This document shows, piece after piece, positions 1 through 58,071 of a stretch of 58,071 nucleotides of DNA. Both the position numbers and the translations under genes were made by a program. Numbering within the stretch: position 1 is the stretch's first letter; every line of letters starts with the position of its first letter. Source of the DNA: a virus; IMG/VR virus record IMGVR_UViG_3300040946_000134, positions 1 to 58,071 of that record; one strand, 5' to 3'. The notes under the pieces were generated by a model. It ran no database searches, was not told the DNA's origin, and saw nothing but the letters and a program-made list of their open reading frames with translations.

Positions 1-129
1 GCGAACATAGGGAGCGATCTGCGCAGAAACCGTAATCGGCAGCAAGAACAGAAAAAGGGGCACGTTGAGCAAACGCTTAGGACGCCTTGAGCCGATTTGG
101 CTGAAGAGCGCACGAAAGATCTTGAGCAT
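1..129 (-). CDS. Partial exported protein (5' end of gene only)
   Basis: Only the first 43 codons are in the window; the rest lies beyond position 1. The ATG at 129 has a GGAG eight bases upstream. The N-terminus has a basic stretch (SRRPKR), a hydrophobic run (VPLFLFLLPI) and a VSA|Q cleavage-like site, so it looks like a Sec signal peptide. An in-frame ATG at 234 would add 35 residues, but it has no Shine-Dalgarno sequence and would bury the signal. It follows three exported fibre-like genes and probably belongs to the same group. Function unknown. Confidence 0.55.
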   Translation of the reverse strand, partial: MLKIFRALFSQIGSRRPKRLLNVPLFLFLLPITVSAQIAPYVR

Positions 130-237
130 CTTAGTTACTCCAGCAGAAATATTCCCGGTACTGGTCGAATTGGTCAGAGTGAACACGTAGGACCCAGGCC
201 CTGACCCCGTGCGCGTATAGGGTGAAAGCGGCATTGC

Positions 238-1131
238 TTACGGAGTGCCCCATTTAGTGGAGCAATAGGTGTGAATGTTGGCCAAAAGCGTTGTTAATGC
301 GCCGCCGGTTGGAATCGAACCGGCATAAACCTGGGCCTCCCCAATGTCGGATTCAAAAACTTGGCCGTCCCCCCAGCAATCACTCGCCAGAACGAAAGTG
401 CACCCAGCCGTGAGGCTGATTGAATTTGTCCCATTACCGGCGGCAGACCCGTCAATATAATATGCATATGTGGAGGATGTAACAACCAGGACATATGTAT
501 GCCAGGTTCCCTCAGACATTGTTGTTGTGCTTGAAGGGCCTCCGACCTCCGCGCTCTTATTGTAATATACCGCCCCAACCCCTCCCGATATGTTAATGCC
601 AAACGATAGACCGCCTTGATTGCTGGAGCCCAACAGGCCCCCGTTAACGGTAGGAATTTCAGTGACGCCGACAAGGATATAGGGGAAGGTGCTGGCCGAA
701 TATCCGCCGGTGTTCGGAGCGAAGCTTGTTGAGCCGGTCCCGACAAAAACATTCTGGCTATTCTGCACGTTCGTCGAATAGGTCAGCGGGGCTACATTTA
801 CGGAATTCGTAAGCGAATAGGAATGCCCCGGAGCGTTGTCATATATTGGGGTTGTACCGGAAATGCCGACATTCGCCCCATTCGTGAAATTCCCGGAGTA
901 GGTCCCTCCGCCCGCCGTTGTGGCCGTGCTGGCGTCGTACCAGGAAACGAGGGACGCCTCGCTTGCCGGAGTCCATCCGCCGCCCGGAATAGTAAAACCG
1001 TTAATCGCCGATACCTGAAAGCCGTTGATGTAGCTGGTGGTATTTACCGTAAATCCGTTGAGCTTGCTGACCTGCGCAGAAGACGACAGGGCAAGCCCAA
1101 GGGCCGCTATCAATGCCAAGATTTGTTTCAC
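238..1131 (-). CDS. Exported LamG/concanavalin-like fibre or adhesin protein
   Basis: 297 aa. Residues 1-20 form a signal peptide ending SSSAQ. Residues 22-50 hold three short repeats around NGFTV, NGFQV and NGFTI. From about residue 53 the pattern WTPASEASLVSWYDAS, and the C-terminal DIGEAQVYAG with a following helix, resemble LamG/concanavalin-type jelly-roll domains that bind glycans. It sits at the distal end of the tail-fibre block, two bases after the preceding fibre gene ends. Likely role: receptor or glycan binding on the virion, or an exported lectin. The domain call is from pattern only. Confidence 0.6.
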   Translation of the reverse strand: MKQILALIAALGLALSSSAQVSKLNGFTVNTTSYINGFQVSAINGFTIPGGGWTPASEASLVSWYDASTATTAGGGTYSGNFTNGANVGISGTTPIYDNAPGHSYSLTNSVNVAPLTYSTNVQNSQNVFVGTGSTSFAPNTGGYSASTFPYILVGVTEIPTVNGGLLGSSNQGGLSFGINISGGVGAVYYNKSAEVGGPSSTTTMSEGTWHTYVLVVTSSTYAYYIDGSAAGNGTNSISLTAGCTFVLASDCWGDGQVFESDIGEAQVYAGSIPTGGALTTLLANIHTYCSTKWGTP

Positions 1132-1132
1132 G

Positions 1133-2641
1133 TCAGGAGTGGGTCACGTACTCGTTCGTGAAGTTGAAAAGCACGGTCGTGGCCGATAGGGCGGTCCCAA
1201 CCTGCTGGATGATGTTGCCCGACCCGCTTGGCGCCGTCTGAGTCAGGCCCCCGGCGGTCGACAGATAGATTATGCCCCCGACCGTCCAGGACCAGCCCGA
1301 TTTGGTCAGCACTCCGTTGGTCAGCACCACCGCCGGCGTGCTCGCTCCCCCGGCGTTCGAGACGACAACCCCGCGGGCGACCGTGGGCGTCGTGCAGTCG
1401 GCGGCCACCCAGTTGCCGGAACTGTTGTATGTCACGGCCTCGCCAAGCGAAAGCGAGGACCCACCGGCATTCAGGTACGTGACCTTTATCCCCTGGCCTA
1501 CGCCGCTTGCTGGCGCGGCACTGATGGTTACCACGCTCTGGGCAAACGCATCGGTCGCAACATCCGTGCTGGTATCGCCTATCGCCTGGGTCGCGGCCGT
1601 CACGCCGTTGCCCAGCGCCGCGGTGCCGTGCGTGGTCGGCCCAAACGTGACACTGGGCGTGCTTCCGTTCGTCGCCACCAAGAAATTCTCGTAGGCCGTT
1701 CCAGTCGTGTAGTAGTAGCCCATGTCCCAAGTGTGGGCGTTGGTCGTATCTCCCGTGATGGCCTGTCCGTTCGCGACCACGAAGCCGCTGTTGAAGGTAG
1801 AGGTACCAGTAACCGTGAACGAGCCCACCGTCAGCGCCACGATCCCCGTCAGCGTGCCAGCACCGTCCGTCGTGATGGCCGAGTCGATGTAGGAATCGGC
1901 ACCTCCGTTGCCCATCATTATGTGATACGGGGTCAAGGCGCCGGCCGTGTGCGTGACCGTGCCGGAGCCACCAGCCGCCCACTTGACTCCATAGGTCTGC
2001 GATGAATCGGCCGTAACCACGTAGCCGTCTGCCCCTACGCCCAGCTTGTTCAGAGTATTCGTTCCTCCAACAAGGATATCGCCCTTAGTGTAAGTCGATT
2101 GCCCTGTGCCACCATAACCAGCGGCCACCGCCGTTCCCTGCCAGACGCCAGTCCCAATCGTTCCGACCGTGACAATCGAAGAATCCCCGGCCACCGGAGC
2201 ATATCCAGGAATGGTCAGGCCGCTTGGAAGGGTCGTCGATTCACTCGCAACGCCGCTGCTATTTGTCACGACCACGGCGCTGTTCACCGGGCCTATGCCA
2301 CCGAATGACCCCGAGGAATTGATCTGGACTGAGTTATAGCTACCGCCCGGAGATCCCCCGCCTCCACCTCCGCTCAGGATGAGGCCGCCGCCGGAGTCCA
2401 CGTGAAGGAAAGCGAAGTTGTTGCTCGGGTCGAGCGCCACCCCGGTTTCACCTCCGGGCGTTATGGCTGCCAGTCCTCGGCCGGAACCGGCCACCAATAT
2501 CTGCCCAAGGGAGTTCACCTGGAGGAATGCCAGATTGCCGCTCGGGTCCACGGCTATGCCCAGGCTTCCCCCGGGCGTCGGCTGCGCGAAGGCCGGAAGG
2601 ACTAGCGCCAGGAAAAGAATCGACTGAACCAGTTTTTTCAT
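1133..2641 (-). CDS. Tail-fibre-like protein with signal peptide
   Basis: 502 aa from the ATG at 2641. A longer reading from 2710 is open, but it overlaps the upstream gene and hides the signal peptide MKKLVQSILFLALVLP..AFA|Q. Residues about 22-80 contain two related units (GIAVDPSGNLAFLQV and GVALDPSNNFAFLHV). The middle has the motif GVWQGTAVAAGYGGTGQST, which is widespread in phage fibre and tip proteins. The C-terminal third is beta-rich and resembles capsid-decoration or fibre repeats. Probably a collagen-like or beta-structured fibre subunit. An export signal on a fibre is unexpected. Confidence 0.65.
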   Translation of the reverse strand: MKKLVQSILFLALVLPAFAQPTPGGSLGIAVDPSGNLAFLQVNSLGQILVAGSGRGLAAITPGGETGVALDPSNNFAFLHVDSGGGLILSGGGGGGSPGGSYNSVQINSSGSFGGIGPVNSAVVVTNSSGVASESTTLPSGLTIPGYAPVAGDSSIVTVGTIGTGVWQGTAVAAGYGGTGQSTYTKGDILVGGTNTLNKLGVGADGYVVTADSSQTYGVKWAAGGSGTVTHTAGALTPYHIMMGNGGADSYIDSAITTDGAGTLTGIVALTVGSFTVTGTSTFNSGFVVANGQAITGDTTNAHTWDMGYYYTTGTAYENFLVATNGSTPSVTFGPTTHGTAALGNGVTAATQAIGDTSTDVATDAFAQSVVTISAAPASGVGQGIKVTYLNAGGSSLSLGEAVTYNSSGNWVAADCTTPTVARGVVVSNAGGASTPAVVLTNGVLTKSGWSWTVGGIIYLSTAGGLTQTAPSGSGNIIQQVGTALSATTVLFNFTNEYVTHS

Positions 2642-2667
2642 CGAAGAAGTCCGGTTTTGTTGGGAGA

Positions 2668-3486
2668 TTAGGAAGAGACCGATGGAATGGCAAACAATGT
2701 TAATACCCACTGTCCCTGGGTGTTGCTGTAAACGAAATCCGCCGTTGCCGATCGGTTGGTTCCGTTCGTCGTCAGAGACTTGACCACAGGCCCGGAAAGG
2801 CTGCCGCTCACCAGGTCTATGACTATGCCGGAGACGGTCGGCAGGAGAAGGAGCAGGCGGATTGTGTTCCCGTTCACGGCCCCGGCCTGAGACAGGATTC
2901 CATAGCTAGTTCGGGCCGTTCCCTCAACGGTCACTATCTCCGTGTGAACTTGGGCTCCTGGCGCGACCGTGAAATTCCCGGAGGCGTTTGTCTGCTCGTT
3001 CTCGTCCACGGAAAGCGGGGCCTCGACTGGAAGTCCCGGGTTGTAGATGACGATTGGACCGGCCCCGTAGGTCAGGACGTTACCATCAACCGTGATCCCT
3101 TGGAACACGCCCCAATAGGACTGCTCCGTGCCGCCTCCGCAGCTCTGGTCCGTGTCCGCCGGAGTCAGCTCGAACGTGGCGTTCTGGTCCGTGCCATTCA
3201 GCCAACCCTCTGAGGTTACCACCTGCTCGAACTCGTCCGCCGTCAGGGTAGAAACCACTAAGGCGTTCGGAGAGGAGGAGGACTGCATCAGGGTGAACTG
3301 CAGTGACTCTATGTTCGCAAGGTCCACCGGGTTTCCGTTCTGGTCGAAGACCGCGACCTGTATGGCAACGGACTGCGATCTCCAAAAGCGAGGCGCGTTT
3401 CCCGTGTTTGCGTCCACCGGGGTTTCGGGAGGCGAAGAGACGGTGCTCAGCGCCACCCGGATTGGAATTTGTTCGTAGGAGCCCAT
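2668..3486 (-). CDS. Predicted tail/fibre-associated structural protein
   Basis: 272 aa. No family recognised with certainty. The N-terminal half (RSQSVAIQVAVFDQNGNPVD, then LQFTLM) looks like an Ig-like beta domain of the kind found in baseplate and fibre attachment proteins. The C-terminal half is a beta domain with TARTSYGILSQAG and ends in TQGQWVLTLFAIPSV. No signal peptide. It lies four bases downstream of the next structural gene and just upstream of the signal-bearing fibre gene, so it probably links or chaperones a fibre. Confidence 0.5.
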   Translation of the reverse strand: MGSYEQIPIRVALSTVSSPPETPVDANTGNAPRFWRSQSVAIQVAVFDQNGNPVDLANIESLQFTLMQSSSSPNALVVSTLTADEFEQVVTSEGWLNGTDQNATFELTPADTDQSCGGGTEQSYWGVFQGITVDGNVLTYGAGPIVIYNPGLPVEAPLSVDENEQTNASGNFTVAPGAQVHTEIVTVEGTARTSYGILSQAGAVNGNTIRLLLLLPTVSGIVIDLVSGSLSGPVVKSLTTNGTNRSATADFVYSNTQGQWVLTLFAIPSVSS

Positions 3487-3490
3487 GTTT

Positions 3491-4312
3491 TTAGAAGAAC
3501 ATCACGCTGAGCATTTGAGGATTGACCAGGCCTTCGGAGGAGCCTCCCGCCAACACCGGACCAGCGTACCAGGCATAGACGGATGCCTGAGCGCCGGTCT
3601 TTATGATTGCGCTCGTTCCTACCCCGGCGCAGATCGTGCAGTTGTCTCCATTACCCGGGATGGCTCCGTTGGGAGTTCCTGACGCCCCGGCCAGTCCATA
3701 GATCCCGTTCCCGCTTCCGTCCGTAGGCAGTGGATTTTGGAAGTTCACCAAGTAGCTCCCCGTGCCCGTCTTGGTCACGCTGCTCACGTTGAAACTTTGG
3801 AACACGTTGCAGGTGGGGCCCGTTGTCCCGTCGAAGACCACGGAGGCCTTGATCAGGTTTGGGCCCTGAAGGGAAGCCGCTAGCGTGATCCAGTTGTTCG
3901 TGTCAACAAGAGGATCCGAGTTTATCCCGTTCCCGATGCAGACGTAAATGGTGGCGTTGGCCACGGACGGGTTGGGCCCGCGCCGGCACACGTCCCCGAA
4001 ATTGTACGTGGTCAGGGAAACCCCGGGAGCGGACACGTTAGAGTCCCACTCCGGGATTCCGCGGGCGGAAAGATAGGAGACCAGCCACGTGACGGTGAGC
4101 CTGAACCCGTTCTCATCCTGCCAGAACGGAGACTGCCCGTTCACTAGCGAACCCAGGATTCCAAGGAGCCACTGTGGAGTTTGTATGGCCTGCGGGTCGC
4201 CGCTCCAGGACTGAGAGCCGCCGGCAGCCGAACCGAAGGTTTCTATGTTACCCGTCGGAGCGAGGGAGCTTCCGAAGATGTAGGCGGTTTTTCTTGCTAG
4301 TCCTGATGGCAT
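3491..4312 (-). CDS. Predicted tail-fibre/receptor-binding protein
   Basis: 273 aa, no signal peptide. The N-terminus has a helical part (QTPQWLLGILGSLVNGQSPF, then LTVTWLVSYLSARGIPEW) followed by the short domain FGDVCRRG..ATIYVCIGNG..DTNNWITL, which resembles the carbohydrate-binding or chitin-binding-like modules common in phage tail proteins. The C-terminus is beta-rich and ends in hydrophobic MLSVMFF. Its place between the spike genes and the fibre genes supports a host-recognition role. Exact function not known. Confidence 0.55.
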   Translation of the reverse strand: MPSGLARKTAYIFGSSLAPTGNIETFGSAAGGSQSWSGDPQAIQTPQWLLGILGSLVNGQSPFWQDENGFRLTVTWLVSYLSARGIPEWDSNVSAPGVSLTTYNFGDVCRRGPNPSVANATIYVCIGNGINSDPLVDTNNWITLAASLQGPNLIKASVVFDGTTGPTCNVFQSFNVSSVTKTGTGSYLVNFQNPLPTDGSGNGIYGLAGASGTPNGAIPGNGDNCTICAGVGTSAIIKTGAQASVYAWYAGPVLAGGSSEGLVNPQMLSVMFF

Positions 4313-4335
4313 TTTGTGTTCCTCGGTTTATCGTA

Positions 4336-5532
4336 TCACGTGAATATGGTGGAGGGCTCGTTGTTCACTATTGGGTTTATCCCCGCGGCGGAGACGCCTA
4401 TACCCTGACGCTCGATCTTATTGGTGGGGCAACCCTTGTCTATCTGAAGGGCTATCTGGCTTCCGTAAATCGTGTTTTCATCCTCCACGAACGAGCTTGC
4501 ATTGCCGTTGGTTATCAGAACCACGGGAAGATCGTACCCGCAGTACATCTTGCTCTTCGCCACCCTGATCCCGGTGCATCCGCTCAGGCGTAGCATCGGA
4601 GCGCTGTTGTTGCTTCCGGACTGCATCCAGCCTCCGTCGATCTTTATGTCCGATCCATACTCCACGTCTATCCCTCCCTGGTAGAAGTCCCCGGAATATC
4701 CGTTGTCGAGCATGTAGTCGTTCACGCTGCATCCGGCCAGGCCGTTCGGGAACTGAGACTGGGTTCCGATCATCTTGAACAGAGAACCCATCCCAACCCC
4801 GCGGATCTTCGTGAACATCAGTCCCTGGCAATCGGTGAGACCGTTCCCCGCATTTCCAAGCAGGATCGGAAGGTTCCACTGCGCCAGCGTTATGTTGTCG
4901 TACTGCCCGTTCACGCAGGATAGGAACTGCATCGCGTTCCCGGATCCAGGCCCGGAGGTGGGCACCGTCTCGGTCGCAAGATTTCCCGCTCCATAAATGA
5001 ATAGGTCTTCGAGGGTCAAGTGGCAGCAAACATTGAAGCGCGGCCCTCCGGTCCATCCGGCCCCAAGAGTTACTTGGGCATATTCGCCCTTCAGAAGAAC
5101 TCCGATGGAAACGCCCTTGACCGAGCACCCGCGGTTGGTCTCCGCGGCCGTTCCATTCGCCGTCCCGTAGTCCAGGTTGATCGGCAGTCCGCAGGCGGCT
5201 CCGGCCATTATCCCGAGGTCCCGGATCTCCATTGCGTTCAGGAACGGATAGGGCCCAACGGATAGGCCGAAATCAAACCCGTTCGTTGGATTCTTGAAAA
5301 GGAACTCCGTGGCCGTTGCCCCATCTCCAAAGATCGCCCCGCGGCCTCCGGACCAACCCGCCGGAGGAGAGAACGCGGTTTCAGAGATATACTGTCCTGC
5401 CGGGAAGTGCAGGGAAGCAGGGCCGGAAGCAAGCTCATTGCAGAAGGCGTCCATGGCCGCAGCCAAGGCGGACGTGTCGTCCGTCTTTCCGTCTCCCTTG
5501 GCCGAGAACGATGCTGCTTCCAGATTGGTCAC
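4336..5532 (-). CDS. Pectate-lyase-like (right-handed beta-helix) tail spike
   Basis: 398 aa. The start is taken as GTG at 5532, which overlaps the TGA of the upstream spike gene (GTGA), the coupling style used throughout this genome. The N-terminus FSAKGDGKTDDTSALAAAM is the classic opening of the pectate lyase superfamily 3 domain, followed by beta-helix rungs such as LTLEDLFIYG and NGQYDNITLAQW. These proteins usually form trimers at tail tips and bind or cleave host polysaccharide. There is no signal peptide, unlike the gene upstream. The start codon is inferred from the overlap. Confidence 0.75.
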   Translation of the reverse strand: MTNLEAASFSAKGDGKTDDTSALAAAMDAFCNELASGPASLHFPAGQYISETAFSPPAGWSGGRGAIFGDGATATEFLFKNPTNGFDFGLSVGPYPFLNAMEIRDLGIMAGAACGLPINLDYGTANGTAAETNRGCSVKGVSIGVLLKGEYAQVTLGAGWTGGPRFNVCCHLTLEDLFIYGAGNLATETVPTSGPGSGNAMQFLSCVNGQYDNITLAQWNLPILLGNAGNGLTDCQGLMFTKIRGVGMGSLFKMIGTQSQFPNGLAGCSVNDYMLDNGYSGDFYQGGIDVEYGSDIKIDGGWMQSGSNNSAPMLRLSGCTGIRVAKSKMYCGYDLPVVLITNGNASSFVEDENTIYGSQIALQIDKGCPTNKIERQGIGVSAAGINPIVNNEPSTIFT

Positions 5533-7775
5533 GGGAAATAGGTTGGGGTTGCCGCGTGGGTCGGGGGGTTGCTCGTCCCGGTGAAATACCCGTTTCCGCC
5601 TCCGTAAATCACCGTGGAGCTGGTCACACCGCCATTCAAGATGTTGGTCACCGCCGTCTGTCCCCAGGCCATGTTCCCGGAGAACCCAAGGGCGTTCAGG
5701 GCCACGCTGTTGGAGCTGCCGTCGATCGTTATGGCGTATTGCGGAACGTACGTGGTGTATGAGACTCCATTCCACCAGGTCGATCCCATTGCGCAGTTCT
5801 GGATCTCGCACCCGTCCGAGATTATGCTTGAGTCCGAATAGATGTAGATCCAGGTCGAGTTAGTCGTGCCGATGTTAAGGGCCGTGGATTGCAGACCATG
5901 GACCTTCACGCCCGGGGCCTTACTGATCCAGACCCCACCAAGCCCCGTGTACGTGTTGTTGCTCAGGATCTGCCCGCCCGTGAACTCTATACGCCCGGTG
6001 TTAAGGGTAGATCCGTTTGTTCCTCCTCCAAGGATCAAGGCCCCAACCTTCCCCCAGTCATAGTAGCATCCGGTGAATTGCTCGCCCACGTCCCCGTTCG
6101 ATACCCCGGAGCTGTTCTGGGTGCCGTCTATGAAAACTCCAGCCGATAGCGGGTCCGAAGGATACCCTCCGCTCGGTCCCTCGAACATGACGTTTGAAAT
6201 CTGGGACTGGCTAACGTCTCCCGCTATGACCAAGCATCCGGGGACGGTCTCAACCACGCCAGTTCCAATCGTGCAAGTTCCGGAACTTGGTATTGCGCAG
6301 AATGGCGGACCGATTGGCGTTAGCCCGAGGTACGTGTTAGCCGCCACCGTGGTTGCCCTATAAAACCCGTTGTAGGCCGTGGTGGTCATTCCACTCAAGA
6401 CCACCCACGTTCCAGGGTTTATTCCGGTCGTGTTGGACATGTCCACCGTGATGAAGGAGCCGTTCGACCCTATGCTAGAAACCGTGGAGGAATTATAGCT
6501 ATACTGCGGGCCTCCGCCCTGTATCTCACAGTTCGCAATCTGCGTGCCTCCGGATGAGGTTCCGACCTGTAGCATCGCCGGCCGTCCGTTGCTCGTGTTG
6601 TTGAAGTCGCAGTTCGTGAAGTTTCCAGAGCTGAACTGAACCACGCACCCGCCGGGGCTCAGCGTCTTGCTGTTCACGTTGTTCATCTCCAGGAACCCGG
6701 TCGAAGATCCGAAAACCCACGCATCCCCCGTGCAGCGGGTCTGCACGTTGCTTATCGTTATGGACCTGGAGGCCCCGGCTATCGAGATGAGCGGGTAGCC
6801 GTAGGCCCGGCTGTTGACCGACTGGAAGTTCAGGTTGGTTATCGAGACGTTCCCGGCCGTAGACTGAAAGATTGGAGCCGTGGTCGATTGAGTCTCGATC
6901 AAGGTGGTGCTGTCCGCGTCTCCGGTCAGTGCTATGTCCGCCGTTGTCGCGCTTAACCCGTCCACGCGGTAATAGTCACCGGACCCGGTTCCCGAAGGCG
7001 GGAAGTAGAAGACGGACCCTGCCGGAGCCGCGGCGATGATCGAGTTCAGTGAGCTGGACCAATCCGTCGATCCGTCCGGGACTATCCCGTAATCCGCCAC
7101 GTTGTACACTGGTCCATTCACCCACGCAGGAGCGGCGCTAGAAGACCCGGTGCCCTTCTGGGAAAGATATTGCCGGCGCGTCCCCGTGTTTCCCGGTAGC
7201 CTGTACGTGCTCTCGTTCGGGTTGGTTCCCCCAACGTAGAACGTGTCCCCAAGGGTCTCATATGCGTTCGTCGCTCCAAGCACGATGCCGAGATTGGTGT
7301 CCGATCCGGAAGCGGATAAAAGGACCTGATTGCCGGAGCTGGCTATCGTGACGTTGCCGCCCGACGCGATGTAGAGGAACCCGGTGCCGTTACCGAGCAA
7401 CTCCAGCCCTCCGTTCGTCACCCCTGTGGTCAGCCGTGCCTCTCCGCCTCCGAGCGGGCTCATGATGAGTTCCGGGCTTTGGATAGTCAGGTCCCCCGGC
7501 ATATACCATATCGGGCTTCCGGTCACGTCCGTGATGAATGATCCACCGTCGGTCCACGCAAGCTGGCCGTAAACCGAAACCTGCCCTCCGAAATGGAAGG
7601 GCTGAAGGCTGCTCACGTACAGCGTTCCTCCGCTGGCCGTTATCGTCGTGCCTCCGGGTAGCGTCAGCGTCTGCTGGACGTTCAGGTTATTGTAGCTGGC
7701 CGTGCCCTGAGCCATGGCGCTCAAGGCCGTAATGCCGGCCACTGCGATCGCGGAGAGGAATTTCAGGATTCTCAT
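5529..7775 (-). CDS. Large tail-spike/fibre, right-handed beta-helix, with signal peptide
   Basis: 748 aa. Residues 1-22 (MRILKFLSAIAVAGITALSAMA|Q) form a clear Sec signal peptide. Residues about 25-225 are low-complexity beta repeats. From about residue 226, YNVADYGIVPDGSTDWSSS is the pectate-lyase-superfamily motif, and the rest reads as beta-helix coils (ISNVQTR, FTNCDFNNT, ISNVMFEG). Likely a trimeric spike with polysaccharide binding or depolymerase activity. The start overlaps the preceding gene by four bases and the end overlaps the second spike. The signal peptide is the odd feature. Confidence 0.75.
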   Translation of the reverse strand: MRILKFLSAIAVAGITALSAMAQGTASYNNLNVQQTLTLPGGTTITASGGTLYVSSLQPFHFGGQVSVYGQLAWTDGGSFITDVTGSPIWYMPGDLTIQSPELIMSPLGGGEARLTTGVTNGGLELLGNGTGFLYIASGGNVTIASSGNQVLLSASGSDTNLGIVLGATNAYETLGDTFYVGGTNPNESTYRLPGNTGTRRQYLSQKGTGSSSAAPAWVNGPVYNVADYGIVPDGSTDWSSSLNSIIAAAPAGSVFYFPPSGTGSGDYYRVDGLSATTADIALTGDADSTTLIETQSTTAPIFQSTAGNVSITNLNFQSVNSRAYGYPLISIAGASRSITISNVQTRCTGDAWVFGSSTGFLEMNNVNSKTLSPGGCVVQFSSGNFTNCDFNNTSNGRPAMLQVGTSSGGTQIANCEIQGGGPQYSYNSSTVSSIGSNGSFITVDMSNTTGINPGTWVVLSGMTTTAYNGFYRATTVAANTYLGLTPIGPPFCAIPSSGTCTIGTGVVETVPGCLVIAGDVSQSQISNVMFEGPSGGYPSDPLSAGVFIDGTQNSSGVSNGDVGEQFTGCYYDWGKVGALILGGGTNGSTLNTGRIEFTGGQILSNNTYTGLGGVWISKAPGVKVHGLQSTALNIGTTNSTWIYIYSDSSIISDGCEIQNCAMGSTWWNGVSYTTYVPQYAITIDGSSNSVALNALGFSGNMAWGQTAVTNILNGGVTSSTVIYGGGNGYFTGTSNPPTHAATPTYFP

Positions 7776-8146
7776 GGTAAGGCTTCCCAGTAAACTTTGT
7801 GGTTCGTGTCCCCGACCGGGCCGGAGATTTCAAGGGCGAAGCTGGTTGCGTTCCATCCTCCAACCACCCAGGCGTCGTAAAGGACCGCGGCGGAGCTGGG
7901 GATCATCTTGGTCAGGCGCAGGGCGGAAGGCTCTACCTCCAGCGGCCCTCCGCTGGCGTTGAAGTTTATCGTGAACAACGTGGCGGTGGCGCTCGGTATG
8001 GTGAACGTCCCCCAGGCAAGAGGCCAGCGGAGCGCGGAGAGCGGAAACTGACCGCTGCCAAGAGACGCCGATTGCAGCTCCGCGGAGGCGTCCAGATCCG
8101 GCTGGGTCACCGACCGCGGGATTTCAAGAATTGTGGCGTTGGCCAT
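7772..8146 (-). CDS. Small structural protein between baseplate and spike genes
   Basis: 124 aa, mostly beta-strand by composition: FTIPSATATLFTINFNASGG, VEPSALRL, and C-terminal DTNHKVYWEALP. No family recognised. It starts four bases from the DUF2612-type gene and ends in a four-base overlap with the large spike. The position suggests an adaptor that joins the spike to the baseplate. No catalytic motif is visible. Confidence 0.5.
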   Translation of the reverse strand: MANATILEIPRSVTQPDLDASAELQSASLGSGQFPLSALRWPLAWGTFTIPSATATLFTINFNASGGPLEVEPSALRLTKMIPSSAAVLYDAWVVGGWNATSFALEISGPVGDTNHKVYWEALP

Positions 8147-8150
8147 GATT

Positions 8151-8849
8151 TCAGGCTGTTATTCGCACCGTTGATCCATCCGATAGGTCTCGAATAGTCG
8201 AGTTGTCCGAGAGGATGCGAGTGAACGTCGATGCCGTTGTGTTTATGTTGATACCAACGCCCATGGGCCTTGGCAAGAAATTGACTAAAACCGCGTTTGA
8301 GATGGGGAGCCCGGCCGGCACGTTGTAGGTCAGGGTCATGTTCAAGTTGTCCGTGCAGGTGATCTGACCGGGGAAGAACTCCTCCAGGAAGGATTGGATG
8401 TAGGAGAATGTTCCATCGAAGTGGTTCAGGGCTATTTGAAGCTGTAGAACGAAGAGGAACTGCACGTCCGTGAACGCCGTGGTCGGGAAGTCGATCTCGT
8501 TCACGCTGTCGTACACATACCCGTTCAGGGTGGAAGACCCCACGGAGTTGAACCCCTGGAACGGTCCTCCGCCCAACGCGTTGGCGTAGCTGAAAAGGAG
8601 AACTGAGGCCGGGATGTTCGAGTTTCGGTTCACCCCGATGTACTTTGCCAGTATGTCTAGCTGGTTCCCCTCCGCCGTTTCTAAGTCAAAGCAGACGGCC
8701 AACTGCGAGGCCATGAAATCCGCGAGCGCCTGCTTGACCAGGATGTTCATCGTCGCGGTCGCCTTCGGCAAGCCCCGGAACTGAATCGGCAGGAGCGCCG
8801 AGTAGTACTGGATCAGACCGGCCAGCGTGAACGTATCGTAAGTGGGCAT
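8151..8849 (-). CDS. Baseplate wedge protein, DUF2612/gpI-like
   Basis: 232 aa. The motif DLETAEGNQLDILAKYIGVN in the N-terminal third is typical of DUF2612 tail proteins, which take the place of P2 gpI or Mu gp48 in simple contractile baseplates. The N-terminus YYSALLPIQFRGLPKA and the central FLFVLQLQIALNHFDGTFS fit the same family. It comes directly after the baseplate J-like protein (one-base gap), the usual J-I order. Role: part of the baseplate wedge that connects to fibres. Confidence 0.8.
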   Translation of the reverse strand: MPTYDTFTLAGLIQYYSALLPIQFRGLPKATATMNILVKQALADFMASQLAVCFDLETAEGNQLDILAKYIGVNRNSNIPASVLLFSYANALGGGPFQGFNSVGSSTLNGYVYDSVNEIDFPTTAFTDVQFLFVLQLQIALNHFDGTFSYIQSFLEEFFPGQITCTDNLNMTLTYNVPAGLPISNAVLVNFLPRPMGVGININTTASTFTRILSDNSTIRDLSDGSTVRITA

Positions 8850-8850
8850 C

Positions 8851-10068
8851 TTAGGCGGTGATGCTTATGTAGCTGCTCCCGGTGAACGCGAATTGATCAT
8901 TCACCGCGGCCGGGGTTATCAGCGGGTACCAGTTCGTTCCGTTGAGCGAAACGCCCTCCCCGGTCACGTAGCAGTTCGGATACAGCGTCTTTATGAACGC
9001 CACTATCGAGCTGGCGTCCGCTGCTTGGTTGATCCCGTAGGAACTTCCGAAGGTGGACAGGATCTGGGAGGCGATGTACGCCAGGTCCACGTTTCCGGTT
9101 ATGGGAGCAACCTGAGCCTCGAACCAGATCGGAACCTTGGTGGCCAGGTCGAAAAGGATGTCCACCGGAGGCCCGGCGGGCTGAGCTATTGGTATCGAGA
9201 CCGAACCCTTCATCCCGCACCCCGCATTCCGGTCTATGTTTATCACCTCCGCGATCTCGTTCTCGACCGTTGCCACGTCGGAGGCCCCTATGGTCACCAG
9301 GCACCAGATGGAGTGCCCCGGTATTCCGTTCACGTCCGTGGCGTTCGCCTTGTTCTCCAAGACCAGGGCGTTGGTCACGCCGTCTATGTCCAGAAGCGCC
9401 GCGTAAAGGCCCTGATACCACCCCTGTGACGGAAGGGCCACAGAGTTCGCGCGCCTGATCCTCAGGGCAACGTCCGTCTCCTCGTTCACCCCCACCGTGG
9501 ACGGACCGGTCGGGTTGTTCACCGCCGTGACGTTGGGAAGTATGGTGACCGGGACCGTTATCGTGTTCGGAGCTGAAGTCACGGGCCCCAGGTTCACCCC
9601 CTGGAAGAGAAGCGTCTGTGTTCCTGGGGAAAGAAATGAGTAGGTGGTGACCAGCACGTACTGGTTCCCCTGACCGTCCTGAACCGTGAACGCGCTCGCC
9701 GGAGGGTTCAGGTCCAGGCCGGGAAGCGTCAGCGCCGCGGTGGTCGTGACGGAAACGTATTGCTGCGTGTAAGTCCCTTGCTCCCTGAAGACTCCGTTTA
9801 TCGCGCAGCGCTGATCCAGGACTGTTCCGGTGGCCTGATCTGGGTCCATCGAGTCGTAGATGTTCTGGAGCTGCTGAAGCGTGTCCAGCTTCGCTTGGGC
9901 ATAAATGTCCACCATCTCCATGTCCGGGCTGTTCGGGTTCAGGGAGAGACCAGGGCCATAGATCTGGAGCAATCCCGGATAGCCGTCCGCCCCGTTCAGC
10001 AGCTCGTTCACTATGTCGCTGAATCCCTGAATGGTTAGCCCACCCGGGCCTATGGAGTTGGTTGACAT
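8851..10068 (-). CDS. Baseplate J-like protein (wedge, T4 gp6 type)
   Basis: 405 aa, normal for the family. The N-terminus GFSDIVNELLNGADGYPGL, the central SVALPSQGWYQGLYAALLDI..VTNALVLENK..TDVNGIPGHSIWCLV and the glycine-rich C-terminal segment match baseplate_J/gp47-type proteins. They form the inner wedge ring that triggers sheath contraction. Gene order (gp25-like, J, I) supports the call strongly. Confidence 0.9.
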   Translation of the reverse strand: MSTNSIGPGGLTIQGFSDIVNELLNGADGYPGLLQIYGPGLSLNPNSPDMEMVDIYAQAKLDTLQQLQNIYDSMDPDQATGTVLDQRCAINGVFREQGTYTQQYVSVTTTAALTLPGLDLNPPASAFTVQDGQGNQYVLVTTYSFLSPGTQTLLFQGVNLGPVTSAPNTITVPVTILPNVTAVNNPTGPSTVGVNEETDVALRIRRANSVALPSQGWYQGLYAALLDIDGVTNALVLENKANATDVNGIPGHSIWCLVTIGASDVATVENEIAEVINIDRNAGCGMKGSVSIPIAQPAGPPVDILFDLATKVPIWFEAQVAPITGNVDLAYIASQILSTFGSSYGINQAADASSIVAFIKTLYPNCYVTGEGVSLNGTNWYPLITPAAVNDQFAFTGSSYISITA

Positions 10069-10069
10069 G

Positions 10070-10480
10070 TCAGGTTCCTTGGTTGGTCGGGACCGTCACG
10101 GCGTCCGTGAAGCTGGTTGAAAAGATTGTGTTTATGTTGTATTCCAACAGAAGGTTCCGGGTCCGCACGTCCTCGTAGGCGTTCAGGGAGTTTATGGAAA
10201 GCACCCCATATGGAGAATATCCGGCGACCTCCGTTATGAGCATCTGCCTGGTCTGCAGGATCAGGCCGTTTTGCGCCGCCGGATTCTTGGATCCGCACAG
10301 GTTCCAATAGTCTATCCCAAAGTCCATGGCCGCAAACCAATCGTTCAAGAAAAAGAGAAGTCGCGTTTGAACGTCCTGTGCCACGCACGCTTGGCCTGAA
10401 ACGAAGCTGTTAAGCCCCTGCCCCCAGGACCAATCGCCCTCCGCGTCGATCGCCCTTATGATCATGGTCAGCTGGCTCAT
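10070..10480 (-). CDS. T4 gp25-like / GPW baseplate wedge protein
   Basis: 136 aa. The pattern CVAQDVQTRLLFFLNDWF, then AAMDFGIDYWNLCG, and a later TRQMLITEVAGYSP is that of the gp25-like superfamily (P2 gpW). Members seed sheath assembly at the baseplate and are not enzymes despite the historic lysozyme label. The start overlaps the small coiled-coil gene by four bases and the gene is followed by baseplate J. Confidence 0.85.
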   Translation of the reverse strand: MSQLTMIIRAIDAEGDWSWGQGLNSFVSGQACVAQDVQTRLLFFLNDWFAAMDFGIDYWNLCGSKNPAAQNGLILQTRQMLITEVAGYSPYGVLSINSLNAYEDVRTRNLLLEYNINTIFSTSFTDAVTVPTNQGT

Positions 10481-10845
10481 GGAAGCGGGGGAATTGTTGG
10501 TAAAACTGGTGGGACTATCTTGCAGTTCATCGCGTTGATCTTAGCTGTAATCGCTGAGATCAGCTTGGTGTAGGCTGCCACCAAAGCTATCTCCGCTGCG
10601 ATGGCTTGGGCATACTGAGCCTCATAGAAGGCGATCTGAGCCGTGATAAAGTTAATGCAGTCCTGAAGGGTCTTAGGTATTGTAACGAGGGGTACTAATG
10701 CGGCGATCTGTCTCTCATAGGCGAGCAATTGGGCATTTAGCTCGGCTGCCACCAAGTTGATGAGATCCTGCAGCGTGGAGCAGTCAGGGCACGAGTTGAT
10801 CTGCTCCGTTATATTGTCGATCCATTCTGTATTTATGGCGGACAT
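10477..10845 (-). CDS. Small coiled-coil baseplate-region protein
   Basis: 122 aa. Mostly helix: LQDLINLVAAELNAQLLAYE, FITAQIAFYEAQYAQA, then LVAAYTKLISAITAKI, ending in a proline-rich tail (PPVLPTIPPLP). Cys residues at CPDC near the start. Not recognised as a named family. It sits between the spike protein and the gp25-like wedge protein, so a baseplate assembly or structural role is likely. Confidence 0.55.
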   Translation of the reverse strand: MSAINTEWIDNITEQINSCPDCSTLQDLINLVAAELNAQLLAYERQIAALVPLVTIPKTLQDCINFITAQIAFYEAQYAQAIAAEIALVAAYTKLISAITAKINAMNCKIVPPVLPTIPPLP

Positions 10846-10846
10846 T

Positions 10847-11425
10847 TCAGCGTGCTATGTTGATGATTATCCCATTGACCACGGTGACCGTGGCCCCGTC
10901 TGCAGACGTAAACACATCACTGGCACCGGTGGACACATTTAAATTACCATTAACCGTGATGCCCAAGCTCAAGTAGTCGGCGAAGGCGCTCGCGATCGCA
11001 CTGATTCCGACCAAGGCTATTCCATCAGCCATGCTGTGCATCCTGAGGGTGTTCGGAGGAGCCCCCGTGGTACCGTTTGTTAGCCAAGGGTCTAAATCCC
11101 GGTCATTGAACAGAACTAAGCAGGTGTCCCCTTGAGAAACCGGCATCCCAATGAAAGTGGAGCCTCCACGTAAAACGAATACCGGCACATCCTGCAAGAT
11201 GGGATATGGTATGAGGGATGGGGCTTGAGGAACCGTTCCCTTCACCAAACCCTTATTAAATACCTGCGCTGTATTTACTAGTTGGATGGATGCCGTCTGG
11301 GTATCAGCATTGAAGCTCACCACGGTCCCCACCCGCACGCAGTTCAGCCCCGAGTAGGAGTTGTCGCGCTCCTGGTCCAGGATCACCCGGAGGTCCGGAT
11401 TGACTAGGAAGGACTGGTTGTTCAT
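10847..11425 (-). CDS. Baseplate central spike protein, Gp138/gpV-like
   Basis: 192 aa. The N-terminal half NCVRVGTVVSFNADTQTASI..QDVPVFVLRGGSTF..PVSQGDTCLVLFNDRDLDPWL is the OB-fold domain of Gp138/gpV-type spike proteins. The C-terminal VNGNLNVSTGASDVFTSADG is a short beta-helix/tip region. It forms the membrane-piercing needle under the tail tube. The stop codon overlaps the hub gene start by four bases. Confidence 0.85.
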   Translation of the reverse strand: MNNQSFLVNPDLRVILDQERDNSYSGLNCVRVGTVVSFNADTQTASIQLVNTAQVFNKGLVKGTVPQAPSLIPYPILQDVPVFVLRGGSTFIGMPVSQGDTCLVLFNDRDLDPWLTNGTTGAPPNTLRMHSMADGIALVGISAIASAFADYLSLGITVNGNLNVSTGASDVFTSADGATVTVVNGIIINIAR

Positions 11426-12333
11426 TGCGGCTGCGAGATCAGAATGTTGCTCAGGGTGGGGCTAGTCACGGAAACCGTGTTCGGGAACCAAAGGAAACTT
11501 CCGGTGGTAGTGTTCGGGATCGCGGTTGGCGCGTTTATCGCCCCGCGGTGCTCGAAGGCCACTATCTTGTGGAGTCCGTTCCACTGCGGGTTGAACGTGC
11601 TCTCCAAGTCTATGGTCTGGAAGAGATTCAGGCGCGGCTCGAAAACCATGTCTAGCTCCACCATGGCTCCGCTCCTGCGCGGAACGCCGAGCAACCCCGT
11701 GTCCGCGGAGACCAACGGGGCGGAGGCCGTTGGAAGGCCCTCGTTTGGATTGAGGCAGAAGAGCTGGCCGTTCGATATGGCCGCGTTCCCGCCGGACTTG
11801 TCCAGGATGATCCCCCAGGTGTTCCCGGCCAGAACCTCCGTCCGCATGTTCACCGTGGGGAAGAATCCGACCGTGGGCTTTCCTATTATCCCGGGCATCT
11901 GCGCCCCGAACTGAACGATCACCGCGTCCGCCCTGGTCTGCGGGGGAACGGTCGTTGAGACGAACCCGTTGGTCATCGGGAACCCTCCGTCGAAGGCATC
12001 TATCACGGTAACAGTGTCCGTGTTGCCCTCCTTCTCCGAGTAGGCCTTCAGGATGGTGCCGTTGAAGATCAGGGGCGTGAAGTTTTGGTAACCGGCCGCG
12101 AAGGTGACCGTCCGCAAGACGGTCCAGTCGAACTGATCCTTGTAGAGCTTCCTGCGGTCCTCCTTCCCCAAGCCATAGACCCTGAACTGCGCCGTCTGCG
12201 TGGAGGCCATTGCCTTCCTGGTTATCGTGAACTTTATCGTCAGCCCTGCCGGAGGCGTGAAAAGCTGCGTGGCCCCCGTGGAATCCGGGGCGGTCTGAAC
12301 CGTCAGCGTGCCTTGTGGTAGGAACTTGGGCAT
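11422..12333 (-). CDS. Baseplate hub protein (gp27/gpD-like)
   Basis: 303 aa. RKLYKDQFDWTVLRTVTFAA, GTILKAYSEKEGNTDTVTV and DAFDGGFPM match tail hub proteins of the gpD/gp27/Mu gp44 type, which form the trimeric ring that carries the spike. Order here is hub then spike, as expected. The start is four bases after the end of the plug gene. No lysozyme domain is fused. Confidence 0.75.
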   Translation of the reverse strand: MPKFLPQGTLTVQTAPDSTGATQLFTPPAGLTIKFTITRKAMASTQTAQFRVYGLGKEDRRKLYKDQFDWTVLRTVTFAAGYQNFTPLIFNGTILKAYSEKEGNTDTVTVIDAFDGGFPMTNGFVSTTVPPQTRADAVIVQFGAQMPGIIGKPTVGFFPTVNMRTEVLAGNTWGIILDKSGGNAAISNGQLFCLNPNEGLPTASAPLVSADTGLLGVPRRSGAMVELDMVFEPRLNLFQTIDLESTFNPQWNGLHKIVAFEHRGAINAPTAIPNTTTGSFLWFPNTVSVTSPTLSNILISQPQ

Positions 12334-12336
12334 GGT

Positions 12337-12699
12337 TCACGGGAGTCCGGGGAAGTACGTGGATTCGATCGTCGCAACGTCCGACGCGTTCAAGAGGATC
12401 ATCGTGCAATTACCGTTCACGAAATCCTCCTGGCTCGTCGGGTCCTGGCCGTTCAGGGTTCCGACCGTTAGGCCGAACGGTATCACGTTCTTCCACTGTC
12501 TGAGAATGTTGGGGTTCGCCACCAGCTGCATTCCGTTCAGTTGCCAGGGAGGGCTTTGCCCGTCCCAGGAAAGGTCGTAATACCAGCCGTTCTGCTGGGG
12601 CCAGTACTCTAGATCCATGGTCACGGTCGACCCGTCCGGGAGAGTTATCGGGTACTCCTGGTTGGGATCATCCGTCAAGCCTGTTAGAATCGCAGCCAT
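12337..12699 (-). CDS. Baseplate plug-like protein (DUF6983 type)
   Basis: 120 aa from the ATG at 12699; a longer open frame upstream overlaps the Dit-like gene and is not protein-like. The pattern DDPNQEYPITLPDGSTVTMD, then LEYWPQQNGWYYDLSW and NGMQLVANPNILRQWKNV fits the small plug protein found next to hub and spike genes in simple myophage baseplates. It probably closes the hub. The family name is from memory of the motif. Confidence 0.65.
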   Translation of the reverse strand: MAAILTGLTDDPNQEYPITLPDGSTVTMDLEYWPQQNGWYYDLSWDGQSPPWQLNGMQLVANPNILRQWKNVIPFGLTVGTLNGQDPTSQEDFVNGNCTMILLNASDVATIESTYFPGLP

Positions 12700-12704
12700 G
12701 GGGT

Positions 12705-13550
12705 TCAGTTCGTCGAGGTATAGTGGTACGGGGATATGGCCGTCTGAAGGCTTGTGCCGACTGGAATGGGCGTTTGCCCGGCGTTCCCGGTTTGAGTCTT
12801 GGGAGAGGTTTGCTGCTGATTGCGGCCGGCAACCGATCCTATCGTCACCGTGGCTTCTCCGGCGAACCGCATCTCCTGAAACGTGATCGTGAAGTCCGTC
12901 ATGTACTTGGTCTTGGAGTCCTGCATGGGGCGGATCTCCAGGATGGCGCAGTTCTTCCATATCCCCCACGGAGTCTGGACGGACATGAGCTGCTGACCGG
13001 CCCAAAGCTCTCGGAAATAGAGAAAAGCGTTGGTCTGCCTGGTTATGGATCCGGAGGCGCTTCCGGCGTCCCACATCGAATAAAGGTTCTGTGAGGTTCC
13101 GGAGGCAGCCGCGGCGTCAGACCCCGCCGTGGATTGCTGTTGCGCGGACTCTTGGGCCGCTTCGAAGTCCTGTTGCTGCTGCTCGGTCATCGGAGGCATC
13201 ATCCCGGGGACCAGCGGCAGCGGATTGGCGGCTTGGGATGACGGAGGAGCGAGGACCGTGGACCCGGCGAGTTCGGCGACTATCCCGCGGAGAGTTATGG
13301 TTGGAGGCTCCAGCGCGATGTTGTCCTGAACCGGGGTGTTGTTCTCCAGGTAGTAGTTCGTTATCTGTGAACGCAATCTCACCTCTTCGTCCCCGGGAAT
13401 ATCGAAAAGGAACCCACCGATGCCCGGCGGGAGCGGGCTGGGCGAAACGATTGCCAGGTACGCGGTGGGGTTCGAAGTCTGCAGCGTGGCGAGGGCCTGA
13501 TAGATGCTCTCGTTGTCCGGAGGGACTATGTTTTGCCCTTGTTGGATCAT
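12705..13550 (-). CDS. Dit-like distal tail / baseplate hub adaptor
   Basis: 281 aa. The segment FDIPGDEEVRLRSQITNYYL, then NNTPVQDNIALEPPTITLRG has the signature of the N-terminal domain of Dit-like tail proteins (SQIT..PVxDxI..P..I.L). A Gln/Ala-rich linker follows (about residues 120-150), then a beta domain WGIWKNCAILEIRPMQDSKT. It directly follows the tape measure with a four-base overlap, the usual place for a distal tail adaptor. Confidence 0.7.
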   Translation of the reverse strand: MIQQGQNIVPPDNESIYQALATLQTSNPTAYLAIVSPSPLPPGIGGFLFDIPGDEEVRLRSQITNYYLENNTPVQDNIALEPPTITLRGIVAELAGSTVLAPPSSQAANPLPLVPGMMPPMTEQQQQDFEAAQESAQQQSTAGSDAAAASGTSQNLYSMWDAGSASGSITRQTNAFLYFRELWAGQQLMSVQTPWGIWKNCAILEIRPMQDSKTKYMTDFTITFQEMRFAGEATVTIGSVAGRNQQQTSPKTQTGNAGQTPIPVGTSLQTAISPYHYTSTN

Positions 13551-14965
13551 CTCATCGGGGCAGCCGCCCCATACGCCGCCTGGTTGGAGTAATTAAGAAG
13601 GATGTCCTTTATGGCCTGCGCAGCGACGTTCTCCCGGCCTGCAGCCGCCTGAACCGCTATCTCCACCTGCTGATGGACCGTCGTGTTCGAGGAAGTGCTC
13701 GGCGAGGACGGAAGCGGGAAGTGAACCCCGGCCCCCAGCGCCGAAGCCGCCGTGATCACGCCGTTGTACCCGGTGACTGGGGGAACCACGTAGCCCCTGG
13801 CCGTCAGGGACCTGCTCAGTCCAACGACGGGATACTTGCTGTCCGGCTTGAGGTAGTTGGCCAGCATCATGGCCCCGATGAACACTGCCGACGCGGCTGC
13901 GATCGCGGCCATGGTCCCAAGCAGCGGGAGAAGCGCCACGTTCAGAGCCCCGGAGGCTATGGTCGCCACCCCCATGGCCGCGGCGAACCAGCTCAGGGCC
14001 AGGGCGGCAACCCCTATTCCGGCCGCAACGTCGACGATCAAGAATTTGACGACCTTCGCTGAGGTGCTTCCGCGGTCGAGCCATTGAACAAACTCGCTCA
14101 ACCACCCGGCCACCGTGGTGAGGGCGTTGGCCAGAACCATAAGTGCGGGCGTGAACTCCGAGACTAGCGCGGCCGTGGAGGATGAAACCCCAGTCTTCAG
14201 GTTTGCCCAGGCGGAGTTCAGGGCGTTCATCGCCGGAAGGTTCTTGTCGATCACGTCGAACATGGCCTGCCAGTCTGAAGCCCGAAACTCAGGATTTCTC
14301 AGCGCGGCGAACATGTTGTCCGGGATTCCCGCTCCCTCCGCCCAGAACCGCGCCCACGGAACCTGATCCGCCCTGAGCCCCATCAACCCCCGGTGCAGGT
14401 CCGCAACCAGCTTCCTCGGGTCCTCCCCGGGATTGACTGGGATGCCTATCAGGTTGGAAAGCATTTGCCACTGCATCGCTCCGGCCCCCGTCAGCATCAT
14501 CTGCCGCGAGGCCGTCTGCATGGAGATCAGGAACCGAGCCATGTCCTCCGGGCCAAGACCCACCCTGGCCCCCATCCCCTGGAATCCCTGCAAGATCCCG
14601 GGAGCTATCCCAGACGTGAGCGTCAGCCGCTCCAGGGCAGCGGCACCCTTCATGGCTAGATCCACCACGTAGAGCAGGGAGCCTGCGAGAACGTCCACCT
14701 TCACGGCCGACTTCGCAGCCCAGCCCTCCAGCTCCTTGAATTGCTGGTTCAGGGTTTTAGTCTGGTCCGCCGCGTCCTTCGCCTGCTTGCCCGATTTCTC
14801 CGTGGCCTTCCCGGTCTTTTCCAGGACGGGAGGAACTCCGGCCATGGCCATGCCGGCACTTTTCGCTGATACTGCTGAGGCCTTCAGGCTGGAATCTGCC
14901 TGCTTTAGCTTCTCAGCCCCTTCCACCCTGACGCCGAGCTTGATGAACAATTCCGCGACGGTCAT
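13547..14965 (-). CDS. Tail tape measure protein
   Basis: 472 aa, short for this class, implying a short tail if collinear. The N-terminus MTVAELFIKLGVRVEGAEKL is typical, followed by a Lys/Ala-rich coiled region (about 30-85) and hydrophobic helices (VDVLAGSLLYVVDLAMKG; then about residues 265-365 with several membrane-like segments). No peptidase or transglycosylase motif seen. It is positioned between the chaperone pair and the Dit-like protein and is coupled to both by four-base overlaps. Confidence 0.8.
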   Translation of the reverse strand: MTVAELFIKLGVRVEGAEKLKQADSSLKASAVSAKSAGMAMAGVPPVLEKTGKATEKSGKQAKDAADQTKTLNQQFKELEGWAAKSAVKVDVLAGSLLYVVDLAMKGAAALERLTLTSGIAPGILQGFQGMGARVGLGPEDMARFLISMQTASRQMMLTGAGAMQWQMLSNLIGIPVNPGEDPRKLVADLHRGLMGLRADQVPWARFWAEGAGIPDNMFAALRNPEFRASDWQAMFDVIDKNLPAMNALNSAWANLKTGVSSSTAALVSEFTPALMVLANALTTVAGWLSEFVQWLDRGSTSAKVVKFLIVDVAAGIGVAALALSWFAAAMGVATIASGALNVALLPLLGTMAAIAAASAVFIGAMMLANYLKPDSKYPVVGLSRSLTARGYVVPPVTGYNGVITAASALGAGVHFPLPSSPSTSSNTTVHQQVEIAVQAAAGRENVAAQAIKDILLNYSNQAAYGAAAPMR

Positions 14966-15153
14966 TTCTTCGCGTCCTCCTGCCTGAGCGCCTGCATGGT
15001 GGTCAGATACTGCTGCTCGAAATCAACGTAGTGCGTCATCCCGATCACGGTCCCTACCGGCATGGAAAGAACCTTGTCCGGGTCCCCACCACCAAACCCC
15101 TTCGCGGCCAGGCCTATCGCGGTGAGCGTTTCGTCATCCATGGTCTGCTTCAC
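14962..15153 (-). CDS. Probable second tail assembly chaperone
   Basis: 63 aa from GTG at 15153, which overlaps the upstream TGA (GTGA); an ATG at 15141 is an alternative. Sequence ETLTAIGLAAKGFGGGDPDK..YVDFEQQYLTTMQALRQED. Its place right before the tape measure and after a chaperone-like gene matches the gpG/gpT arrangement. The frame is -1 relative to the upstream gene, but no classic slippery heptamer is visible at the overlap, so independent translation is more likely than frameshifting. Confidence 0.5.
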   Translation of the reverse strand: MKQTMDDETLTAIGLAAKGFGGGDPDKVLSMPVGTVIGMTHYVDFEQQYLTTMQALRQEDAKK

Positions 15154-15599
15154 TTCGGGTTTTCGTCCTTCTTCTTTTCTGGGGTTGACGACGGCAATCC
15201 CAGGTTGCTGAAAAAAGGGAGCAGGGCCTCCCTCGCCACCTCCACCGAGAGCGGGATAAGGTCCCCCCTCAGTTCATCGTCCTCGAAGACTTCATTTGTC
15301 ACTGGCCTACCGGCCAAGACCCATTTCTTGCAGCAGTCGAAGACCAGGCCTTCCAGTTCCTCCGAGGCAAGTAGGACGAGAAGAACCTCCTTCAGGGTGT
15401 TAACTTCCGTCCCGCTCAGGGAGGCCGTTATGTTGTTCACGTCCCTAGTCAAGAGGGCCGGGATTATGGACTCCGAGAACTGCACGTTCACCTTGAGCAG
15501 TTCCCGGGCGATTGCGCGCCGGAGCGCGGATGCCGCCGCGAACGAGACGTGGTTTATAACCAGGTCGTGTCCGCTCGGCAGGGTGGTTTTCTTTTGCAT
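15150..15599 (-). CDS. Tail assembly chaperone-like protein
   Basis: 149 aa, mainly helical: LRRAIARELLKVNVQFSESI, TLKEVLLVLLASEELEGLVF, ending in a charged tail STPEKKKDENPK. Length, position between tube and tape measure, and the short overlapping partner downstream fit phage tail assembly chaperones, which coat the tape measure before tube assembly. There is no clear sequence motif for the class, so this rests on context. Confidence 0.6.
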   Translation of the reverse strand: MQKKTTLPSGHDLVINHVSFAAASALRRAIARELLKVNVQFSESIIPALLTRDVNNITASLSGTEVNTLKEVLLVLLASEELEGLVFDCCKKWVLAGRPVTNEVFEDDELRGDLIPLSVEVAREALLPFFSNLGLPSSTPEKKKDENPK

Positions 15600-15657
15600 A
15601 GAGTCTGGGGCGGTCCGGCCCTACTGGGGGCAGGCCGTCGCGTTATGCGTTGCTCGG

Positions 15658-16143
15658 TTATCCGATCGTGCGCGGGCTGTTGTTCGGGTTGCAGATTCCG
15701 GTGTAAGGGTGGATTGCTAGGGCCTGATCCGTGTCCCCGCTCACGTTCTCCTTCATGTTCACGTGGCGTTTCGGCGTGACGAAGTTGATCACGTACGTGT
15801 CCCGGATGATGCCCCCGGAGCCATCGCCGACCATCTTCGTGGCCGTTATCGTTGGGCAGATGAAGGCCGGAGGGTCCTGAAGGTAGAGGGCTTCGTCCTG
15901 GTTGAGCATCACGTCGTCGTCCGAGGCGCGCAGAACCTTGATAACAACGTCCGCCAGGTCCCCCTCCGCGTTGCGGGCGTTGATCACGTTCCCGTTCTTC
16001 CCGACCTTCGTGGTCGAGATGTCCGCGCCCCAGTCTATGGTGAGCACGTCTCCGTCGCCGAAGTCCGTCAGGGGAACCCCGCCGGGATTGTCAGCATCGG
16101 TGAAGATGATGCTGTCGTTTCCAGTGAAAGATATTGATGGCAT
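15658..16143 (-). CDS. Tail tube protein
   Basis: 161 aa. MPSISFTGNDSIIF..PLTDFGDGDVLTIDWGADIS, then VGKNGNVINARNAEGDLADV and a final NMKENVSGDTDQALAI match myophage tube proteins that accompany DUF3383-type sheaths. It is located immediately downstream of the sheath gene, the standard order. It assembles the inner tube through which DNA passes. Confidence 0.85.
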   Translation of the reverse strand: MPSISFTGNDSIIFTDADNPGGVPLTDFGDGDVLTIDWGADISTTKVGKNGNVINARNAEGDLADVVIKVLRASDDDVMLNQDEALYLQDPPAFICPTITATKMVGDGSGGIIRDTYVINFVTPKRHVNMKENVSGDTDQALAIHPYTGICNPNNSPRTIG

Positions 16144-16164
16144 GTTGTTGTTCCTTTTCGGATG

Positions 16165-17307
16165 TTACGGCTGAATATTGACGATGATGTTAGCGGAATG
16201 AACCGCACCGGCTTCCTTGCCTGCGATCTGCATCGGCGGAGCTGCGCGCTGGGCCCTGCTGCTCTGAGGCTGCGTGGCTATCGGGCTCGTGTAGACGTAG
16301 AAGCCGCTCTGGGTTATGTTCTGCTCGAACGTGGACGGATCTCCGAACGGGATCTCGTCGTTCCAGGTTCCGGGGGCCAGGTAACCATTGGCGACGGCCT
16401 GGAGGCAAACATTCATGGCCGCGGCCCGGAGGACCGCCATGCCCTGCTCCGTCTGCGGGATCTTCGTGTTCGTCGTGGCGAGCGCTTGGAACACCGCCAC
16501 CTGGATCGCGTTGGCGAACCACTCCAGGTTGTAAACCGCGTCGAAGAAGTTGGCGTTCGGTCCCCCGTAGGAGAGAACTTTGGCCACGTTCTGGATGTTG
16601 GCATACACGTTCACGCCTAGGGTCTTGCAGGTGCTCAGGATCGTCGGCGTGATTCCGGAGTCCGGAGAGATGTTGGCCAGGTCCTTCAGGTTCAAGGTGG
16701 AGGTGGTGTCGTTCCCCTCGAAGTCCGTGCTCATCCCAACGGACATCAGGGCGGCGAGGGCTTCACGGGCTCCCGTAGCTGAACCGGCCTGCGTGTACAG
16801 GAACATGATCGCGTCCGCGTCGTCCGCCCCGGAGAGGGTTGCGAAGATTCCGGATCCGTAAAGGTCGCTCGTCTGGTAGGACGTGACCCCGATCATCTTG
16901 TTCACGGACTCCGCCGTGGCTACCCCGGCCAGGAGTTCCGTCTTGCTCGGAGTGTACCCGGCGTTGATGTAAGCCCCGACGAAGATGAGGGCCTCCACGT
17001 CACCGATCGCGCTCGTGAGCGTGTCGGTGGATTGCATCTGGTACACGATCAGCTGTCCGCCTCCGGAGAGGATGTTCGGGCGCTGGGCGAATATGTTCGC
17101 CGCCTGAACGTAGGTCTCCGAGGTGGAGCCCCAGTCCGCCTCCACGTCCGTGGAGTTCTGATAGACGAAGTACCCCGCCTGAGGAACCGGGTTGATCGGA
17201 ACCTCCTTGGACAGGATGCACAGGTTGTTGACCTGCGGAACGGAGAGCCCCGACTCCGGCGTTTCGACCGTGACGGTTACGACCGTGGTGATTGGAAGTG
17301 TGGACAT
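16165..17307 (-). CDS. Contractile tail sheath protein (DUF3383 type)
   Basis: 380 aa. The N-terminus VVTVTVETPESGLSVPQVNN, central YTPSKTELLAGVATAESVNK, and the C-terminal PPMQIAGKEAGAVHSANIIV are typical of DUF3383 sheath subunits. It establishes that the phage is a myovirus. Sheath precedes tube with a 21-base gap. ATG start at 17307. Confidence 0.9.
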   Translation of the reverse strand: MSTLPITTVVTVTVETPESGLSVPQVNNLCILSKEVPINPVPQAGYFVYQNSTDVEADWGSTSETYVQAANIFAQRPNILSGGGQLIVYQMQSTDTLTSAIGDVEALIFVGAYINAGYTPSKTELLAGVATAESVNKMIGVTSYQTSDLYGSGIFATLSGADDADAIMFLYTQAGSATGAREALAALMSVGMSTDFEGNDTTSTLNLKDLANISPDSGITPTILSTCKTLGVNVYANIQNVAKVLSYGGPNANFFDAVYNLEWFANAIQVAVFQALATTNTKIPQTEQGMAVLRAAAMNVCLQAVANGYLAPGTWNDEIPFGDPSTFEQNITQSGFYVYTSPIATQPQSSRAQRAAPPMQIAGKEAGAVHSANIIVNIQP

Positions 17308-17319
17308 GTTGTTTCTCGA

Positions 17320-17859
17320 TTATGGTTGGATCACGGGTTCGCCGACCTCTATGCTGTCAAAATAGTCGACCGGCTTGGTGACGCCCTGGGCGTAAAGCAC
17401 GTTGAAGGTTATCGCGTATCGGTAAAGGTAGGCCGTCCCCATGGCTTCCGAAACGTCCGCGAAGGACGTGGGGACCTGCCCTATGCTGAAGCCGTACTGC
17501 TCCATTTTCTGCTCCGCGTAGGTGGAGTGCAGGGCGAACATCACTTCGTTCCGGCGGACCCGGGCAGTATCCCCGTACCCGGTGACGTGAACTGAGATCA
17601 TGTCCGCCGTGTTTATGGACTGCTCCTCGTTCAGGACCGTCGTTACCGTCTGATCCGAGGGGTTCAGGAACGACTGGGAGCTGTAACCCCGGTTCACCCC
17701 GTAGGGCTTGGATCCGAGAAGGTGAAGGGAGACGTACACGCGGCTGTCGTTCGGGATGATCCACCGCTGATTGTAGATGACCACCTGGTCCGCCTTCAGG
17801 CACATCTCCCGGCGGATTATGTCGACCAGAACCTGGAGGATTTCAGGACTTGATGGCAT
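17320..17859 (-). CDS. Neck/tail terminator protein
   Basis: 179 aa. The segment ADQVVIYNQRWIIPNDSRVY, then VSLHLLGSKPYGVNRGYSS is typical of phage neck terminator proteins, which cap the tail and join it to the head. It lies immediately upstream of the sheath, the expected place. The start overlaps the end of the previous gene by 17 bases. Confidence 0.75.
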   Translation of the reverse strand: MPSSPEILQVLVDIIRREMCLKADQVVIYNQRWIIPNDSRVYVSLHLLGSKPYGVNRGYSSQSFLNPSDQTVTTVLNEEQSINTADMISVHVTGYGDTARVRRNEVMFALHSTYAEQKMEQYGFSIGQVPTSFADVSEAMGTAYLYRYAITFNVLYAQGVTKPVDYFDSIEVGEPVIQP

Positions 17860-18268
17860 TGTAGTCCTCCGTAAGCTCGTAACGCTTTATGCCGTAGTCC
17901 TCTATGGGCAGCGGGCCCATGACCCGGTACGGCACGCCCTTCCTGATCACGACGTCGTTGGGCTTCAGCTCGATCTCCCGGCCCACGTAAAGAACGAACC
18001 ACCTGAAAGTCCTGTCTCCCTCCGGCTTGAGCAAGACTTCCCGCGGCTTCATCGGGTTGAAGAACCCGGCCGTGTTGAACGGCCTCCGGATCTCCTTGGC
18101 CAACCCGTCCACGATGGTTGTGGTTATCCGCTCCGCCTGCAGCGGCCGGAACCAATTGATGATGGCCCCGCGCATGTTCGGCACGGTCAGGGCGCTCTCC
18201 GATATTTCCCGCGTTCCCGCTCCTATGATCGGTCCCGGGTTCTCCACGTTGGATGCGATCGTGTTCAC
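17843..18268 (-). CDS. Head-tail connector / neck protein
   Basis: 141 aa with a GTG start at 18268 in a GTGA overlap with the upstream stop; the frame is open further upstream but is not protein-like there. Sequence features: NMRGAIINWFRPLQAERITT near the N-terminus and the beta-rich LYVGREIELKPNDVVIRKGV, then PYRVMGPLPIEDYGIKRYEL. This fits neck/completion proteins located between the gp10-like and terminator genes. The precise family is not certain. Confidence 0.6.
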   Translation of the reverse strand: MNTIASNVENPGPIIGAGTREISESALTVPNMRGAIINWFRPLQAERITTTIVDGLAKEIRRPFNTAGFFNPMKPREVLLKPEGDRTFRWFVLYVGREIELKPNDVVIRKGVPYRVMGPLPIEDYGIKRYELTEDYNAIKS

Positions 18269-18810
18269 GGCAGCGGAGCAACCGGGGTTTGCGGCGAGCC
18301 CTTCAGGACCACCGCGTAGGTGATAGAACGCTGGAGCTGGCCGGTGTCTATCAGGATGTCCGAGTTCTTTTTCCGGGCGATGGTCCGGGGCTTCAGTTTC
18401 TCCCAGAACCCGAACCCTCCCGTGTGGAAAGCGTCCGCGATCAGACCGATACACTCGTTCCCGACCATGTCCAGAAGATGGATGAATCCGTGTTTAACAA
18501 TTATGTCCTTCCACTGCTCCGGGCTGGCCATGCTCTTCAGCTTGTCCCCCAGGTGGAGAAGGATGGGCATCCGCAGGAAAGAACGCTCCGGAAGATGGCT
18601 CTTCTGTAAACCGAACTCGTGCCAAAAGCCCAGCTGCGGGTTGGTCAGGTCGGAGTCCTTGCGCTTGGTCCCCGTCTCGTCCGGGGTGCGGCCGGCATAG
18701 TCGCCGAGGATTCCGACCTTCAGGTAGGCGTTCTCCGCCGCGTCCAGGTTCTGGATCATGCCCTCAAGCGGGGCCGCGTTAAGCTGTATGTCGTATCGGT
18801 CCACGGTCAA
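18265..18810 (-). CDS. HK97 gp10 / Mu gpG-like tail completion protein
   Basis: 181 aa. LGFWHEFGLQKSHLPERSFL followed later by LKPRTIARKKNSDILIDTGQ and LQRSITYAV are the two hallmark motifs of the gp10-like virion morphogenesis family. Role: neck or tail completion. Four-base overlap with the DUF4054-like gene before it and GTGA overlap with the next gene. Confidence 0.8.
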   Translation of the reverse strand: MTVDRYDIQLNAAPLEGMIQNLDAAENAYLKVGILGDYAGRTPDETGTKRKDSDLTNPQLGFWHEFGLQKSHLPERSFLRMPILLHLGDKLKSMASPEQWKDIIVKHGFIHLLDMVGNECIGLIADAFHTGGFGFWEKLKPRTIARKKNSDILIDTGQLQRSITYAVVLKGSPQTPVAPLP

Positions 18811-19487
18811 ACGGGGTTGGTCTCCCTGAGGAGCGTTGCGACGTGACCGACCGTGTAAGGCATCGTTATCTGGAGATACCGGGCCCCATAGCGCGTGGTC
18901 GAAAGAAGGGAAAGGAACGGGTCGTCCTTAACGCGATCCGGAACGGCGAAGCTCTGGCTCACGCCGTCCACGCTCTTGGACGCGGTAAGCCAGGAGAACT
19001 GGCTAGCAAGGCCCTCCACGGAGGCGAGAAGGTTCTCGACCAGGCAGTGAGCGGCCAGGAACAGGAAGGCCCGCGTGAAGATCTGCTGGTTCGGGAAAAG
19101 CCCCTGGTCCATGTTGTCCGAAGCGTCCGAGATGGCCCCGTTTATGTCAGTGTCCGTCACCAGTCCCTGGTTCGTGTTGTCTCCTCCGGAGGCTGTGGCC
19201 TGGGCGTTGGAGGAATAGCCCGCGCCCCCGTTCTCGATCGCGCAGGAGATTAGGGAGCCTGCGGTGAATGTCCCGTTAATCACCGCACCCGTGCCGCTCA
19301 CGTCGGTGATGACCAAAGGCGTGGTCCCGGTCGGGTAGTTGTAACCCCCGGCCTGAGGAACCGCCGCCGTTATGACCCCGCCCGCGACCGTCAGGGCTAC
19401 AACCGCCCCGTAACCCGGCACCGCATAGCGAAAATCCCTTATAAATTGGGCCTTAAAGTCGTTCGATGTTGGAATGTTAAATCCCAT
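18807..19487 (-). CDS. Head-tail adaptor (DUF4054-like) with inserted beta domain
   Basis: 226 aa. The N-terminal FKAQFIRDFRYAVPG and the C-terminal half (AISDASDNMDQGLFPNQQIF, LFLAAHCLVENLLASVEG, then TTRYGARYLQITMP) match DUF4054 adaptors. Between them, about residues 27-108 hold a glycine-rich beta module with AGGYNYPTG and a repeated GTGAVINGTF / GGAGYSSN style, like repeats found in phage surface proteins. The insert may decorate the neck. The start overlaps the HNH gene stop by 11 bases. Confidence 0.7.
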   Translation of the reverse strand: MGFNIPTSNDFKAQFIRDFRYAVPGYGAVVALTVAGGVITAAVPQAGGYNYPTGTTPLVITDVSGTGAVINGTFTAGSLISCAIENGGAGYSSNAQATASGGDNTNQGLVTDTDINGAISDASDNMDQGLFPNQQIFTRAFLFLAAHCLVENLLASVEGLASQFSWLTASKSVDGVSQSFAVPDRVKDDPFLSLLSTTRYGARYLQITMPYTVGHVATLLRETNPV

Positions 19488-20235
19488 TCGCGGCCTCCCA
19501 TTTATCCGACTTCTTCAGGTTGTCCGATTTCCAAAGAGGTTGGAGATTCGTGTAATGGAAACAGCACCGCTGCTGCGCAGCGTCTAAAAGGTCAAACGAA
19601 GCGCATGGCCTGATATGATCGATATGCCATTCGCTCCTGTTTTCCCATGTCATGCCCGGCAGGAATAGAGATTCTATATGATTACGAAGCTGTTCTTTGG
19701 AGCATCCCGTTAAACCCATCGTCGTAGATGCCCGTTGTTTTCCGTGAAGGGCACCGTACATACGCGTCCTTAAACGGTTTTTAAGAGCCCCCTCTGGAGT
19801 CTTTAATACCGCCTGGGAATACTCTCTAAAATATGTCGGATTGGACTCTTTAAACCTCCTCATCTTTTGGCGTTTAACTTCGCTAGGCATCGCCGCCCGA
19901 AGCGCGTTTTGCCTCTGGCGCTCTTTCTCTACCCAAATTGGATCGGCTAGCTTTGAAAGCCTCCATTTTCGGGTGCGCTCAATTCTATGCGCCCTTTGTT
20001 CCGGTGTTTCTGGAGGCTGCTTTGCTTTCCACGCAAGCATGTACGCCTTCCTTTTCTCCCTGCGATCTTCATCGCTGGAATAAACCAAGGGCTTCTTAGG
20101 CCACAGAATCCTCCATTCCGGAGAGTCCGTGCCCTTTCCTTGCCGCTTTAGCAGATTAAGGGCACGTTGATATTCCCGGAAATATCTCCTTCCGTCCTCC
20201 GGGTCTTTCCAATTGATTGGCGAGATAGGGCCCAC
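19477..20235 (-). CDS. HNH endonuclease, probable free-standing homing endonuclease
   Basis: 252 aa from GTG at 20235; no ATG fits after the upstream stop. The C-terminus has the HNH signature: WHIDHIRPCASFDLLDAAQQ followed by CCFHYTNLQPLWKSDNLKKS. The N-terminal 150 residues are very basic and helical, likely DNA-binding (RRYFREYQRALN; ESNPTYFREYSQAVLKT). It is visibly more AT-rich than its neighbours and splits the head-neck gene run, both signs of a later insertion. It ends inside the next gene start, so it is tightly fitted. Confidence 0.8.
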   Translation of the reverse strand: MGPISPINWKDPEDGRRYFREYQRALNLLKRQGKGTDSPEWRILWPKKPLVYSSDEDRREKRKAYMLAWKAKQPPETPEQRAHRIERTRKWRLSKLADPIWVEKERQRQNALRAAMPSEVKRQKMRRFKESNPTYFREYSQAVLKTPEGALKNRLRTRMYGALHGKQRASTTMGLTGCSKEQLRNHIESLFLPGMTWENRSEWHIDHIRPCASFDLLDAAQQRCCFHYTNLQPLWKSDNLKKSDKWEAANGI

Positions 20236-20240
20236 ATCAA

Positions 20241-20588
20241 TTATTTCGGTCGGCTCTTGTCTTCGAGCTTCGAGAGTCGAGCCTGGAGATCCTTGACCGT
20301 CTGGGCAAGCTGGGCCGTCTTCAGCTTCTCTTCCGCGAGGAGCTGCTGCGCGTTGTTCATGCGCTGCGTCTGGTCGATGGACGTGCTGACGGCCCCCTGC
20401 GAAACCGCCGCCCAATTGTCGGCAACTTCCTTGGGGACGACTCCGCTCTCCCCTGGCTTGACGACGGTGACCACCCCGGTCTTCTTGTCCTTGTGCTTGT
20501 AGACGGCCGGGGAACGGTTGTAGACGAGAGCGGTGGCGGGCACGGGGCTAGCCTCCGCTGGTGTTTTACTGGCGTTTTGTTCTGGCAT
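20241..20588 (-). CDS. Small capsid-region protein with C-terminal coiled coil
   Basis: 115 aa. The N-terminal half is Ala/Pro-rich, then a short beta stretch VYKHKDKKTGVVTVVKPGES; residues 75-110 form a coiled coil (QLLAEEKLKTAQLAQTVKDL). It lies between major capsid and the neck genes. Similar short proteins occur next to DUF2184-type capsids, but no function is established. It ends five bases before the HNH start. Confidence 0.55.
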   Translation of the reverse strand: MPEQNASKTPAEASPVPATALVYNRSPAVYKHKDKKTGVVTVVKPGESGVVPKEVADNWAAVSQGAVSTSIDQTQRMNNAQQLLAEEKLKTAQLAQTVKDLQARLSKLEDKSRPK

Positions 20589-20644
20589 AAAATGGGTGCC
20601 CCGGTTTCGGCCCGGGGCTCGCCGTTTCGCTACTGGCTTTGGGC

Positions 20645-21814
20645 TCAGTACGTGAACCTCAGGACTTCCAGGTTCTTGAGCACCGTGACTCCGGTGATCT
20701 GGCCATAGGCCGCGTCCTGGAACTGGAGGTTGTTGATCGTGCCGGCCTGCGTGACCGTGTAGTCCACCGGGATGTTCATCCGGAGGGTCCGGGCATCGTT
20801 CCGATAGAGCATGTAGTAGTGGCTGCCGGCCGGGTTATTGGCCGCGTCACAGTACGCGCTCGGGACGATGTTGAACTCCGCCTCCTTCTGCCTGACGGCT
20901 GCCTTGAAGGCGTCCTCCAGGTAGCGGATCATCGGGACCGGGTACGTGCCGACGGTTCCCGGGACGAGCGTCTGCAGGCCCAGGTAGTCGGTATACGGGA
21001 TCACGAACGTGTTCGGCAGGGCCGTGCTGTTCGTGTTCGTCCAGTAGTCCGCGATCAGGTCTTGGAGGAACGTGGTGAACCCGGAGGCGCTCAGGGCGCT
21101 GATCGGGCCTGTGATGAAGCCGGTGGTCGTGTTGATGTTCGTGTTTGTCAGGAGGCCCGGCATGCGGGTGTCCGTGGCGGAACCGATCATCGCGATCTTC
21201 TGGACCAGGAGATCCCAGTTGGTCTTCCGGGCCATGTGCAGCTCGGAGATGAGATCCCAGTTGTTTGCGCGGAGCGCCTGCTCCACGTCGATCAGGGAGT
21301 ACGCGACCCCCTTGATCCAGTTCGCGATGTAGGTCGTCACGCCGTCCACCGCAACGTCCACCATCGAGAGGCGCTGCTCGCCGCCGCCGTCCCGAACGAA
21401 GCCCGACTCCGGGTCATCCGCGAGGGAATACGTGCGGTTGGTTAGCAAGGCGCGGGAGAAGGCACCTTCCCCGATGCGGATCGGGATGTGGGCCCCAACG
21501 TTCTCCAGGTAGAAGCTCTGCCTGGTGATCTCCTTGATGATGTAGGTCAGGGTGTCCGTCTGGATCTGGTACCCCGTTGCCGTGTCCGCCGTGTCTCCCA
21601 CGGCGTTGAGGCGGAGGTCCGGACCGTTGTTGCGGTCCCCGCGGGAGAAGATGGACCGGCCCTGAAGGTCGATGTCCTCTAGGAACTCCGGGACGTAAAT
21701 CTCGTTGTTCCTGATGATGCAGCAGGGATGAATGTTCTTCTCGGCGTCGCGGAGTTCCGTTCTGCCGTTTCCAACCACCACCTTGCCCGTTGGCCTGTAG
21801 AATACGCTCTTCAT
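20645..21814 (-). CDS. Major capsid protein (DUF2184/encapsulin-like)
   Basis: 389 aa. Central YIANWIKGVAYSLIDVEQAL, MARKTNWDLLVQKIAMIGSA, then DTRMPGLLTNTNI and the C-terminal MLYRNDARTLRMNIPVDYT fit DUF2184-type HK97-fold capsid proteins, which share the GLLN motif with encapsulins. It lies just downstream of the decoration and protease/scaffold genes, the expected order. Forms the icosahedral shell. Confidence 0.85.
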   Translation of the reverse strand: MKSVFYRPTGKVVVGNGRTELRDAEKNIHPCCIIRNNEIYVPEFLEDIDLQGRSIFSRGDRNNGPDLRLNAVGDTADTATGYQIQTDTLTYIIKEITRQSFYLENVGAHIPIRIGEGAFSRALLTNRTYSLADDPESGFVRDGGGEQRLSMVDVAVDGVTTYIANWIKGVAYSLIDVEQALRANNWDLISELHMARKTNWDLLVQKIAMIGSATDTRMPGLLTNTNINTTTGFITGPISALSASGFTTFLQDLIADYWTNTNSTALPNTFVIPYTDYLGLQTLVPGTVGTYPVPMIRYLEDAFKAAVRQKEAEFNIVPSAYCDAANNPAGSHYYMLYRNDARTLRMNIPVDYTVTQAGTINNLQFQDAAYGQITGVTVLKNLEVLRFTY

Positions 21815-21831
21815 TGTAGGTGTCTCCTTGG

Positions 21832-22347
21832 TTACGGGGCGATGGTGACCGTGCTTGCTCCGTTAAGACCCGGATCAATCGCGATCCGGATGAGTCCCGC
21901 GGCGGAGTTCTGTCCGACCGCGTAACCGAGAGTGTAGTCCCCGCTCGTGGCGTCCGTTGCCACCGTCGGGTCGTTGGCCGTCGAAGCCGGGTTCGTGACC
22001 GAGACCCGCGCCCCGCGGTTGACCGCGGCGGAGCTGGCCAGGTGGATGATGTTGCCCTTGGTGGCAACGTTCATCTGGTCGCCCGGAACATACACGTTCT
22101 TTTGTTTCGAATACTCGACCACGCCGTACACCGGGCCGTCCGAAGGGGAAAGCGTGGCGTCGACTATGATCTGGGGTCCCACGAAGGCGACCAGCTTGAC
22201 CGCCACTCCAGCGGTCATCAGGCCGGTGCCCAGGGAGGACGACGGATTGAATTGCACCGGGATGGTTGCCGGTTGCGGGTCCATCGTCAGCTGACCGATG
22301 ACGGCCGACTGCGTGAACTGGTTTTGGTTCAGGCTGAGGTGTGACAT
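21832..22347 (-). CDS. Capsid decoration / head-fibre-like protein
   Basis: 171 aa, beta-rich: GVAVKLVAFVGPQIIVDATL, DGPVYGVVEYSKQKNVYVPG, then ASSAAVNRGARVSVTNP and DYTLGYAVGQNSAAGLIRI. This layout is that of DUF2190-like or head-fibre trimeric decoration proteins found between scaffold and major capsid. 17 bases before the capsid gene. It stabilises or decorates the shell. Confidence 0.7.
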   Translation of the reverse strand: MSHLSLNQNQFTQSAVIGQLTMDPQPATIPVQFNPSSSLGTGLMTAGVAVKLVAFVGPQIIVDATLSPSDGPVYGVVEYSKQKNVYVPGDQMNVATKGNIIHLASSAAVNRGARVSVTNPASTANDPTVATDATSGDYTLGYAVGQNSAAGLIRIAIDPGLNGASTVTIAP

Positions 22348-22374
22348 GATTGTGTCTCTGGTTGAAGTTCCGGG

Positions 22375-23475
22375 TTAGTTGCGGCCAACTCCCGCCCGGG
22401 AACCGACCGGCTTCCCGTAGCGTTCGCGTCCAAGGGCCACGCCGTCGTCGAGGCTTCCGGACATCCCCGTGGAATAGTCCGGCGTCTCCCGCTGCGTCCC
22501 CTTCTTCTGTGCCTCCTGGAGAATCCGGAAGGACTCCTGCCCGCGTTTCTTCGCGTTCTCGCGCTCTTGCTCTTCGCGCGCCGCCTTCTCTTGGGCAATC
22601 CGGTCCGCGATGGCCTTGTCCGCCACCGCCTTCTCGTCCGCGAGCTTCTTGTCGGCCGCGGCCTGGGCGTTCTGGCGCTCCTGGTCCTCACGGGCCTTCT
22701 TCTGCTCCGGCGTCTCCGCGCCCTTATCATTGCAGCGCATCGCGTTCGCGCGGAAATGGTCGATTAGTGTCTTGGCGTGATACCGGATTCCCTCGTGCTC
22801 GATGTAGTCGTCTGGGGCGATCACGTGAACGGCGTTCGCCCGCTCCGCGTCGATCATTTCCTGGATCGTGGCGGTTCTGCCCTCTCCCAGGTCGATCTTG
22901 GCGTCGAGGGGAAGCTCGTGCGCTTCCTCCGTCGGCTTGTCACCGACGATCTTGGTCTTGATCCACTTTGCAATGTTCATTGGCTTTTTCGCGTTGAGTC
23001 TGATGTCGGCCTCCTCGATTCGCGGGTTTTCCACGAGGGCGAGGTGATGAAATTCGATTCTTGTGTCCTCCTGCGTGTATGGGATCTGCCCCCAGGTACC
23101 AGGTCCGGCGGACTCTAGGACGGTGAAGCCGCAAGAGGTTCCGTAACCCTCATTTATCCGCTCACGCGCCGCGTCCGTCTCAACGGTTCCCTCCGCGACG
23201 TAGAAGCCAGAGGCCTCGTCGTAACCGACCTTGTCCACCCGGCCGTGCGCTACGTCCGTCCAGTTTCGTGAAACGATTATCTCTTTGGACGGGTGCCCTA
23301 TCGTGAGAACCGCCCCGACCATGGAGTTCAAGCAGAGGTCGATGGTCTGCTTCTTCACCAGGTCCACGCCGCCCCTCTGGTCGCGGTAGGAGATCAGGCC
23401 CGGGACGATGAAATGGCTCTTGAACCTCTTGCCGGACGGAGCGATGTTGATGCGCTCGACCTTGCACTCCACCAA
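22375..23475 (-). CDS. DUF2213 prohead protease/scaffold protein
   Basis: 366 aa from TTG at 23475 (GTG at 23472 is possible; the frame has no ATG before this). Residues 1-190 match DUF2213: HFIVPGLISYRDQRGG, LTIGHPSKEIIVSRNW, GYGTSCGFTV, IEFHHLALVENPRIEEADI. Residues about 245-320 are a long charged coiled coil (EQKKAREDQERQNAQAAADK and on) typical of a scaffold. So protease and scaffold seem fused, as in many phages. The non-ATG start without an obvious Shine-Dalgarno is odd. Confidence 0.8.
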   Translation of the reverse strand: MVECKVERINIAPSGKRFKSHFIVPGLISYRDQRGGVDLVKKQTIDLCLNSMVGAVLTIGHPSKEIIVSRNWTDVAHGRVDKVGYDEASGFYVAEGTVETDAARERINEGYGTSCGFTVLESAGPGTWGQIPYTQEDTRIEFHHLALVENPRIEEADIRLNAKKPMNIAKWIKTKIVGDKPTEEAHELPLDAKIDLGEGRTATIQEMIDAERANAVHVIAPDDYIEHEGIRYHAKTLIDHFRANAMRCNDKGAETPEQKKAREDQERQNAQAAADKKLADEKAVADKAIADRIAQEKAAREEQERENAKKRGQESFRILQEAQKKGTQRETPDYSTGMSGSLDDGVALGRERYGKPVGSRAGVGRN

Positions 23476-23521
23476 GCGTGGTTCCGCGGCCTCGGTCTTC
23501 TGAACGGGAGGATCTAGGACT

Positions 23522-23737
23522 TCAGCCGGCAGTCATCGTGGGAGCGGGCTGAAGCGGAGCCGCAAGGGCAGCCTGGGCTTCCAGCCGAGCAAGTGTTCTT
23601 TTCCGCGATTCAATGGCCTGTGTAATACCCACCTTCTTCTCCTCTATGCAAGAAATTTCTTTGCGCAGCCTGTCGATGCGCTCCTTAAGTTGCGCTGGGG
23701 TAGCGGTATCCCGCAGATAGACGACCCTGTACGCCAC
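23522..23737 (-). CDS. Small coiled-coil protein
   Basis: 71 aa: LKERIDRLRKEISCIEEKKV, then TQAIESRKRTLARLEAQAAL, i.e. one continuous amphipathic helix with an Ala/Pro-rich tail. No family recognised. Located between the minor head protein and the DUF2213 gene, where scaffold-like or internal proteins occur. Confidence 0.5.
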   Translation of the reverse strand: MAYRVVYLRDTATPAQLKERIDRLRKEISCIEEKKVGITQAIESRKRTLARLEAQAALAAPLQPAPTMTAG

Positions 23738-23740
23738 CGG

Positions 23741-24049
23741 CTACTTTCTCCCTTCCGGCCAGAGTCGGTTGTCAACCGATAGGACCAATTCCTTCGCCTG
23801 ACCCTCGGAAATTATCCCGCGTGAATACGCCTGAATGATCAGCTGCTTCGAGAAGCTGGCGAATGAGGTTAATGAAAGTTTAATAAACCTCCTTTGCAGA
23901 AAGGTTTGTTGGGACATGAAGCGTTTATCTTCCGATTCCCACCCCTTTTTCCGCGCCTCCGCGCTCTCTGCGATGGCCCGTTGCTCTTTCTGCCGGCCGT
24001 CTTTCACGGCCGCGGATGCCTCTGCTGCTTTCAGTTTTCTGACGCTCAT
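23741..24049 (-). CDS. Hypothetical head-region protein
   Basis: 102 aa. The N-terminal 45 residues are charged and helical (KLKAAEASAAVKDGRQKEQR). The C-terminal half FIKLSLTSFASFSKQLIIQA, then YSRGIISEGQAKELVLSVDN resembles a fragment that could pack on the minor head protein. Stop and start overlap neighbours closely (four bases with the upstream gene). No function assigned. Confidence 0.5.
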   Translation of the reverse strand: MSVRKLKAAEASAAVKDGRQKEQRAIAESAEARKKGWESEDKRFMSQQTFLQRRFIKLSLTSFASFSKQLIIQAYSRGIISEGQAKELVLSVDNRLWPEGRK

Positions 24050-25113
24050 GCGGCCCTCCTTTCATGTTCCATCGCTACCTCGATGATCGGCCTAGCGAAG
24101 CATCGGCAGTTGAACGCCTCTCCCGGATTGTGATGCTCTCCTGTCCGCGGATTATCTACGGGCGGCTGATCCCAGTTTTGCCGCGTGCCATTGAGCGCCT
24201 GGTGTCCCGGGCGAACCCTATTGTCGTGGCGGCAATACCACACATACGAAGTTGAACCGGCGTTCTTCGCTCTCTCCATTCGGAACTTGGCCGTGAGCAG
24301 ACTCGTCTCTTGGGAGGCCAGGAAATTCGCCTTTCTCTTCGCCACCCCGAACTGCGCCTCTATCATCCGGGAGAGCTTGTCCAGACGCGCCCCGGACATA
24401 AGGTTGGCCTCGGCCATCTTCCTCAGCTCCAGAACTTGATCAGCGGAGAAGTTCTTGACCGATAGCTCTAGGTTCTGCGTGAGGGTCTTCACCAGCGCCT
24501 CGCGCACCGCAGGCTGAAGCTCTGGCGCGACCGTTATCGCCTCCAGCCCCTTCACGGACTTGTTGAACTGGGAGTTCAGGTCGATGAGGATTCTCGTTAT
24601 GGGCTGGGAAAGGTCCAGGCCGACTGGAGCCTGTGCCATGTTCCCGGCTATCTGAGTCAGCGTAGTTATGACCGCCCTATGCGCCGCCTCCGCCTGAGCC
24701 TGTGCCGTGGAAAGAGCGCCCCGGAGCTGGAATGGGATGGACGCCTCTTCGATCTTGTACACGCCCTTCTCCGAGTCATACCGAGCCCCAAGCGCCCTTA
24801 ATTCCCTGCTGACTTCTGAACCGAATCCCTGATCACTGCCGAAAACCCCGTCCGCGTACCAAACCCGGCCGGTGGCCAAGGCCTCCTCCAGGGCTGATCT
24901 CCCCGCGTTCTGCCTCTCCTCCCGGTTCAGTTTTTCCTTCCCGCTCTCGTCGAACTTTATGGCCTGATCCTTCGGGTTCAAGATCACCCCGGCTTCTATC
25001 AGGACGTCGAAGAGGGGCCTGAAAACCGCGTCTTTGAAGTAGGCCAGAAGCTCGCGTTCGACAAGCTGTCCGTACCCCTCTCGCCAGATAACGGGCTGGA
25101 GTATGCGCTGCAT
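24046..25113 (-). CDS. Phage head morphogenesis protein (SPP1 gp7 / Mu gpF-like minor head)
   Basis: 355 aa. The ATG at 25113 has a strong AGGGAGA six bases upstream; open frame continues to 25152 but with only a TTG start. The C-terminal third has the family signature NFLASQETSLLTAKFRMERA, SYVWYCRHDNRVRPGHQALN and EAFNCRCFARP (Cys-rich end). The protein binds the portal inside the prohead. It is the first gene of the leftward head operon, facing the plus-strand glycosyltransferase. Confidence 0.8.
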   Translation of the reverse strand: MQRILQPVIWREGYGQLVERELLAYFKDAVFRPLFDVLIEAGVILNPKDQAIKFDESGKEKLNREERQNAGRSALEEALATGRVWYADGVFGSDQGFGSEVSRELRALGARYDSEKGVYKIEEASIPFQLRGALSTAQAQAEAAHRAVITTLTQIAGNMAQAPVGLDLSQPITRILIDLNSQFNKSVKGLEAITVAPELQPAVREALVKTLTQNLELSVKNFSADQVLELRKMAEANLMSGARLDKLSRMIEAQFGVAKRKANFLASQETSLLTAKFRMERAKNAGSTSYVWYCRHDNRVRPGHQALNGTRQNWDQPPVDNPRTGEHHNPGEAFNCRCFARPIIEVAMEHERRAA

Positions 25114-25176
25114 CTTTGCTCTCCCTCTTGACATCAGGCTTGGCAATGGCAAGAAATCTTGCCTCTAAGAATTACC
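25114..25176. promoter_or_regulatory. Divergent intergenic region with TTGACA box and perfect hairpin
   Basis: 63 bases between two divergent genes. On the plus strand TTGACA lies at 25128-25133, preceded by TC; 17 bases later is AAGAAA, a weak -10. The perfect inverted repeat GGCAAG-AAAT-CTTGCC lies at 25148-25163. It could be an operator or an RNA hairpin for the plus-strand gene. The same TCTTGACAG-like box occurs in other gaps of this genome. No experimental support. Confidence 0.35.
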
Positions 25177-25953
25177 ATGAGCGAACTAAATGACCCGCTG
25201 GTTAACGCAGCTCTAGCCGGCGAGGGAACCATACCGAAGGCGCGGAACCCGAAAAAGATTTTCATGGGCTCCGCCATGCAGGACTCCATGCGCAAGGAAA
25301 CCTCTAATTTCTGGTCCAGCATCCGAGCCGGAATGATCCCCGACTACAAGTTCGTCACACTTCGCCTGAGCGGGTACGGGCTTCCCAAGTGTAGGAACGT
25401 CCTCACCTGGGTGGCGCGGCAGACGGACTGCGGCCGCATCATGATGGTGGACTCCGACATGAACCCAAGGCTAGAGGACGTGGTCAGGCTCCTGAGCCAC
25501 GACGTCGAGCTGGTCTCCGGCTGCTACCCGCAGAAGCGGTTCGACAAGCTCTCCTGGGTTGGTAACTTCTCCGGACCGGCCGGGCCCAACGGTCTAGCAC
25601 CGGCATATGACTTCGGTGGCGGCTTCTGCTCCATAAGCCTGGATTTCATTGACAAGATGGTCGAGCACTACCCGGAGACGGCCTTCGAGTCCGAGGATGA
25701 TCCCTGGCGCGGGAAGATCATGCATGATCTCTGGAGCAACGGACCCGTGACGGACGAATGGCATGGGAGGAAGTATTCTCGCTATCTGACCGAGGACTAT
25801 TACCTATGCTACCGGGCGCGCAAGATGGGCGTTACACCATGGATGGACTCCGGCTGTCAGGTCGGGCACGTTGGAAGCATCGACTACCTGCAGTTATGGA
25901 TGGGCGTGAAGGTTCTTGAGAACCAGTCGATCTTCCGGGCCCCAACGGATTAA
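25177..25953 (+). CDS. Glycosyltransferase (GT-A fold, GT2-like)
   Basis: 258 aa, the only plus-strand gene. MVDSDMNPRLEDVVRLL holds a DSD motif for metal and nucleotide-sugar binding. Later come VSGCYPQKRF, YDFGGGFCSI, and LTEDYYLCYRARKMGVTPWM followed by GHVGS, the acceptor-side E-D and His motifs seen in phage GT-A proteins. The ATG at 25177 is chosen over an upstream TTG. It ends in a four-base convergent overlap with the HNH gene. Likely modifies virion proteins, DNA or host glycans. Confidence 0.75.
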   Translation: MSELNDPLVNAALAGEGTIPKARNPKKIFMGSAMQDSMRKETSNFWSSIRAGMIPDYKFVTLRLSGYGLPKCRNVLTWVARQTDCGRIMMVDSDMNPRLEDVVRLLSHDVELVSGCYPQKRFDKLSWVGNFSGPAGPNGLAPAYDFGGGFCSISLDFIDKMVEHYPETAFESEDDPWRGKIMHDLWSNGPVTDEWHGRKYSRYLTEDYYLCYRARKMGVTPWMDSGCQVGHVGSIDYLQLWMGVKVLENQSIFRAPTD

Positions 25954-26582
25954 GTCATCAGGAACGGAGTCCAGTGAGGATGCTTGGCCTCCCGTATGGC
26001 GAAGGTCATTGGAACGGACGGTGGCGCTTTCGGGGCGCGCAGAAGCTGGAGACCGGCCTCCCGGTTCAGCCTGTTACCCTTCCGGCTATTGATCTCCACG
26101 TGGGACAGAACCAGGTTCTCCCAGGTGTCACGGCCTCCAAGATCCCGCGGAAGAACGTGGTCTATGTTTCCCTCGCTCGGCTTGAGCCTGCGGCCGGTGT
26201 ACTGGCAGACCCCTTGGTCACGCTCCCAGATCCCACGCCGGCAGAGACGCGGGCGCTTCATCGGGATCTTGTCGTAATTCTGCTGGATGATCACGGTCGG
26301 TGCGCGGATGCCGCCGTTCACGGTAGCGATAGCAAGGTCGTGTTCCCGGACCGGAAGCTGAATCCAGTCCTCCCATGGAACGGGCGAGGCGTTGGTCAAC
26401 TGGCCCATGTCCAGGCTTCCGTCCTCTCTACGCATAAAGTCCACGTCCATCCCGAACGCCGGGTGCCCTCCGCTGAGTCCTCCGGCCATCGCTATGACGG
26501 CCTCCCCCACGGTGAGCATTCCTATAGGCCTCCAGCTCCTGTTGAGGGAGAGGCAGATGGTTTTGTCGAGGACTCCTGTCAT
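25950..26582 (-). CDS. HNH endonuclease
   Basis: 210 aa from ATG at 26582; a TTG at 26609 would add nine residues. The C-terminal half has the HNH signature: GVCQYTGRR, then NIDHVLPRDLGGRDTWENLV and LSHVEINSRKGNR. The N-terminal LSLNRSWRPIGMLTVGEAVI is typical of a bacterial HNH family of about 200 aa. It lies directly downstream of the tRNA array and would be on the same transcript. Possible homing or defence role. Confidence 0.8.
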   Translation of the reverse strand: MTGVLDKTICLSLNRSWRPIGMLTVGEAVIAMAGGLSGGHPAFGMDVDFMRREDGSLDMGQLTNASPVPWEDWIQLPVREHDLAIATVNGGIRAPTVIIQQNYDKIPMKRPRLCRRGIWERDQGVCQYTGRRLKPSEGNIDHVLPRDLGGRDTWENLVLSHVEINSRKGNRLNREAGLQLLRAPKAPPSVPMTFAIREAKHPHWTPFLMT

Positions 26583-26612
26583 GGGAAAGGCTGCGCGTTC
26601 TTTTCGCAAAAG

Positions 26613-26699
26613 TGGCGGAAGGCATCCCTGCTGCCGAGAATCCCCTTCGGGACGATCCGGTTAGCAACCGGTCACGCGGGCTGCCGCGTTTTACCTTCC
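26613..26699 (-). tRNA. tRNA-Ser (GCT)
   Basis: 87 nt, acceptor GGAAGGT with GCCTTCC, G73, CCA encoded. Anticodon loop TTGCTAA. Long variable arm with a CCC-GAA-GGG hairpin, as expected for serine. T-loop GGCAGCA; the compact D-loop GCAGCC contains AG. T-stem has one mismatch. Confidence 0.85.
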
Positions 26700-26703
26700 A
26701 AGA

Positions 26704-26795
26704 TGGCGGTGAGTTGAGGACCTGCCCCCCAGCCCATTTCTGGACGCCTGGTTTTCGAGACCAGTCGGCGCTCTATTGCACCTGCTTAACTCACC
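26704..26795 (-). tRNA. tRNA-Ser (CGA)
   Basis: 92 nt, acceptor GGTGAGT with ACTCACC, G73, CCA encoded. Anticodon loop CTCGAAA on a perfect CTGGT/ACCAG stem. Long variable arm TCCA-GAAA-TGGG. T-stem TGGGG/CCTCA closes T-loop GGCAGGT. Confidence 0.88.
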
Positions 26796-26796
26796 A

Positions 26797-26871
26797 TGGT
26801 TTTCCCGCGGGGACTCCCACCCCGATCATACGTTTAGGAAACGTAGGCCCTGTGTCTTGGACGACGGGAAA
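26797..26871 (-). tRNA. tRNA-Arg (CCT)
   Basis: 75 nt, acceptor TTTCCCG with CGGGAAA, A73, CCA encoded. Anticodon loop TTCCTAA on TACGT/ACGTA. T-loop TGGGAGT has G55 G56; D-loop AAGACACA has A18 C19, so the 19-56 pair is C-G instead of G-C. Confidence 0.9.
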
Positions 26872-26872
26872 G

Positions 26873-26949
26873 TGGTGCCTCACCAGGGACTTCAACCCGT
26901 GATTTCGCGGTCCGTAGCCGCGTGTCCTGTGCATTTGGACGAATGAGGC
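26873..26949 (-). tRNA. tRNA-Arg (ACG)
   Basis: 77 nt, acceptor GCCTCAT with GTGAGGC, A73, CCA encoded. Anticodon loop CTACGGA on CGCGG/CCGCG. T-loop TTGAAGT keeps T55 but has G56; D-loop AAATGCACA has G18 C19, a swapped 19-56 pair. Outer T-stem has two mismatches. Confidence 0.85.
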
Positions 26950-26953
26950 GAAA

Positions 26954-27029
26954 TGGCATCGGCGGCAGGAGTTGCACCCGCATATAGCGGCTTAGAAGAC
27001 CGCGGCCTTTCTGTTCGAGCCACGCCGAC
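26954..27029 (-). tRNA. tRNA-Arg (TCT)
   Basis: 76 nt, acceptor GTCGGCG with CGCCGAT, G73, CCA encoded. Anticodon loop CTTCTAA. T-stem GCGGG/CCTGC, T-loop TGCAACT; D-loop GAACAGAA fits A18 G19. Confidence 0.88.
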
Positions 27030-27030
27030 G

Positions 27031-27105
27031 TGGTGCCTCCCGCCGGACTCTCACCGGCATCGCAGCCTTCGGAGGGCTGAATCCTATATCTTGGATGAGG
27101 GAGGC
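27031..27105 (-). tRNA. tRNA-Arg (CCG)
   Basis: 75 nt, acceptor GCCTCCC with GGGAGGC, A73, CCA encoded. Anticodon loop CTCCGAA on CAGCC/GGCTG. T-loop TGAGAGT has A56; D-loop AAGATATA has A18 T19, so the 19-56 pair is T-A. This is the clearest single compensatory case. Confidence 0.92.
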
Positions 27106-27112
27106 CTGAAAT

Positions 27113-27190
27113 TGGGGTGGTCAACGGGAACTGCCCCCGTCCCCTCGCCTTCACAGGGCGATGTGCTTGCCTATCCACACTCTGACCACC
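27113..27190 (-). tRNA. tRNA-His (GTG)
   Basis: 78 nt including a G at -1 that can pair with C73, the histidine identity mark. Acceptor GTGGTCA with TGACCAC, CCA encoded. Anticodon loop CTGTGAA on TCGCC/GGCGA. T-stem ACGGG/CCCGT, T-loop GGCAGTT. Confidence 0.9.
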
Positions 27191-27191
27191 A

Positions 27192-27262
27192 TGGGGCCTT
27201 CGTTCGGTTCCGCCCCGAATTGGCCGCGCTACAAGGGCGGCTTCCCGACTACGGACGAAGGC
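27192..27262 (-). tRNA. tRNA-Thr (TGT), shortened D-arm
   Basis: 71 nt, the shortest of the array. Acceptor GCCTTCG with CGAAGGC, C73, CCA encoded. Anticodon loop CTTGTAG with a C-C mismatch at 31-39. T-stem TTCGG/CCGAA, T-loop GGCGGAA. The D-arm is short and pairs poorly. Confidence 0.78.
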
Positions 27263-27267
27263 GAAGC

Positions 27268-27342
27268 TGGATCTCCGCTCCGGGCTTGCGCCGGACTCCC
27301 CAGTTTACGGGACTGGCGCGTCGCTGCCTACGCTTGCGGAGA
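27268..27342 (-). tRNA. tRNA-Thr (CGT)
   Basis: 75 nt, acceptor TCTCCGC with GCGGAGA, T73, CCA encoded. Anticodon loop CCCGTAA has C33 instead of T33. T-stem TCCGG/CCGGA, T-loop CGCAAGC (the only C54). D-loop contains AG. Confidence 0.82.
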
Positions 27343-27343
27343 A

Positions 27344-27436
27344 TGGTGCTCCCGTCTGGTGCTGCCCCAGAACCCGGCGCTGATCTAGCGCGATTCCGCT
27401 TATAAGGCGGACGGTTCGACTGCGAACTGCGGGAGC
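27344..27436 (-). tRNA. tRNA with TAT anticodon and long variable arm (Ile codon AUA?)
   Basis: 93 nt, acceptor GCTCCCG with CGGGAGC, A73, CCA encoded. Anticodon loop CTTATAA on TCCGC/GCGGA gives UAU, the AUA reader. The variable arm GCGCT..AGCGC makes it class II, normally restricted to Leu, Ser and Tyr in bacteria. T-loop GGCAGCA, D-loop GCAGTC. Amino-acid identity is uncertain. Confidence 0.8.
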
Positions 27437-27437
27437 G

Positions 27438-27510
27438 TGCCCAGGGTCGGACTCGCACCGACAACCTTCCGGTTTTAAGGCGGACGGCTCTTCTGTTGGC
27501 CTACCCGGGC
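27438..27510 (-). tRNA. tRNA-Leu (TAA), short variable loop
   Basis: 73 nt without CCA; the next bases read CGC, so CCA must be added. Acceptor GCCCGGG with CCTGGGC, A73. Anticodon loop CTTAAAA with a C-C mismatch at 31-39. Variable loop only AGGTT, unlike normal leucine tRNAs. T-loop TGCGAGT. Confidence 0.8.
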
Positions 27511-27514
27511 AAGA

Positions 27515-27589
27515 TGGTGCGCGCGAAGGGATTTGCACCCATAGGACGGTGGGTTTGAGCCACCGATGTCTTCATTGCATCACACGCGC
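27515..27589 (-). tRNA. tRNA-Leu (CAA), short variable loop
   Basis: 75 nt, acceptor GCGCGTG with CGCGCGC, A73, CCA encoded. Anticodon loop CTCAAAC on GGTGG/CCACC. Variable loop GTCCT (class I). T-loop TGCAAAT; one T-stem mismatch. Confidence 0.85.
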
Positions 27590-27590
27590 A

Positions 27591-27665
27591 TGGTAGCCCA
27601 TCCGGGTGCCGCCCCCGGTTCTGAAGTTCGAGAAACTTCTGACTTAGCTGATGGTCGAATGGGCC
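27591..27665 (-). tRNA. tRNA-Glu (CTC)
   Basis: 75 nt, acceptor GGCCCAT with ATGGGCT, A73, CCA encoded. Anticodon loop TTCTCGA on GAAGT/ACTTC. T-stem CCGGG/CCCGG, T-loop GGCGGCA. D-loop contains CAGC. Confidence 0.88.
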
Positions 27666-27675
27666 ATACTGAAAT

Positions 27676-27760
27676 TGGTGGGCACGGCAGGACTCGCACC
27701 TGCAAAGGTCGCCGGTCTGAACGGCGTGGCTGTACTGATTCGCTCTGATCCCACGTGCCC
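27676..27760 (-). tRNA. tRNA-Leu (CAG), enlarged D-arm
   Basis: 85 nt, acceptor GGGCACG with CGTGCCC, A73, CCA encoded. Anticodon loop TTCAGAC on CGCCG/CGGCG. Variable region is short (ACCTTT), but about 25 nt lie between position 9 and the anticodon stem, roughly eight more than usual. T-loop TGCGAGT on GCAGG/CCTGC. Confidence 0.82.
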
Positions 27761-27769
27761 GTAGGAAAT

Positions 27770-27846
27770 TGGTGCCGGCGATAGGATTCGCACCTACACT
27801 TGCCACCTTCTCAGGATGGTGCCTCTTCTAGTTGGGCTACGTCGGC
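27770..27846 (-). tRNA. tRNA-Leu (GAG), short variable loop
   Basis: 77 nt, acceptor GCCGACG with CGCCGGC (one A-C mismatch), A73, CCA encoded. Anticodon loop CTGAGAA on CCATC/GGTGG. Variable loop CAAGT. T-loop TGCGAAT on GTAGG/CCTAT. Confidence 0.82.
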
Positions 27847-27847
27847 A

Positions 27848-27923
27848 TGGATCTGGTTGCGGGAATTACACCCGCCATCACTCGCTTACCAAGCGAGGTC
27901 CGCGTTGTCTCGGAGTAACCAGA
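27848..27923 (-). tRNA. tRNA-Thr (GGT)
   Basis: 76 nt, acceptor TCTGGTT with AACCAGA, T73, CCA encoded. Anticodon loop TTGGTAA on CTCGC/GCGAG. T-loop TGTAATT has T56; D-loop AGACAACG has A18 A19, so the 19-56 pair is A-T. Confidence 0.9.
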
Positions 27924-27924
27924 G

Positions 27925-27999
27925 TGGTGGGGACGTGGCGACTTGCACGCCTCTCTTCCGGGTAAGGGCCGGAGTCATCGCTTTCTATGAGTCATCCCC
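27925..27999 (-). tRNA. tRNA-Lys (CTT)
   Basis: 75 nt, acceptor GGGGATG with CGTCCCC, A73, CCA encoded. Anticodon loop CCCTTAC has C33. Stem TCCGG/CCGGA. T-loop TGCAAGT; D-loop contains AAGC. Confidence 0.85.
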
Positions 28000-28000
28000 G

Positions 28001-28075
28001 TGGCAGTCCCCGAAGGATTCGCACCTTCACCTCAGCGGTTCAAAGCCGCGTGCGCTGCTGTTACGCTAGAGGACC
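28001..28075 (-). tRNA. tRNA-Gln (TTG)
   Basis: 75 nt, acceptor GGTCCTC with GGGGACT including a weak G1-T72 pair, G73, CCA encoded; weak 1-72 and G73 are glutamine identity marks. Anticodon loop CTTTGAA. T-loop TGCGAAT on GAAGG/CCTTC. Confidence 0.9.
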
Positions 28076-28079
28076 AAAG

Positions 28080-28154
28080 TGGTCGGAGCGGTGAGAGTCG
28101 GACTCACTTGGTCTTGTTCCCGAAACAAGTGCCTGGCCGTTAGGCTACGCTCCG
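28080..28154 (-). tRNA. tRNA-Pro (CGG)
   Basis: 75 nt, acceptor CGGAGCG with CGCTCCG (C1-G72, a proline mark), A73, CCA encoded. Anticodon loop TTCGGGA on CTTGT/ACAAG. T-loop TCCGACT has C55 C56 and the D-loop keeps GG, so both elbow pairs can be G-C. Confidence 0.92.
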
Positions 28155-28155
28155 C

Positions 28156-28229
28156 TGGTTCTCACGGCCGGTAACGCTCCGGCTTCCCTTGCATGTCGAG
28201 CAAGTGCTCTGCTTCTGAGCTACGCGAGA
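28156..28229 (-). tRNA. tRNA-Val (GAC)
   Basis: 74 nt, acceptor TCTCGCG with CGTGAGA, A73, CCA encoded. Anticodon loop TCGACAT has C33. D-arm GCTC-AGAAGCA-GAGC. T-stem GCCGG/CCGGC, T-loop AGCGTTA (A54, T58). Confidence 0.88.
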
Positions 28230-28230
28230 A

Positions 28231-28304
28231 TGGCTCTCCAGGATGGTACTGCCCCACCTTCACACGGGTCAGAGCCGTGGGTAATGCTTCTATACGACTG
28301 GAGA
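28231..28304 (-). tRNA. tRNA-Gln (CTG)
   Basis: 74 nt, acceptor TCTCCAG with CTGGAGA, G73, CCA encoded. Anticodon loop CTCTGAC on CACGG/CCGTG. T-loop GGCAGTA on GGTGG/CCATC. Confidence 0.88.
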
Positions 28305-28307
28305 ATA

Positions 28308-28485
28308 ATTCCCAGGTGGGATTGTATACCCACCGTGGCCGTGATAGGCGTGTTGGTGACGACGCCTCGTTACTTCTACCGTGCGGCCTAACCATACTCA
28401 TCTCGGCCGCTACACCCGCTCCGTATCGCTACACCGGGTATGCTCTCAAGGCCCTGATTAACGCCCGACCTGACGTGGCTGGAAA
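28308..28485 (-). ncRNA. 178-nt tRNA-like structured RNA inside the tRNA array
   Basis: It fills exactly the space between tRNA-Gln(CTG) and tRNA-Asn. Its 5' TTTCCAG (28479-28485) pairs over 7 bp with 3' CTGGGAA (28309-28315), with one T-G pair. A D-arm-like ACGT..GCGT follows the 5' strand, and a T-arm-like GTGGG/CCCAC with 8-nt loop TATACAAT precedes the 3' strand. Between them are three further hairpins: ACCCG/CGGGT, GCGGCC/GGCCGC and GGCGT/ACGCC. No CCA is encoded. It could be an intron-bearing or expanded tRNA, or a tRNA mimic. No anticodon arm could be assigned with confidence. Confidence 0.55.
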
Positions 28486-28560
28486 TGGCTGCTAGGGCAA
28501 GACTCGCACTTGCATAATACCGCTTAACAGGCGGGCGCACGACTATTGTGCTACCTAGCA
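28486..28560 (-). tRNA. tRNA-Asn (GTT)
   Basis: 75 nt, acceptor TGCTAGG with CCTAGCA, G73, CCA encoded. Anticodon loop CTGTTAA. D-arm GCAC-AATAGTC-GTGC. T-loop TGCGAGT on GCAAG/CTTGC. Confidence 0.9.
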
Positions 28561-28564
28561 AAAG

Positions 28565-28638
28565 TGGTGGGGAATGAACGTGCTGCCCGCTCGACTCCTG
28601 AGTGTGGATCAGGTATGATTCTGTTTCAACAATCCCCC
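28565..28638 (-). tRNA. tRNA-Val (CAC)
   Basis: 74 nt, acceptor GGGGGAT with ATTCCCC, A73, CCA encoded. Anticodon loop TCCACAC has C33, on CCTGA/TCAGG. T-stem GAGCG/CGTTC, T-loop GGCAGCA. D-loop AACAGAA. Confidence 0.87.
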
Positions 28639-28639
28639 G

Positions 28640-28716
28640 TGGCGGTCCCAAGGAATGCTGCCTTCCTCTCTCCCGCGTGACGGGCGGGCGCTTTCAGCTA
28701 GGTAAGCTATGAGACC
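28640..28716 (-). tRNA. tRNA-Asp (GTC)
   Basis: 77 nt, acceptor GGTCTCA with TGGGACC, G73, CCA encoded. Anticodon loop CCGTCAC has C33, on CCCGC/GCGGG. T-stem AGGAA/TTCCT, T-loop GGCAGCA. Confidence 0.9.
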
Positions 28717-28723
28717 GTGAAAG

Positions 28724-28798
28724 TGGTATAGACGGGGAGAATCGGACTCCCTTAATCTCGGTCCCAAGCCGAGCGATCAACCAATGACCCACGTCTGT
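28724..28798 (-). tRNA. tRNA-Pro (TGG)
   Basis: 75 nt, acceptor ACAGACG with CGTCTAT (one mismatch at 2-71), A73, CCA encoded. Anticodon loop CTTGGGA on CTCGG/CCGAG. T-loop TCCGATT (C55 C56) with GG in D-loop ATTGGTT, the same solution as the other proline tRNA. Confidence 0.88.
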
Positions 28799-28799
28799 G

Positions 28800-28875
28800 T
28801 GGTGGAGGCTCCCGGTGCCGCCCCGGGTTATCCGGTTCTTCAGACCGGCGCAATGACTGCACTTGCTCAACCTCC
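28800..28875 (-). tRNA. tRNA-Phe (GAA)
   Basis: 76 nt, acceptor GGAGGTT with AGCCTCC, A73, CCA encoded. Anticodon loop CTGAAGA on CCGGT/ACCGG. D-stem GCAA/TTGC. T-loop GGCGGCA on CCCGG/CCGGG. Confidence 0.92.
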
Positions 28876-28882
28876 ATGAAAG

Positions 28883-28958
28883 TGGCATGCCCGGTAGGTA
28901 CTGCCCCTACATGAACCGGATTTGGAGTTCGGCGCCTTCCTTGTCGAGCCACGGGCAT
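28883..28958 (-). tRNA. tRNA-Trp (CCA)
   Basis: 76 nt, acceptor ATGCCCG with CGGGCAT, G73 (tryptophan mark), CCA encoded. Anticodon loop CTCCAAA, stem with one A-C mismatch. T-stem GTAGG/CCTAC, T-loop GGCAGTA. Confidence 0.88.
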
Positions 28959-28964
28959 AAAAGA

Positions 28965-29038
28965 TGGGAGCAGGGGTGGGAGTCGCACCCACGACAGCCG
29001 CGGTTATGAGCCGAGCCAGAACGCTGGTTCTCCCTGCC
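28965..29038 (-). tRNA. tRNA with CAT anticodon (Met, or Ile if C34 is modified)
   Basis: 74 nt, acceptor GGCAGGG with CCCTGCT, C73, CCA encoded. Anticodon loop CTCATAA. T-stem GTGGG/CCCAC, T-loop TGCGACT. The D-arm pairing is ambiguous. It lacks the C1-A72 mismatch and GGG/CCC anticodon stem of a bacterial initiator, so an elongator or an Ile2-type tRNA is more likely. Confidence 0.8.
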
Positions 29039-29042
29039 AAGG

Positions 29043-29116
29043 TGGTGGTCAAGCACGGTGCTGCCCCGTAGTCTGACGGTTATCGACCGTCTGCTCTGCT
29101 GTTGAGCTACATGACC
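29043..29116 (-). tRNA. tRNA-Ile (GAT)
   Basis: 74 nt, acceptor GGTCATG with CTTGACC (one T-T mismatch), A73, CCA encoded. Anticodon loop TCGATAA has C33, on GACGG/CCGTC. D-arm GCTC-AACAGCA-GAGC. T-loop GGCAGCA. Confidence 0.88.
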
Positions 29117-29117
29117 G

Positions 29118-29202
29118 TGGTCCAGGCGGTAGGACTCGCACCTACGAAGTCCGGAGACAACCGGGTTACGGCCGGTCGCGTTTGCTACTCTGCCACGCCT
29201 GG
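29118..29202 (-). tRNA. tRNA-Tyr (GTA)
   Basis: 85 nt, acceptor CCAGGCG with CGCCTGG, A73, CCA encoded. Anticodon loop CCGTAAC has C33, on ACCGG/CCGGT. Long variable arm GTC-TCCG-GAC, as expected for tyrosine. T-loop TGCGAGT on GTAGG/CCTAC. Confidence 0.9.
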
Positions 29203-29203
29203 A

Positions 29204-29278
29204 TGGTGCCCCAGTCCGGTAACGCTCCGGATCAGCCTGTTTGGAAGACAGGTGCGCATCTGTAAACGCTTCTGAGGC
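29204..29278 (-). tRNA. tRNA-Gly (TCC)
   Basis: 75 nt, acceptor GCCTCAG with CTGGGGC, A73 (glycine tRNAs usually have T73), CCA encoded. Anticodon loop CTTCCAA on CCTGT/ACAGG. T-stem TCCGG/CCGGA, T-loop AGCGTTA. Confidence 0.87.
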
Positions 29279-29283
29279 GAAAT

Positions 29284-29358
29284 TGGTGGATCGTGTCGGT
29301 AACCCTCCGACTCCTCCCGGGTGCGGACCGGGTGTGCTTGTTTTACCACTAACGACCC
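29284..29358 (-). tRNA. tRNA-Ala (CGC)
   Basis: 75 nt, acceptor GGGTCGT with ACGATCC, A73, CCA encoded. The alanine mark G3-T70 is present. Anticodon loop TCCGCAC has C33. T-loop AGGGTTA has G56 and the D-loop carries A-C, so the 19-56 pair can be C-G. Confidence 0.9.
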
Positions 29359-29362
29359 AAGG

Positions 29363-29437
29363 TGGACGCGCATCCGGGTAATGCTCCCGGCCGTTCTGTT
29401 TTGCGGACAGACCCTCACTCTTGTCAGGCAATGCGCG
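29363..29437 (-). tRNA. tRNA-Cys (GCA)
   Basis: 75 nt, acceptor CGCGCAT with ATGCGCG, T73 (cysteine mark), CCA encoded. Anticodon loop CCGCAAA has C33, on TCTGT/ACAGA. T-stem CCGGG/CCCGG, T-loop AGCATTA. Confidence 0.9.
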
Positions 29438-29444
29438 CTGAAAT

Positions 29445-29520
29445 TGGTGGCCCCGTCGGGTATCCCTCCCGCTTCATCTGCTTAAAAGGCAGCTGCTCAT
29501 GTGGCTAAAGCTTCGGAGCC
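29445..29520 (-). tRNA. tRNA-Lys (TTT)
   Basis: 76 nt, acceptor GGCTCCG with CGGGGCC, A73, CCA encoded. Anticodon loop CTTTTAA. T-loop AGGGATA has G56; the D-loop contains CCACA, offering A18 C19. One outer T-stem mismatch. Confidence 0.87.
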
Positions 29521-29521
29521 G

Positions 29522-29595
29522 TGGTGCGGGCGCGGGGAGTCGCACCCCGGCCGAGTCGTTGGCAACGACCCATTCTGCTGCTGAACTACGCCCGC
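29522..29595 (-). tRNA. tRNA-Gly (GCC)
   Basis: 74 nt, acceptor GCGGGCG with CGCCCGC, A73, CCA encoded. Anticodon loop TTGCCAA on GGTCG/CGACT. D-arm GTTC-AGCAGCA-GAAT. T-stem CGGGG/CCCCG, T-loop TGCGACT. Confidence 0.9.
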
Positions 29596-29600
29596 GAAAA

Positions 29601-29675
29601 TGGTACCCCGTGAGAGTGCTACCCTCTCTTTTCCGGCTTGAAAGGCCAGTGAACTAGTTGGTATTCGAACGGGGC
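29601..29675 (-). tRNA. tRNA-Glu (TTC), first tRNA of the array
   Basis: 75 nt, acceptor GCCCCGT with ACGGGGT, A73, CCA encoded. Anticodon loop CTTTCAA. T-stem GAGAG/CTCTC, T-loop GGTAGCA has T56; D-loop TACCAACTAG offers A18 A19, an A-T pair at 19-56. Confidence 0.9.
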
Positions 29676-29823
29676 TCGAAAGCCGGTTACGCCTAGCGGC
29701 GATCGGACCGGCTATCTTTGATTTGCGAAAAGAACGTGACCTGGGCTCTGGTTAGGAAATCCTCCTCTGGTTTTTGAGGCGTTCGCTCGTTCGATTGAGC
29801 CGAGCTTAGAGGCTCCTGGTGAT
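29676..29823 (-). other. Structured leader upstream of the tRNA array
   Basis: No gene seen. On the minus strand, AGCCGGT (29706-29712 region) pairs with ACCGGCT near 29680 around an inner CGCC-GCTA-GGCG hairpin. Further upstream GCTCG pairs with CGAGC and an outer CCTCT with AGAGG. These hairpins sit between the terminator and the first tRNA, so they belong to the 5' leader of the tRNA transcript. I see no convincing -35/-10 pair here, although the tRNA promoter must lie in or near this stretch if the terminator works. Confidence 0.4.
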
Positions 29824-29858
29824 TAAAAAGGCCCGGGTCTTTCTGGGACCGCGGGCCT
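29824..29858 (-). terminator. Rho-independent terminator before the tRNA array
   Basis: On the minus strand AGGCCCG-C-GGTC, then loop CCAGAAA, then GACC-C-GGGCCT form a strong GC-rich stem followed by TTTTT. It ends the upstream transcript from the 30 kb glycosyltransferase block and separates it from the tRNA array. On the plus strand it has no T-tract downstream, so it acts leftward. Confidence 0.8.
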
Positions 29859-29903
29859 AAAGTGGGTGAACTGTTTCGCTCGCTTCAGGCGCGCATTCCT
29901 TTG

Positions 29904-29956
29904 GGTTAATTATCGGCCGTATGCCCTGCCCATAGGCAGCGGCTTGACCGATAACC
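29904..29956 (-). ncRNA. Candidate structured RNA element in the 3' UTR
   Basis: The minus strand folds as nested stems: outer GGTTA/TAACC, then TCGG/CCGA, GCCG/CGGC, and an inner CTGCC-TATG-GGCAG hairpin. It lies in a gene-free stretch (29859-30043) after the last gene of the block and before the terminator. It may protect the 3' end or be a small RNA. No homology known to me. The rest of 29859-30043 shows nothing else. Confidence 0.35.
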
Positions 29957-30043
29957 GGATTCAATTGTGAAGGTTGGCTGCATGGATTTCTGAAGAGGGG
30001 GACAGTAAAAGCACTGCGACACGACCTTGTAAAGCACTATTTT

Positions 30044-30271
30044 TCAGACCAGGACCGCGATTATGTCCAGGACGGATTCCGCCCCGTCGTCCTGATAGCG
30101 CCCGTCCACGCCCCAAAGTTCCATGTACTCGATGTTGCCGGGAGGACCGCGCCAGCCCCGGTATGGGAAGACGTTGTATGGGTAGCCATCCTTGGTTGCG
30201 ATCGCATCCACCAGCGCAACCTCTCCGTTGCGGAGTCTGGCCTTGAAGGGTACTTTGGGCGGGAGGGTCAT
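30044..30271 (-). CDS. Hypothetical small protein after glycosyltransferase
   Basis: 75 aa: VPFKARLRNGEVALVDAIAT, then NVFPYRGWRGPPGNIEYMEL and WGVDGRY. Compact, with many aromatic residues, beta-rich, SH3-like in feel. ATG overlaps the stop of the three-domain gene by four bases. No family recognised; last gene before the terminator. Confidence 0.5.
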   Translation of the reverse strand: MTLPPKVPFKARLRNGEVALVDAIATKDGYPYNVFPYRGWRGPPGNIEYMELWGVDGRYQDDGAESVLDIIAVLV

Positions 30272-32523
30272 TTTGTCGCAGGCTCTATCCTGACCGTGAC
30301 CTTCGGACCGACCACCGGCTCAGCGACGCAGGCCACGCTCATCTTGTTCTTGCGCTCCTCGAAGAAGGCGCGGGCCAGCTTTCTATTGTAGGCTCCGCCG
30401 GCATTCTCCTGACGGGCCACCTTCCAGTGGGAATCGTGGGGCTCGTGCCAGCAAACGTCGTCCGTGTAGGCGCGGCTCCTCCACCAGTCTTCCGGCTGGA
30501 TCGTCATGTACGAATGCGGCGCTCCGCCGTCCGCCCATTCTTCCGCGAGGGTCCGCATGCAAAGGTCCCAGGCTTCCCGGCCGGTCAGCATGTCAGGCAT
30601 CTTCTCCCGGTGCGCGGCCCACCAAGCCGGGCTCATCGCTATCACGTCCATCCCGCCATCGACCTTGCAGTTCTTCACGCTGCGGTAGGCCCTCCCAGGC
30701 TCGGGGCAGGTCAGCACGCGCCTTGGGCATATGGTAACCCCTTTTCCTCGTTCCACGCCCGCCACGAGCCTTTGCGCGGCCTCCGTGGTCAATCCTATGT
30801 CCTCATTGATGTAAACGATAATGTCTTCCGGCAAGGCTGTTTTGGCCCCGGCGTCCAGGAGATCCCGGATGTACGGCGTCCCGTGCTCGTCCCCCACGTC
30901 CCGGCCGGTCCGCGCGATCTCGGATTCGCAGACGGCCCGCTCCAGCATCTGGAATTGCCCGAAGAGGAAGCGCCAGGTCGCGTGGGCGTTCGCCATCCGC
31001 CTGCTTTCCTCTTTGTCCTTTGGCTGATATGGAGCGTGAACGAGAATCAGCTGCGGAGGCGGCGTTATCCCCTTCCGCATGATCGCTTGGGTCCGCGCCC
31101 TGTCGTAGCCACGGGTCAGCGGCCGAAGGTCCCCGGACTTCTCAGCACGGACGGTCCCGGAGCCCATGTGCGAGCCGTAGTACGACAAGAGCTTGTCCAC
31201 GTACAGCCAGGTCGGGAAGGCCTGGATGGTCCGCAGGTAAACCATGATTTCCGTCCCCAGCAGCATCCCGGGACGCTCCAGGCATTCGTTGTGGACCAAG
31301 GTCGCCGCGGCCTCCTTGCAAGCGTGGATCAGGACCGATCTGTTGAGGACCGAAACCACCGGGGAAAGAGAGAGCGTCCCGAAGCGGGCCACGAGCCCCT
31401 GGAGTTCTTTCGACTGCATGACCCGCGTCCCCCCTTGCCAGTATTCCGTTGGGCGAATGGATCCGTCCTCGTTCTTCACGTGGCCGCGCCAGGAAGCGAA
31501 CCCCACCCCGGAGTCCAGGATCGGGCTGATGATCTTGCAGTAGGTTTCCCCAAACTCTGGCAGAAGTTCGTCATCGTCGTGGAAGAGGATGATTCTCTCC
31601 GTCCGGCTGCCGTATGCAGCGAGGATCCACGTGTCGTTGCAGCCAACGTCGTGGGGAGTTCGGTTCACGTCGTAGGAAAGCCAGCCCTGCCGGTTCCAGT
31701 CTATCGTGAACTCCGTTCCCGAGCACGGGTCGGAAGCGCCTATCGAGACCCGGCGGATGCCGGCCGCTCGGATGGACTTCAGGGCGCGGTCCAGGTATTC
31801 CGGGCGTCGGTAGCTGGTTATGCACACCGTCAGGTTCTCCAGGATTGGATTGCTGACCACCTCCACCGCCTTGACCTCGCTTGCCGGCCAGTGAACGTAA
31901 AGGGAATCCGATCCCAGGTTCATCCTCTCCGCGTAGCCGTGGTCAGAGAACCACTTCTTTATATCCGTGAGAGATCCGGCCCCTTCATAGTGCCCGTGCT
32001 CGACGGTCTCGTCCGTCTCCAGGAAGATCAGTTTGGGGCGAAGGTCTCCGAGGCCCTGGAGCACCGCCAGCTCCGCGCCTTGCACGTCCACGTGCAACAG
32101 ATCAATGGACGCAATCCCCGCGCCGCAGCAGAAGGAGTCTAGCCGGACGGCTTCCACCTTGTACGGCTCCCGGAACTTAAGGTGCGGAGCGTCTTTCGCC
32201 AGCGTCTCCGTGGGCTTCAGTATGGAGCCGCTCATCCCTAGCTTCAGGTTCAGGTGCTCGTCCGAGTTGGAATGGAACTCCACTTCTCCATCTCGGTCGC
32301 AGACCGCCGCGTGGTGGACTTCTATCCCCGCCCGCGCCGCTTCTCCTGCTGCGAGGATCGCCGCGTGGTTGTCCTTGTCCGCCTCGAATGCTATGACCCG
32401 CGCCCCGGGGTGCGCCTCCTTGAACATGATCGCGTCCTTCGCGTCATAGGTCCCAACGTCCAGGATGACGGCTGGGGCTTCGCCGAGGTTGGATTCGATC
32501 CATTCAGTCTTAAGTTGGGTCAT
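30268..32523 (-). CDS. Three-domain FkbM methyltransferase / GT2 glycosyltransferase / glycosyltransferase-like protein
   Basis: 751 aa. Domain 1 (about residues 18-215) is an FkbM-type SAM methyltransferase: VILDVGTYDAKDA, VIAFEADKDNH, SIDLLHVDVQGAE. Domain 2 (about 232-480) is a GT2 glycosyltransferase: NLTVCITSYRRPEYLDRALK, ILFHDDDELLPEF. Domain 3 (about 500-751) has DIIVYINEDIGLT, GVTICPRR, MDVIAMSPAWW, DDVCWHEPH and is paralogous to the separate gene at 33314-34006. Probably methylates and glycosylates one acceptor, on the virion or host surface. Four-base overlaps at both ends. Confidence 0.8.
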   Translation of the reverse strand: MTQLKTEWIESNLGEAPAVILDVGTYDAKDAIMFKEAHPGARVIAFEADKDNHAAILAAGEAARAGIEVHHAAVCDRDGEVEFHSNSDEHLNLKLGMSGSILKPTETLAKDAPHLKFREPYKVEAVRLDSFCCGAGIASIDLLHVDVQGAELAVLQGLGDLRPKLIFLETDETVEHGHYEGAGSLTDIKKWFSDHGYAERMNLGSDSLYVHWPASEVKAVEVVSNPILENLTVCITSYRRPEYLDRALKSIRAAGIRRVSIGASDPCSGTEFTIDWNRQGWLSYDVNRTPHDVGCNDTWILAAYGSRTERIILFHDDDELLPEFGETYCKIISPILDSGVGFASWRGHVKNEDGSIRPTEYWQGGTRVMQSKELQGLVARFGTLSLSPVVSVLNRSVLIHACKEAAATLVHNECLERPGMLLGTEIMVYLRTIQAFPTWLYVDKLLSYYGSHMGSGTVRAEKSGDLRPLTRGYDRARTQAIMRKGITPPPQLILVHAPYQPKDKEESRRMANAHATWRFLFGQFQMLERAVCESEIARTGRDVGDEHGTPYIRDLLDAGAKTALPEDIIVYINEDIGLTTEAAQRLVAGVERGKGVTICPRRVLTCPEPGRAYRSVKNCKVDGGMDVIAMSPAWWAAHREKMPDMLTGREAWDLCMRTLAEEWADGGAPHSYMTIQPEDWWRSRAYTDDVCWHEPHDSHWKVARQENAGGAYNRKLARAFFEERKNKMSVACVAEPVVGPKVTVRIEPATK

Positions 32524-33314
32524 TTTCTAAGTCTCCAAAGCGCGTGTGGGTGATAGGAAAGCCCAATGTACTCCTCGGCCACCAGCGTGTAGTAGGCGTC
32601 CAGGAGCGGCCGGAAATTCTGGTGCGGCGTGAAGGAGTCTGCCGGGGTGTTCCAGGTGAAGTAGGCGTCGTGGTTCTTCTCCGTTCCATGGACCACGGTG
32701 AAGAGATACGGCACCTTCAGGTCCTTCAGAACGTCCAGCCAGCGGCGGATCTGCTCCAGGGAGCATTCTGACCAGGAGTGGACATTCACGGCCAGGTCGA
32801 ACTTCCGGTCCTCCGCCGTCTCCGCGAACTGGTCCAGGTCCAGGACCGATACTGATGGGGCGAAGCGGTGGCAATAATGCCGGCAGATTTGGGTCGATAT
32901 GGGAACCGGGTCCACGCAGGTGACGGTGGTCATCATTGGAGCCAGCGCAACCGCCAGCCTCCCGTACCCGGCCCCTATGTCCAGAACGTCACGGAAGCGA
33001 AGAGCGCTGGATATGTTCCTGCGAATGAAGTCGATCTCCACGCAGGAGTCCAGCCACATGCGGGTCACCTGTCCAAAGTCCTCCGTGTAAACTAAACGTG
33101 CCCCATACTCTCGGTCCCTGGTTCGTGCCGCTAGATCGTTCCAATACGGAAGCGATTTAATCCCCCTTGCAACCCTCCTGAACTCTTCTTCTGGTATGGA
33201 TTCCTGGTCCACGTAAATCTTGTCCGCGCAGAAGTTCGGGAGCGCGTCCTTCACCTTCTGTTGCCAGGTCTCCCAGAAGGAGAGTTCTCGCAAGCCTTCG
33301 AGGTCAATGGTCAT
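32520..33314 (-). CDS. SAM-dependent methyltransferase (sugar methyltransferase-like)
   Basis: 264 aa from ATG at 33314, sharing one base with the upstream stop (TGATG). RFRDVLDIGAGYGRLAVALA is motif I of class I methyltransferases; VTCVDPVPIS and FDLAVNVHSWSECS follow as expected. The N-terminus (SFWETWQQKVKDAL, LPYWNDLAARTRDREYGA) resembles putative sugar O-methyltransferases. Context with glycosyltransferases supports sugar modification. Confidence 0.75.
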   Translation of the reverse strand: MTIDLEGLRELSFWETWQQKVKDALPNFCADKIYVDQESIPEEEFRRVARGIKSLPYWNDLAARTRDREYGARLVYTEDFGQVTRMWLDSCVEIDFIRRNISSALRFRDVLDIGAGYGRLAVALAPMMTTVTCVDPVPISTQICRHYCHRFAPSVSVLDLDQFAETAEDRKFDLAVNVHSWSECSLEQIRRWLDVLKDLKVPYLFTVVHGTEKNHDAYFTWNTPADSFTPHQNFRPLLDAYYTLVAEEYIGLSYHPHALWRLRK

Positions 33315-34006
33315 CAGCAGAACACCCTGTCCGGGTTTCCAATCTTCTCGCAGAACCCCACGGCCAGCCGGACGTTCTCCAGCTGCTCCGCGCAGTCCTT
33401 CTCTCCTATCCACTGCGGCTTGTGTGGCTCATGCCAGCACACCCCGTCCGTCACAGCTTGTGATTTCAGAAGCGCCTCGGTGCTCCTATCTAGCGGCTCC
33501 TTTTCCGGCTTCCCGTCCGCCCATACTTGAGCGATCAGCGTGAAGATCATGTCCCAACCTCCGCGCCCAACGTACATCGGCGGCATCTTGCGGCCGGGAT
33601 TATTCCACCATTCCCGTGAACAGGCTACCAGGTCTATGCCGGCGTCCATCTCCCACGCTGAAAGGTCGTCGTACAGAACGTCCGGCCGCGGAACCACGGA
33701 TCTCCGAGGGCATACCGTGACGCCATGGCCCCTGGCTATCCCGCGGGATATCAGCTGGAGCGCGTTCTTGGTCAGCCCCGCGTCCGAATTAGCATAGGCT
33801 ATGATGTCGGTGTCATCCGCCGCGTGGCAGGCGGCGTCCAGAAGTTCCGTTATCCGCAGGTGGCGATGGGGAGGCTGCGCAAGTGGCATGAAGGCCAGCT
33901 GCGGCCCGTCGTCTGGAAGGTCCATCCATGAACGCTCCGCACGCTTCCTCCGGCGCTCATCGTCCGAGTTCTGGTATGGATAGACTGCGTGGGTCAGGTA
34001 GATCAT
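33314..34006 (-). CDS. Glycosyltransferase-like protein, paralogue of the 30268-32523 C-terminal domain
   Basis: 230 aa: MIYLTHAVYPYQNSDDERRR, DIIAYANSDAGLTKNALQLI, GHGVTVCPRRSVV, MDAGIDLVACSREWW, MYVGRGGWDM, DGVCWHEPHKPQWIG. The same ordered motifs occur in domain 3 of the large neighbour. NSD may serve as the DxD-like motif. GT-A-like by pattern only; not a family I can name. Four-base overlap with the gene after it. Confidence 0.65.
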   Translation of the reverse strand: MIYLTHAVYPYQNSDDERRRKRAERSWMDLPDDGPQLAFMPLAQPPHRHLRITELLDAACHAADDTDIIAYANSDAGLTKNALQLISRGIARGHGVTVCPRRSVVPRPDVLYDDLSAWEMDAGIDLVACSREWWNNPGRKMPPMYVGRGGWDMIFTLIAQVWADGKPEKEPLDRSTEALLKSQAVTDGVCWHEPHKPQWIGEKDCAEQLENVRLAVGFCEKIGNPDRVFC

Positions 34007-34233
34007 TGGGCCGGTGCTGGCAACTGTCCGCCGTGCTCCCGCATGAACCTAGCGTTCTTTATACGGAGCCTCCGCGCAGACTTCCCCTTGACCTTCTGGA
34101 CCGCGTTTATCCGCTGTCCATTGGGCATTAGGTAGTGCCTCTTTCCGTCGGAATACTTTAGGACCGGGATGTTCCGCGGGCCTGCGAGCTTCCGCGCTGC
34201 GGCGACGTCATGCATCTTGACTTGGATGCTCAT
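34003..34233 (-). CDS. Hypothetical small basic protein
   Basis: 76 aa, pI clearly basic: LAGPRNIPVLKYSDGKRHYL, then INAVQKVKGKSARRLRIKNA. No family recognised. Four-base overlaps on both sides place it in the same coupled run as the glycosyltransferase genes. Possible nucleic-acid binding because of the Arg/Lys content, but that is only composition. Confidence 0.45.
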   Translation of the reverse strand: MSIQVKMHDVAAARKLAGPRNIPVLKYSDGKRHYLMPNGQRINAVQKVKGKSARRLRIKNARFMREHGGQLPAPAQ

Positions 34234-34436
34234 GTGATGGGGATTGGTTGCACCATCGTTTCCCTTGGAAGCGCGATAACCTCGTTGCCCATCTCGATCA
34301 GCGTTCCGGTCTCTTCATCAATAATTATACTCCGCGCCCAATTATGAGATTCCTTAAGATCGCTCGATTCTCGATGGCCGATTAAGGCAAATGCCTCCTC
34401 TTCGGTTATCTTCTGCCATGCTTTGCCGGTTCTCAT
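34230..34436 (-). CDS. Hypothetical small protein
   Basis: 68 aa: AWQKITEEEAFALIGHRESS, then ARSIIIDEETGTLIEMGNEV. Acidic. No family recognised. Start ATG at 34436 lies in an ATGA overlap with the small membrane protein before it. Confidence 0.45.
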   Translation of the reverse strand: MRTGKAWQKITEEEAFALIGHRESSDLKESHNWARSIIIDEETGTLIEMGNEVIALPRETMVQPIPIT

Positions 34437-34555
34437 GGTGAGAAGTGCTTGGCTATGGACTCAAGGGCAGTGGCGATGCGCATCAGGTTTCCGAGAAACG
34501 CGATAGAGTATAACCCGATAATCGCTCCCAGGATTGTATAGATACTGACTTTCAT
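34433..34555 (-). CDS. 40-aa single-span membrane protein
   Basis: Short gene, MKVSIYTILGAIIGLYSIAF then LGNLMRIATALESIAKHFSP. One hydrophobic segment (residues 5-23) and an amphipathic tail. Both ends are ATGA overlaps with neighbours, which is strong support that it is translated. Function unknown. Confidence 0.6.
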   Translation of the reverse strand: MKVSIYTILGAIIGLYSIAFLGNLMRIATALESIAKHFSP

Positions 34556-34824
34556 GGTTCGTTTATGGTTCCGTCCCGCTTCCACTTCTCAATCAGGGCC
34601 TCGATCTCCATCTCGTGCGGTTCCATCCCTTCAGCCGTTTCGGAGAAGGATTGCGGGAACAGCTCTGCCACCAAGGACCGAGCGTGGTTACGCTCCCTGA
34701 CTAGCTGCCGAATGATCATGTGAATCCCGTAAAGATCCCCGGAGCACTTAACGTCCGCCGTGGATGGGTTTCCCTCGCAGAGTGCACGTAGGGTTTGTAT
34801 TTCCTTCTCTTCCGGGGCGCTCAT
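34552..34824 (-). CDS. Hypothetical acidic helical protein
   Basis: 90 aa from ATG at 34824, in an ATGA overlap with the upstream gene (the frame is open to 34845). Mostly helix: KEIQTLRALCEGNPSTADVK, MIIRQLVRERNHARSLVAEL, HEMEIEALIEKWKRDG. No family recognised. Confidence 0.5.
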   Translation of the reverse strand: MSAPEEKEIQTLRALCEGNPSTADVKCSGDLYGIHMIIRQLVRERNHARSLVAELFPQSFSETAEGMEPHEMEIEALIEKWKRDGTINEP

Positions 34825-35123
34825 GGTTTCTCCCCTCTCGTCCACATGGGGTATTTAAGTGGGGCCCCAGTCTTAGGATCATATCCGAAGTTGCCCTTCC
34901 CGTCATATCCCGGTCCTGGGCTTACGTTAACAATCGCCCCATGCGTGCGAATTTCCCCTAATTCCTTGGGGTTCATCTTCGCGGCATCTATGATCACCTG
35001 GGTAACCGCATACGCGGACTCGATGATGAAAGCCGCCTGCTGGGAAACGCTACGCTTATTCGCCTTCGCGTCCTTCCGGAGAAGCGCCCCCGTCTTAGGA
35101 TTTAATCGTATGTGGAAGTCCAC
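34821..35123 (-). CDS. Ribbon-helix-helix-like small protein
   Basis: 100 aa. The start MDFHIRLNPKTGALLRKDAK then ANKRSVSQQAAFIIESAY resembles an Arc/CopG beta strand plus two helices, which would make it DNA-binding. The C-terminal part has DPKTGAPLKYPMW echoing the N-terminal NPKTGALL. First gene downstream of the portal. Fold assignment is from pattern only. Confidence 0.5.
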   Translation of the reverse strand: MDFHIRLNPKTGALLRKDAKANKRSVSQQAAFIIESAYAVTQVIIDAAKMNPKELGEIRTHGAIVNVSPGPGYDGKGNFGYDPKTGAPLKYPMWTRGEKP

Positions 35124-35171
35124 TTTCCCCAGTTAGGGGAAGCAGACGCCCGTGTAAAGAGCGAATTAGCG

Positions 35172-36806
35172 TTATTCCTCGCCGGCCGCTCTGCTTCCCT
35201 GGGTCGAGCCTGGGGCCTTGTTTCCCGGGCCGTCTCCTGCCGCGCTCTCTCCAGCTACGGCCAATTTGTCGCGCTCCAGTTGGTCATCCATGAGCATGGA
35301 CGGCATAACCTGCCGCGTGCCGTTCATGATTTCCGTGTCCTCAGTCAGGACTCCATCCTTGCGGGCCTGCTCCGACGCCTCCTTGCCCGTGAGCAGACCG
35401 CTCTGGAACCAGGAAAGCGCCCTTGCGCTCCTCTGGGTCAGGACCGTCTCCTGATCCGTTCCGCTCATCTCCCGGAGCGGACGCCACTTGACTTCCAGGC
35501 TATCGGGTACGAACCCGAAGAGCTGCTGGCAACGGAGTTCCCCGACGCCTATGACGATGGGCTCGATCTCGTCCCGGAATGTCTGGACCTGGGCGTTGTA
35601 GTTCTCCAGGGCGTCCTGCCCTCCACCGAACCCGGTTGCTGAGTCTCCGAAGAGTTTGTTCAGCGGGAAGCGCAGCGCCGCGGCCAGGTCCAACCGACCC
35701 TGTTGCCTGATCTCCGCCAGTCCACCGAACGTCAGCTGCTTCTGCTGGTAATCATCCTTCTCATCCAGCACGATCGCGTTGTGGTAGTTCTTGACCTGGT
35801 TCACCACCTCCATCGTCCGGAGCACCTTCTCGTTGGCTCCCCGTGCGAGCTTGGTTGAGGCGAAGTTGGCCAGCTTGTAAACGTCCACCTTGGCCTGGTC
35901 CAGAAGCTCGAAGATCAGATTCTCGAACTTCAGGAAAGCATTTATCGGCCTAATGCAATGCTCCACCTCGCTCATCCCCCAGCCCTGTAGCCTAAGCCTG
36001 ATGAAGCTCGGGGCCTCATTCCACAGGAACTTCATCACCCGGCTTCCGTTCAGCGGGTAGCCGTAATAATTGAATGGGCAGGGGAGGTTGTCCGCGAATA
36101 TGTTCGTGGATCCCAGGGTCAGCTCCCAGCGGTCCGCGGGTATGAACTCTAAGGGAGTCCCTTCGTTGATCCCCTCGACGTCCAGCTCTTTGCGGAAGTC
36201 TTGATCGACGTTGATTATGGCCCCGGAACCGCCGAAGAGCCGCCCCCAGTAACCGACGTGTTTTATGGCAGACATGTCGGAACGCTGAAGATCGTTTCCC
36301 GCGTTGTATTGGACCTTGGCCCCGATGGAGAGCCGCGACGCCTTCACCTCGCTCCTTCGGCGCTGCCGCTTCATCACCCGCATCAGGAGTTTCAGGTCGT
36401 CCGAGTCCAACTCCTTTCCGGCCGTGAACTCGAAGCCTCCGTGGAAAGCGTCGTCCACGGGCTCCTTAACCACCGTCCGTAGGAATCCCTGGGTCATGTA
36501 GGCGTAGCTGAGCAGTATCCGGTTCAGCGAAATCGGTACGTAATTGTTCGCTACCGAAAGGGTGATCGGCCCGGAAACCGTGGAGCTGTTGTACGGGACC
36601 GCCGGGAATTGGTCGAAGAGCGCCGCCGTGTTGAAGTACGAGCCGGACGAGTTCGCCCTCTCCTTGTTCTCCCGCTCCGCCTCGGCAAGCTCCCGCCTCA
36701 GGTCTCCGAGGAGCATCCGGCCTAGCCGCAGGGTCTTGCCGGCCTCATCCTCAGCGGGCCTACCGCGCCCGTCCAGAAGTTCTATTTCGCGTGAGTTAGA
36801 TCGCAA
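35172..36806 (-). CDS. Portal protein (DUF1073 type)
   Basis: 544 aa from TTG at 36806, five bases after the upstream stop; ATG at 36716 is an alternative start. The central part FLRTVVKEPVDDAFHGGFEF, GRLFGGSGAIINVDQD, LEFIPADRWELT, NAFLKFENLIFELLDQAKVD, RFPLNKLFGDSATGFGGGQD matches DUF1073 portal proteins, which form the dodecameric DNA entry channel. It lies next to terminase, as expected. The C-terminus is Gly/Ala/Ser-rich. Confidence 0.85.
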   Translation of the reverse strand: MRSNSREIELLDGRGRPAEDEAGKTLRLGRMLLGDLRRELAEAERENKERANSSGSYFNTAALFDQFPAVPYNSSTVSGPITLSVANNYVPISLNRILLSYAYMTQGFLRTVVKEPVDDAFHGGFEFTAGKELDSDDLKLLMRVMKRQRRRSEVKASRLSIGAKVQYNAGNDLQRSDMSAIKHVGYWGRLFGGSGAIINVDQDFRKELDVEGINEGTPLEFIPADRWELTLGSTNIFADNLPCPFNYYGYPLNGSRVMKFLWNEAPSFIRLRLQGWGMSEVEHCIRPINAFLKFENLIFELLDQAKVDVYKLANFASTKLARGANEKVLRTMEVVNQVKNYHNAIVLDEKDDYQQKQLTFGGLAEIRQQGRLDLAAALRFPLNKLFGDSATGFGGGQDALENYNAQVQTFRDEIEPIVIGVGELRCQQLFGFVPDSLEVKWRPLREMSGTDQETVLTQRSARALSWFQSGLLTGKEASEQARKDGVLTEDTEIMNGTRQVMPSMLMDDQLERDKLAVAGESAAGDGPGNKAPGSTQGSRAAGEE

Positions 36807-36810
36807 TTCA

Positions 36811-37110
36811 TTACGGCATCGAGCGGAGCCGATTAAGGTGCTCCGTTGTCCGCGCTGCGTTGTCCGCGTGCATGTGTCCTGCGAAGGCGCTCCGGGTGGC
36901 TCCTCCCGATCCCATGGGGCCCTTCATTGGATCCAAGGGCATCTGAGACTGCTCATTCGTTCCGTCCAAGGGTCCGCCGGGCTCGTCGTTCTTCCGGTCC
37001 GCGTTACTTAGGGCTGCCGCAACTGAAACCTTCTGCGGATGCCCTGCCTTGACCATTTCCTCAATGTTGTGTCCTATAACCTCGCGGCTTGAGCCCGGTT
37101 CGAGTGGCAT
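36811..37110 (-). CDS. Small conserved phage protein between terminase and portal
   Basis: 99 aa. The N-terminus [20 protein letters not shown], then [15 protein letters not shown] is a motif I recognise from many phage genomes near the portal (short helical proteins with GHPQxxAVAxAL). The C-terminal half is Gly/Met-rich and disordered. Function unknown. Its ATG lies only about 8 bases after a good -10 box. Confidence 0.6.
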
Positions 37111-37118
37111 GGAAGTGT

Positions 37119-37146
37119 GATTTAGACCGCCTCAGGGCGCTGTCAA
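37119..37146 (-). promoter_or_regulatory. Candidate sigma-70-type promoter
   Basis: On the minus strand TTGACA (37141-37146), 16 bases, then TAAATC (37119-37124). It fills the 45-base gap between the large terminase and the next gene. The expected start would be almost at the ATG (37110), so the transcript would be nearly leaderless. Sequence match only. Confidence 0.45.
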
Positions 37147-37155
37147 GATCTGCGT

Positions 37156-38367
37156 TCAGCCGTAAAGGGACAGGATGCCGCCCACGCCCGTCCGGGCCTT
37201 CTGCCTTGCGAGGGCGAGCGCGCACACCCCATCGTCATTATAGCCCTGGGGGGCCGTGTAGCGAACTCCGGTCCTCGTGTACTCATATTCGAAGCATTCC
37301 AGCTCCGCCCTCAGCCGCGGGTCCGAGTATCGAAACGCCCGCTGGTGCAAATCCGCCGCCAGCCCCTCCATGATCTGCTGCTTGGACTGGGCCGTGAATT
37401 TGAACCCCTCCACCTCAGTCAGCTGCTTCTGCAAGTCCTCCACGATTGGGTCTCCCACCCCGGTAGAGTCTATCAGGGCCGGTTTGTTCCCGATCATCTC
37501 CACGAGGCGATTCTTGGTCACGTCCCACGGCCCCTGCCATCGCTCCGATACTGACGCCCTGTTCTCCTCATCCAGCCCTATGACCCAGGTCCAGTCCACG
37601 GACTTGGCCAGGTCCACCCCGAAGATCATCGGCTCCGTTCCTGGAGACTGAGGCAAGAAGCAGTCCTCGATAGCCTTCATCCCAAATGGGTTTCCGCCGT
37701 CATCCGCGGGCTCCGCCAGGTACAGCTCCTTGAAGACTTCCGGCGGCAGCTTGCTCTTGGCGTCCGCTATCTCGTCCGCGGAAAGGATGCCGGCCGCAAC
37801 CGCGTCCGCCGCTATGAGCTTGGAGTATTTCATCCCAGGCTCCCCGGCCTCCGCTTTCCGGCAAAGGGCGAAAAACCAGTTTCGCCTCCCCTTCACGTTC
37901 CCGATCATCCTGATCGGTCCCCGCGTGGCCGTCAGCGTTGTGCGGATGGCATACCAAGATGCCTCTCGAACCCTCGACGCCTCGTCGATAACGCAAGCAT
38001 ACACGTCCTCCCCGTACAGGGAGTCTGGATCATCCGCGCTCTTGAACCAAATGACCGCCTTGTTCGGAAGGGTGATGGTCAGGTTGCTCTTGTTTGTTAT
38101 CCGGTAGGCCAGGGGAATCCCAGCGCTCATCCTTCGAAACGCTATGTCTGCCTGGGGGAAGATTGGGGCCACCCACCAGAAATTCCGGTTGGGCTTGGAT
38201 TTCATGGCCTGCTCCGCAAGCCAGCAAATCCCCGAGACGGTCTTGCCGGATTTGGTCGATGCCTCTATGCATCCAAACCGCTCCTCGTGGAACATAGCCT
38301 CCAGCTGCTTGGGATACAACCAGGGGCGTCTGTAAGTGATGTTCTTACCCGCCTGCTGTTGGTTCAT
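37156..38367 (-). CDS. terL: Terminase large subunit
   Basis: 403 aa. Walker A EASTKSGKT at about residues 35-43, Walker B VYACVIDEAS at about 122-131, and the nuclease motif FGVDLAKSVDWTW with Asp near residue 252, then ALIDSTGVGDPIVEDL and a C-terminal NDDGVCALALA. This is the ATPase-nuclease that packages DNA through the portal. The start overlaps the small terminase-like gene by 23 bases. Confidence 0.9.
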   Translation of the reverse strand: MNQQQAGKNITYRRPWLYPKQLEAMFHEERFGCIEASTKSGKTVSGICWLAEQAMKSKPNRNFWWVAPIFPQADIAFRRMSAGIPLAYRITNKSNLTITLPNKAVIWFKSADDPDSLYGEDVYACVIDEASRVREASWYAIRTTLTATRGPIRMIGNVKGRRNWFFALCRKAEAGEPGMKYSKLIAADAVAAGILSADEIADAKSKLPPEVFKELYLAEPADDGGNPFGMKAIEDCFLPQSPGTEPMIFGVDLAKSVDWTWVIGLDEENRASVSERWQGPWDVTKNRLVEMIGNKPALIDSTGVGDPIVEDLQKQLTEVEGFKFTAQSKQQIMEGLAADLHQRAFRYSDPRLRAELECFEYEYTRTGVRYTAPQGYNDDGVCALALARQKARTGVGGILSLYG

Positions 38368-38632
38368 CCGAGGTCACCCGGTCCAACAGAATCGTGAACG
38401 TGGCCGGACCCTCTCCGCCCTCTCCAGAGAATACCACCGGGGCCTTCCCCCAGGCTCGGTTGAGCAAAACCTCCGCGGCCTTCACCTTCGATTGATCCCG
38501 GGCTGATGGGTCGCTTAATATCCGCTTGAGTTCACGGATGCACAAAGGCGTCAGCTTGCGGGCCTCCATGGTCACGTCGTTCAGGCCTTTAGGCCGTCCG
38601 CCGGGATTTCCTGATATGCCTTTGACGAACAT
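38345..38632 (-). CDS. Putative small terminase / DUF5681-like protein
   Basis: 95 aa. It begins MFVKGISGNPGGRPKG, the short DUF5681-type motif, then helical MEARKLTPLCIRELKRILSD and VKAAEVLLNRAWGKAP. Proteins with this start are common directly before large terminases and are likely DNA-recognition subunits. Overlaps terL by 23 bases. Confidence 0.6.
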   Translation of the reverse strand: MFVKGISGNPGGRPKGLNDVTMEARKLTPLCIRELKRILSDPSARDQSKVKAAEVLLNRAWGKAPVVFSGEGGEGPATFTILLDRVTSDEPTAGG

Positions 38633-38647
38633 TGAGGGTTTTTGTTT

Positions 38648-38710
38648 TCAGCGACTCGCTAGGCTGGTTTTCTTGTTAAACGGATACCCCTCCACGATGC
38701 CTCCTGTCAA
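38648..38710 (-). promoter_or_regulatory. Candidate promoter with overlapping 15-codon ORF before the packaging genes
   Basis: On the minus strand TTGACA (38705-38710) is followed 18 bases later by TATCCG (38681-38686). Alternatively AGGAGG (38700-38705) lies four bases before a GTG at 38695 that opens a 15-residue frame ending at 38648 (VEGYPFNKKTSLASR). The two readings exclude each other on one transcript. Either could control the terminase run that begins at 38632. Confidence 0.35.
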
Positions 38711-38994
38711 GATTCCTTTGTGTGGTTTCGGTTTAGATAAGCTATGAGGGCCTTCCGGTCATAGAATACCAAGGAGGGCACGGTTTGCTTCGGATCTAGG
38801 TAAACATCTATCGAGCCTGAGTCCTCGTTTCCCCTTTTCATTTCGGCCGCCGTGCGCTCTTGAACCGATTGTGATACATCCGGACGGCAGACTATTCCGA
38901 CTATCGGTTTAACATTAAATCCGCGCAGTTTCTCGCATAGGTAAATGAGGGACTTCCAGTCGATTTCTGTAACCGCCAAGGGTTGTGTGTTCAT
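38707..38994 (-). CDS. Hypothetical protein
   Basis: 95 aa from ATG at 38994, which has GGAGAGA four bases upstream; a GTG 12 bases earlier is less likely. Sequence: TEIDWKSLIYLCEKLRGFNV, KPIVGIVCRPDVSQ, YLDPKQTVPSLVFYDRKALI, AYLNRNHTKES. Alternating strand and helix. No family recognised. Follows the deformylase gene. Confidence 0.5.
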   Translation of the reverse strand: MNTQPLAVTEIDWKSLIYLCEKLRGFNVKPIVGIVCRPDVSQSVQERTAAEMKRGNEDSGSIDVYLDPKQTVPSLVFYDRKALIAYLNRNHTKES

Positions 38995-39022
38995 CTGTCT
39001 CTCCACTCCTTGCCAGATATGG

Positions 39023-39475
39023 TTATCGTTTTGGCTTAATCCCGAAGATGTTCTTTCCGTCTAGATGGTCCGTTTCGTGTTGGAAGATCCGGGCATTCAG
39101 GCCGCGCATTTCCCGCTCGATTTGATTTCCGTTCACGTCCGTGTACCGGACCGTGATGCGCTCCGCCCGCTCCACGCTCCTGGTTCTTCCGGGGAAGCTG
39201 AGGCAGCCCTCTATCCCGTCCTTGTATTTGTCTGCTTGGATTATGGAGGGGTTGATGACCACGGTTAGGTGCTCTGGGCGCAGTCCATAGATGAAGAAGC
39301 GTAGAGGTATTCCTACTTGGGGGGCAGCTAGACCTATCCCGCGGGCGTGGTTGGGGGCGCGCATTAGGGCCTTCATGGGTTCGATGTCTGGCAAGATGCC
39401 GTCGATTTCCTTCACGGCTGCGCATACCTCCCAGAGAAGGTACCAGTCTGGATCTGTTGGGGCGAGGATCTTCAT
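39023..39475 (-). CDS. def: Peptide deformylase
   Basis: 150 aa with all three deformylase motifs: GIGLAAPQVG (residues 46-55), EGCLSFPG (89-96) and QHETDHLDG (132-140). Metal ligands would be Cys91, His133 and His137, with Glu134 catalytic. The enzyme removes the N-formyl group from new proteins. Phage deformylases are known mainly from marine phages. It is shorter than most bacterial enzymes but complete. Confidence 0.9.
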   Translation of the reverse strand: MKILAPTDPDWYLLWEVCAAVKEIDGILPDIEPMKALMRAPNHARGIGLAAPQVGIPLRFFIYGLRPEHLTVVINPSIIQADKYKDGIEGCLSFPGRTRSVERAERITVRYTDVNGNQIEREMRGLNARIFQHETDHLDGKNIFGIKPKR

Positions 39476-39538
39476 CCTTATCGTTTAACACTTCCGGCTA
39501 CCAGCCTGCGGGTGCGGCGGCGATGGTGAGGAGGGGTG

Positions 39539-40051
39539 TCATACAACCTCCCTTAATGTTCGGGCGGTTAGGTCGAACGCCTTTGGGTTTGTGGCGATCA
39601 GTTCTCCGTAAAGGTCAATGACCTCGGGCGCGAACCGGGCACCTATGGCGCGCAATCCGGCCACGTCGGAATGAGTGCAAAACAGCGCCACATCGCCGCG
39701 AATGTCCCCATAAAACTCGTCGGCAGCGCCAAACAAAAAAGAGACGTTCTTCGGCTTCTTTTCCAGCAAGACATTGGCGAATACCCAGGACCACATTGGG
39801 TTTGCCTCGATGCAGTAAACCCTCTTGGCAATCAGCCCAAGGTGCATCGCCAAGAGTCCGATACCGCCGCCTATCTCGACGACGGTTTTCCCGGCAACGC
39901 GCTCAGCAAGGTATTCAGCGACCAAGTTGGCGCGTTCATCGTCATAAACGGTAAGCACCGCAGCAGAGTCAATGCCGTGCCGCTGTGAATAAGCCTCTAC
40001 TTGTGGCGCACCGTCCATTGCTTCATACACTTTGTTGAGAATTGCGTTCAT
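39539..40051 (-). CDS. SAM-dependent methyltransferase
   Basis: 170 aa from ATG at 40051, ATGA overlap with the upstream gene. Motif I is KTVVEIGGGIGLLAMHLG, followed by KRVYCIEANPMWSW and NVSFLFGAADEFYG. The fold is class I methyltransferase, but the substrate is not visible. The N-terminal QVEAYSQRHGIDSAAVLTVY could bind the substrate. 63 bases follow without a clear gene before the deformylase. Confidence 0.65.
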   Translation of the reverse strand: MNAILNKVYEAMDGAPQVEAYSQRHGIDSAAVLTVYDDERANLVAEYLAERVAGKTVVEIGGGIGLLAMHLGLIAKRVYCIEANPMWSWVFANVLLEKKPKNVSFLFGAADEFYGDIRGDVALFCTHSDVAGLRAIGARFAPEVIDLYGELIATNPKAFDLTARTLREVV

Positions 40052-40341
40052 GGCTTGCCCCTCCCGGCGAGTCCGAGGCTGCGCAGGACGGCGCGGCCAA
40101 TTGAAGTTTTCGTTTGCGGCGTAAGTTCTACTCCAATGCAACGCGGGTGCGCACAAAGGGCGTTGATGACCTGCTCCACCATCCGTTCCACAGATTCGCG
40201 GTCGGTCGGCAGCACGGCTTCCCTTGCCACTCGCCAAACATGGCCCTGACTCAGAACCTCTCCCCGCGAGCGCCCCACGGCGACAATGCAATCCTTGTCG
40301 TCGTGGCCGATCCAGAGTCGTCTCGCCTTAATCGCCTTCAC
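40048..40341 (-). CDS. Hypothetical protein
   Basis: 97 aa: MKAIKARRLWIGHDDKDCIV, then SQGHVWRVAREAVLPTDRES, VINALCAHPRCIGVELTPQT. Basic, with two Cys near the middle. No family recognised. Four-base overlaps on both sides. Confidence 0.45.
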   Translation of the reverse strand: MKAIKARRLWIGHDDKDCIVAVGRSRGEVLSQGHVWRVAREAVLPTDRESVERMVEQVINALCAHPRCIGVELTPQTKTSIGRAVLRSLGLAGRGKP

Positions 40342-40955
40342 GTTGCCCTTTCTCCCGGCTCGACGGCGTGGGACTTTCCCGCCGCTCCGAGGAGGGCGAG
40401 TAGCACTTCCTCTATCTTTGCGAATTGTTCCAGCGATTCAGGACTAAGCTTGTCGCCCCAAACCATCGTCCACGACTTCGCCAATAGCAGCAGGTCGGTC
40501 ACCTTCTCCAGCACGCCGCGGTCGATCACGGCGAGGTTGGAATAGGATGCGGAGGTGATCACGTTGGGCGGTTTGGCCCACGGCTTACCCTCGGCTGTTT
40601 CGAGAGCAATAAATTCATCCGTGGTCTTGCGAATGTCCACGTGATCCTTTTCGCCCCCCAATTCTTCCTGTGCCGTTTGTCGCCGTTGCAAGAAATCCCA
40701 ACGGTTTTTGTCCTCCCTCAGCGCCACCACCTCCGCCTTCCCCGCGTCCCGCTCGCCCTGCGCCTTTTCTAGTTCGGCGCGGAGGGTGGCGGTGTGCTTG
40801 TCGAGCACTTCGTTGATTATCTTCATGCGCTCGTCGATGTCCTTAGACACCATCGTCATAATGCGACCCTTAAAGAGCCGTTGAAAAATAGCCGTGGCGG
40901 GATCGCTGTAGGGTTCAGCCGCATCCCTCGCGGCGGGTGGGGTTTCGTTGCTCAT
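40338..40955 (-). CDS. Coiled-coil protein of unknown function
   Basis: 205 aa. Residues 35-85 form a coiled coil (MKIINEVLDKHTATLRAELE, then KAQGERDAGKAEVVALREDK) followed by RWDFLQRRQTAQEELGGEKD. The C-terminal part LTDLL-like helices end at ALLGAAGKSHAVEPG. The RWDFLQ segment resembles the RLDWLEAHR segment of the gene at 41128, suggesting distant relation. Function unknown. Confidence 0.5.
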   Translation of the reverse strand: MSNETPPAARDAAEPYSDPATAIFQRLFKGRIMTMVSKDIDERMKIINEVLDKHTATLRAELEKAQGERDAGKAEVVALREDKNRWDFLQRRQTAQEELGGEKDHVDIRKTTDEFIALETAEGKPWAKPPNVITSASYSNLAVIDRGVLEKVTDLLLLAKSWTMVWGDKLSPESLEQFAKIEEVLLALLGAAGKSHAVEPGERAT

Positions 40956-41131
40956 GGTTGAAATGCCTCCTCGGAAAAAGGATGTGGTGCGCTGTCCATC
41001 TCCTCAGAAATGGCATCGGACGCTTCGCCTCGGGTCATGTCGGCATCGTATGGGATGTGTAATTCGTCCATCAATGACTCCTGCCTGTCAGTATGCGGAA
41101 GTGACCGCCAACGGTCATTCTTTGGTTTCAT
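40952..41131 (-). CDS. 59-aa hypothetical protein
   Basis: Short acidic protein, MKPKNDRWRSLPHTDRQESL, MDELHIPYDADMTRGEASDA and a final SEEAFQP. Both ends are ATGA overlaps with neighbours, strong support for a real gene. Function unknown. Confidence 0.55.
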   Translation of the reverse strand: MKPKNDRWRSLPHTDRQESLMDELHIPYDADMTRGEASDAISEEMDSAPHPFSEEAFQP

Positions 41132-41502
41132 ATCTTGCTCCCTTTCTCGCCGCGTTGGGCGGCGTCTTTTAGCTGGTGGTCAAGAAGCTGCCGATAGTTG
41201 TCACAAAATCTTTCATCTCTTTGGTTGTGACGGTCATGCCAGTATTTTTCATCAAAGAGTTCAACGATGCACCCATTTGTCCAATGGCGTAGGCTGACAT
41301 GCCTGTGAGCCTCCAGCCAATCCAACCTCTCGCTGTCCTTCCGCGCCTCCGCAAGCTGCGCGGTGAGGGAGGTGATGTGCTGGCGAAGATCGGCGGTATC
41401 CTTGCCGTTAAGGACGCGTTCCTCGCGCATCAGCGTGTCAATCTCCTCAAGTCTTGCCGCCGCTAGCGGCTGTGGGTCGGGGGTCATGGGTTCTTGTTTC
41501 AC
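41128..41502 (-). CDS. Hypothetical protein with LDWLE motif
   Basis: 124 aa. N-terminal coiled coil (ARLEEIDTLMREERVLNGKD, ITSLTAQLAEARKDSERLDW) followed by a compact domain LEAHRHVSLRHWTNGCIVEL. Short RLDWLE-containing proteins are common in phages and unassigned. Four-base overlaps on both sides. Confidence 0.5.
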   Translation of the reverse strand: MKQEPMTPDPQPLAAARLEEIDTLMREERVLNGKDTADLRQHITSLTAQLAEARKDSERLDWLEAHRHVSLRHWTNGCIVELFDEKYWHDRHNQRDERFCDNYRQLLDHQLKDAAQRGEKGSKI

Positions 41503-42092
41503 GGTAAGGCTTGTTTCTTGGAATCCCTTTCTTGTTCCCGCTTTTTGGCGTCCGCTATTATCTTCGCTAGTTTTTCGTCCGCCTCTCGGTCTTCCCGTTT
41601 CATATCTTCAGCGGTAACTGCGGCGGTCATTTGGGTGCGAACCATTTGTTCTACTCCGACGGCCTCCTCCTGGGGTGAATATGAGAATCTTGTGACCATC
41701 GATCCATAAGGCCCCTCCGGGTCATGGAGCCAACGCTGTTCGCATTCGATCCGTAGGGCGTCTATCTCCTCGACGGTATAAGCTCTCTGGTGTGCCTGAA
41801 CCGCGGCTTTCAGCGCATCCGGGAAGGCGATCTGCACCATCTTCCAGAAAGCGACTCCTGCTTCATCGGGCTTCGCTCCGTCCTGGTACGTCACCGATCC
41901 GTCCTTCAAGGAAATCTGGACTGAGCCCCTTCCGCAGGCGAAGACCAGGTTAAGGTCCTGTGTTAAGGATGAGGAAATTATGCCCGTTCCATCCGTAGTT
42001 ATCTGTAGGTCTGTTGGGCCCGCGGGCGTCTTGCCAGTCTGGGCCGCAAGAGCGATAGCGGTTAGTGGAAAGAGAAGGGATATGATTTTCAT
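41499..42092 (-). CDS. Exported protein of unknown function
   Basis: 197 aa with N-terminal signal peptide MKIISLLFPLTAIALAAQ. Mature part: LQITTDGTGIISSSLTQDLN, FACGRGSVQISLKDGSVTYQ, then a helical charged C-terminus (DMKREDREADEKLAKIIADA). Probably periplasmic or in the envelope. Coupled with the membrane-anchored gene upstream by a four-base overlap, so the two may act together. Confidence 0.55.
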   Translation of the reverse strand: MKIISLLFPLTAIALAAQTGKTPAGPTDLQITTDGTGIISSSLTQDLNLVFACGRGSVQISLKDGSVTYQDGAKPDEAGVAFWKMVQIAFPDALKAAVQAHQRAYTVEEIDALRIECEQRWLHDPEGPYGSMVTRFSYSPQEEAVGVEQMVRTQMTAAVTAEDMKREDREADEKLAKIIADAKKREQERDSKKQALP

Positions 42093-42736
42093 TTGCGCGA
42101 TAAGTTAGCTAGCTTGAACCCGATTCTGTGGCCTAACCTGGAGACGGCCAGGATAACGGCGATTGCTCCAGACAGAAGTTCGGCTGTCTCCGCGTCGTCC
42201 GGGATAGATACGACCGTGGGCATCGTCTTGCGGCAAATCTCCGGCGTGGATTGGGTCCAAGCATATGGTTCATCTATGCCCGGGCTGTAAAGGTATGAAC
42301 CGGCCGGGCCGTAGGAAATCCAGCCATGTTCCGCCCCATCGGCGCTTTCTGCCTGTGGCTGGTAGTTCATTCCGCCGGGTGGCTGGATTTCATGAGCCGC
42401 GGTCGCTCCTTCTTCCCGTTCCAGGAATCCCGTGGGGCCATCGTCCGTTGGCTGGTCGTCCTGCGCTCCCGCCTCTACCGAGAAGGGTTCCACCTGGAGA
42501 TCCGAAACTGTTATCTGGTCCCATCCGTCCGCTGCTACCTCCGGGGAGATGGAAGGCGTCCCCGTCGTCGTTCCGCTGGATCCATGAACCGCGGCGGGTT
42601 TCGCGGTCTGCTTCACGTGTGGCTTCTCCGGCGCGTGATAGGTTGGGTGGTATCGCAGGTGGTTGAAATAGAGCGAGCCGCCCAAGAGAAGAAGAATTAC
42701 CAGCAGGATGATGATGCGCCTTCCGTTCATGTTCAT
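42089..42736 (-). CDS. Membrane-anchored protein of unknown function
   Basis: 215 aa. Residues 8-24 (IIILLVILLLLGGSLYF) form a transmembrane anchor. The middle is Pro/Gly/Thr-rich and probably disordered. The C-terminal ETAELLSGAIAVILAVSRLG may be a second membrane segment. Envelope location likely. No family recognised. Confidence 0.55.
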   Translation of the reverse strand: MNMNGRRIIILLVILLLLGGSLYFNHLRYHPTYHAPEKPHVKQTAKPAAVHGSSGTTTGTPSISPEVAADGWDQITVSDLQVEPFSVEAGAQDDQPTDDGPTGFLEREEGATAAHEIQPPGGMNYQPQAESADGAEHGWISYGPAGSYLYSPGIDEPYAWTQSTPEICRKTMPTVVSIPDDAETAELLSGAIAVILAVSRLGHRIGFKLANLSRK

Positions 42737-42753
42737 GGGTGGAAATCTTCGGT

Positions 42754-43071
42754 CTATTTCGGAATAGGCTCCGCGCCCTTCCGCTCATCTGCAAGGCGCG
42801 TGCTGTGGGCGAAGGTGGGCCCGATGGCGGCCGTGCTTTTAAGCACCGTTTCTCGCAGGGTTTCCGGGGCAGACGCGAACACTTGAGCCGTTTCTTTGGT
42901 CCTCTTGCGGTCTGCGCCCCACATCACCAAGACGTTCGCCTCGCTCATTCCGTTCTCCTTGGCGTCGGTCTGGATTTGCTCCAGCAGTTCCGCGGGGAGC
43001 CTGAAGGCCCGGAAGATCCGCGCTTTCCCGGTCTTCGGCCTGCCTAGCTTCTTTTTTTCTGGTTCGCTCAT
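42754..43071 (-). CDS. CopG/ribbon-helix-helix-like DNA-binding protein
   Basis: 105 aa. The N-terminus LGRPKTGKARIFRAFRLPAE, then LLEQIQTDAKENGMSEANVL fits the beta-strand plus helix-turn-helix of CopG/Arc proteins. The C-terminal half is helical. It lies just downstream of an AT-rich gap with a TTGACA box, so it may be an autoregulating repressor (inference). Confidence 0.55.
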   Translation of the reverse strand: MSEPEKKKLGRPKTGKARIFRAFRLPAELLEQIQTDAKENGMSEANVLVMWGADRKRTKETAQVFASAPETLRETVLKSTAAIGPTFAHSTRLADERKGAEPIPK

Positions 43072-43133
43072 GGCCCCCAGCTAGAACATATCGTTTAATA
43101 CTGTCAAACGCAAATTAGAGAATATGTGTAACC
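43072..43133 (-). promoter_or_regulatory. AT-rich intergenic gap with TTGACA box
   Basis: 62 bases, distinctly AT-rich against GC-rich flanks. On the minus strand TTTGACAG (TTGACA at 43102-43107) and TATTAAACGATATG follow. Spacing to a good -10 is not standard, so the promoter call is weak. It would serve the CopG-like gene starting at 43071. Confidence 0.3.
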
Positions 43134-43526
43134 TTATTCAAACTCCTGCCGCCTTTTCGCCATCTCGCAAAGTTCCTGGTTGGTGTAGCCTCCGATCGCA
43201 ACCTCTCCGTGGGGCCCCACCGTGACCGGTGGCGACGTGACGTTGGGAAGTCGAATTTTAAAGTCCTCCGCGTGCTCCCCGTTGGCGTCCGTCACCACCC
43301 GGCCTATGGAAAGGATCTGGCCCTTCGGACGGTGTTCCCAGCGGTCCAGCATGACGGCCTCGATCCGCTTCTGGGCATCATCGTAGGCCTTCCGGCGTTT
43401 CGCCTCCTGAATCCTGGCCCGTCTCATGTACAACTTGTCGTGCCCGTAGAAGAACAGGAGCGCGAAGGAGGCTAGGACTATGCCGGCCACAGCCGCGGCC
43501 AGGATGAGTTGAACCCAGTGGCTCAT
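43134..43526 (-). CDS. Single-span membrane protein
   Basis: 130 aa. Residues 5-27 (VQLILAAAVAGIVLASFALL) are a membrane segment, followed by a very basic helix (KLYMRRARIQEAKRRKAYDD), then a small beta domain LSIGRVVTDANGEHAEDFKI. Cytoplasmic C-terminus likely. No family recognised. Confidence 0.5.
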   Translation of the reverse strand: MSHWVQLILAAAVAGIVLASFALLFFYGHDKLYMRRARIQEAKRRKAYDDAQKRIEAVMLDRWEHRPKGQILSIGRVVTDANGEHAEDFKIRLPNVTSPPVTVGPHGEVAIGGYTNQELCEMAKRRQEFE

Positions 43527-43575
43527 TATTTGGGCATTTTAGGCTGGTTTTGGTCTGAGTAAAGGACGTTTGGGG

Positions 43576-43887
43576 TCAGAACAGACCGAGTTGTTCCGCC
43601 GGAGGTTGTTTGCAGGCTGTTTTAGGCCCCTTGCTGGCTCGTTCACGCAAAGTGGAGGGCGGAGATACCCTTTCCGGCTCCCAGGCCTTGGATGGGCTGA
43701 AATCCGGCTTTTCGCTAGATCCGCTTGGGTCCGGACTGTTCGGGTCTGCTCTCCGTGCGTTCTGCCATCCCGTTCGGTATTTCCTGCCGTGCTCACTCTC
43801 CGTGTCGTTGTACAGGCGGTCGTCCCTCTTTCCGGCCGAGTAGTCTGCCGCGCCCTTGGCCGCGTAGTCGTACTGGATCTCGTTCAC
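43576..43887 (-). CDS. Hypothetical protein, disordered C-terminus
   Basis: 103 aa from GTG at 43887, in a GTGA overlap with the upstream gene. MNEIQYDYAAKGAADYSAGK, then HGRKYRTGWQNAR is followed by a Pro/Ser-rich tail ending EQLGLF, which looks like a beta-clamp-binding peptide (QLxLF). That would suggest contact with the host or phage sliding clamp. This is inference from a short motif. Confidence 0.5.
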   Translation of the reverse strand: MNEIQYDYAAKGAADYSAGKRDDRLYNDTESEHGRKYRTGWQNARRADPNSPDPSGSSEKPDFSPSKAWEPERVSPPSTLRERASKGPKTACKQPPAEQLGLF

Positions 43888-44099
43888 GTTTCTATGGGGA
43901 TGTCCAGTTCCCAATATGAGCGGTGCCAAAGGTTGACGGTTTTGCAACCCTGACATCTTACCGGGATCATCCAGAACCTTTGGGCTTTACGAGCCATAAA
44001 GCCTATCTGTGGGCCTCGCGGGAAGTTAAGCCTGTTAATGGTTGTTCCCCGCAGGCGCGTCCCGACCGGGATTTCATCTGGAAGCTCAGTGGTTCTCAT
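43884..44099 (-). CDS. Hypothetical small protein with Cys pair
   Basis: 71 aa: IPVGTRLRGTTINRLNFPRG, MARKAQRFWMIPVRCQGCKT, then WHRSYWELDIPIE. CQGC may be half of a metal site. Four-base overlap with the upstream gene. No family recognised. Confidence 0.45.
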   Translation of the reverse strand: MRTTELPDEIPVGTRLRGTTINRLNFPRGPQIGFMARKAQRFWMIPVRCQGCKTVNLWHRSYWELDIPIET

Positions 44100-44554
44100 G
44101 CTACCACCTCCGTCTCACATGGATGCCATACCTTGCGCTCTCGGTCTGACCATTCTTCATTGTTCAGCTTTGCCCATGGCACTAGCGGGTAATTCCCGAT
44201 GCTCATTCCTGCTGGCATTAAGCCTGTGATGCGAAACGTGTCAGGATAACCCCTTATCCGTAACCATTCCGCCTCCACTGGCACGTCCTCGGGCTTCTCC
44301 CATGGACGGGTTTCTTTAGGACGACAGGTGGGGGCGATCCGGTAAATATATTTCTCCCAATTGAGCCCCCCGTGACAAATCTGCTCCCACTTATAGCTGT
44401 TCGGGAAGCCCGTGCGTTCAGCCCGCTCGATTTGTGCTACGCCCGTGTAGCTGCCAAGGATTTCTATGGCTGCTGCGTATTCCCATGTGGCTTGATAGGA
44501 AAATACATTCACGTGGAGCAGTGCGTGCTTGTTAAGAATTTCTGAAATCGTCAT
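44096..44554 (-). CDS. Hypothetical protein
   Basis: 152 aa from ATG at 44554; open frame upstream is a shadow of the muramidase-like gene. Sequence: MTISEILNKHALLHVNVFSY, GFPNSYKWEQICHGGLNWEK, IRGYPDTFRITGLMPAGMSI. It contains mixed strands and helices and several Trp. No family recognised. Confidence 0.5.
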   Translation of the reverse strand: MTISEILNKHALLHVNVFSYQATWEYAAAIEILGSYTGVAQIERAERTGFPNSYKWEQICHGGLNWEKYIYRIAPTCRPKETRPWEKPEDVPVEAEWLRIRGYPDTFRITGLMPAGMSIGNYPLVPWAKLNNEEWSDRERKVWHPCETEVVA

Positions 44555-44559
44555 TTGAA

Positions 44560-44967
44560 TTATGGGTTCAAGTCGTACAGGTTTCTGACCCTCTGGCTGC
44601 TGTCTGGAATCTTCCCCTGCCGAATGAGCCTGGAGCCTTGGGAGAAGCCGAACCTCCAGCAGGTGGCCGTGTTCTCTGGGGTTATGGGAAGGTTCCGCTC
44701 CGTCAGCTTCAGGATCAGCCACGCGACGTGCTCTCGGGCCACCTTCTCCGCGTAGGAGCGGAACTGCGGCTCCGCTGACAGCTCGAATGGAACCCCGCGG
44801 GCGTGCTGGTTCCAGGTTGCGCGCTTGAACTGCCAGATGGTCCGCTCCCCCTTCGCCCCGATCTTCTTCCAGTCATTCTCCGATTCCACCTGGGCAATGG
44901 CGTCCAAGAACTTGGGGACCCAGAGCGGGGTGACTCGGAAGACTATCGCTGGAGGGGTTGGGATCAT
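44560..44967 (-). CDS. Muramidase / transglycosylase-like protein
   Basis: 135 aa. LDAIAQVESENDWKKIGAKG then ERTIWQFKRATWNQHARGVP resembles the N-terminal catalytic region of small SLT-type lysozyme-like proteins, with a likely catalytic Glu in VESE. Later AREHVAWLILKLTE and PENTATCWRFGFSQG match the expected second half. It could be the endolysin or a host-wall hydrolase. The 34-aa membrane protein just upstream would then be a holin-like or spanin-like partner (inference). Confidence 0.55.
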   Translation of the reverse strand: MIPTPPAIVFRVTPLWVPKFLDAIAQVESENDWKKIGAKGERTIWQFKRATWNQHARGVPFELSAEPQFRSYAEKVAREHVAWLILKLTERNLPITPENTATCWRFGFSQGSRLIRQGKIPDSSQRVRNLYDLNP

Positions 44968-45068
44968 TTGTGGAAGCAGCCGGAGATGAAGCTGATCAGG
45001 ATCAGGATGAGAACCCAGTCCAGCTTGTTGTCCAGGTCGCGCAGCTTCCTTTTAATATCATCGTCCAT
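44964..45068 (-). CDS. 34-aa single-span membrane protein
   Basis: Short gene, MDDDIKRKLRDLDNKLDWVL then ILILISFISGCFHK. A charged amphipathic helix runs into a hydrophobic C-terminal segment with one Cys. ATGA overlap with the muramidase-like gene and an 11-base overlap upstream support translation. Such pairs sometimes act in lysis, but this is not shown. Confidence 0.5.
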   Translation of the reverse strand: MDDDIKRKLRDLDNKLDWVLILILISFISGCFHK

Positions 45069-45375
45069 AGGTGTAGGGCCCACGCGGGCCGCGTTTCTTG
45101 TCTCCCCGGTCCTTCCGGGTCAGCTTGTAGACAGTGGCGCAGCTCCATCCAGTGGTCTCCGCGATCTGCTGAACGGTCTGCCCGGCGTGGAATAGATTCA
45201 ACACCCGGCTTTTTTGCAGGGGCGTTATGGCCGGGTGTCCGCATTCGTCCCTCTGAAGGCCCCCTCCTCCGACTTTCATGAGCCTGAGGCATCCTCTTTC
45301 GATCATTTCGAGGAAGCCGCCGATCTCGTTCCCGTTTCGGCAGGTGGACCGGCAGGAGACGTATTGCCCGCTCAT
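45058..45375 (-). CDS. Helix-turn-helix DNA-binding protein
   Basis: 105 aa from ATG at 45375, ATGA overlap with the upstream gene. The C-terminal half ITPLQKSRVLNLFHAGQTVQ, then QIAETTGWSCATVYKLTRK is a resolvase-type helix-turn-helix. The N-terminal CRSTCRNGNEIGGFLEMIER and CLRL hold several Cys that may bind zinc. Probable transcription regulator. Confidence 0.6.
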   Translation of the reverse strand: MSGQYVSCRSTCRNGNEIGGFLEMIERGCLRLMKVGGGGLQRDECGHPAITPLQKSRVLNLFHAGQTVQQIAETTGWSCATVYKLTRKDRGDKKRGPRGPYTYGR

Positions 45376-45989
45376 TTCAAGCCCTCCTCGTTCCAAAGGG
45401 GGATTCCGGCGTTGCAAGCGAAGTCCGCTATCGCGTCAAGCTCCGTATCTCCAGATCCGATCTCCCTTTCATTATAGCAGGCTGAGTCCGGGTTGTCCTT
45501 CTTGATGCGGCACACCCAAGCCGGTATCGCTTCCCCGGTTTCCGGAGATTCCACCCCGGGTCCACCTCCACGCACCTTCTCGGTTTCGACGTTGTGGCGC
45601 TTCATCCACTCCAAGCGCGGGGAATTGACGCTGACGCTCTCGACTGGGAAAAGTTCATCCATTGGAGCGAAGTCTCCTTTTGCGTGTTTCTCTACGTCCG
45701 TCACGTCCAGCGTGAATGGGGAGTCCTGCCGCGCAGTCCTCAGTCTGGCCAGGACCACTTGGCATGAATAGATGGAGCTATTGTGGTCCGCGAACCCGAA
45801 GGCCCTTGAAAGCTCCGGGTGGCTGGCTCCGCTCATCTTCCGGGAGACGTAGATAGCCACGTGCCGGGCCCACGCGATTCTCGGATACCGGCGCTTGCCC
45901 TCCAGCTCCGCCATGGTCACCCGCATGACGGCGCAGGCCGCTTCTTTCGCCGCCCTTATGATGGCTGCCTTTGTGTGTGTTTTCTTCAT
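45372..45989 (-). CDS. DnaA domain IV-like DNA-binding protein
   Basis: 205 aa. Residues about 15-85 match the C-terminal DNA-binding domain of DnaA: RRYPRIAWARHVAIYVSRKM, then SHPELSRAFGFADHNSSIYS, the pattern that reads DnaA boxes. There is no AAA+ domain, so it could bind DnaA-type boxes and modulate phage or host replication. The C-terminal 100 residues are unassigned. Four-base overlap downstream. Confidence 0.65.
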   Translation of the reverse strand: MKKTHTKAAIIRAAKEAACAVMRVTMAELEGKRRYPRIAWARHVAIYVSRKMSGASHPELSRAFGFADHNSSIYSCQVVLARLRTARQDSPFTLDVTDVEKHAKGDFAPMDELFPVESVSVNSPRLEWMKRHNVETEKVRGGGPGVESPETGEAIPAWVCRIKKDNPDSACYNEREIGSGDTELDAIADFACNAGIPLWNEEGLK

Positions 45990-46069
45990 AGTCCTTCCCT
46001 TTCCTTGAACGCCAGAGCCCGTCCCACAGCCTCCCTCGCCGCAGCCCTGTTCTCCGGCTTGTTGTAGAA

Positions 46070-46471
46070 TCAGTTCACCCCGGACGGGTGGGAGAGTATC
46101 ACGTATGTGGCCGCGCTTAGGCTACCGATTCTGAAAGGGACCCATTTCAGTCCGAAGCACCTCGTCACGTTGCGGCCCAGCAGGACGACGAGGTCGCCCG
46201 GCCTCACCCGCGCTCGCAGGCTCTTGGCCTGTTCCATTCCTTCCTGTATGTCGAAGGCGTCGCCCTTCCCCGCCTTCCCGGGAAACCGGGCGTTCATGTT
46301 CTCCCGGCGGCACATCAGGAACCGTTCGAATCTGATTCCAAGGATTTTGCAGAGCCTCCGGCCGGCGACTCCGGACAGAGGACCGAGATCCAGCGGGGGC
46401 GGAGCGCCTGGGATCTCCGTCTGTTCCGAACGCTTCGGGTGGCCCGGGGCTTGTCCGACGAATATGATCAT
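46070..46471 (-). CDS. UDG-superfamily-like protein, cut by in-frame TGA
   Basis: 133 aa from ATG at 46471 (ATGA overlap upstream). Motif MIIFVGQAPG at the start and ILSHPSGVN at the end match the two active-site motifs of uracil-DNA-glycosylase-like proteins; in between GRRLCKILGI, NARFPGKAGKGDAFD, GDLVVLLGRNVTRCFG. Right after the HPSGVN a TGA occurs, but the frame continues with FYNKPENRAAAREAVGRALA to a TGA at 45986 that forms an ATGA overlap with the next gene. Family members have Arg and an FxN-P segment here, so TGA looks like a CGA-to-TGA change. Confidence 0.65.
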   Translation of the reverse strand: MIIFVGQAPGHPKRSEQTEIPGAPPPLDLGPLSGVAGRRLCKILGIRFERFLMCRRENMNARFPGKAGKGDAFDIQEGMEQAKSLRARVRPGDLVVLLGRNVTRCFGLKWVPFRIGSLSAATYVILSHPSGVN

Positions 46472-47541
46472 GGCGCGGCCTCCTTCTTCGGCATCAGCTT
46501 CTGGTCGCGGAAAACGCTGTAATCGACGTGATGCTGCCAGCGGTTCCACTTCCGCGTTATCCGGACGATGTCTGGGTGCTGGTCCCGTAGAGATTCCGCC
46601 ATCTTCAGGCGTCCGTCCCCTGCGTACAGCTCATCCGTGTTCCCACCTTTCATGGACATGGTTGGCATCTTCTTGGCCAATATCGCGTTGAATAGTGCCG
46701 TGCAAAGGCCTGATTTCAAGACTCGGATAGATAGGTCGGTGTCCTCATTGTATCGGCCGCGCCAGCGGAAGGGTAGATCGTTCCGGATCAGGATGCATGA
46801 GTACACCCGCGTGTTTAAAACGAACGGCGGCTGCTGGGCCCTGCGGTCCGCGAAGAACTCGTAATTCATCCCGGAAATGGCCAGGTTCTCGTAACGGTCC
46901 GAGAACTCCTCCACGGGCGTGAACGGGTTGAAGTCTATGACCTTAACCTTCAGGTTGTTGTTCAGGCGATAGAATCCGTCGATGTTGTCGTCCAGGATCC
47001 AATGCCTGAAGGCCCCGCGCTTCGCGGCGTCCTCCCAGACCCAATTGCGCGCCGGTATGGAGCCTTGCCCGAGATTTGAGAAAGGAAGCGTCAAAATGCT
47101 GGATGGGCCCGCCACGGTCTCGTAGGCCGCGGCTTCCTGGGGCTCCACCACTAACCAGAAGTCGATCCCGAGCTTCTGGAGCGCCCGAATGGTCAACGGA
47201 GTCTCCCAGCGGCCTTTGGAGATTATGTACACCGGATATTTGTTCCCTGGAACTTTCACCGGCGCGGCACCGCGAACGCTTTGGGATAGGTATTCCATGG
47301 GCGGGAACCAGATGGACTTGCGCCGGGCCGGATGCTCTCCGAGTAACGCCAGGAATGACTGCCTGTCCTCCTCGTTCCTGAATTGCACGTTTATCGAGTC
47401 GTATGGTTTCCGGTCCTTCTGCTCGAACTCCGGCATCCCGTCCCATTCCTTCTTCCAGTCCGGCGGGACTTCCAGAAGCGTCATCTGTCCTGGGTTATCG
47501 GGCAGGCGCGGCTCTGGTTGGGTGCGTGTTTCTTCGGTCAC
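46468..47541 (-). CDS. TET-associated-type glycosyltransferase
   Basis: 357 aa from GTG at 47541, in a GTGA overlap with the upstream stop. From about residue 100: KYPVYIISKGRWETPLTIRA, FWLVVEPQEAAAYE, LTLPFSNLGQGSIPARNWVW, FRHWILDDNIDGFYRLNNNL, and RWRGRYNEDTDLSIRVLKSG. This is the pattern of the TAGT family, which in phages often transfers sugars to hydroxymethylated cytosine made by TET/JBP enzymes. No TET/JBP gene is in this window. DDN is the likely metal site. Confidence 0.7.
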   Translation of the reverse strand: MTEETRTQPEPRLPDNPGQMTLLEVPPDWKKEWDGMPEFEQKDRKPYDSINVQFRNEEDRQSFLALLGEHPARRKSIWFPPMEYLSQSVRGAAPVKVPGNKYPVYIISKGRWETPLTIRALQKLGIDFWLVVEPQEAAAYETVAGPSSILTLPFSNLGQGSIPARNWVWEDAAKRGAFRHWILDDNIDGFYRLNNNLKVKVIDFNPFTPVEEFSDRYENLAISGMNYEFFADRRAQQPPFVLNTRVYSCILIRNDLPFRWRGRYNEDTDLSIRVLKSGLCTALFNAILAKKMPTMSMKGGNTDELYAGDGRLKMAESLRDQHPDIVRITRKWNRWQHHVDYSVFRDQKLMPKKEAAP

Positions 47542-47789
47542 GTGCGTTCCTTTACTCTCCCGCAGACCGGGTAGATGATCGTGAAGAAATTGCGCCCGGC
47601 GTGACACCTGACCACGATCTCTTTGTGTCCGCGCTGAAGCGGAAGGTCCCCAATGACCGTGATCCTCTCCTTTCCTTCATACCCCACCTTGCGCCCCGGC
47701 CTAAGCTTCGCGGTTCGGTTTCCAACAACCTTCTGTGTTTCCGCGTCCAGAAGGGTCTCGAAATAGCCGTGTTTTTCGAACTCTAGCAT
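47538..47789 (-). CDS. Hypothetical beta-rich small protein
   Basis: 83 aa: KHGYFETLLDAETQKVVGNR, KLRPGRKVGYEGKERITVIG, VVRCHAGRNFFTIIYP. Several strands, no helix. No family recognised. Overlaps its neighbours on both sides by 4-7 bases. Confidence 0.45.
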   Translation of the reverse strand: MLEFEKHGYFETLLDAETQKVVGNRTAKLRPGRKVGYEGKERITVIGDLPLQRGHKEIVVRCHAGRNFFTIIYPVCGRVKERT

Positions 47790-48109
47790 GCCTTTGCCTC
47801 CAGAACGAAACCGAACTCCGCCTGCGGCTTCCGCGGGTCTTCTCTCAGAGACACCGTTCTAACGATCCGCCCTGTTATTGGGTCGCGCTTGTTTCCCGTC
47901 TTCTCCACCACGCCCCGCTCGATCAGCTCCGTGATCCTGGGTCGGACGGCGTTCATGTCCTTGAACTCCAGGGCCAGCATTATCTCCCGGTCAGTTAAGT
48001 CCCGTGCGTAGCGAAGCGACTGGAGCACCTTCAGCTCCCGCTCCCCGAAAAGCCCCTCCTGCCCTTGGTAATAGGCGAGCAGGCTATTATCTACGACGTG
48101 CTTTTTCAT
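47783..48109 (-). CDS. Winged-helix DNA-binding protein
   Basis: 108 aa. FGERELKVLQSLRYARDLTD, REIMLALEFKDMNAVRPRIT, ELIERGVVEKTGNKRDPITG is a winged helix with a wing at KTGNKRDPITGRIVRTVSL. The pattern is common in phage regulatory or replication-initiation proteins. ATG at 48109. Confidence 0.65.
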   Translation of the reverse strand: MKKHVVDNSLLAYYQGQEGLFGERELKVLQSLRYARDLTDREIMLALEFKDMNAVRPRITELIERGVVEKTGNKRDPITGRIVRTVSLREDPRKPQAEFGFVLEAKAC

Positions 48110-48115
48110 GGCGCG

Positions 48116-48994
48116 TCAGGCTATCTTCTTCCCGAGCTTATTGCACTCGTGGAGAACTGTTCCCTTACGGAATGCGATTTTATGGGGGTGTTGCCCATTG
48201 GGCCAAAGATAAAGGTCCGACACATTCACCTCGATTGCGACATACCTATCCCCGCGCAAGGATCGGAACTCATCGCAGAAGTATGGCCTGGAACACGCGT
48301 GGAATTTACCGGGTCCGCATTCATCATCCTTTGGAGACCATGCCTTATGTTCTAGGGTGGATCCCACCGCCCATAGCGTCTCATTGGTCTGGCCCTCCTG
48401 AGTCTTGAAGTCCGCACTGACCCGCTTGAACAGGATGGCCTTTTTACCGTCCACTGACACGGCCTCGTTCTCGAACCACCCCTCTAGGCCCTCCGGGGCT
48501 ACCGGCGTGATGGTCTGGCATTTCTTTCCGTGAGTCTTAACCTTGCACTTGGCTATCAGCCAAGCGACCGAGAAGGCAAAAAGCTCCAGTGAGCAGTAAG
48601 GGCTCTGGACGTGAACCCCTACGTTTCCCCGCGCCACGACGGAGGAGTTTCCCCACGCCTCGACGGAGGAGTTTTCCCGCGCCACGACGGAGGAGTTTTC
48701 CCGCGCCTCGACGGAGGAGTTTTCCCGCGCCACGACGGAGGAGTTTTCCCACGCCACGACGGAGGAGTTTCCCCACGCATCGACGGAGGAGTTTTCCCGC
48801 GCCACGACGGAGGAGTTTTCCCGCGCCACGACGGAGGAGTTTTCCCGCGCCACGACGGAGGAGTTTTCCCACGCCTTCTTAACTATGATTCGGTCGCCGG
48901 GAACGCCGCCGTAAATTTCGATCCTGGTGTACTCTTGGAATCCGTCCGGGAGGGCATCTAGCTCCGTCTGCGTTTTTATGGTAATGATGTTCAT
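48116..48994 (-). CDS. Octapeptide-repeat (NSSV) protein with DUF7666-like C-terminus
   Basis: 292 aa. Residues 43-122 hold ten copies of an 8-residue unit NSSV-V-A-R/W-E/G that should form a regular beta-solenoid rung. Residues about 125-290 are a separate domain with KKAILFKRVSADFKTQEGQT, CSRPYFCDEFRSLRGDRYVA. The repeat varies at three positions (V/D/E, R/W, E/G). No Shine-Dalgarno; the ATG follows CCTAAAAAT. Possible ice- or glycan-binding-like surface or a DNA mimic; function unknown. Confidence 0.6.
   Translation of the reverse strand: MNIITIKTQTELDALPDGFQEYTRIEIYGGVPGDRIIVKKAWENSSVVARENSSVVARENSSVVARENSSVDAWGNSSVVAWENSSVVARENSSVEARENSSVVARENSSVEAWGNSSVVARGNVGVHVQSPYCSLELFAFSVAWLIAKCKVKTHGKKCQTITPVAPEGLEGWFENEAVSVDGKKAILFKRVSADFKTQEGQTNETLWAVGSTLEHKAWSPKDDECGPGKFHACSRPYFCDEFRSLRGDRYVAIEVNVSDLYLWPNGQHPHKIAFRKGTVLHECNKLGKKIA
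48632..48875. repeat. 24-bp tandem repeats inside the NSSV gene
   Basis: About ten units of 24 bp (core GACGGAGGAGTTTTCCC on the plus strand, 17 bases shown) in phase with the reading frame. Substitutions cluster at codons 5, 7 and 8 of each unit. Because units are nearly identical at DNA level, copy number may change by recombination. Confidence 0.85.
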
Positions 48995-49034
48995 ATTTTT
49001 AGGTTTATGGGTCTGTCTATGGTCCCAAGATAGG

Positions 49035-49072
49035 ACTTTTTCTCAGGGATTGTGGAGCACTTTTTCTCAGGG
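49035..49072. repeat. Two 14-bp direct repeats in an intergenic region
   Basis: ACTTTTTCTCAGGG occurs at 49035-49048 and 49059-49072, exactly 24 bp (about two helical turns) apart. They lie in the 90-bp gap between the NSSV gene and the RusA-region gene, upstream of the NSSV gene. Such spacing suits a dimeric regulator. No clear -35/-10 pair was found with confidence. Confidence 0.55.
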
Positions 49073-49076
49073 TTTC

Positions 49077-49095
49077 TTAACTGTTTAACAGTTAA
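49077..49095. promoter_or_regulatory. Perfect palindrome TTAACTGTT-TAACAGTTAA
   Basis: The sequence from 49077 to 49095 is an inverted repeat (TTAACTGT, 3-base centre, ACAGTTAA) and includes the stop codon of the gene ending at 49085. It lies beside the two direct repeats, so the whole 49035-49095 block looks like an operator region or a weak terminator without T-tract. Confidence 0.4.
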
Positions 49096-49422
49096 TATCT
49101 AGAGCCCTAAGATTGTTTCGTATAGTCAGCTCTATTTCCGTGCGCTCCTCCGAGAAGTGCGCAACTCGGACCTGCTCTGTTTGGAGCCTGATGCTCCAAA
49201 GCTCGTCCCCAGGTATAAGGCCAGCGTGTCGTAGGCCGTCGATGAGATCCTTACAACTTCCGGCAAAATTATCGATGTCGAGCGGCTGGACGCGGAATCC
49301 GATAAAGCGGACAAGAGGGCGAGCATCGCCTTGCGCTTTTCCTTTTGCCAGACGGCCCAGTGTTGCCGGCGCGTGCGGTTTAGGCTTGGGGTCCGGTACT
49401 TCACGATCAGGTGTATGGTCAT
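49085..49422 (-). pseudogene. RusA-like resolvase split by a frameshift
   Basis: In the +1/-2 frame, ATG at 49422 starts MTIHLIVKYRTPSLNRTRRQ, HWAVWQKEKRKAMLALLSAL, the expected RusA N-terminus (PSLN..HW..K). After about residue 42 the frame loses similarity, while GFRVQPLDIDN (the conserved DIDN metal-binding core) continues one base off. No good slippery site is visible (AAAAGGAAAAGC is nearby). Either a real inactivating indel, a sequencing error, or an unusual -1 shift. Confidence 0.55.
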
Positions 49423-49525
49423 TGGTGTCTTTCCGGCCGTAGCCTAGCTGCTCCGCTGCCTCCTCTTGCGCCTTCCGTCCCAGCTTGGAGATTTGATCCA
49501 GCGTGAAGCGCGGAGAGCGTCCCAT
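49085..49525 (-). CDS. Fused ORF: small protein joined to RusA C-terminus
   Basis: 146 aa from ATG at 49525 (TGATG overlap). Residues 1-40 (MGRSPRFTLDQISKLGRKAQ, EEAAEQLGYGRKD) look like a separate small protein. Residues about 75-146 are the RusA Holliday-junction resolvase C-terminus: RPLVRFIGFRVQPLDIDNFA, GSCKDLIDGLRHAGLIPGDE. The matching RusA N-terminus lies in another frame (49422 to about 49300). A single indel seems to have fused the two genes, or the RusA is made by frameshifting. Confidence 0.6.
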   Translation of the reverse strand: MGRSPRFTLDQISKLGRKAQEEAAEQLGYGRKDTNDHTPDREVPDPKPKPHAPATLGRLAKGKAQGDARPLVRFIGFRVQPLDIDNFAGSCKDLIDGLRHAGLIPGDELWSIRLQTEQVRVAHFSEERTEIELTIRNNLRALDINC

Positions 49526-49983
49526 CAGAAGTCCTCCAGGAATCCGTTTGCGCGGGCCCAGGCTTTGTTGTCTTCGATTCGTCGGTGGTTCTTCGAGCAG
49601 ACGGCGAGCCACTTGGTTTCATCGTTTAACCGCGCTCCGCGGCGCTTGTCTTTATGGTGAACCTGAGTCGAGCGCGGGGCATTGAATACGTTGACTAAGC
49701 GGTTTGTTGTAGCCAATGGGAACGTCTCTTCATCGAGCCTATAATACCATCCAGCCTCGGGCCAAGATTCTTTCCATCCATTCTCTTTTAGCCAGACCTG
49801 GCAGATTTGATGGTCCTCAAGAAATCTCTTCGCTCGCGGACCATAGATCCGAAGCTGTCCGCGCCTCTTGTCGCTCACGCGCTTCATGGGCTTATGCTTC
49901 TTTTCCGGCAGAGCCTTCTGCCCCACATGTAGGAACTCCCGGACTTGCTGGATTGGGGTGCGCTCTTTTTTCTTAGGCAGCAT
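49525..49983 (-). CDS. HNH nuclease-like protein
   Basis: 152 aa from ATG at 49983, overlapping the upstream gene by 11 bases. The C-terminal region FNAPRSTQVHHKDKRRGARL, then WLAVCSKNHRRIEDNKAWAR is an HNH-like metal-finger (HHKD..CSKNHRRIE). The N-terminus is Lys-rich. Third HNH-type gene in the window. Possible homing, recombination or packaging role. Confidence 0.65.
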   Translation of the reverse strand: MLPKKKERTPIQQVREFLHVGQKALPEKKHKPMKRVSDKRRGQLRIYGPRAKRFLEDHQICQVWLKENGWKESWPEAGWYYRLDEETFPLATTNRLVNVFNAPRSTQVHHKDKRRGARLNDETKWLAVCSKNHRRIEDNKAWARANGFLEDF

Positions 49984-50362
49984 GGTTTCCCGCGTTGAAT
50001 GCACGGGCTTTCTCCTGTTTTATGACCGCGGCTATCACGTCGTCCGTGAACCTCCGCCGGGCCGCGATGATGTGAAAGCAGCGCAGGCTGTCTTCCGGTC
50101 CGTTCTGCCACGGCTTGAACTCTTTCGGCACCAGCCCCATCTCGTAGGCCTGCTCCCCGGTCAGCCCCTTCTTCAGAAGCGGCTCCATCCGCGTGGCGCA
50201 GTCCATGCAGCTGCAAACACCGTTTCCTCCATAGGCATCTATCTCGACCGTATGCGTGAATCCTTTTCGCTTCCGGCTGGGGACTTGGTAGCGAAGGTTG
50301 CCGGCCGGCCGGGGAACCGATACCGGCGTGCTGGGCTCAGGAGGTATCCAGGGGGCGCTCAT
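49973..50362 (-). CDS. Zinc-finger-like protein (SWIM-type pattern)
   Basis: 129 aa. YQVPSRKRKGFTHTVEIDAY, GGNGVCSCMDCATRMEP, and later SLRCFHIIAARR give the order CxCxxC..CxH, as in SWIM-like zinc domains that bind DNA or protein. The N-terminus is Pro-rich. Overlaps the KH gene by four bases. Exact family not recognised. Confidence 0.55.
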   Translation of the reverse strand: MSAPWIPPEPSTPVSVPRPAGNLRYQVPSRKRKGFTHTVEIDAYGGNGVCSCMDCATRMEPLLKKGLTGEQAYEMGLVPKEFKPWQNGPEDSLRCFHIIAARRRFTDDVIAAVIKQEKARAFNAGNHAA

Positions 50363-50934
50363 GCCTTCTTCACCTCCACGTTCACCTTACCTCCGGCTAT
50401 GGACGCGCAGGCCCTCCAGATGGTGCCGATTGCCTGCACGTTCGAAAGCGCGTCCGGCTCCTTGGTTGCCACCAGCAGCTTGTAGTCCTCGTCGGTCCTG
50501 ACCCAGACCTCGATCCTGTGGTGAACCGCCCCATCCGCAGTCGGTCCGCACCTGCGGGTTTCCACCCGGAATTGGGAGACTCCAAGCGCCTCCAGCGTGT
50601 CCTCCAGGATCTTGACCAGGCCCTCCGGGTCGAAATCCGGGTTCACCTTCTTGTCCGACCACGGGCGCTTGGGGCCCTCCCTTGGGTCGTCGAACGCGAG
50701 GACGTGGACCACGCCTGCGAAGTCTCCGAACCCCCGGACTAGGTGTTGCAGCGCCCGGACGTGCCGGCCTCCGCTACCGATCAGATATGGGCCCGCCACC
50801 GACGACGGGGTTGCCGTCCACTTCACGTATTCCCCGTTGTCCCTCATCCGAAGCTCCATTGGGTCCTCTTCCAGGGACAGGAGGCGGCAGAGGGTACGCA
50901 AAACGTGCTCGGTTGCTTCTTGGGTCTCGTTCAT
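50359..50934 (-). CDS. KH-domain RNA-binding protein
   Basis: 191 aa. Residues about 38-70 (EYVKWTATPSSVAGPYLIGS, GGRHVRALQHLVRGFG) match the GXXG loop region of a bacterial KhpA/KhpB-like KH domain, with GSGGRH as the loop. The C-terminal half is alpha/beta (GLVKILEDTLEALGVSQFRV, HHRIEVWVRTDEDYKLLVAT), maybe a second KH or ferredoxin-like domain. Phage KH proteins are rare; RNA or tRNA binding is likely but not shown. Confidence 0.6.
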   Translation of the reverse strand: MNETQEATEHVLRTLCRLLSLEEDPMELRMRDNGEYVKWTATPSSVAGPYLIGSGGRHVRALQHLVRGFGDFAGVVHVLAFDDPREGPKRPWSDKKVNPDFDPEGLVKILEDTLEALGVSQFRVETRRCGPTADGAVHHRIEVWVRTDEDYKLLVATKEPDALSNVQAIGTIWRACASIAGGKVNVEVKKA

Positions 50935-51431
50935 CAGAATGGTACTTCCTCATCCAGCCGGATCTCCTCCAGCCTTGCCGGGTCCAGGGTGGGTGTCAAG
51001 ACGGGAGGCGGCTCGGGCGGTTCAGGAGGGCGGTCATCTATGACTTGCGCGCTAACGATTTTCTTCGGCGCTTCGGAGAATGGAGCGGTGAACCGCACCT
51101 GGGCTGGCTTTTCTTCCGGCATGGGCTGGGCCTTCCCTTTAAGCGCCTCGGCGAACTGCTCCTTCCTCTCCGGAGTCCAGTCTGCCGTCTTCCGGTCAAA
51201 CAGGCGGGCGACGGCCCCCTCCCACGCCAGCTCCACCCGGCCCCAGTCCTGTGGGTTAGCTAGGAATTTTATGGCCTCCAGGGACTCTGCATGAACGCAT
51301 CCAATTAACGAATATGTAGATTGGTCGTCACGCTTGCTGACGCTCCGGCATAGTCTCCAGAAGGGCGCTTCCAGAGAGTGAATGGAGGAGCACTCCGGGC
51401 AAGCCGGAAATATGAAGGTTGGCGTGCTCAC
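50934..51431 (-). CDS. Hypothetical protein with N-terminal Cys motif
   Basis: 165 aa. IFPACPECSSIHS near the start could be a zinc ribbon half. The middle EWGRVELAWEGAVARLFDRK-like helix (LFDRKTADWTPERKEQFAEA) follows. The C-terminal 45 residues are Pro/Glu-rich. Shares one base with the KH gene. No family recognised. Confidence 0.45.
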   Translation of the reverse strand: MSTPTFIFPACPECSSIHSLEAPFWRLCRSVSKRDDQSTYSLIGCVHAESLEAIKFLANPQDWGRVELAWEGAVARLFDRKTADWTPERKEQFAEALKGKAQPMPEEKPAQVRFTAPFSEAPKKIVSAQVIDDRPPEPPEPPPVLTPTLDPARLEEIRLDEEVPF

Positions 51432-52030
51432 GGCTTTTTACGAAGCGCGTAATCTCCGCACCGGAGCGACACGAAACGATTTTCGTCGCGGATCATCCGC
51501 GATGCCACCCGGTTGTCTATCCGCTCGGAAACCTCCGCCGCGGTCAGGTTGGTCGTCCAGACCGTCCAACGTCCAAGCCTGCTGGCCGCTAGCCGGTAAA
51601 CCGCCTCGGCGATGAAGTCTGTTTTATCCCGGTCCGTCCCAAGGTCGTCGAAAACCAGGAGGAAATCCGGGGCATAAGACTCCGGCAGGTTATATTCCCC
51701 TTCACGCATCCTCGTTGCGAAGCGGGCCGCGTCTAGCCAGATGCAATATGGGCGTCGATCTTCATCCCTTAAAACCCCAGAAGCCCCCGGAGGAACCCAG
51801 AGAGAATGACGCCCGGGGTTGTGCTTTTTGGCCTCCTCGAATATCTGTTTTGCCAGCATCGTCTTTCCAGTCCCAGGAATCCCAGAGAATGTCAGCCAAT
51901 AAGGAGGAAGGCCCGCGGCCATACTGGAGATGAAAAATGACGCCTGTTCCGCCGCCGTCTTTATATCCGGGTGATAGGCGTCTATCGTAGGGGCCCAATG
52001 CGTATCAGAGCTTATTAACGACGTGTTCAT
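51428..52030 (-). CDS. DnaC/IstB-type helicase-loader ATPase
   Basis: 200 aa from ATG at 52030 (an ATG at 52081 is also possible; the start is uncertain because it overlaps the upstream gene). Walker A FSGIPGTGKTML, Walker B FLLVFDDLGTDRDK, sensor WTVWTTNLTAAEV and Arg finger region IDNRVASRMIRDE are complete. It probably loads the replicative helicase, together with the replication protein encoded just before it. Confidence 0.8.
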   Translation of the reverse strand: MNTSLISSDTHWAPTIDAYHPDIKTAAEQASFFISSMAAGLPPYWLTFSGIPGTGKTMLAKQIFEEAKKHNPGRHSLWVPPGASGVLRDEDRRPYCIWLDAARFATRMREGEYNLPESYAPDFLLVFDDLGTDRDKTDFIAEAVYRLAASRLGRWTVWTTNLTAAEVSERIDNRVASRMIRDENRFVSLRCGDYALRKKP

Positions 52031-52772
52031 AGCTCTGACTTTGCTCAAAACCCCTGCTGTTGCCTTTCCTAGTGTTTGCATTTTGGATTCGTTTCCAAGT
52101 TTCTGGATCGTCATCATAGCTTGCCCGATTGAACCAGGTTGCCGGATATGGGATGAAAGTTCTGTCCTGCGCGGGCCATCTGCTAACGGCCTCTGCATAT
52201 GCCATGGTCCTTTCGAGGAGTCTTTCGGCTGATACTGTGACCAGGGCCGTGTGTATGGCTTTCAGGGCGGAGGCTCTAGCAGTATGTCTGGGGTATGCTT
52301 CATAGATGGCGATCGGCTGTATATCTAGCTTCTGGCTTCTAGCTTCTGGCTTCTCCCCAGTTACATCATCGTTACCTAACAGTAACCCTTGCGTTTCCGG
52401 AGGCGTTTCATTTTCCGGACCCATTGGGGAGCCATGCCTTTCTCTATATCTAGCAACGCGTTTGCGCGTAAGCTCCCAATTTCTTCCCTCCCGTTTCATG
52501 CGCCGGCATACTATCGTTACGTCGTCGTTACTCTCCATCACCATGTCGCAAACCCTGGCCTTGCCTAGCTCCCGAATTATCCTTCCGGCGTCCTCTCCGG
52601 TGCAGCCCATTATCCGGGCCCACTGTTCCACGGAGCAGCTTAGTTGGCCGCGTGGCTCCGCCGAATGAAGCGCCCCCAATATCTCGATCCACCCCCCTTT
52701 AGCCACGAGCGTCAACATTTTCGTGTCTCGGCTCCAGTCATCGGGAAACCATTTAATCCAGGGCATTCTCAC
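52005..52772 (-). CDS. Replication initiation / helicase-loader partner protein
   Basis: 255 aa. N-terminus MPWIKWFPDDWSRDTKMLTL, then LSCSVEQWARIMGCTGEDAG is a winged-helix typical of phage replication-initiation proteins. The C-terminus YEAYPRHTARASALKAIHTA, then DRTFIPYPATWFNRASYDDD is the pattern found before DnaC-type loaders. A short internal DNA repeat (AGCTTCTGGCTTCT, twice near 52326-52355) encodes KPEARSQKL. Confidence 0.7.
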   Translation of the reverse strand: MRMPWIKWFPDDWSRDTKMLTLVAKGGWIEILGALHSAEPRGQLSCSVEQWARIMGCTGEDAGRIIRELGKARVCDMVMESNDDVTIVCRRMKREGRNWELTRKRVARYRERHGSPMGPENETPPETQGLLLGNDDVTGEKPEARSQKLDIQPIAIYEAYPRHTARASALKAIHTALVTVSAERLLERTMAYAEAVSRWPAQDRTFIPYPATWFNRASYDDDPETWKRIQNANTRKGNSRGFEQSQSYEHVVNKL

Positions 52773-52958
52773 TTATGTTTTCGTTGCCCGCTCCCGCGCC
52801 CGTGAAAAGGTGAGCCCCGCCCTGAAGGGCAGGCAATCCACGGCCGGGAGACGGACAACGCCTCTTTTGGAGGAATCTTATTTCAGCGAGGTTTCGCATC
52901 GGGCTCACTCCGACATGCTGAGAAAGGAATAGGCGCGGGCCTATGTAAAGACATAATT
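52773..52958 (-). other. Intergenic region with terminator and leader hairpin
   Basis: 186 bases between RtcB and the replication gene. ATAGGC-CCGC-GCCTAT at 52929-52944 is followed on the minus strand by TTCCTTTCT, a weak Rho-independent terminator for rtcB. Closer to the replication gene GCCCT-TC-AGGGC forms a leader hairpin. A 48-codon frame (52753-52899) is open but not protein-like. Confidence 0.45.
52929..52944 (-). terminator. Candidate terminator after rtcB
   Basis: Six-bp stem ATAGGC/GCCTAT, loop CCGC, followed by a pyrimidine tract TTCCTTTCT. It lies 15 bases after the rtcB stop. Confidence 0.45.
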
Positions 52959-54140
52959 TCAGTCCTTGTATGGGTCGAAGGTGTCCCTACCGGCCATTGC
53001 CACGCCGATTGGTTTCAGAATCTCCAGGATTCGAATAGTGCTGGAATGGGCGGCGAGAACGGAGTCGAGGCGCTTATAGGCCTGCGGGGATTCGTCTAGT
53101 CCTCCGCCGCGCAGCTCCACGTGGGCCCGGCCCACTACCCAGTCGTCCATCATTTCCTGGGTGATTTTCCCTTCCGAGATATGTACTTTCTCTCCGTTCT
53201 TCCAGCGGACCTTGCCGGCCGCTTCCGTCCGAGACATCGCGCGCCCGGCTCCGTGAACGGTGGAATAGAGGGATAGCTTGGCGTCGGGATGTTCTACGCC
53301 TTCTAGGATCACGGAGTTCTCGCCCATCGTCCCTCCGACAAACCCCTTCTGGCCGGGAAAGGCCGGGGTCGCTCCCTTGCGAACCACCCAAAGCCTCTCG
53401 CCGTCATGCGTCTCTTCCCAGGCGAAATTGTGATGGTTGTGAATCTCCGCTAAAACGCCCGCCCCGATTATCTGCGCCACCTTGGAGCAAACCCAATCTC
53501 GTCCAGCATAGGCGAAGCGGCCCGCCAGGTTCATGCAGGCCAGGTATTCCCGTCCGAGGTCCGTGTCCGTCTTCAGGACACACGGGTCCACGTTTATGCC
53601 GTCTTTGCCTCCAGCCGCTTTTATGTAATGGGTTGCCAGCTTATGGCCCAGTCCGCGGGACCCGAAGTGAACCCCGACCCAAATAAATCCGTTCGGGTCC
53701 TTGAATATGTCAACGTAATGATTCCCGGAGCCCACGGTGCCCAGCTGCTCCCGCGCCAGGTCCTTAAGAGAGGCAGCGGCTGGTATCTCCCAGGCTGGGT
53801 CGTCGAATAGCGGATGGTCGACCGTTTCCTTGTTCTTCCGTCCGACTCCGAAGCTGATGGTGTTCCAAACGTCATCCATTATCAGGGAAATTCTCGGCCA
53901 TACGTCCGCGGCCATTGCATTAAGCATCACGGCCTTGTTCCCGCAGGCTATATCGTAGCCTACCCCCGACGGACTAATCGCCCCTTGGTACGCCACCACG
54001 CCGCCAACAGGCACCGCATAGCCCTGATGATGGTCCGCCATGAGCGCAACCCTGTAGGCAGTCTTCAGGCAGTTTCGCGCCTGGACCAGCGCGTTTTCCA
54101 GGGGCTCACCCCAGACCGGGATTCCGTCTATGATTTTCAT
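52959..54140 (-). CDS. rtcB: RtcB RNA ligase
   Basis: 393 aa with the full RtcB motif set: MADHHQGYAVPVGGV, GVGYDIACGNK, GTVGSGNHYVDIF, GVHFGSRGLGH, IHNHHNFAWEE, RKGATPAFPGQKGFVGGTMG and YSTVHGAGRAMSR, whose His would carry the GMP. RtcB joins RNA ends with 2',3'-cyclic phosphate and 5'-OH, the product of tRNA-cutting toxins and tRNA splicing. With a 36-tRNA array in the same genome, tRNA repair or splicing is the obvious role (inference). Somewhat shorter than many bacterial RtcB but complete. Confidence 0.92.
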   Translation of the reverse strand: MKIIDGIPVWGEPLENALVQARNCLKTAYRVALMADHHQGYAVPVGGVVAYQGAISPSGVGYDIACGNKAVMLNAMAADVWPRISLIMDDVWNTISFGVGRKNKETVDHPLFDDPAWEIPAAASLKDLAREQLGTVGSGNHYVDIFKDPNGFIWVGVHFGSRGLGHKLATHYIKAAGGKDGINVDPCVLKTDTDLGREYLACMNLAGRFAYAGRDWVCSKVAQIIGAGVLAEIHNHHNFAWEETHDGERLWVVRKGATPAFPGQKGFVGGTMGENSVILEGVEHPDAKLSLYSTVHGAGRAMSRTEAAGKVRWKNGEKVHISEGKITQEMMDDWVVGRAHVELRGGGLDESPQAYKRLDSVLAAHSSTIRILEILKPIGVAMAGRDTFDPYKD

Positions 54141-54149
54141 GGTAGTAGG

Positions 54150-54323
54150 TTAATCGCACTGGTACTTTTCCATCAACCGGGCGACGACTTCCTTCTGCCT
54201 GTCTGTGAACTCCGTCCGGCGAAGGTTGCTCGTGATGAACTCGTATTCCCATTCTGTTAGGGCTGGCTCATCCTTCAGTTCATCCATTACCCGCCGGCAC
54301 TGGTCGTTGTTCGGGAGGATCAT
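54150..54323 (-). CDS. 57-aa helical protein
   Basis: From ATG at 54323, in an ATGA overlap with the membrane protein before it. DQCRRVMDELKDEPALTEWE, then YEFITSNLRRTEFTDRQKEV resembles short phage proteins with a WExxFI..LTxxQ pattern, often next to replication genes. Function unknown. Confidence 0.5.
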   Translation of the reverse strand: MILPNNDQCRRVMDELKDEPALTEWEYEFITSNLRRTEFTDRQKEVVARLMEKYQCD

Positions 54324-54451
54324 ATTAAGAAAAGCGCCGCAACCGCCGCGATGCCAAGCCCAGCAGCCACGCCCAACCAAAAGGAGTACCAGGAGAAACG
54401 CCTTGGAGGGTAAGGGGTGGAAACAAGCTCTAGGAAGTGGGAGGGGTGCAT
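54320..54451 (-). CDS. 43-aa membrane protein
   Basis: Short gene: MHPSHFLELVSTPYPPRRFS then WYSFWLGVAAGLGIAAVAAL and FLI. One C-terminal membrane segment. ATGA overlap with the gene after it and a 22-base overlap with the gene before it. Function unknown. Confidence 0.5.
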   Translation of the reverse strand: MHPSHFLELVSTPYPPRRFSWYSFWLGVAAGLGIAAVAALFLI

Positions 54452-54648
54452 GGGGGAATTTCTTTCGAGACCGAAGGAATGTAGAGTATGGTCATGAGTT
54501 CAGCGATTTTCCGCGCCCCTAATTCGCTTTTTATTGCGAGAGCGCCATCTGCTTCTCCCCAGGAATAGGTAACGCAGTCGCTATCAAACTGGAGAGACTT
54601 TAGCCAGCGGCCTTTTAAATCGCAGATTCCGAAGCGGGGAATGTTCAT
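54430..54648 (-). CDS. Hypothetical small protein
   Basis: 72 aa from ATG at 54648, ATGA overlap upstream. FGICDLKGRWLKSLQFDSDC, then TYSWGEADGALAIKSELGAR. Compact, beta then helix; ends in a Pro-rich tail. No family recognised. Confidence 0.45.
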   Translation of the reverse strand: MNIPRFGICDLKGRWLKSLQFDSDCVTYSWGEADGALAIKSELGARKIAELMTILYIPSVSKEIPPCTPPTS

Positions 54649-54827
54649 TTGAACAGGAGCCACGCGGACCAAGCGGCGAAGGCCATGTAACCGACCGCTT
54701 TCGCCGCATCATCCCAAGAGTTCACCGGAGTCCTTTCTCGCGGATAGCGCCCCATCGCTAAAAGAGCCAAGACTGCGGCCAGGCCGAGCAAGTTAAGTAT
54801 GAAGCAGGTCCAGAGAAAGGCGTTCAT
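54645..54827 (-). CDS. 60-aa membrane protein, two spans
   Basis: MNAFLWTCFILNLLGLAAVL is the first membrane segment and AAKAVGYMAFAAWSAWLLFK the second, with a short hydrophilic loop GRYPRERTPVNSWDD. Holin-like size and layout, but the position is in the recombination block. Function unknown. Confidence 0.5.
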   Translation of the reverse strand: MNAFLWTCFILNLLGLAAVLALLAMGRYPRERTPVNSWDDAAKAVGYMAFAAWSAWLLFK

Positions 54828-54965
54828 GTTTATGTTTAAGAGTTGTTGCCGGCCTGCCCCATTTTCCGCTTTATCATGACCCCCGCGGTTTCCCGAGTCG
54901 GACCGGCGCGACCCCGTACTGCCGCTGAAACTGTTCTTAGGAAGCTGCTCCTGGGTTGTAAAGAA

Positions 54966-55826
54966 CTATTGGGCCTCGAACTGGCGGACCTTCCAGGACG
55001 GGAGGCTGACCGGACGCATGACGTCCGGCTCCCCGGGCCACATCCCCGTCTCGAAGCAGCGGGTCAGCGTGGAGAGATCCCGCATGATTTCCTTCCACCC
55101 GATCTCCATGGACTGGGTATCCGGGACGCGCAAGACCGCCTGGAACGGCTCATTCTTTTCCACCACGAGGAAGAGCATCTGAGGCTCCATCCTCTCTAGC
55201 CCAAGAACCTTGGCCATCACCGCTCGGTAGAAGGCCGCGCCCCGGTAGTAATCGAACTTGCTGAACTGCTGGTCGAAGTTCGCCAGGTGGTCGATGGTCT
55301 TCACGTTCACGTCCATGGGTGGACCGCCGCCCGGCGGCTTCTCCAGAAACCAGTCGGACCGGCATTGCAGCTTGTAGAAGGGCATCTGCGCCCTGAACGT
55401 CACCTCCGGCCGTCCCAGACTTGGGTTCAGAATCTCGCAGATTCCCGGCTTCTCCCGGATGGCCTCCACCATCCTCCAGGCCAGCTTGCAGTCGTCCTCA
55501 GTGACGATCTCCTTGCCGGAGTACTGCTTGACGAACTCGTCCCAGGCTGCGATCGCGGCTTTGGTTTTCCCCTCCGCTTCCCTTGGGAGAACGGCGAAGT
55601 TCGCTTTCGTCGCGTCTTCCCCCTCCAGGGCCAGCGAATGGAAATACCGACCGAAAGCCTTCGCCTTGCTGTCCGATTCGTCCTTTATGGATTTTGAGAT
55701 GAATTTCTTGTAGAAGAGGAGTGGGTGCGGGTACAGGTAATAGAGATCGTGGACGCCGAAGGCGGTGCTGCGGTTATGGTACTCATCCATCGTCTCATCG
55801 AAGAGGACTCCGAGGCGGTCACTCAT
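54966..55826 (-). CDS. RecE/exonuclease VIII-like nuclease
   Basis: 286 aa. FGRYFHSLALEG, RPEVTFRAQMPFYKLQCRSD, then PPMDVNVKTIDHLANFDQQF and YYRGAAFYRAVMAK form the PDDEXK core of RecE-like exonucleases, and LFLVVEKNEPFQA follows as usual. It makes 3' single strands for RecT, encoded two genes upstream. The stop is TAG. 138 bases without a clear gene follow. Confidence 0.8.
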   Translation of the reverse strand: MSDRLGVLFDETMDEYHNRSTAFGVHDLYYLYPHPLLFYKKFISKSIKDESDSKAKAFGRYFHSLALEGEDATKANFAVLPREAEGKTKAAIAAWDEFVKQYSGKEIVTEDDCKLAWRMVEAIREKPGICEILNPSLGRPEVTFRAQMPFYKLQCRSDWFLEKPPGGGPPMDVNVKTIDHLANFDQQFSKFDYYRGAAFYRAVMAKVLGLERMEPQMLFLVVEKNEPFQAVLRVPDTQSMEIGWKEIMRDLSTLTRCFETGMWPGEPDVMRPVSLPSWKVRQFEAQ

Positions 55827-56011
55827 AGCGCGGCTCCTTTCGCATAGTAATTCTCCATGGTCTTCTTCATCTCCTCAGCGCTGATTCCCAGAGAGGCCGA
55901 GAACGCTCCTTCCAGGTAGATTCCAACGAGCAGGCGTCCTATGCCCTTCTTTTCCAGGGTCGCGTACCACGCCTGAAGCGACAGAAGTTCTTCCTTGGTC
56001 GGGGCGCTCAT
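55823..56011 (-). CDS. 62-aa helical protein between RecE- and RecT-like genes
   Basis: From ATG at 56011, ATGA overlap with recT. MSAPTKEELLSLQAWYATLE, KKGIGRLLVGIYLEGAFSAS, LGISAEEMKKTMENYY. Amphipathic helices, no motif. Its place suggests an accessory to the recombination pair. Confidence 0.5.
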   Translation of the reverse strand: MSAPTKEELLSLQAWYATLEKKGIGRLLVGIYLEGAFSASLGISAEEMKKTMENYYAKGAAL

Positions 56012-56709
56012 TTCGCGGCCCCCTCCCCGGCGCACGCTTCATCGAGGCTGTGCGTCACGTTCTTCGGTTCCTCAGGAATGTCCCGGATCTCCTCCACGGT
56101 GTAGATGCCCCGCATTATGTCCGGGCAGAGATCCCGGAAGGCGTAGGTTCGCGCCCGCATGAAAAGCATCCGGCCCGGGTTGGTTATCCAGGGCGTGTCC
56201 TCGCCGTTCGATCCGCGCTTCTGCCAGATCTTCGCCGTCTTCGCGTCGTCCACCGTGTAGGTTCGTATGATCGGGTCAGCCCTGTCCTTCCGCTTCACGG
56301 TGATCTTCCAGCCCCAGGAGTCCTTTCCCTTCTCTCCAATCTCCTCATCCTTGTAGGACTCGATGACTTTGGCGCAGACTCCGGGGACCGCATCACCCCA
56401 AAGGGACGGTCGGCCACGGACCACGTACACGGAGTTCAGGGCAGAGAGTGGCGGCAGGCCTAGCTCCATGCCGTACTGTATTGCCACCAGGACGGCCTCC
56501 GGCGTCTTGAACGCCGACGGAGCGAGTCCGGAAGTCATCACCGCCTTTGCGAATATGAGGGCCTGCTCGACGTTCGTGAGAACAACGCCCCGGCCCTCCA
56601 TTTGCATCAGGGCGGACTTGCTTGGTGCCCCGGCCGCGGGCGCGGCTGCTGGAGCTGGTGCGGCAGACGGTTGCGTGGCCGCGTCTAATTCAGTTTGGGT
56701 TCCGTTCAT
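56008..56709 (-). CDS. recT: RecT-family single-strand annealing protein
   Basis: 233 aa. VLVAIQYGMELGLPPLSALN, SVYVVRGRPSLWGDAVPGV, WGWKITVKRKDRADPIIRTY and NPGRMLFMRARTYAFRDLCP then DIMRGIYTVEEI are typical of the RecT/Redbeta-like annealases. The N-terminal 30 residues are Ala/Pro-rich. Works with the RecE-like nuclease in phage recombination and concatemer formation. Confidence 0.85.
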   Translation of the reverse strand: MNGTQTELDAATQPSAAPAPAAAPAAGAPSKSALMQMEGRGVVLTNVEQALIFAKAVMTSGLAPSAFKTPEAVLVAIQYGMELGLPPLSALNSVYVVRGRPSLWGDAVPGVCAKVIESYKDEEIGEKGKDSWGWKITVKRKDRADPIIRTYTVDDAKTAKIWQKRGSNGEDTPWITNPGRMLFMRARTYAFRDLCPDIMRGIYTVEEIRDIPEEPKNVTHSLDEACAGEGAAK

Positions 56710-56751
56710 GGGTTTATTTTAGGTTCAGGGTTATGCTCTAAAGTAAGGGAC

Positions 56752-57006
56752 TTAGGCGGCTGTCTGTCTAGAGTGAAGAGCGGCCATTCTGCGCTTGGCC
56801 CGGTTGCCGCTGCCGTAGGCCTCCGCGCTTTGCATCGCCGCCTCGAAAGCCACCTTCACGGCCCAGGTCCTCGGCCAGAGTTGGTTCGCTAGGCCGTCTC
56901 GATAGGCCCGCAAGATCTCGCACAAAACCGGCTCTCGCTCCAGCTCATAGATGCGGTAGTCGTGGAGGATGGTTCCGAGTTCAAGGGAGGCAGGGAAGGT
57001 TCTCAT
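56752..57006 (-). CDS. Hypothetical helical protein
   Basis: 84 aa: ASLELGTILHDYRIYELERE, PVLCEILRAYRDGLANQLWP, AVKVAFEAAMQSAEAYGSGN, then a basic tail NRAKRRMAAL. No family recognised. Four-base overlap with the gene before it. Confidence 0.45.
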   Translation of the reverse strand: MRTFPASLELGTILHDYRIYELEREPVLCEILRAYRDGLANQLWPRTWAVKVAFEAAMQSAEAYGSGNRAKRRMAALHSRQTAA

Positions 57007-57284
57007 GCAGTCCTCCCTTCGTTAGCCAAGACTTCCTTTCGCTGTTCTGGGGTCTTGGCATAGTCGGGAATAGCATTGAGGTAAACTACCCCATTTTCGT
57101 GATAGCAGCTTGGTACTCTCACCTTGCGGTAAGCCTCATGAATCCACATTGGGACGTTTGAATAGAGCTTGAATTTCGTAACCATCCTGGCAGTCGGCAG
57201 AGACCAGCAACGCTTCACACCGTAGGGGTTGTTGTCGTTGTAAAAGTTGTTGTAACAGCCGGAGCAATGGGAGCAGTCTTTCAT
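57003..57284 (-). CDS. Hypothetical Cys-rich protein
   Basis: 93 aa from ATG at 57284, ATGA overlap upstream. DCSHCSGCYNNFYNDNNPYG, VKRCWSLPTARMVTKFKLYS, VRVPSCYHENGVVYL. The Cys pattern near the start (CSHCSGC..C) looks metal-binding. No family recognised. Confidence 0.5.
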   Translation of the reverse strand: MKDCSHCSGCYNNFYNDNNPYGVKRCWSLPTARMVTKFKLYSNVPMWIHEAYRKVRVPSCYHENGVVYLNAIPDYAKTPEQRKEVLANEGRTA

Positions 57285-57487
57285 GGGTCTTTCATTGGGT
57301 TCTTCGACCACGCAAGAAGCTCGGCGGCGATTAGCTCGGCGTCTTGTGCGCTTAATTGAATGTATCTCCAGGTTCCATCGCATTGCTGCGTAAGTTGGAT
57401 GCATGCGCCACGCCCCGCACCCCCAAAGAAGCGCGTGAGGGATATAGGAGTAAAGGAGGTTTCAATGCGTTTTAGCTCGGTGCTCAT
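57281..57487 (-). CDS. Hypothetical small protein
   Basis: 68 aa from ATG at 57487. ELKRIETSFTPISLTRFFGG, AGRGACIQLTQQCDGTWRYI, QLSAQDAELIAAELLAWSKN. Mixed strand/helix. No family recognised. Confidence 0.45.
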   Translation of the reverse strand: MSTELKRIETSFTPISLTRFFGGAGRGACIQLTQQCDGTWRYIQLSAQDAELIAAELLAWSKNPMKDP

Positions 57488-57491
57488 GGCA

Positions 57492-57752
57492 TCAGTCTCC
57501 CGTGAACTCTCGCTCCGCATACCAGCGCCCCAGTTCATCCCCGGCTGGAGTCCCAGGCTGCGGGAAGTTCTCCGGCTCCGGCGCTACCGAGAACTTGTGC
57601 ATCACCTCTCCAAACTCCTCCCAGGATAGCCTCTTGATGGGTCCGGAGAAGATGTTTCGCGGCTTGATAGGCTGTCTATTCGCTGGCCACTCCACCGCGT
57701 CTAGTGCGGCGTCGGCGGGTATCGTGGTGCGGTTGTCGGGTGTGGGGATCAT
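57492..57752 (-). CDS. Hypothetical protein
   Basis: 86 aa from ATG at 57752, ATGA overlap with the repeat-rich gene upstream. ADAALDAVEWPANRQPIKPR, RLSWEEFGEVMHKFSVAPEP, GDELGRWYAEREFTGD. No family recognised. Confidence 0.45.
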   Translation of the reverse strand: MIPTPDNRTTIPADAALDAVEWPANRQPIKPRNIFSGPIKRLSWEEFGEVMHKFSVAPEPENFPQPGTPAGDELGRWYAEREFTGD

Positions 57753-58071
57753 TTGTCGGCCTTTATTGATTGTTTCGACGCAAGCCGCGCCTGAATCCAC
57801 GCCTCGCATTTGGTTTTAATTTCTTTTTTTGAGGCGGCGGAGGAGGCGTAGGCGGCGGCGGAGGAGGCGGCGGCGGAGGAGGCGGCGTCGGAGGCGTAGG
57901 CGGCGGCGGAGGAGGCGGCGGCGGAGGAGGCGGCGTCGGAGGCGTAGGCGGAGGCGTAGGCGGCGTCGGAGGCGGCGTCGGAGGCGTAGGCGGCGGCGGC
58001 GGCGTAGGCGGCGGCGGCGTCGGAGGCGTAGGCGGCGGAGGAGGCGTAGGCGGCGGCGGCGTCGGAGGCGT
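57749..58071 (-). CDS. Partial Ala/Ser/Asp/Tyr-repeat protein
   Basis: The last 107 codons of a gene that enters from beyond the window end. The visible N-terminal part is low-complexity, built of AYAS, SDAA, SSAA and AAAY units; it ends in a charged segment SKKEIKTKCEAWIQARLASK and stop at 57749 (ATGA overlap). Repeats of this kind form long alpha-helical or coiled stretches in some phage proteins. The start is not in the window. Confidence 0.6.
   Translation of the reverse strand, partial: ASDAAAAYASSAAYASDAAAAYAAAAAYASDAASDAAYASAYASDAASSAAASSAAAYASDAASSAAASSAAAYASSAASKKEIKTKCEAWIQARLASKQSIKADK
57832..58071. repeat. GGC/GGA/GTA/GTC triplet repeat tract
   Basis: 240 bases made almost only of the triplets GGC, GGA, GTA and GTC on the plus strand, arranged in units such as GGCGTCGGAGGCGTA and GGCGGCGGAGGA. 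In phase with the minus-strand reading frame, encoding A, S, Y and D. It continues past the window end and may be a slippage-prone region. Confidence 0.85.

What the first reader, a model, noticed from the sequence alone, without database searches (positions are those of the whole stretch)
26613..29675. tRNA elbow rewritten in all 36 tRNAs, with compensatory changes
Seen: no tRNA has TTC at 54-56. T-loops fall into groups TGCRANT, GGCRGNA and AGNNTTA. Position 55 is G in 33 tRNAs, C in both Pro tRNAs and T in Arg(ACG). In all seven tRNAs where 56 is not C, the D-loop changes to match: Arg(CCT), Arg(ACG), Ala and Lys(TTT) have G56 with C19; Arg(CCG) has A56 with T19; Thr(GGT) and Glu(TTC) have T56 with A19. 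Where 55 is G the D-loop mostly offers A18; where it is C it keeps G18. The 54/58 pair is T/A in 17, G/G in 13, A/T in 4. Known: G18-U55 and G19-C56 are near-universal and are read by TruB, TrmA, RNase P, CCA enzyme and the ribosome. Inference: selection kept the L-shape while removing the normal sequence, maybe to escape tRNA-targeting enzymes. D-loop numbering was done by eye.
Basis: partly seen in the sequence, partly recalled or inferred. Interest (0 to 1): 0.97.

Follow-up and report, generated by a model that had tools for sequence, protein, structure and literature searches.

The report
Phage tRNA set with rewired elbow
A bacterial virus carries 36 transfer RNAs, covering all 20 amino acids, in which the near-universal contact that holds the L-shape at its corner (G18 with U55) is replaced by a different matched pair (A18 with G55); the same switch recurs in hundreds of virus and bacterial tRNA clusters that often sit beside RNA-repair genes, so a rule thought close to universal has a widespread, testable alternative.

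Summary
All 36 tRNAs exist and none has TTC at 54-56; position 55 is G in 33. ARAGORN finds only 13 of the 36.

A T-loop-blind scan of related loci gave 1,416 distinct G55 tRNAs in phage contigs and bacterial genomes, mainly Verrucomicrobiota. With unambiguous D-loops, G55 goes with A18 (97% of 358) and T55 with G18 (99% of 147). Similar tRNA pairs switch both bases together in 20 of 21 cases. The tRNAs look functional: Ala G3-U70 in 51/51 versus 11/1365 non-Ala.

Best explanation: the canonical Psi55 U-turn elbow is swapped for a UGNRA lonepair triloop closed by A18 (a composite GNRA fold), so TruB cannot act at position 55 and the L-shape is kept. The arrays resemble horizontally mobile "L-arrays" with a shared HNH nuclease and often RtcB, Ro60/TROVE, RlaP or RNA ligase. 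This fits a spare tRNA set used when host tRNAs are damaged. Whether G55 evades an enzyme or merely removes the need for modification is unresolved; nothing here shows expression or charging. Cultured phages sampled were essentially T55. Repair genes also accompany T55 arrays.

The parts
26613..29675 (-). tRNA array: 36 tRNA genes, all 20 amino acids, about 12 per kb
29601..29675 (-). tRNA-Glu(TTC), T-loop GGTAGCA (A19-T56)
29522..29595 (-). tRNA-Gly(GCC), TGCGACT
29445..29520 (-). tRNA-Lys(TTT), AGGGATA (C19-G56)
29363..29437 (-). tRNA-Cys(GCA), AGCATTA
29284..29358 (-). tRNA-Ala(CGC), AGGGTTA (C19-G56), G3-U70 present
29204..29278 (-). tRNA-Gly(TCC), AGCGTTA
29118..29202 (-). tRNA-Tyr(GTA), TGCGAGT, long variable arm
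29043..29116 (-). tRNA-Ile(GAT), GGCAGCA
28965..29038 (-). tRNA-Met(CAT), TGCGACT
   Evidence: anticodon re-read by eye
28883..28958 (-). tRNA-Trp(CCA), GGCAGTA
28800..28875 (-). tRNA-Phe(GAA), GGCGGCA
28724..28798 (-). tRNA-Pro(TGG), TCCGATT (C55 with G18)
28640..28716 (-). tRNA-Asp(GTC), GGCAGCA
28565..28638 (-). tRNA-Val(CAC), GGCAGCA
28486..28560 (-). tRNA-Asn(GTT), TGCGAGT
28231..28304 (-). tRNA-Gln(CTG), GGCAGTA
28156..28229 (-). tRNA-Val(GAC), AGCGTTA
28080..28154 (-). tRNA-Pro(CGG), TCCGACT (C55 with G18)
28001..28075 (-). tRNA-Gln(TTG), TGCGAAT
27925..27999 (-). tRNA-Lys(CTT), TGCAAGT
27848..27923 (-). tRNA-Thr(GGT), TGTAATT (A19-T56)
27770..27846 (-). tRNA-Leu(GAG), TGCGAAT
27676..27760 (-). 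tRNA-Leu(CAG), TGCGAGT
   Evidence: by eye
27591..27665 (-). tRNA-Glu(CTC), GGCGGCA
27515..27589 (-). tRNA-Leu(CAA), TGCAAAT
27437..27510 (-). tRNA-Leu(TAA), TGCGAGT; no encoded CCA
27344..27436 (-). tRNA with anticodon TAT (Ile), GGCAGCA, long variable arm
27268..27342 (-). tRNA-Thr(CGT), CGCAAGC
27192..27262 (-). tRNA-Thr(TGT), GGCGGAA, degenerate D-arm
   Evidence: start corrected by eye
27113..27189 (-). tRNA-His(GTG), GGCAGTT; C73 and upstream G-1 retained
   Evidence: and sequence
27031..27105 (-). tRNA-Arg(CCG), TGAGAGT (T19-A56)
26954..27029 (-). tRNA-Arg(TCT), TGCAACT
26873..26949 (-). tRNA-Arg(ACG), TTGAAGT (T55-G18, C19-G56)
26797..26871 (-). tRNA-Arg(CCT), TGGGAGT (C19-G56)
26704..26795 (-). 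tRNA-Ser(CGA), GGCAGGT
   Evidence: by eye
26613..26699 (-). tRNA-Ser(GCT), GGCAGCA
   Evidence: by eye
25950..26609 (-). HNH endonuclease directly 3' of the array; same family as the HNH beside G55 arrays elsewhere
   Evidence: 42-60% identity among the 30 best hits
52959..54140 (-). RtcB RNA ligase; 57% identical to the RtcB beside a chromosomal G55 array, at most 37% to the other RtcBs compared

Best explanation
The array is a functional, near-complete accessory tRNA set whose elbow uses an alternative solution of the T-loop fold. In canonical tRNA, T54.A58 encloses the U-turn Psi55-C56-R57 and G18 intercalates. Here T54.A58 (or G54.G58, A54-T58, C54-A58) encloses G55-C56-R57, a UGNRA lonepair triloop, and D-loop A18 supplies the fourth base of a composite GNRA fold, while 19-56 stays a Watson-Crick pair of any identity. 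The L-shape and the flat outer face read by RNase P and the ribosome are kept, but TruB (Psi55) and TrmH (Gm18) lose their targets. The cassette resembles horizontally mobile 'L-arrays' with an HNH nuclease and is part of, or evolves with, an RNA-damage response (RtcB, Ro60/TROVE, RlaP, RNA ligase, SPFH). It most likely supplies replacement tRNAs when host tRNAs are cut or limiting during infection. Shown: sequences, covariation, identity elements, gene neighbourhood. Inferred: the atomic geometry, loss of TruB/TrmH action, expression, charging, and the reason G55 is favoured.
For: (1) 18-55 two-state covariation: 499/514 (max 325 in 5,000 permutations); similar T55/G55 pairs switch both bases in 20/21; 50 loci hold both states and still obey the rule in 206 of 209 tRNAs. 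Colinear arrays L090 and L066 differ in tRNA-Ala(TGC) as TGTTGGTA/TTCGACT versus TGTTAGTA/TGCAACT. (2) 19-56: Watson-Crick in 20/24 cases with 56 not C. [quoted passage not shown] (4) TruB minimal substrate 53-GUUYRANYC-61 (PMC7912444), which G55 breaks. (5) Function retained: Ala G3-U70 51/51 vs 11/1365; N73 by isotype (Cys T 69/69, Asp G 62/63, Trp G 21/21); Tyr and Ser long arms 34/34. (6) Repair link: RtcB, TROVE, Band7, RlaP or RNA ligase within 8 kb in 55/116 genomic G55 loci, against TROVE anywhere in 1/145 Verrucomicrobiota genomes and RtcB anywhere in 66/145. Starting from RtcBs of the divergent subtype that had no tandem-G55 hit beside them, one of three copies led to a new array with 15/16 G55 (G050/L347). 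(7) HNH and tRNA order shared with Verrucomicrobial chromosomes. (8) TAV2 (G001) and G104 also hold dispersed canonical tRNAs outside the array.
Against: No structure, no RNA-seq, no charging data. Repair genes also accompany T55 arrays and do not predict G55 fraction in genome loci (0.82 vs 0.80), so the repair link explains arrays, not G55. The GNRA geometry fits the TG..A class best; G54.G58 and A54-T58 closures are inferred isosteres. Loci were gathered with a G55 pattern, so G55 frequency is not a prevalence; the covariation is not affected in the same way. Related sequences are not independent; the permutation test does not correct for that, only the disjoint-pair test partly does. Several tRNAs have damaged stems (Arg-ACG T-stem, Thr-TGT D-arm, Ser-GCT first anticodon pair) and Leu-TAA lacks CCA. 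In the phage itself RtcB is 23 kb from the array.
Confidence: 0.6

Rival explanations
1. Evasion: the elbow was rewritten so that host or phage tRNA-targeting enzymes that read G18/Psi55 spare the array tRNAs while host tRNAs are destroyed.
For: Association with tRNA-damage repair genes; phage tRNAs with anticodon-loop changes predicted to evade tRNases (PMC10264068); in viral loci G55 fraction is higher with repair genes (0.86, n=10, versus 0.55, n=91).
Against: The tRNases named in that paper cut the anticodon loop and I know of none reading 18-55; anticodon-loop positions 32, 37 and 38 do not differ between T55 and G55 tRNAs; no such nuclease was identified in the window; T55 arrays have the same neighbours.
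Confidence: 0.3
2. Modification independence: in bulk or emergency synthesis the host cannot modify tRNAs fast enough, so tRNAs that fold without Psi55/Gm18 are favoured. No enemy is needed.
For: G55/A18 removes the TruB and TrmH targets; UGNRA with an outside A is the form used by RNAs such as the TPP riboswitch.
Against: D-loop U content falls only from 0.31 to 0.21 per nt; T54 is kept in 69% of G55 tRNAs; many arrays remain T55 or mixed.
Confidence: 0.35
3. Neutral drift: A18-G55 and G18-U55 are interchangeable and the switch has no function beyond keeping the fold.
For: Many arrays are mixed, and orthologous positions differ in state between colinear arrays.
Against: Nearly complete G55 fixation in many arrays while the dispersed tRNAs of TAV2 and G104 and the cultured phages sampled keep T55.
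Confidence: 0.25
4. Decaying pseudogenes or false tRNA calls.
For: ARAGORN and Rfam miss about two thirds; a few tRNAs have broken arms; Leu-TAA lacks CCA.
Against: Stems nearly all intact, no hit in shuffled sequence, identity elements and N73 conserved, compensatory tertiary changes.
Confidence: 0.03

Closest known systems
Long tRNA arrays ('tRNA array units', 'L-arrays'), e.g. the Anabaena PCC 7120 trn operon and Mycobacterium arrays (PMC10272220, PMC5966550)
   Same: Dense runs of 20 or more tRNAs supplementary to a housekeeping set, horizontally mobile, HNH nuclease nearby; the Anabaena trn operon is co-regulated with rtcB
   Different: The three classical arrays inspected here (Kovacikia, Nostoc TCL26-01, Paenibacillus pSC2) have U55 in 68 of 70 tRNAs; the window array has no TTC and is in a phage
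UGNRA T-loop / lonepair triloop with an outside A (TPP riboswitch and relatives, PMC2258182)
   Same: T54-G55-N-R57-A58 sequence and an external A expected to complete a GNRA fold
   Different: Here it is the elbow of tRNA, which canonically uses U55
Phage tRNAs evading tRNases by anticodon-loop changes (PMC10264068)
   Same: Phage tRNA set proposed to replace damaged host tRNAs
   Different: Change is in the elbow, spans nearly every isotype, and also occurs in bacterial chromosomes
RtcB / Ro60 (rsr-yrlBA-rtcBA) RNA repair operon (PMC7790460)
   Same: RtcB and TROVE genes in an RNA-damage context with tRNA-like RNA
   Different: Here a whole tRNA array accompanies them
Unusual 54/58 and 15/48 pairs in eukaryotic tRNA-Ala (PMC7566577)
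   Same: Natural exception to a conserved elbow pair (A54/A58)
   Different: One isotype, not described as changing G18-U55; the authors say these pairs are not seen in bacteria

Membership tests
tRNA (RF00005) | Cloverleaf stems of standard length with anticodon loop T33 | tested here: met
   31/36 by scan, 5 by hand; 12 reach the Rfam gathering score
tRNA (RF00005) | Conserved TTC at 54-56 and G18 G19 | tested here: not met
   0/36 TTC; A18-G55 instead
tRNA (RF00005) | Aminoacylation identity elements | tested here: met
   Ala G3-U70 51/51 and N73 by isotype over all G55 tRNAs; window Ala and His fit
Long tRNA array (L-array) | 20 or more tRNA genes at high density | tested here: met
   36 in 3.06 kb
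Long tRNA array (L-array) | Supplementary to a housekeeping tRNA set | tested here: inconclusive
   Met for the chromosomal relatives TAV2 and G104; this phage's host is unknown
Long tRNA array (L-array) | Horizontal mobility | tested here: met
   Same HNH and gene order in phages and chromosomes; no tRNA in loci of terminase relatives
Long tRNA array (L-array) | Inducible by translation stress | not testable with these tools
   needs RNA data
UGNRA composite-GNRA T-loop | U-G-N-R-A with closing U-A | tested here: inconclusive
   TG..A class: 14 of 36 in the window and 69% T54 over all G55 tRNAs; others use G/G, A/T or C/A
UGNRA composite-GNRA T-loop | Outside A paired with the loop G | tested here: met
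   A18 in 97% of G55 tRNAs with 7-nt D-loops by covariation; geometry not seen
RtcB/Ro RNA repair cassette | RtcB or TROVE adjacent to the array | tested here: not met
   In the window RtcB is 23 kb away and no TROVE was found among the genes scanned; met in chromosomal relatives
tRNase-evading phage tRNAs | Changes at the known cleavage site in the anticodon loop | not tested
   Only positions 32, 37 and 38 were compared between T55 and G55 tRNAs, with no difference

The most novel reading that the evidence does not exclude
Phages and bacteria share a second class of elongator tRNA, defined by an A18-G55 composite-GNRA elbow, kept as a complete parallel set that bypasses TruB/TrmH and is spared by agents that disable the canonical set: a physically orthogonal backup tRNA pool used with RNA repair.
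Probability: 0.3. Interest if true: 0.95.

Novelty: new variant of a known kind. Interest (0 to 1): 0.87.

Why it matters
G18-Psi55 is treated as one of the most conserved features of tRNA, and Psi55 as the most universally conserved tRNA modification (PMC7912444). A natural two-state system with hundreds of different tRNAs gives a direct test of why the canonical pair and TruB are kept, shows that common gene finders miss such tRNAs (13 of 36 found here), and links phage and bacterial tRNA arrays to RNA damage. It also suggests a design route for tRNAs orthogonal at the elbow.

Tried and rejected
Phage megablast of the array: no match. Pseudogene or chance: rejected by shuffles and identity elements. 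AUA reassignment suggested by the long-arm TAT tRNA: rejected, AUA codons align with Ile like AUC. General depletion of modification sites in G55 tRNAs: only modest. Known phages with G55 arrays: none of the tRNAs detected in CcrSC, LuckySocke, BF, GAP31, JoeDirt, S-CBWM1 and Mx1 is G55; Tunturi_5, reached through its RtcB and HNH, is essentially T55. Terminase relatives (42 loci) carry no tRNAs in the loci fetched. Accessions for the Anabaena delta plasmid, T5 and Bxz1 were not held. No paper in the held library was found that describes A18-G55 tRNAs, but subscription papers and preprints are not held, so priority is not established. The Leu short-arm lead was not resolved.


Full report
What was checked. 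The window is a 58,071-base IMG/VR virus record, a contractile-tailed phage by its sheath, portal, Mu-F, capsid and terminase genes, with a peptide deformylase and RtcB. The finding's coordinates hold 36 tRNA genes on the minus strand, for all 20 amino acids. ARAGORN reports 13 of them and Rfam 12 at its gathering score. A scan using only stems, T33 and CCA finds 31; five more were read by hand.

It is not unique. A scanner that ignores the T-loop sequence gave 1,333 tRNAs in the first set of loci and none in shuffled sequence. Over both sets there are 2,136 distinct tRNAs, of which 1,416 have G55. Many loci are entirely G55 (L015, L068, L069: 23/23 each) and many are mixed. The loops fall in the same classes as in the window: TGCRANT, GGCRGNA, AGCRTTA, plus a CG..A class.

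Covariation. Where the D-loop has seven bases the register is fixed. There, G55 goes with A18 in 97% (n=358) and T55 with G18 in 99% (n=147). The two-state rule holds in 499/514 against a maximum of 325 in 5,000 permutations; in 21 disjoint pairs of similar tRNAs that differ at 55, base 18 switches too in 20. When 56 is not C, 19 is its Watson-Crick partner in 20/24. 54/58 and 8/14 also move together. Two colinear viral arrays, L090 and L066, differ in tRNA-Ala(TGC) by TGTTGGTA/TTCGACT versus TGTTAGTA/TGCAACT.

These are real tRNAs. All 51 Ala tRNAs with G55 keep G3-U70, seen in 11 of 1,365 others; the discriminator base follows the isotype; Tyr and Ser have long variable arms. In the window Ala has G3-U70 and His has G-1 and C73. 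Host synthetases should therefore charge them (inference).

Structure. [quoted passage not shown] T54-G55-C56-R57-A58 with A18 is exactly that arrangement, so I read the G55 elbow as a composite GNRA fold (sequence and covariation shown, geometry inferred). TruB needs GUUYRANYC (PMC7912444), so Psi55 cannot form, and Gm18 cannot form on A18.

Surroundings. The gene directly 3' of the array, an HNH endonuclease at 25950-26609, is 42-60% identical in its best matches to an HNH beside G55 arrays elsewhere, including chromosomal ones, and about 37% identical to the HNH beside T55 L-arrays of Nostoc and Kovacikia. tRNA order is shared: L075 19 of 19 in order, L090 20 of 22, and L350 on a Verrucomicrobial chromosome 19 of 24, all above shuffles. 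Of 116 genomic G55 loci of at most 8 kb, 33 have RtcB, 20 TROVE, 8 Band7, 7 RlaP and 4 RNA ligase, 55 with at least one; 42 terminase-control loci have none. Across 145 Verrucomicrobiota genomes TROVE occurs in one and RtcB in 66; the tandem G55 pattern occurs in five genomes, four of which have a divergent RtcB within about 6 kb. Of three further copies of that RtcB subtype, one (G050) led to a new array with 15 of 16 G55; two had no array. The window's RtcB, 23 kb from its array, is 57% identical to the RtcB of array L285 and at most 37% to the other RtcBs compared.

Distribution. TAV2 and the single-contig genome G104 also hold dispersed tRNAs with canonical T-loops, outside the array. None of the tRNAs detected in the cultured phages first sampled has G55. 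Tunturi_5, a cultured phage with a related RtcB and an HNH, has 41 tRNA calls that are absent from its record's annotation, but these are essentially T55. The window's host is unknown; Verrucomicrobiota is a guess from the cassette's relatives.

Interpretation. A mobile tRNA array allied with RNA repair is well supported. Anabaena offers a parallel: its 26-tRNA operon is silent, induced by translation stress, and repressed together with rtcB by TrcR (PMC10272220). Why G55 is favoured is open. Evasion and independence from modification both predict what is seen, and drift explains mixed arrays but not near-complete fixation. Repair genes accompany T55 arrays too, so they do not decide it.

Limits. 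The loci were collected with a G55 pattern, so frequencies are not prevalences. The permutation test does not correct for relatedness. No expression, charging or structure was examined. The literature library lacks subscription papers and preprints.

Noticed in passing
window 28305-28485 (-): A 181-nt gap in the array holds a structured RNA with no Rfam match. It shares an invariant GAGATGAGTATGGTTA loop and flanking motifs with 16 other loci (a Klebsiella phage and viral contigs); 12 of 31 predicted pairs covary, e.g. GCGGCC/GGCCGC versus GCTGGA/TCCAGC. Probably a new phage RNA family.
   Followed up: partly
window 27344-27436 (-); L032, L085, L092, L121, L168, L207, L245, L269: tRNAs with anticodon TAT (Ile) have a long variable arm, normally a Leu/Ser/Tyr feature; AUA is used 17 per 1000 codons in this 59% GC genome and still aligns with Ile.
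   Followed up: partly
G55 arrays generally: 73 of 120 G55 tRNAs with Leu anticodons were assigned short variable loops, unlike normal bacterial Leu tRNAs; could partly be a scanner preference.
   Followed up: no
window 27437-27510: tRNA-Leu(TAA) has no encoded CCA and runs straight into the next tRNA.
   Followed up: no
window 39023-39475 and 46468-47607: The phage encodes a peptide deformylase and a TET-associated glycosyltransferase, which suggests hypermodified DNA.
   Followed up: no
L369 (PP885688 Tunturi_5, 222-262 kb): 41 tRNAs by ARAGORN (one with an undetermined isotype) with RtcB, HNH and a tRNA nucleotidyltransferase nearby; none of the tRNAs is in the record's annotation.
   Followed up: partly
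window 11717-11790 (+): ARAGORN tRNA-Pro call lies inside the predicted gene 11422-12333 on the other strand; probably false.
   Followed up: no
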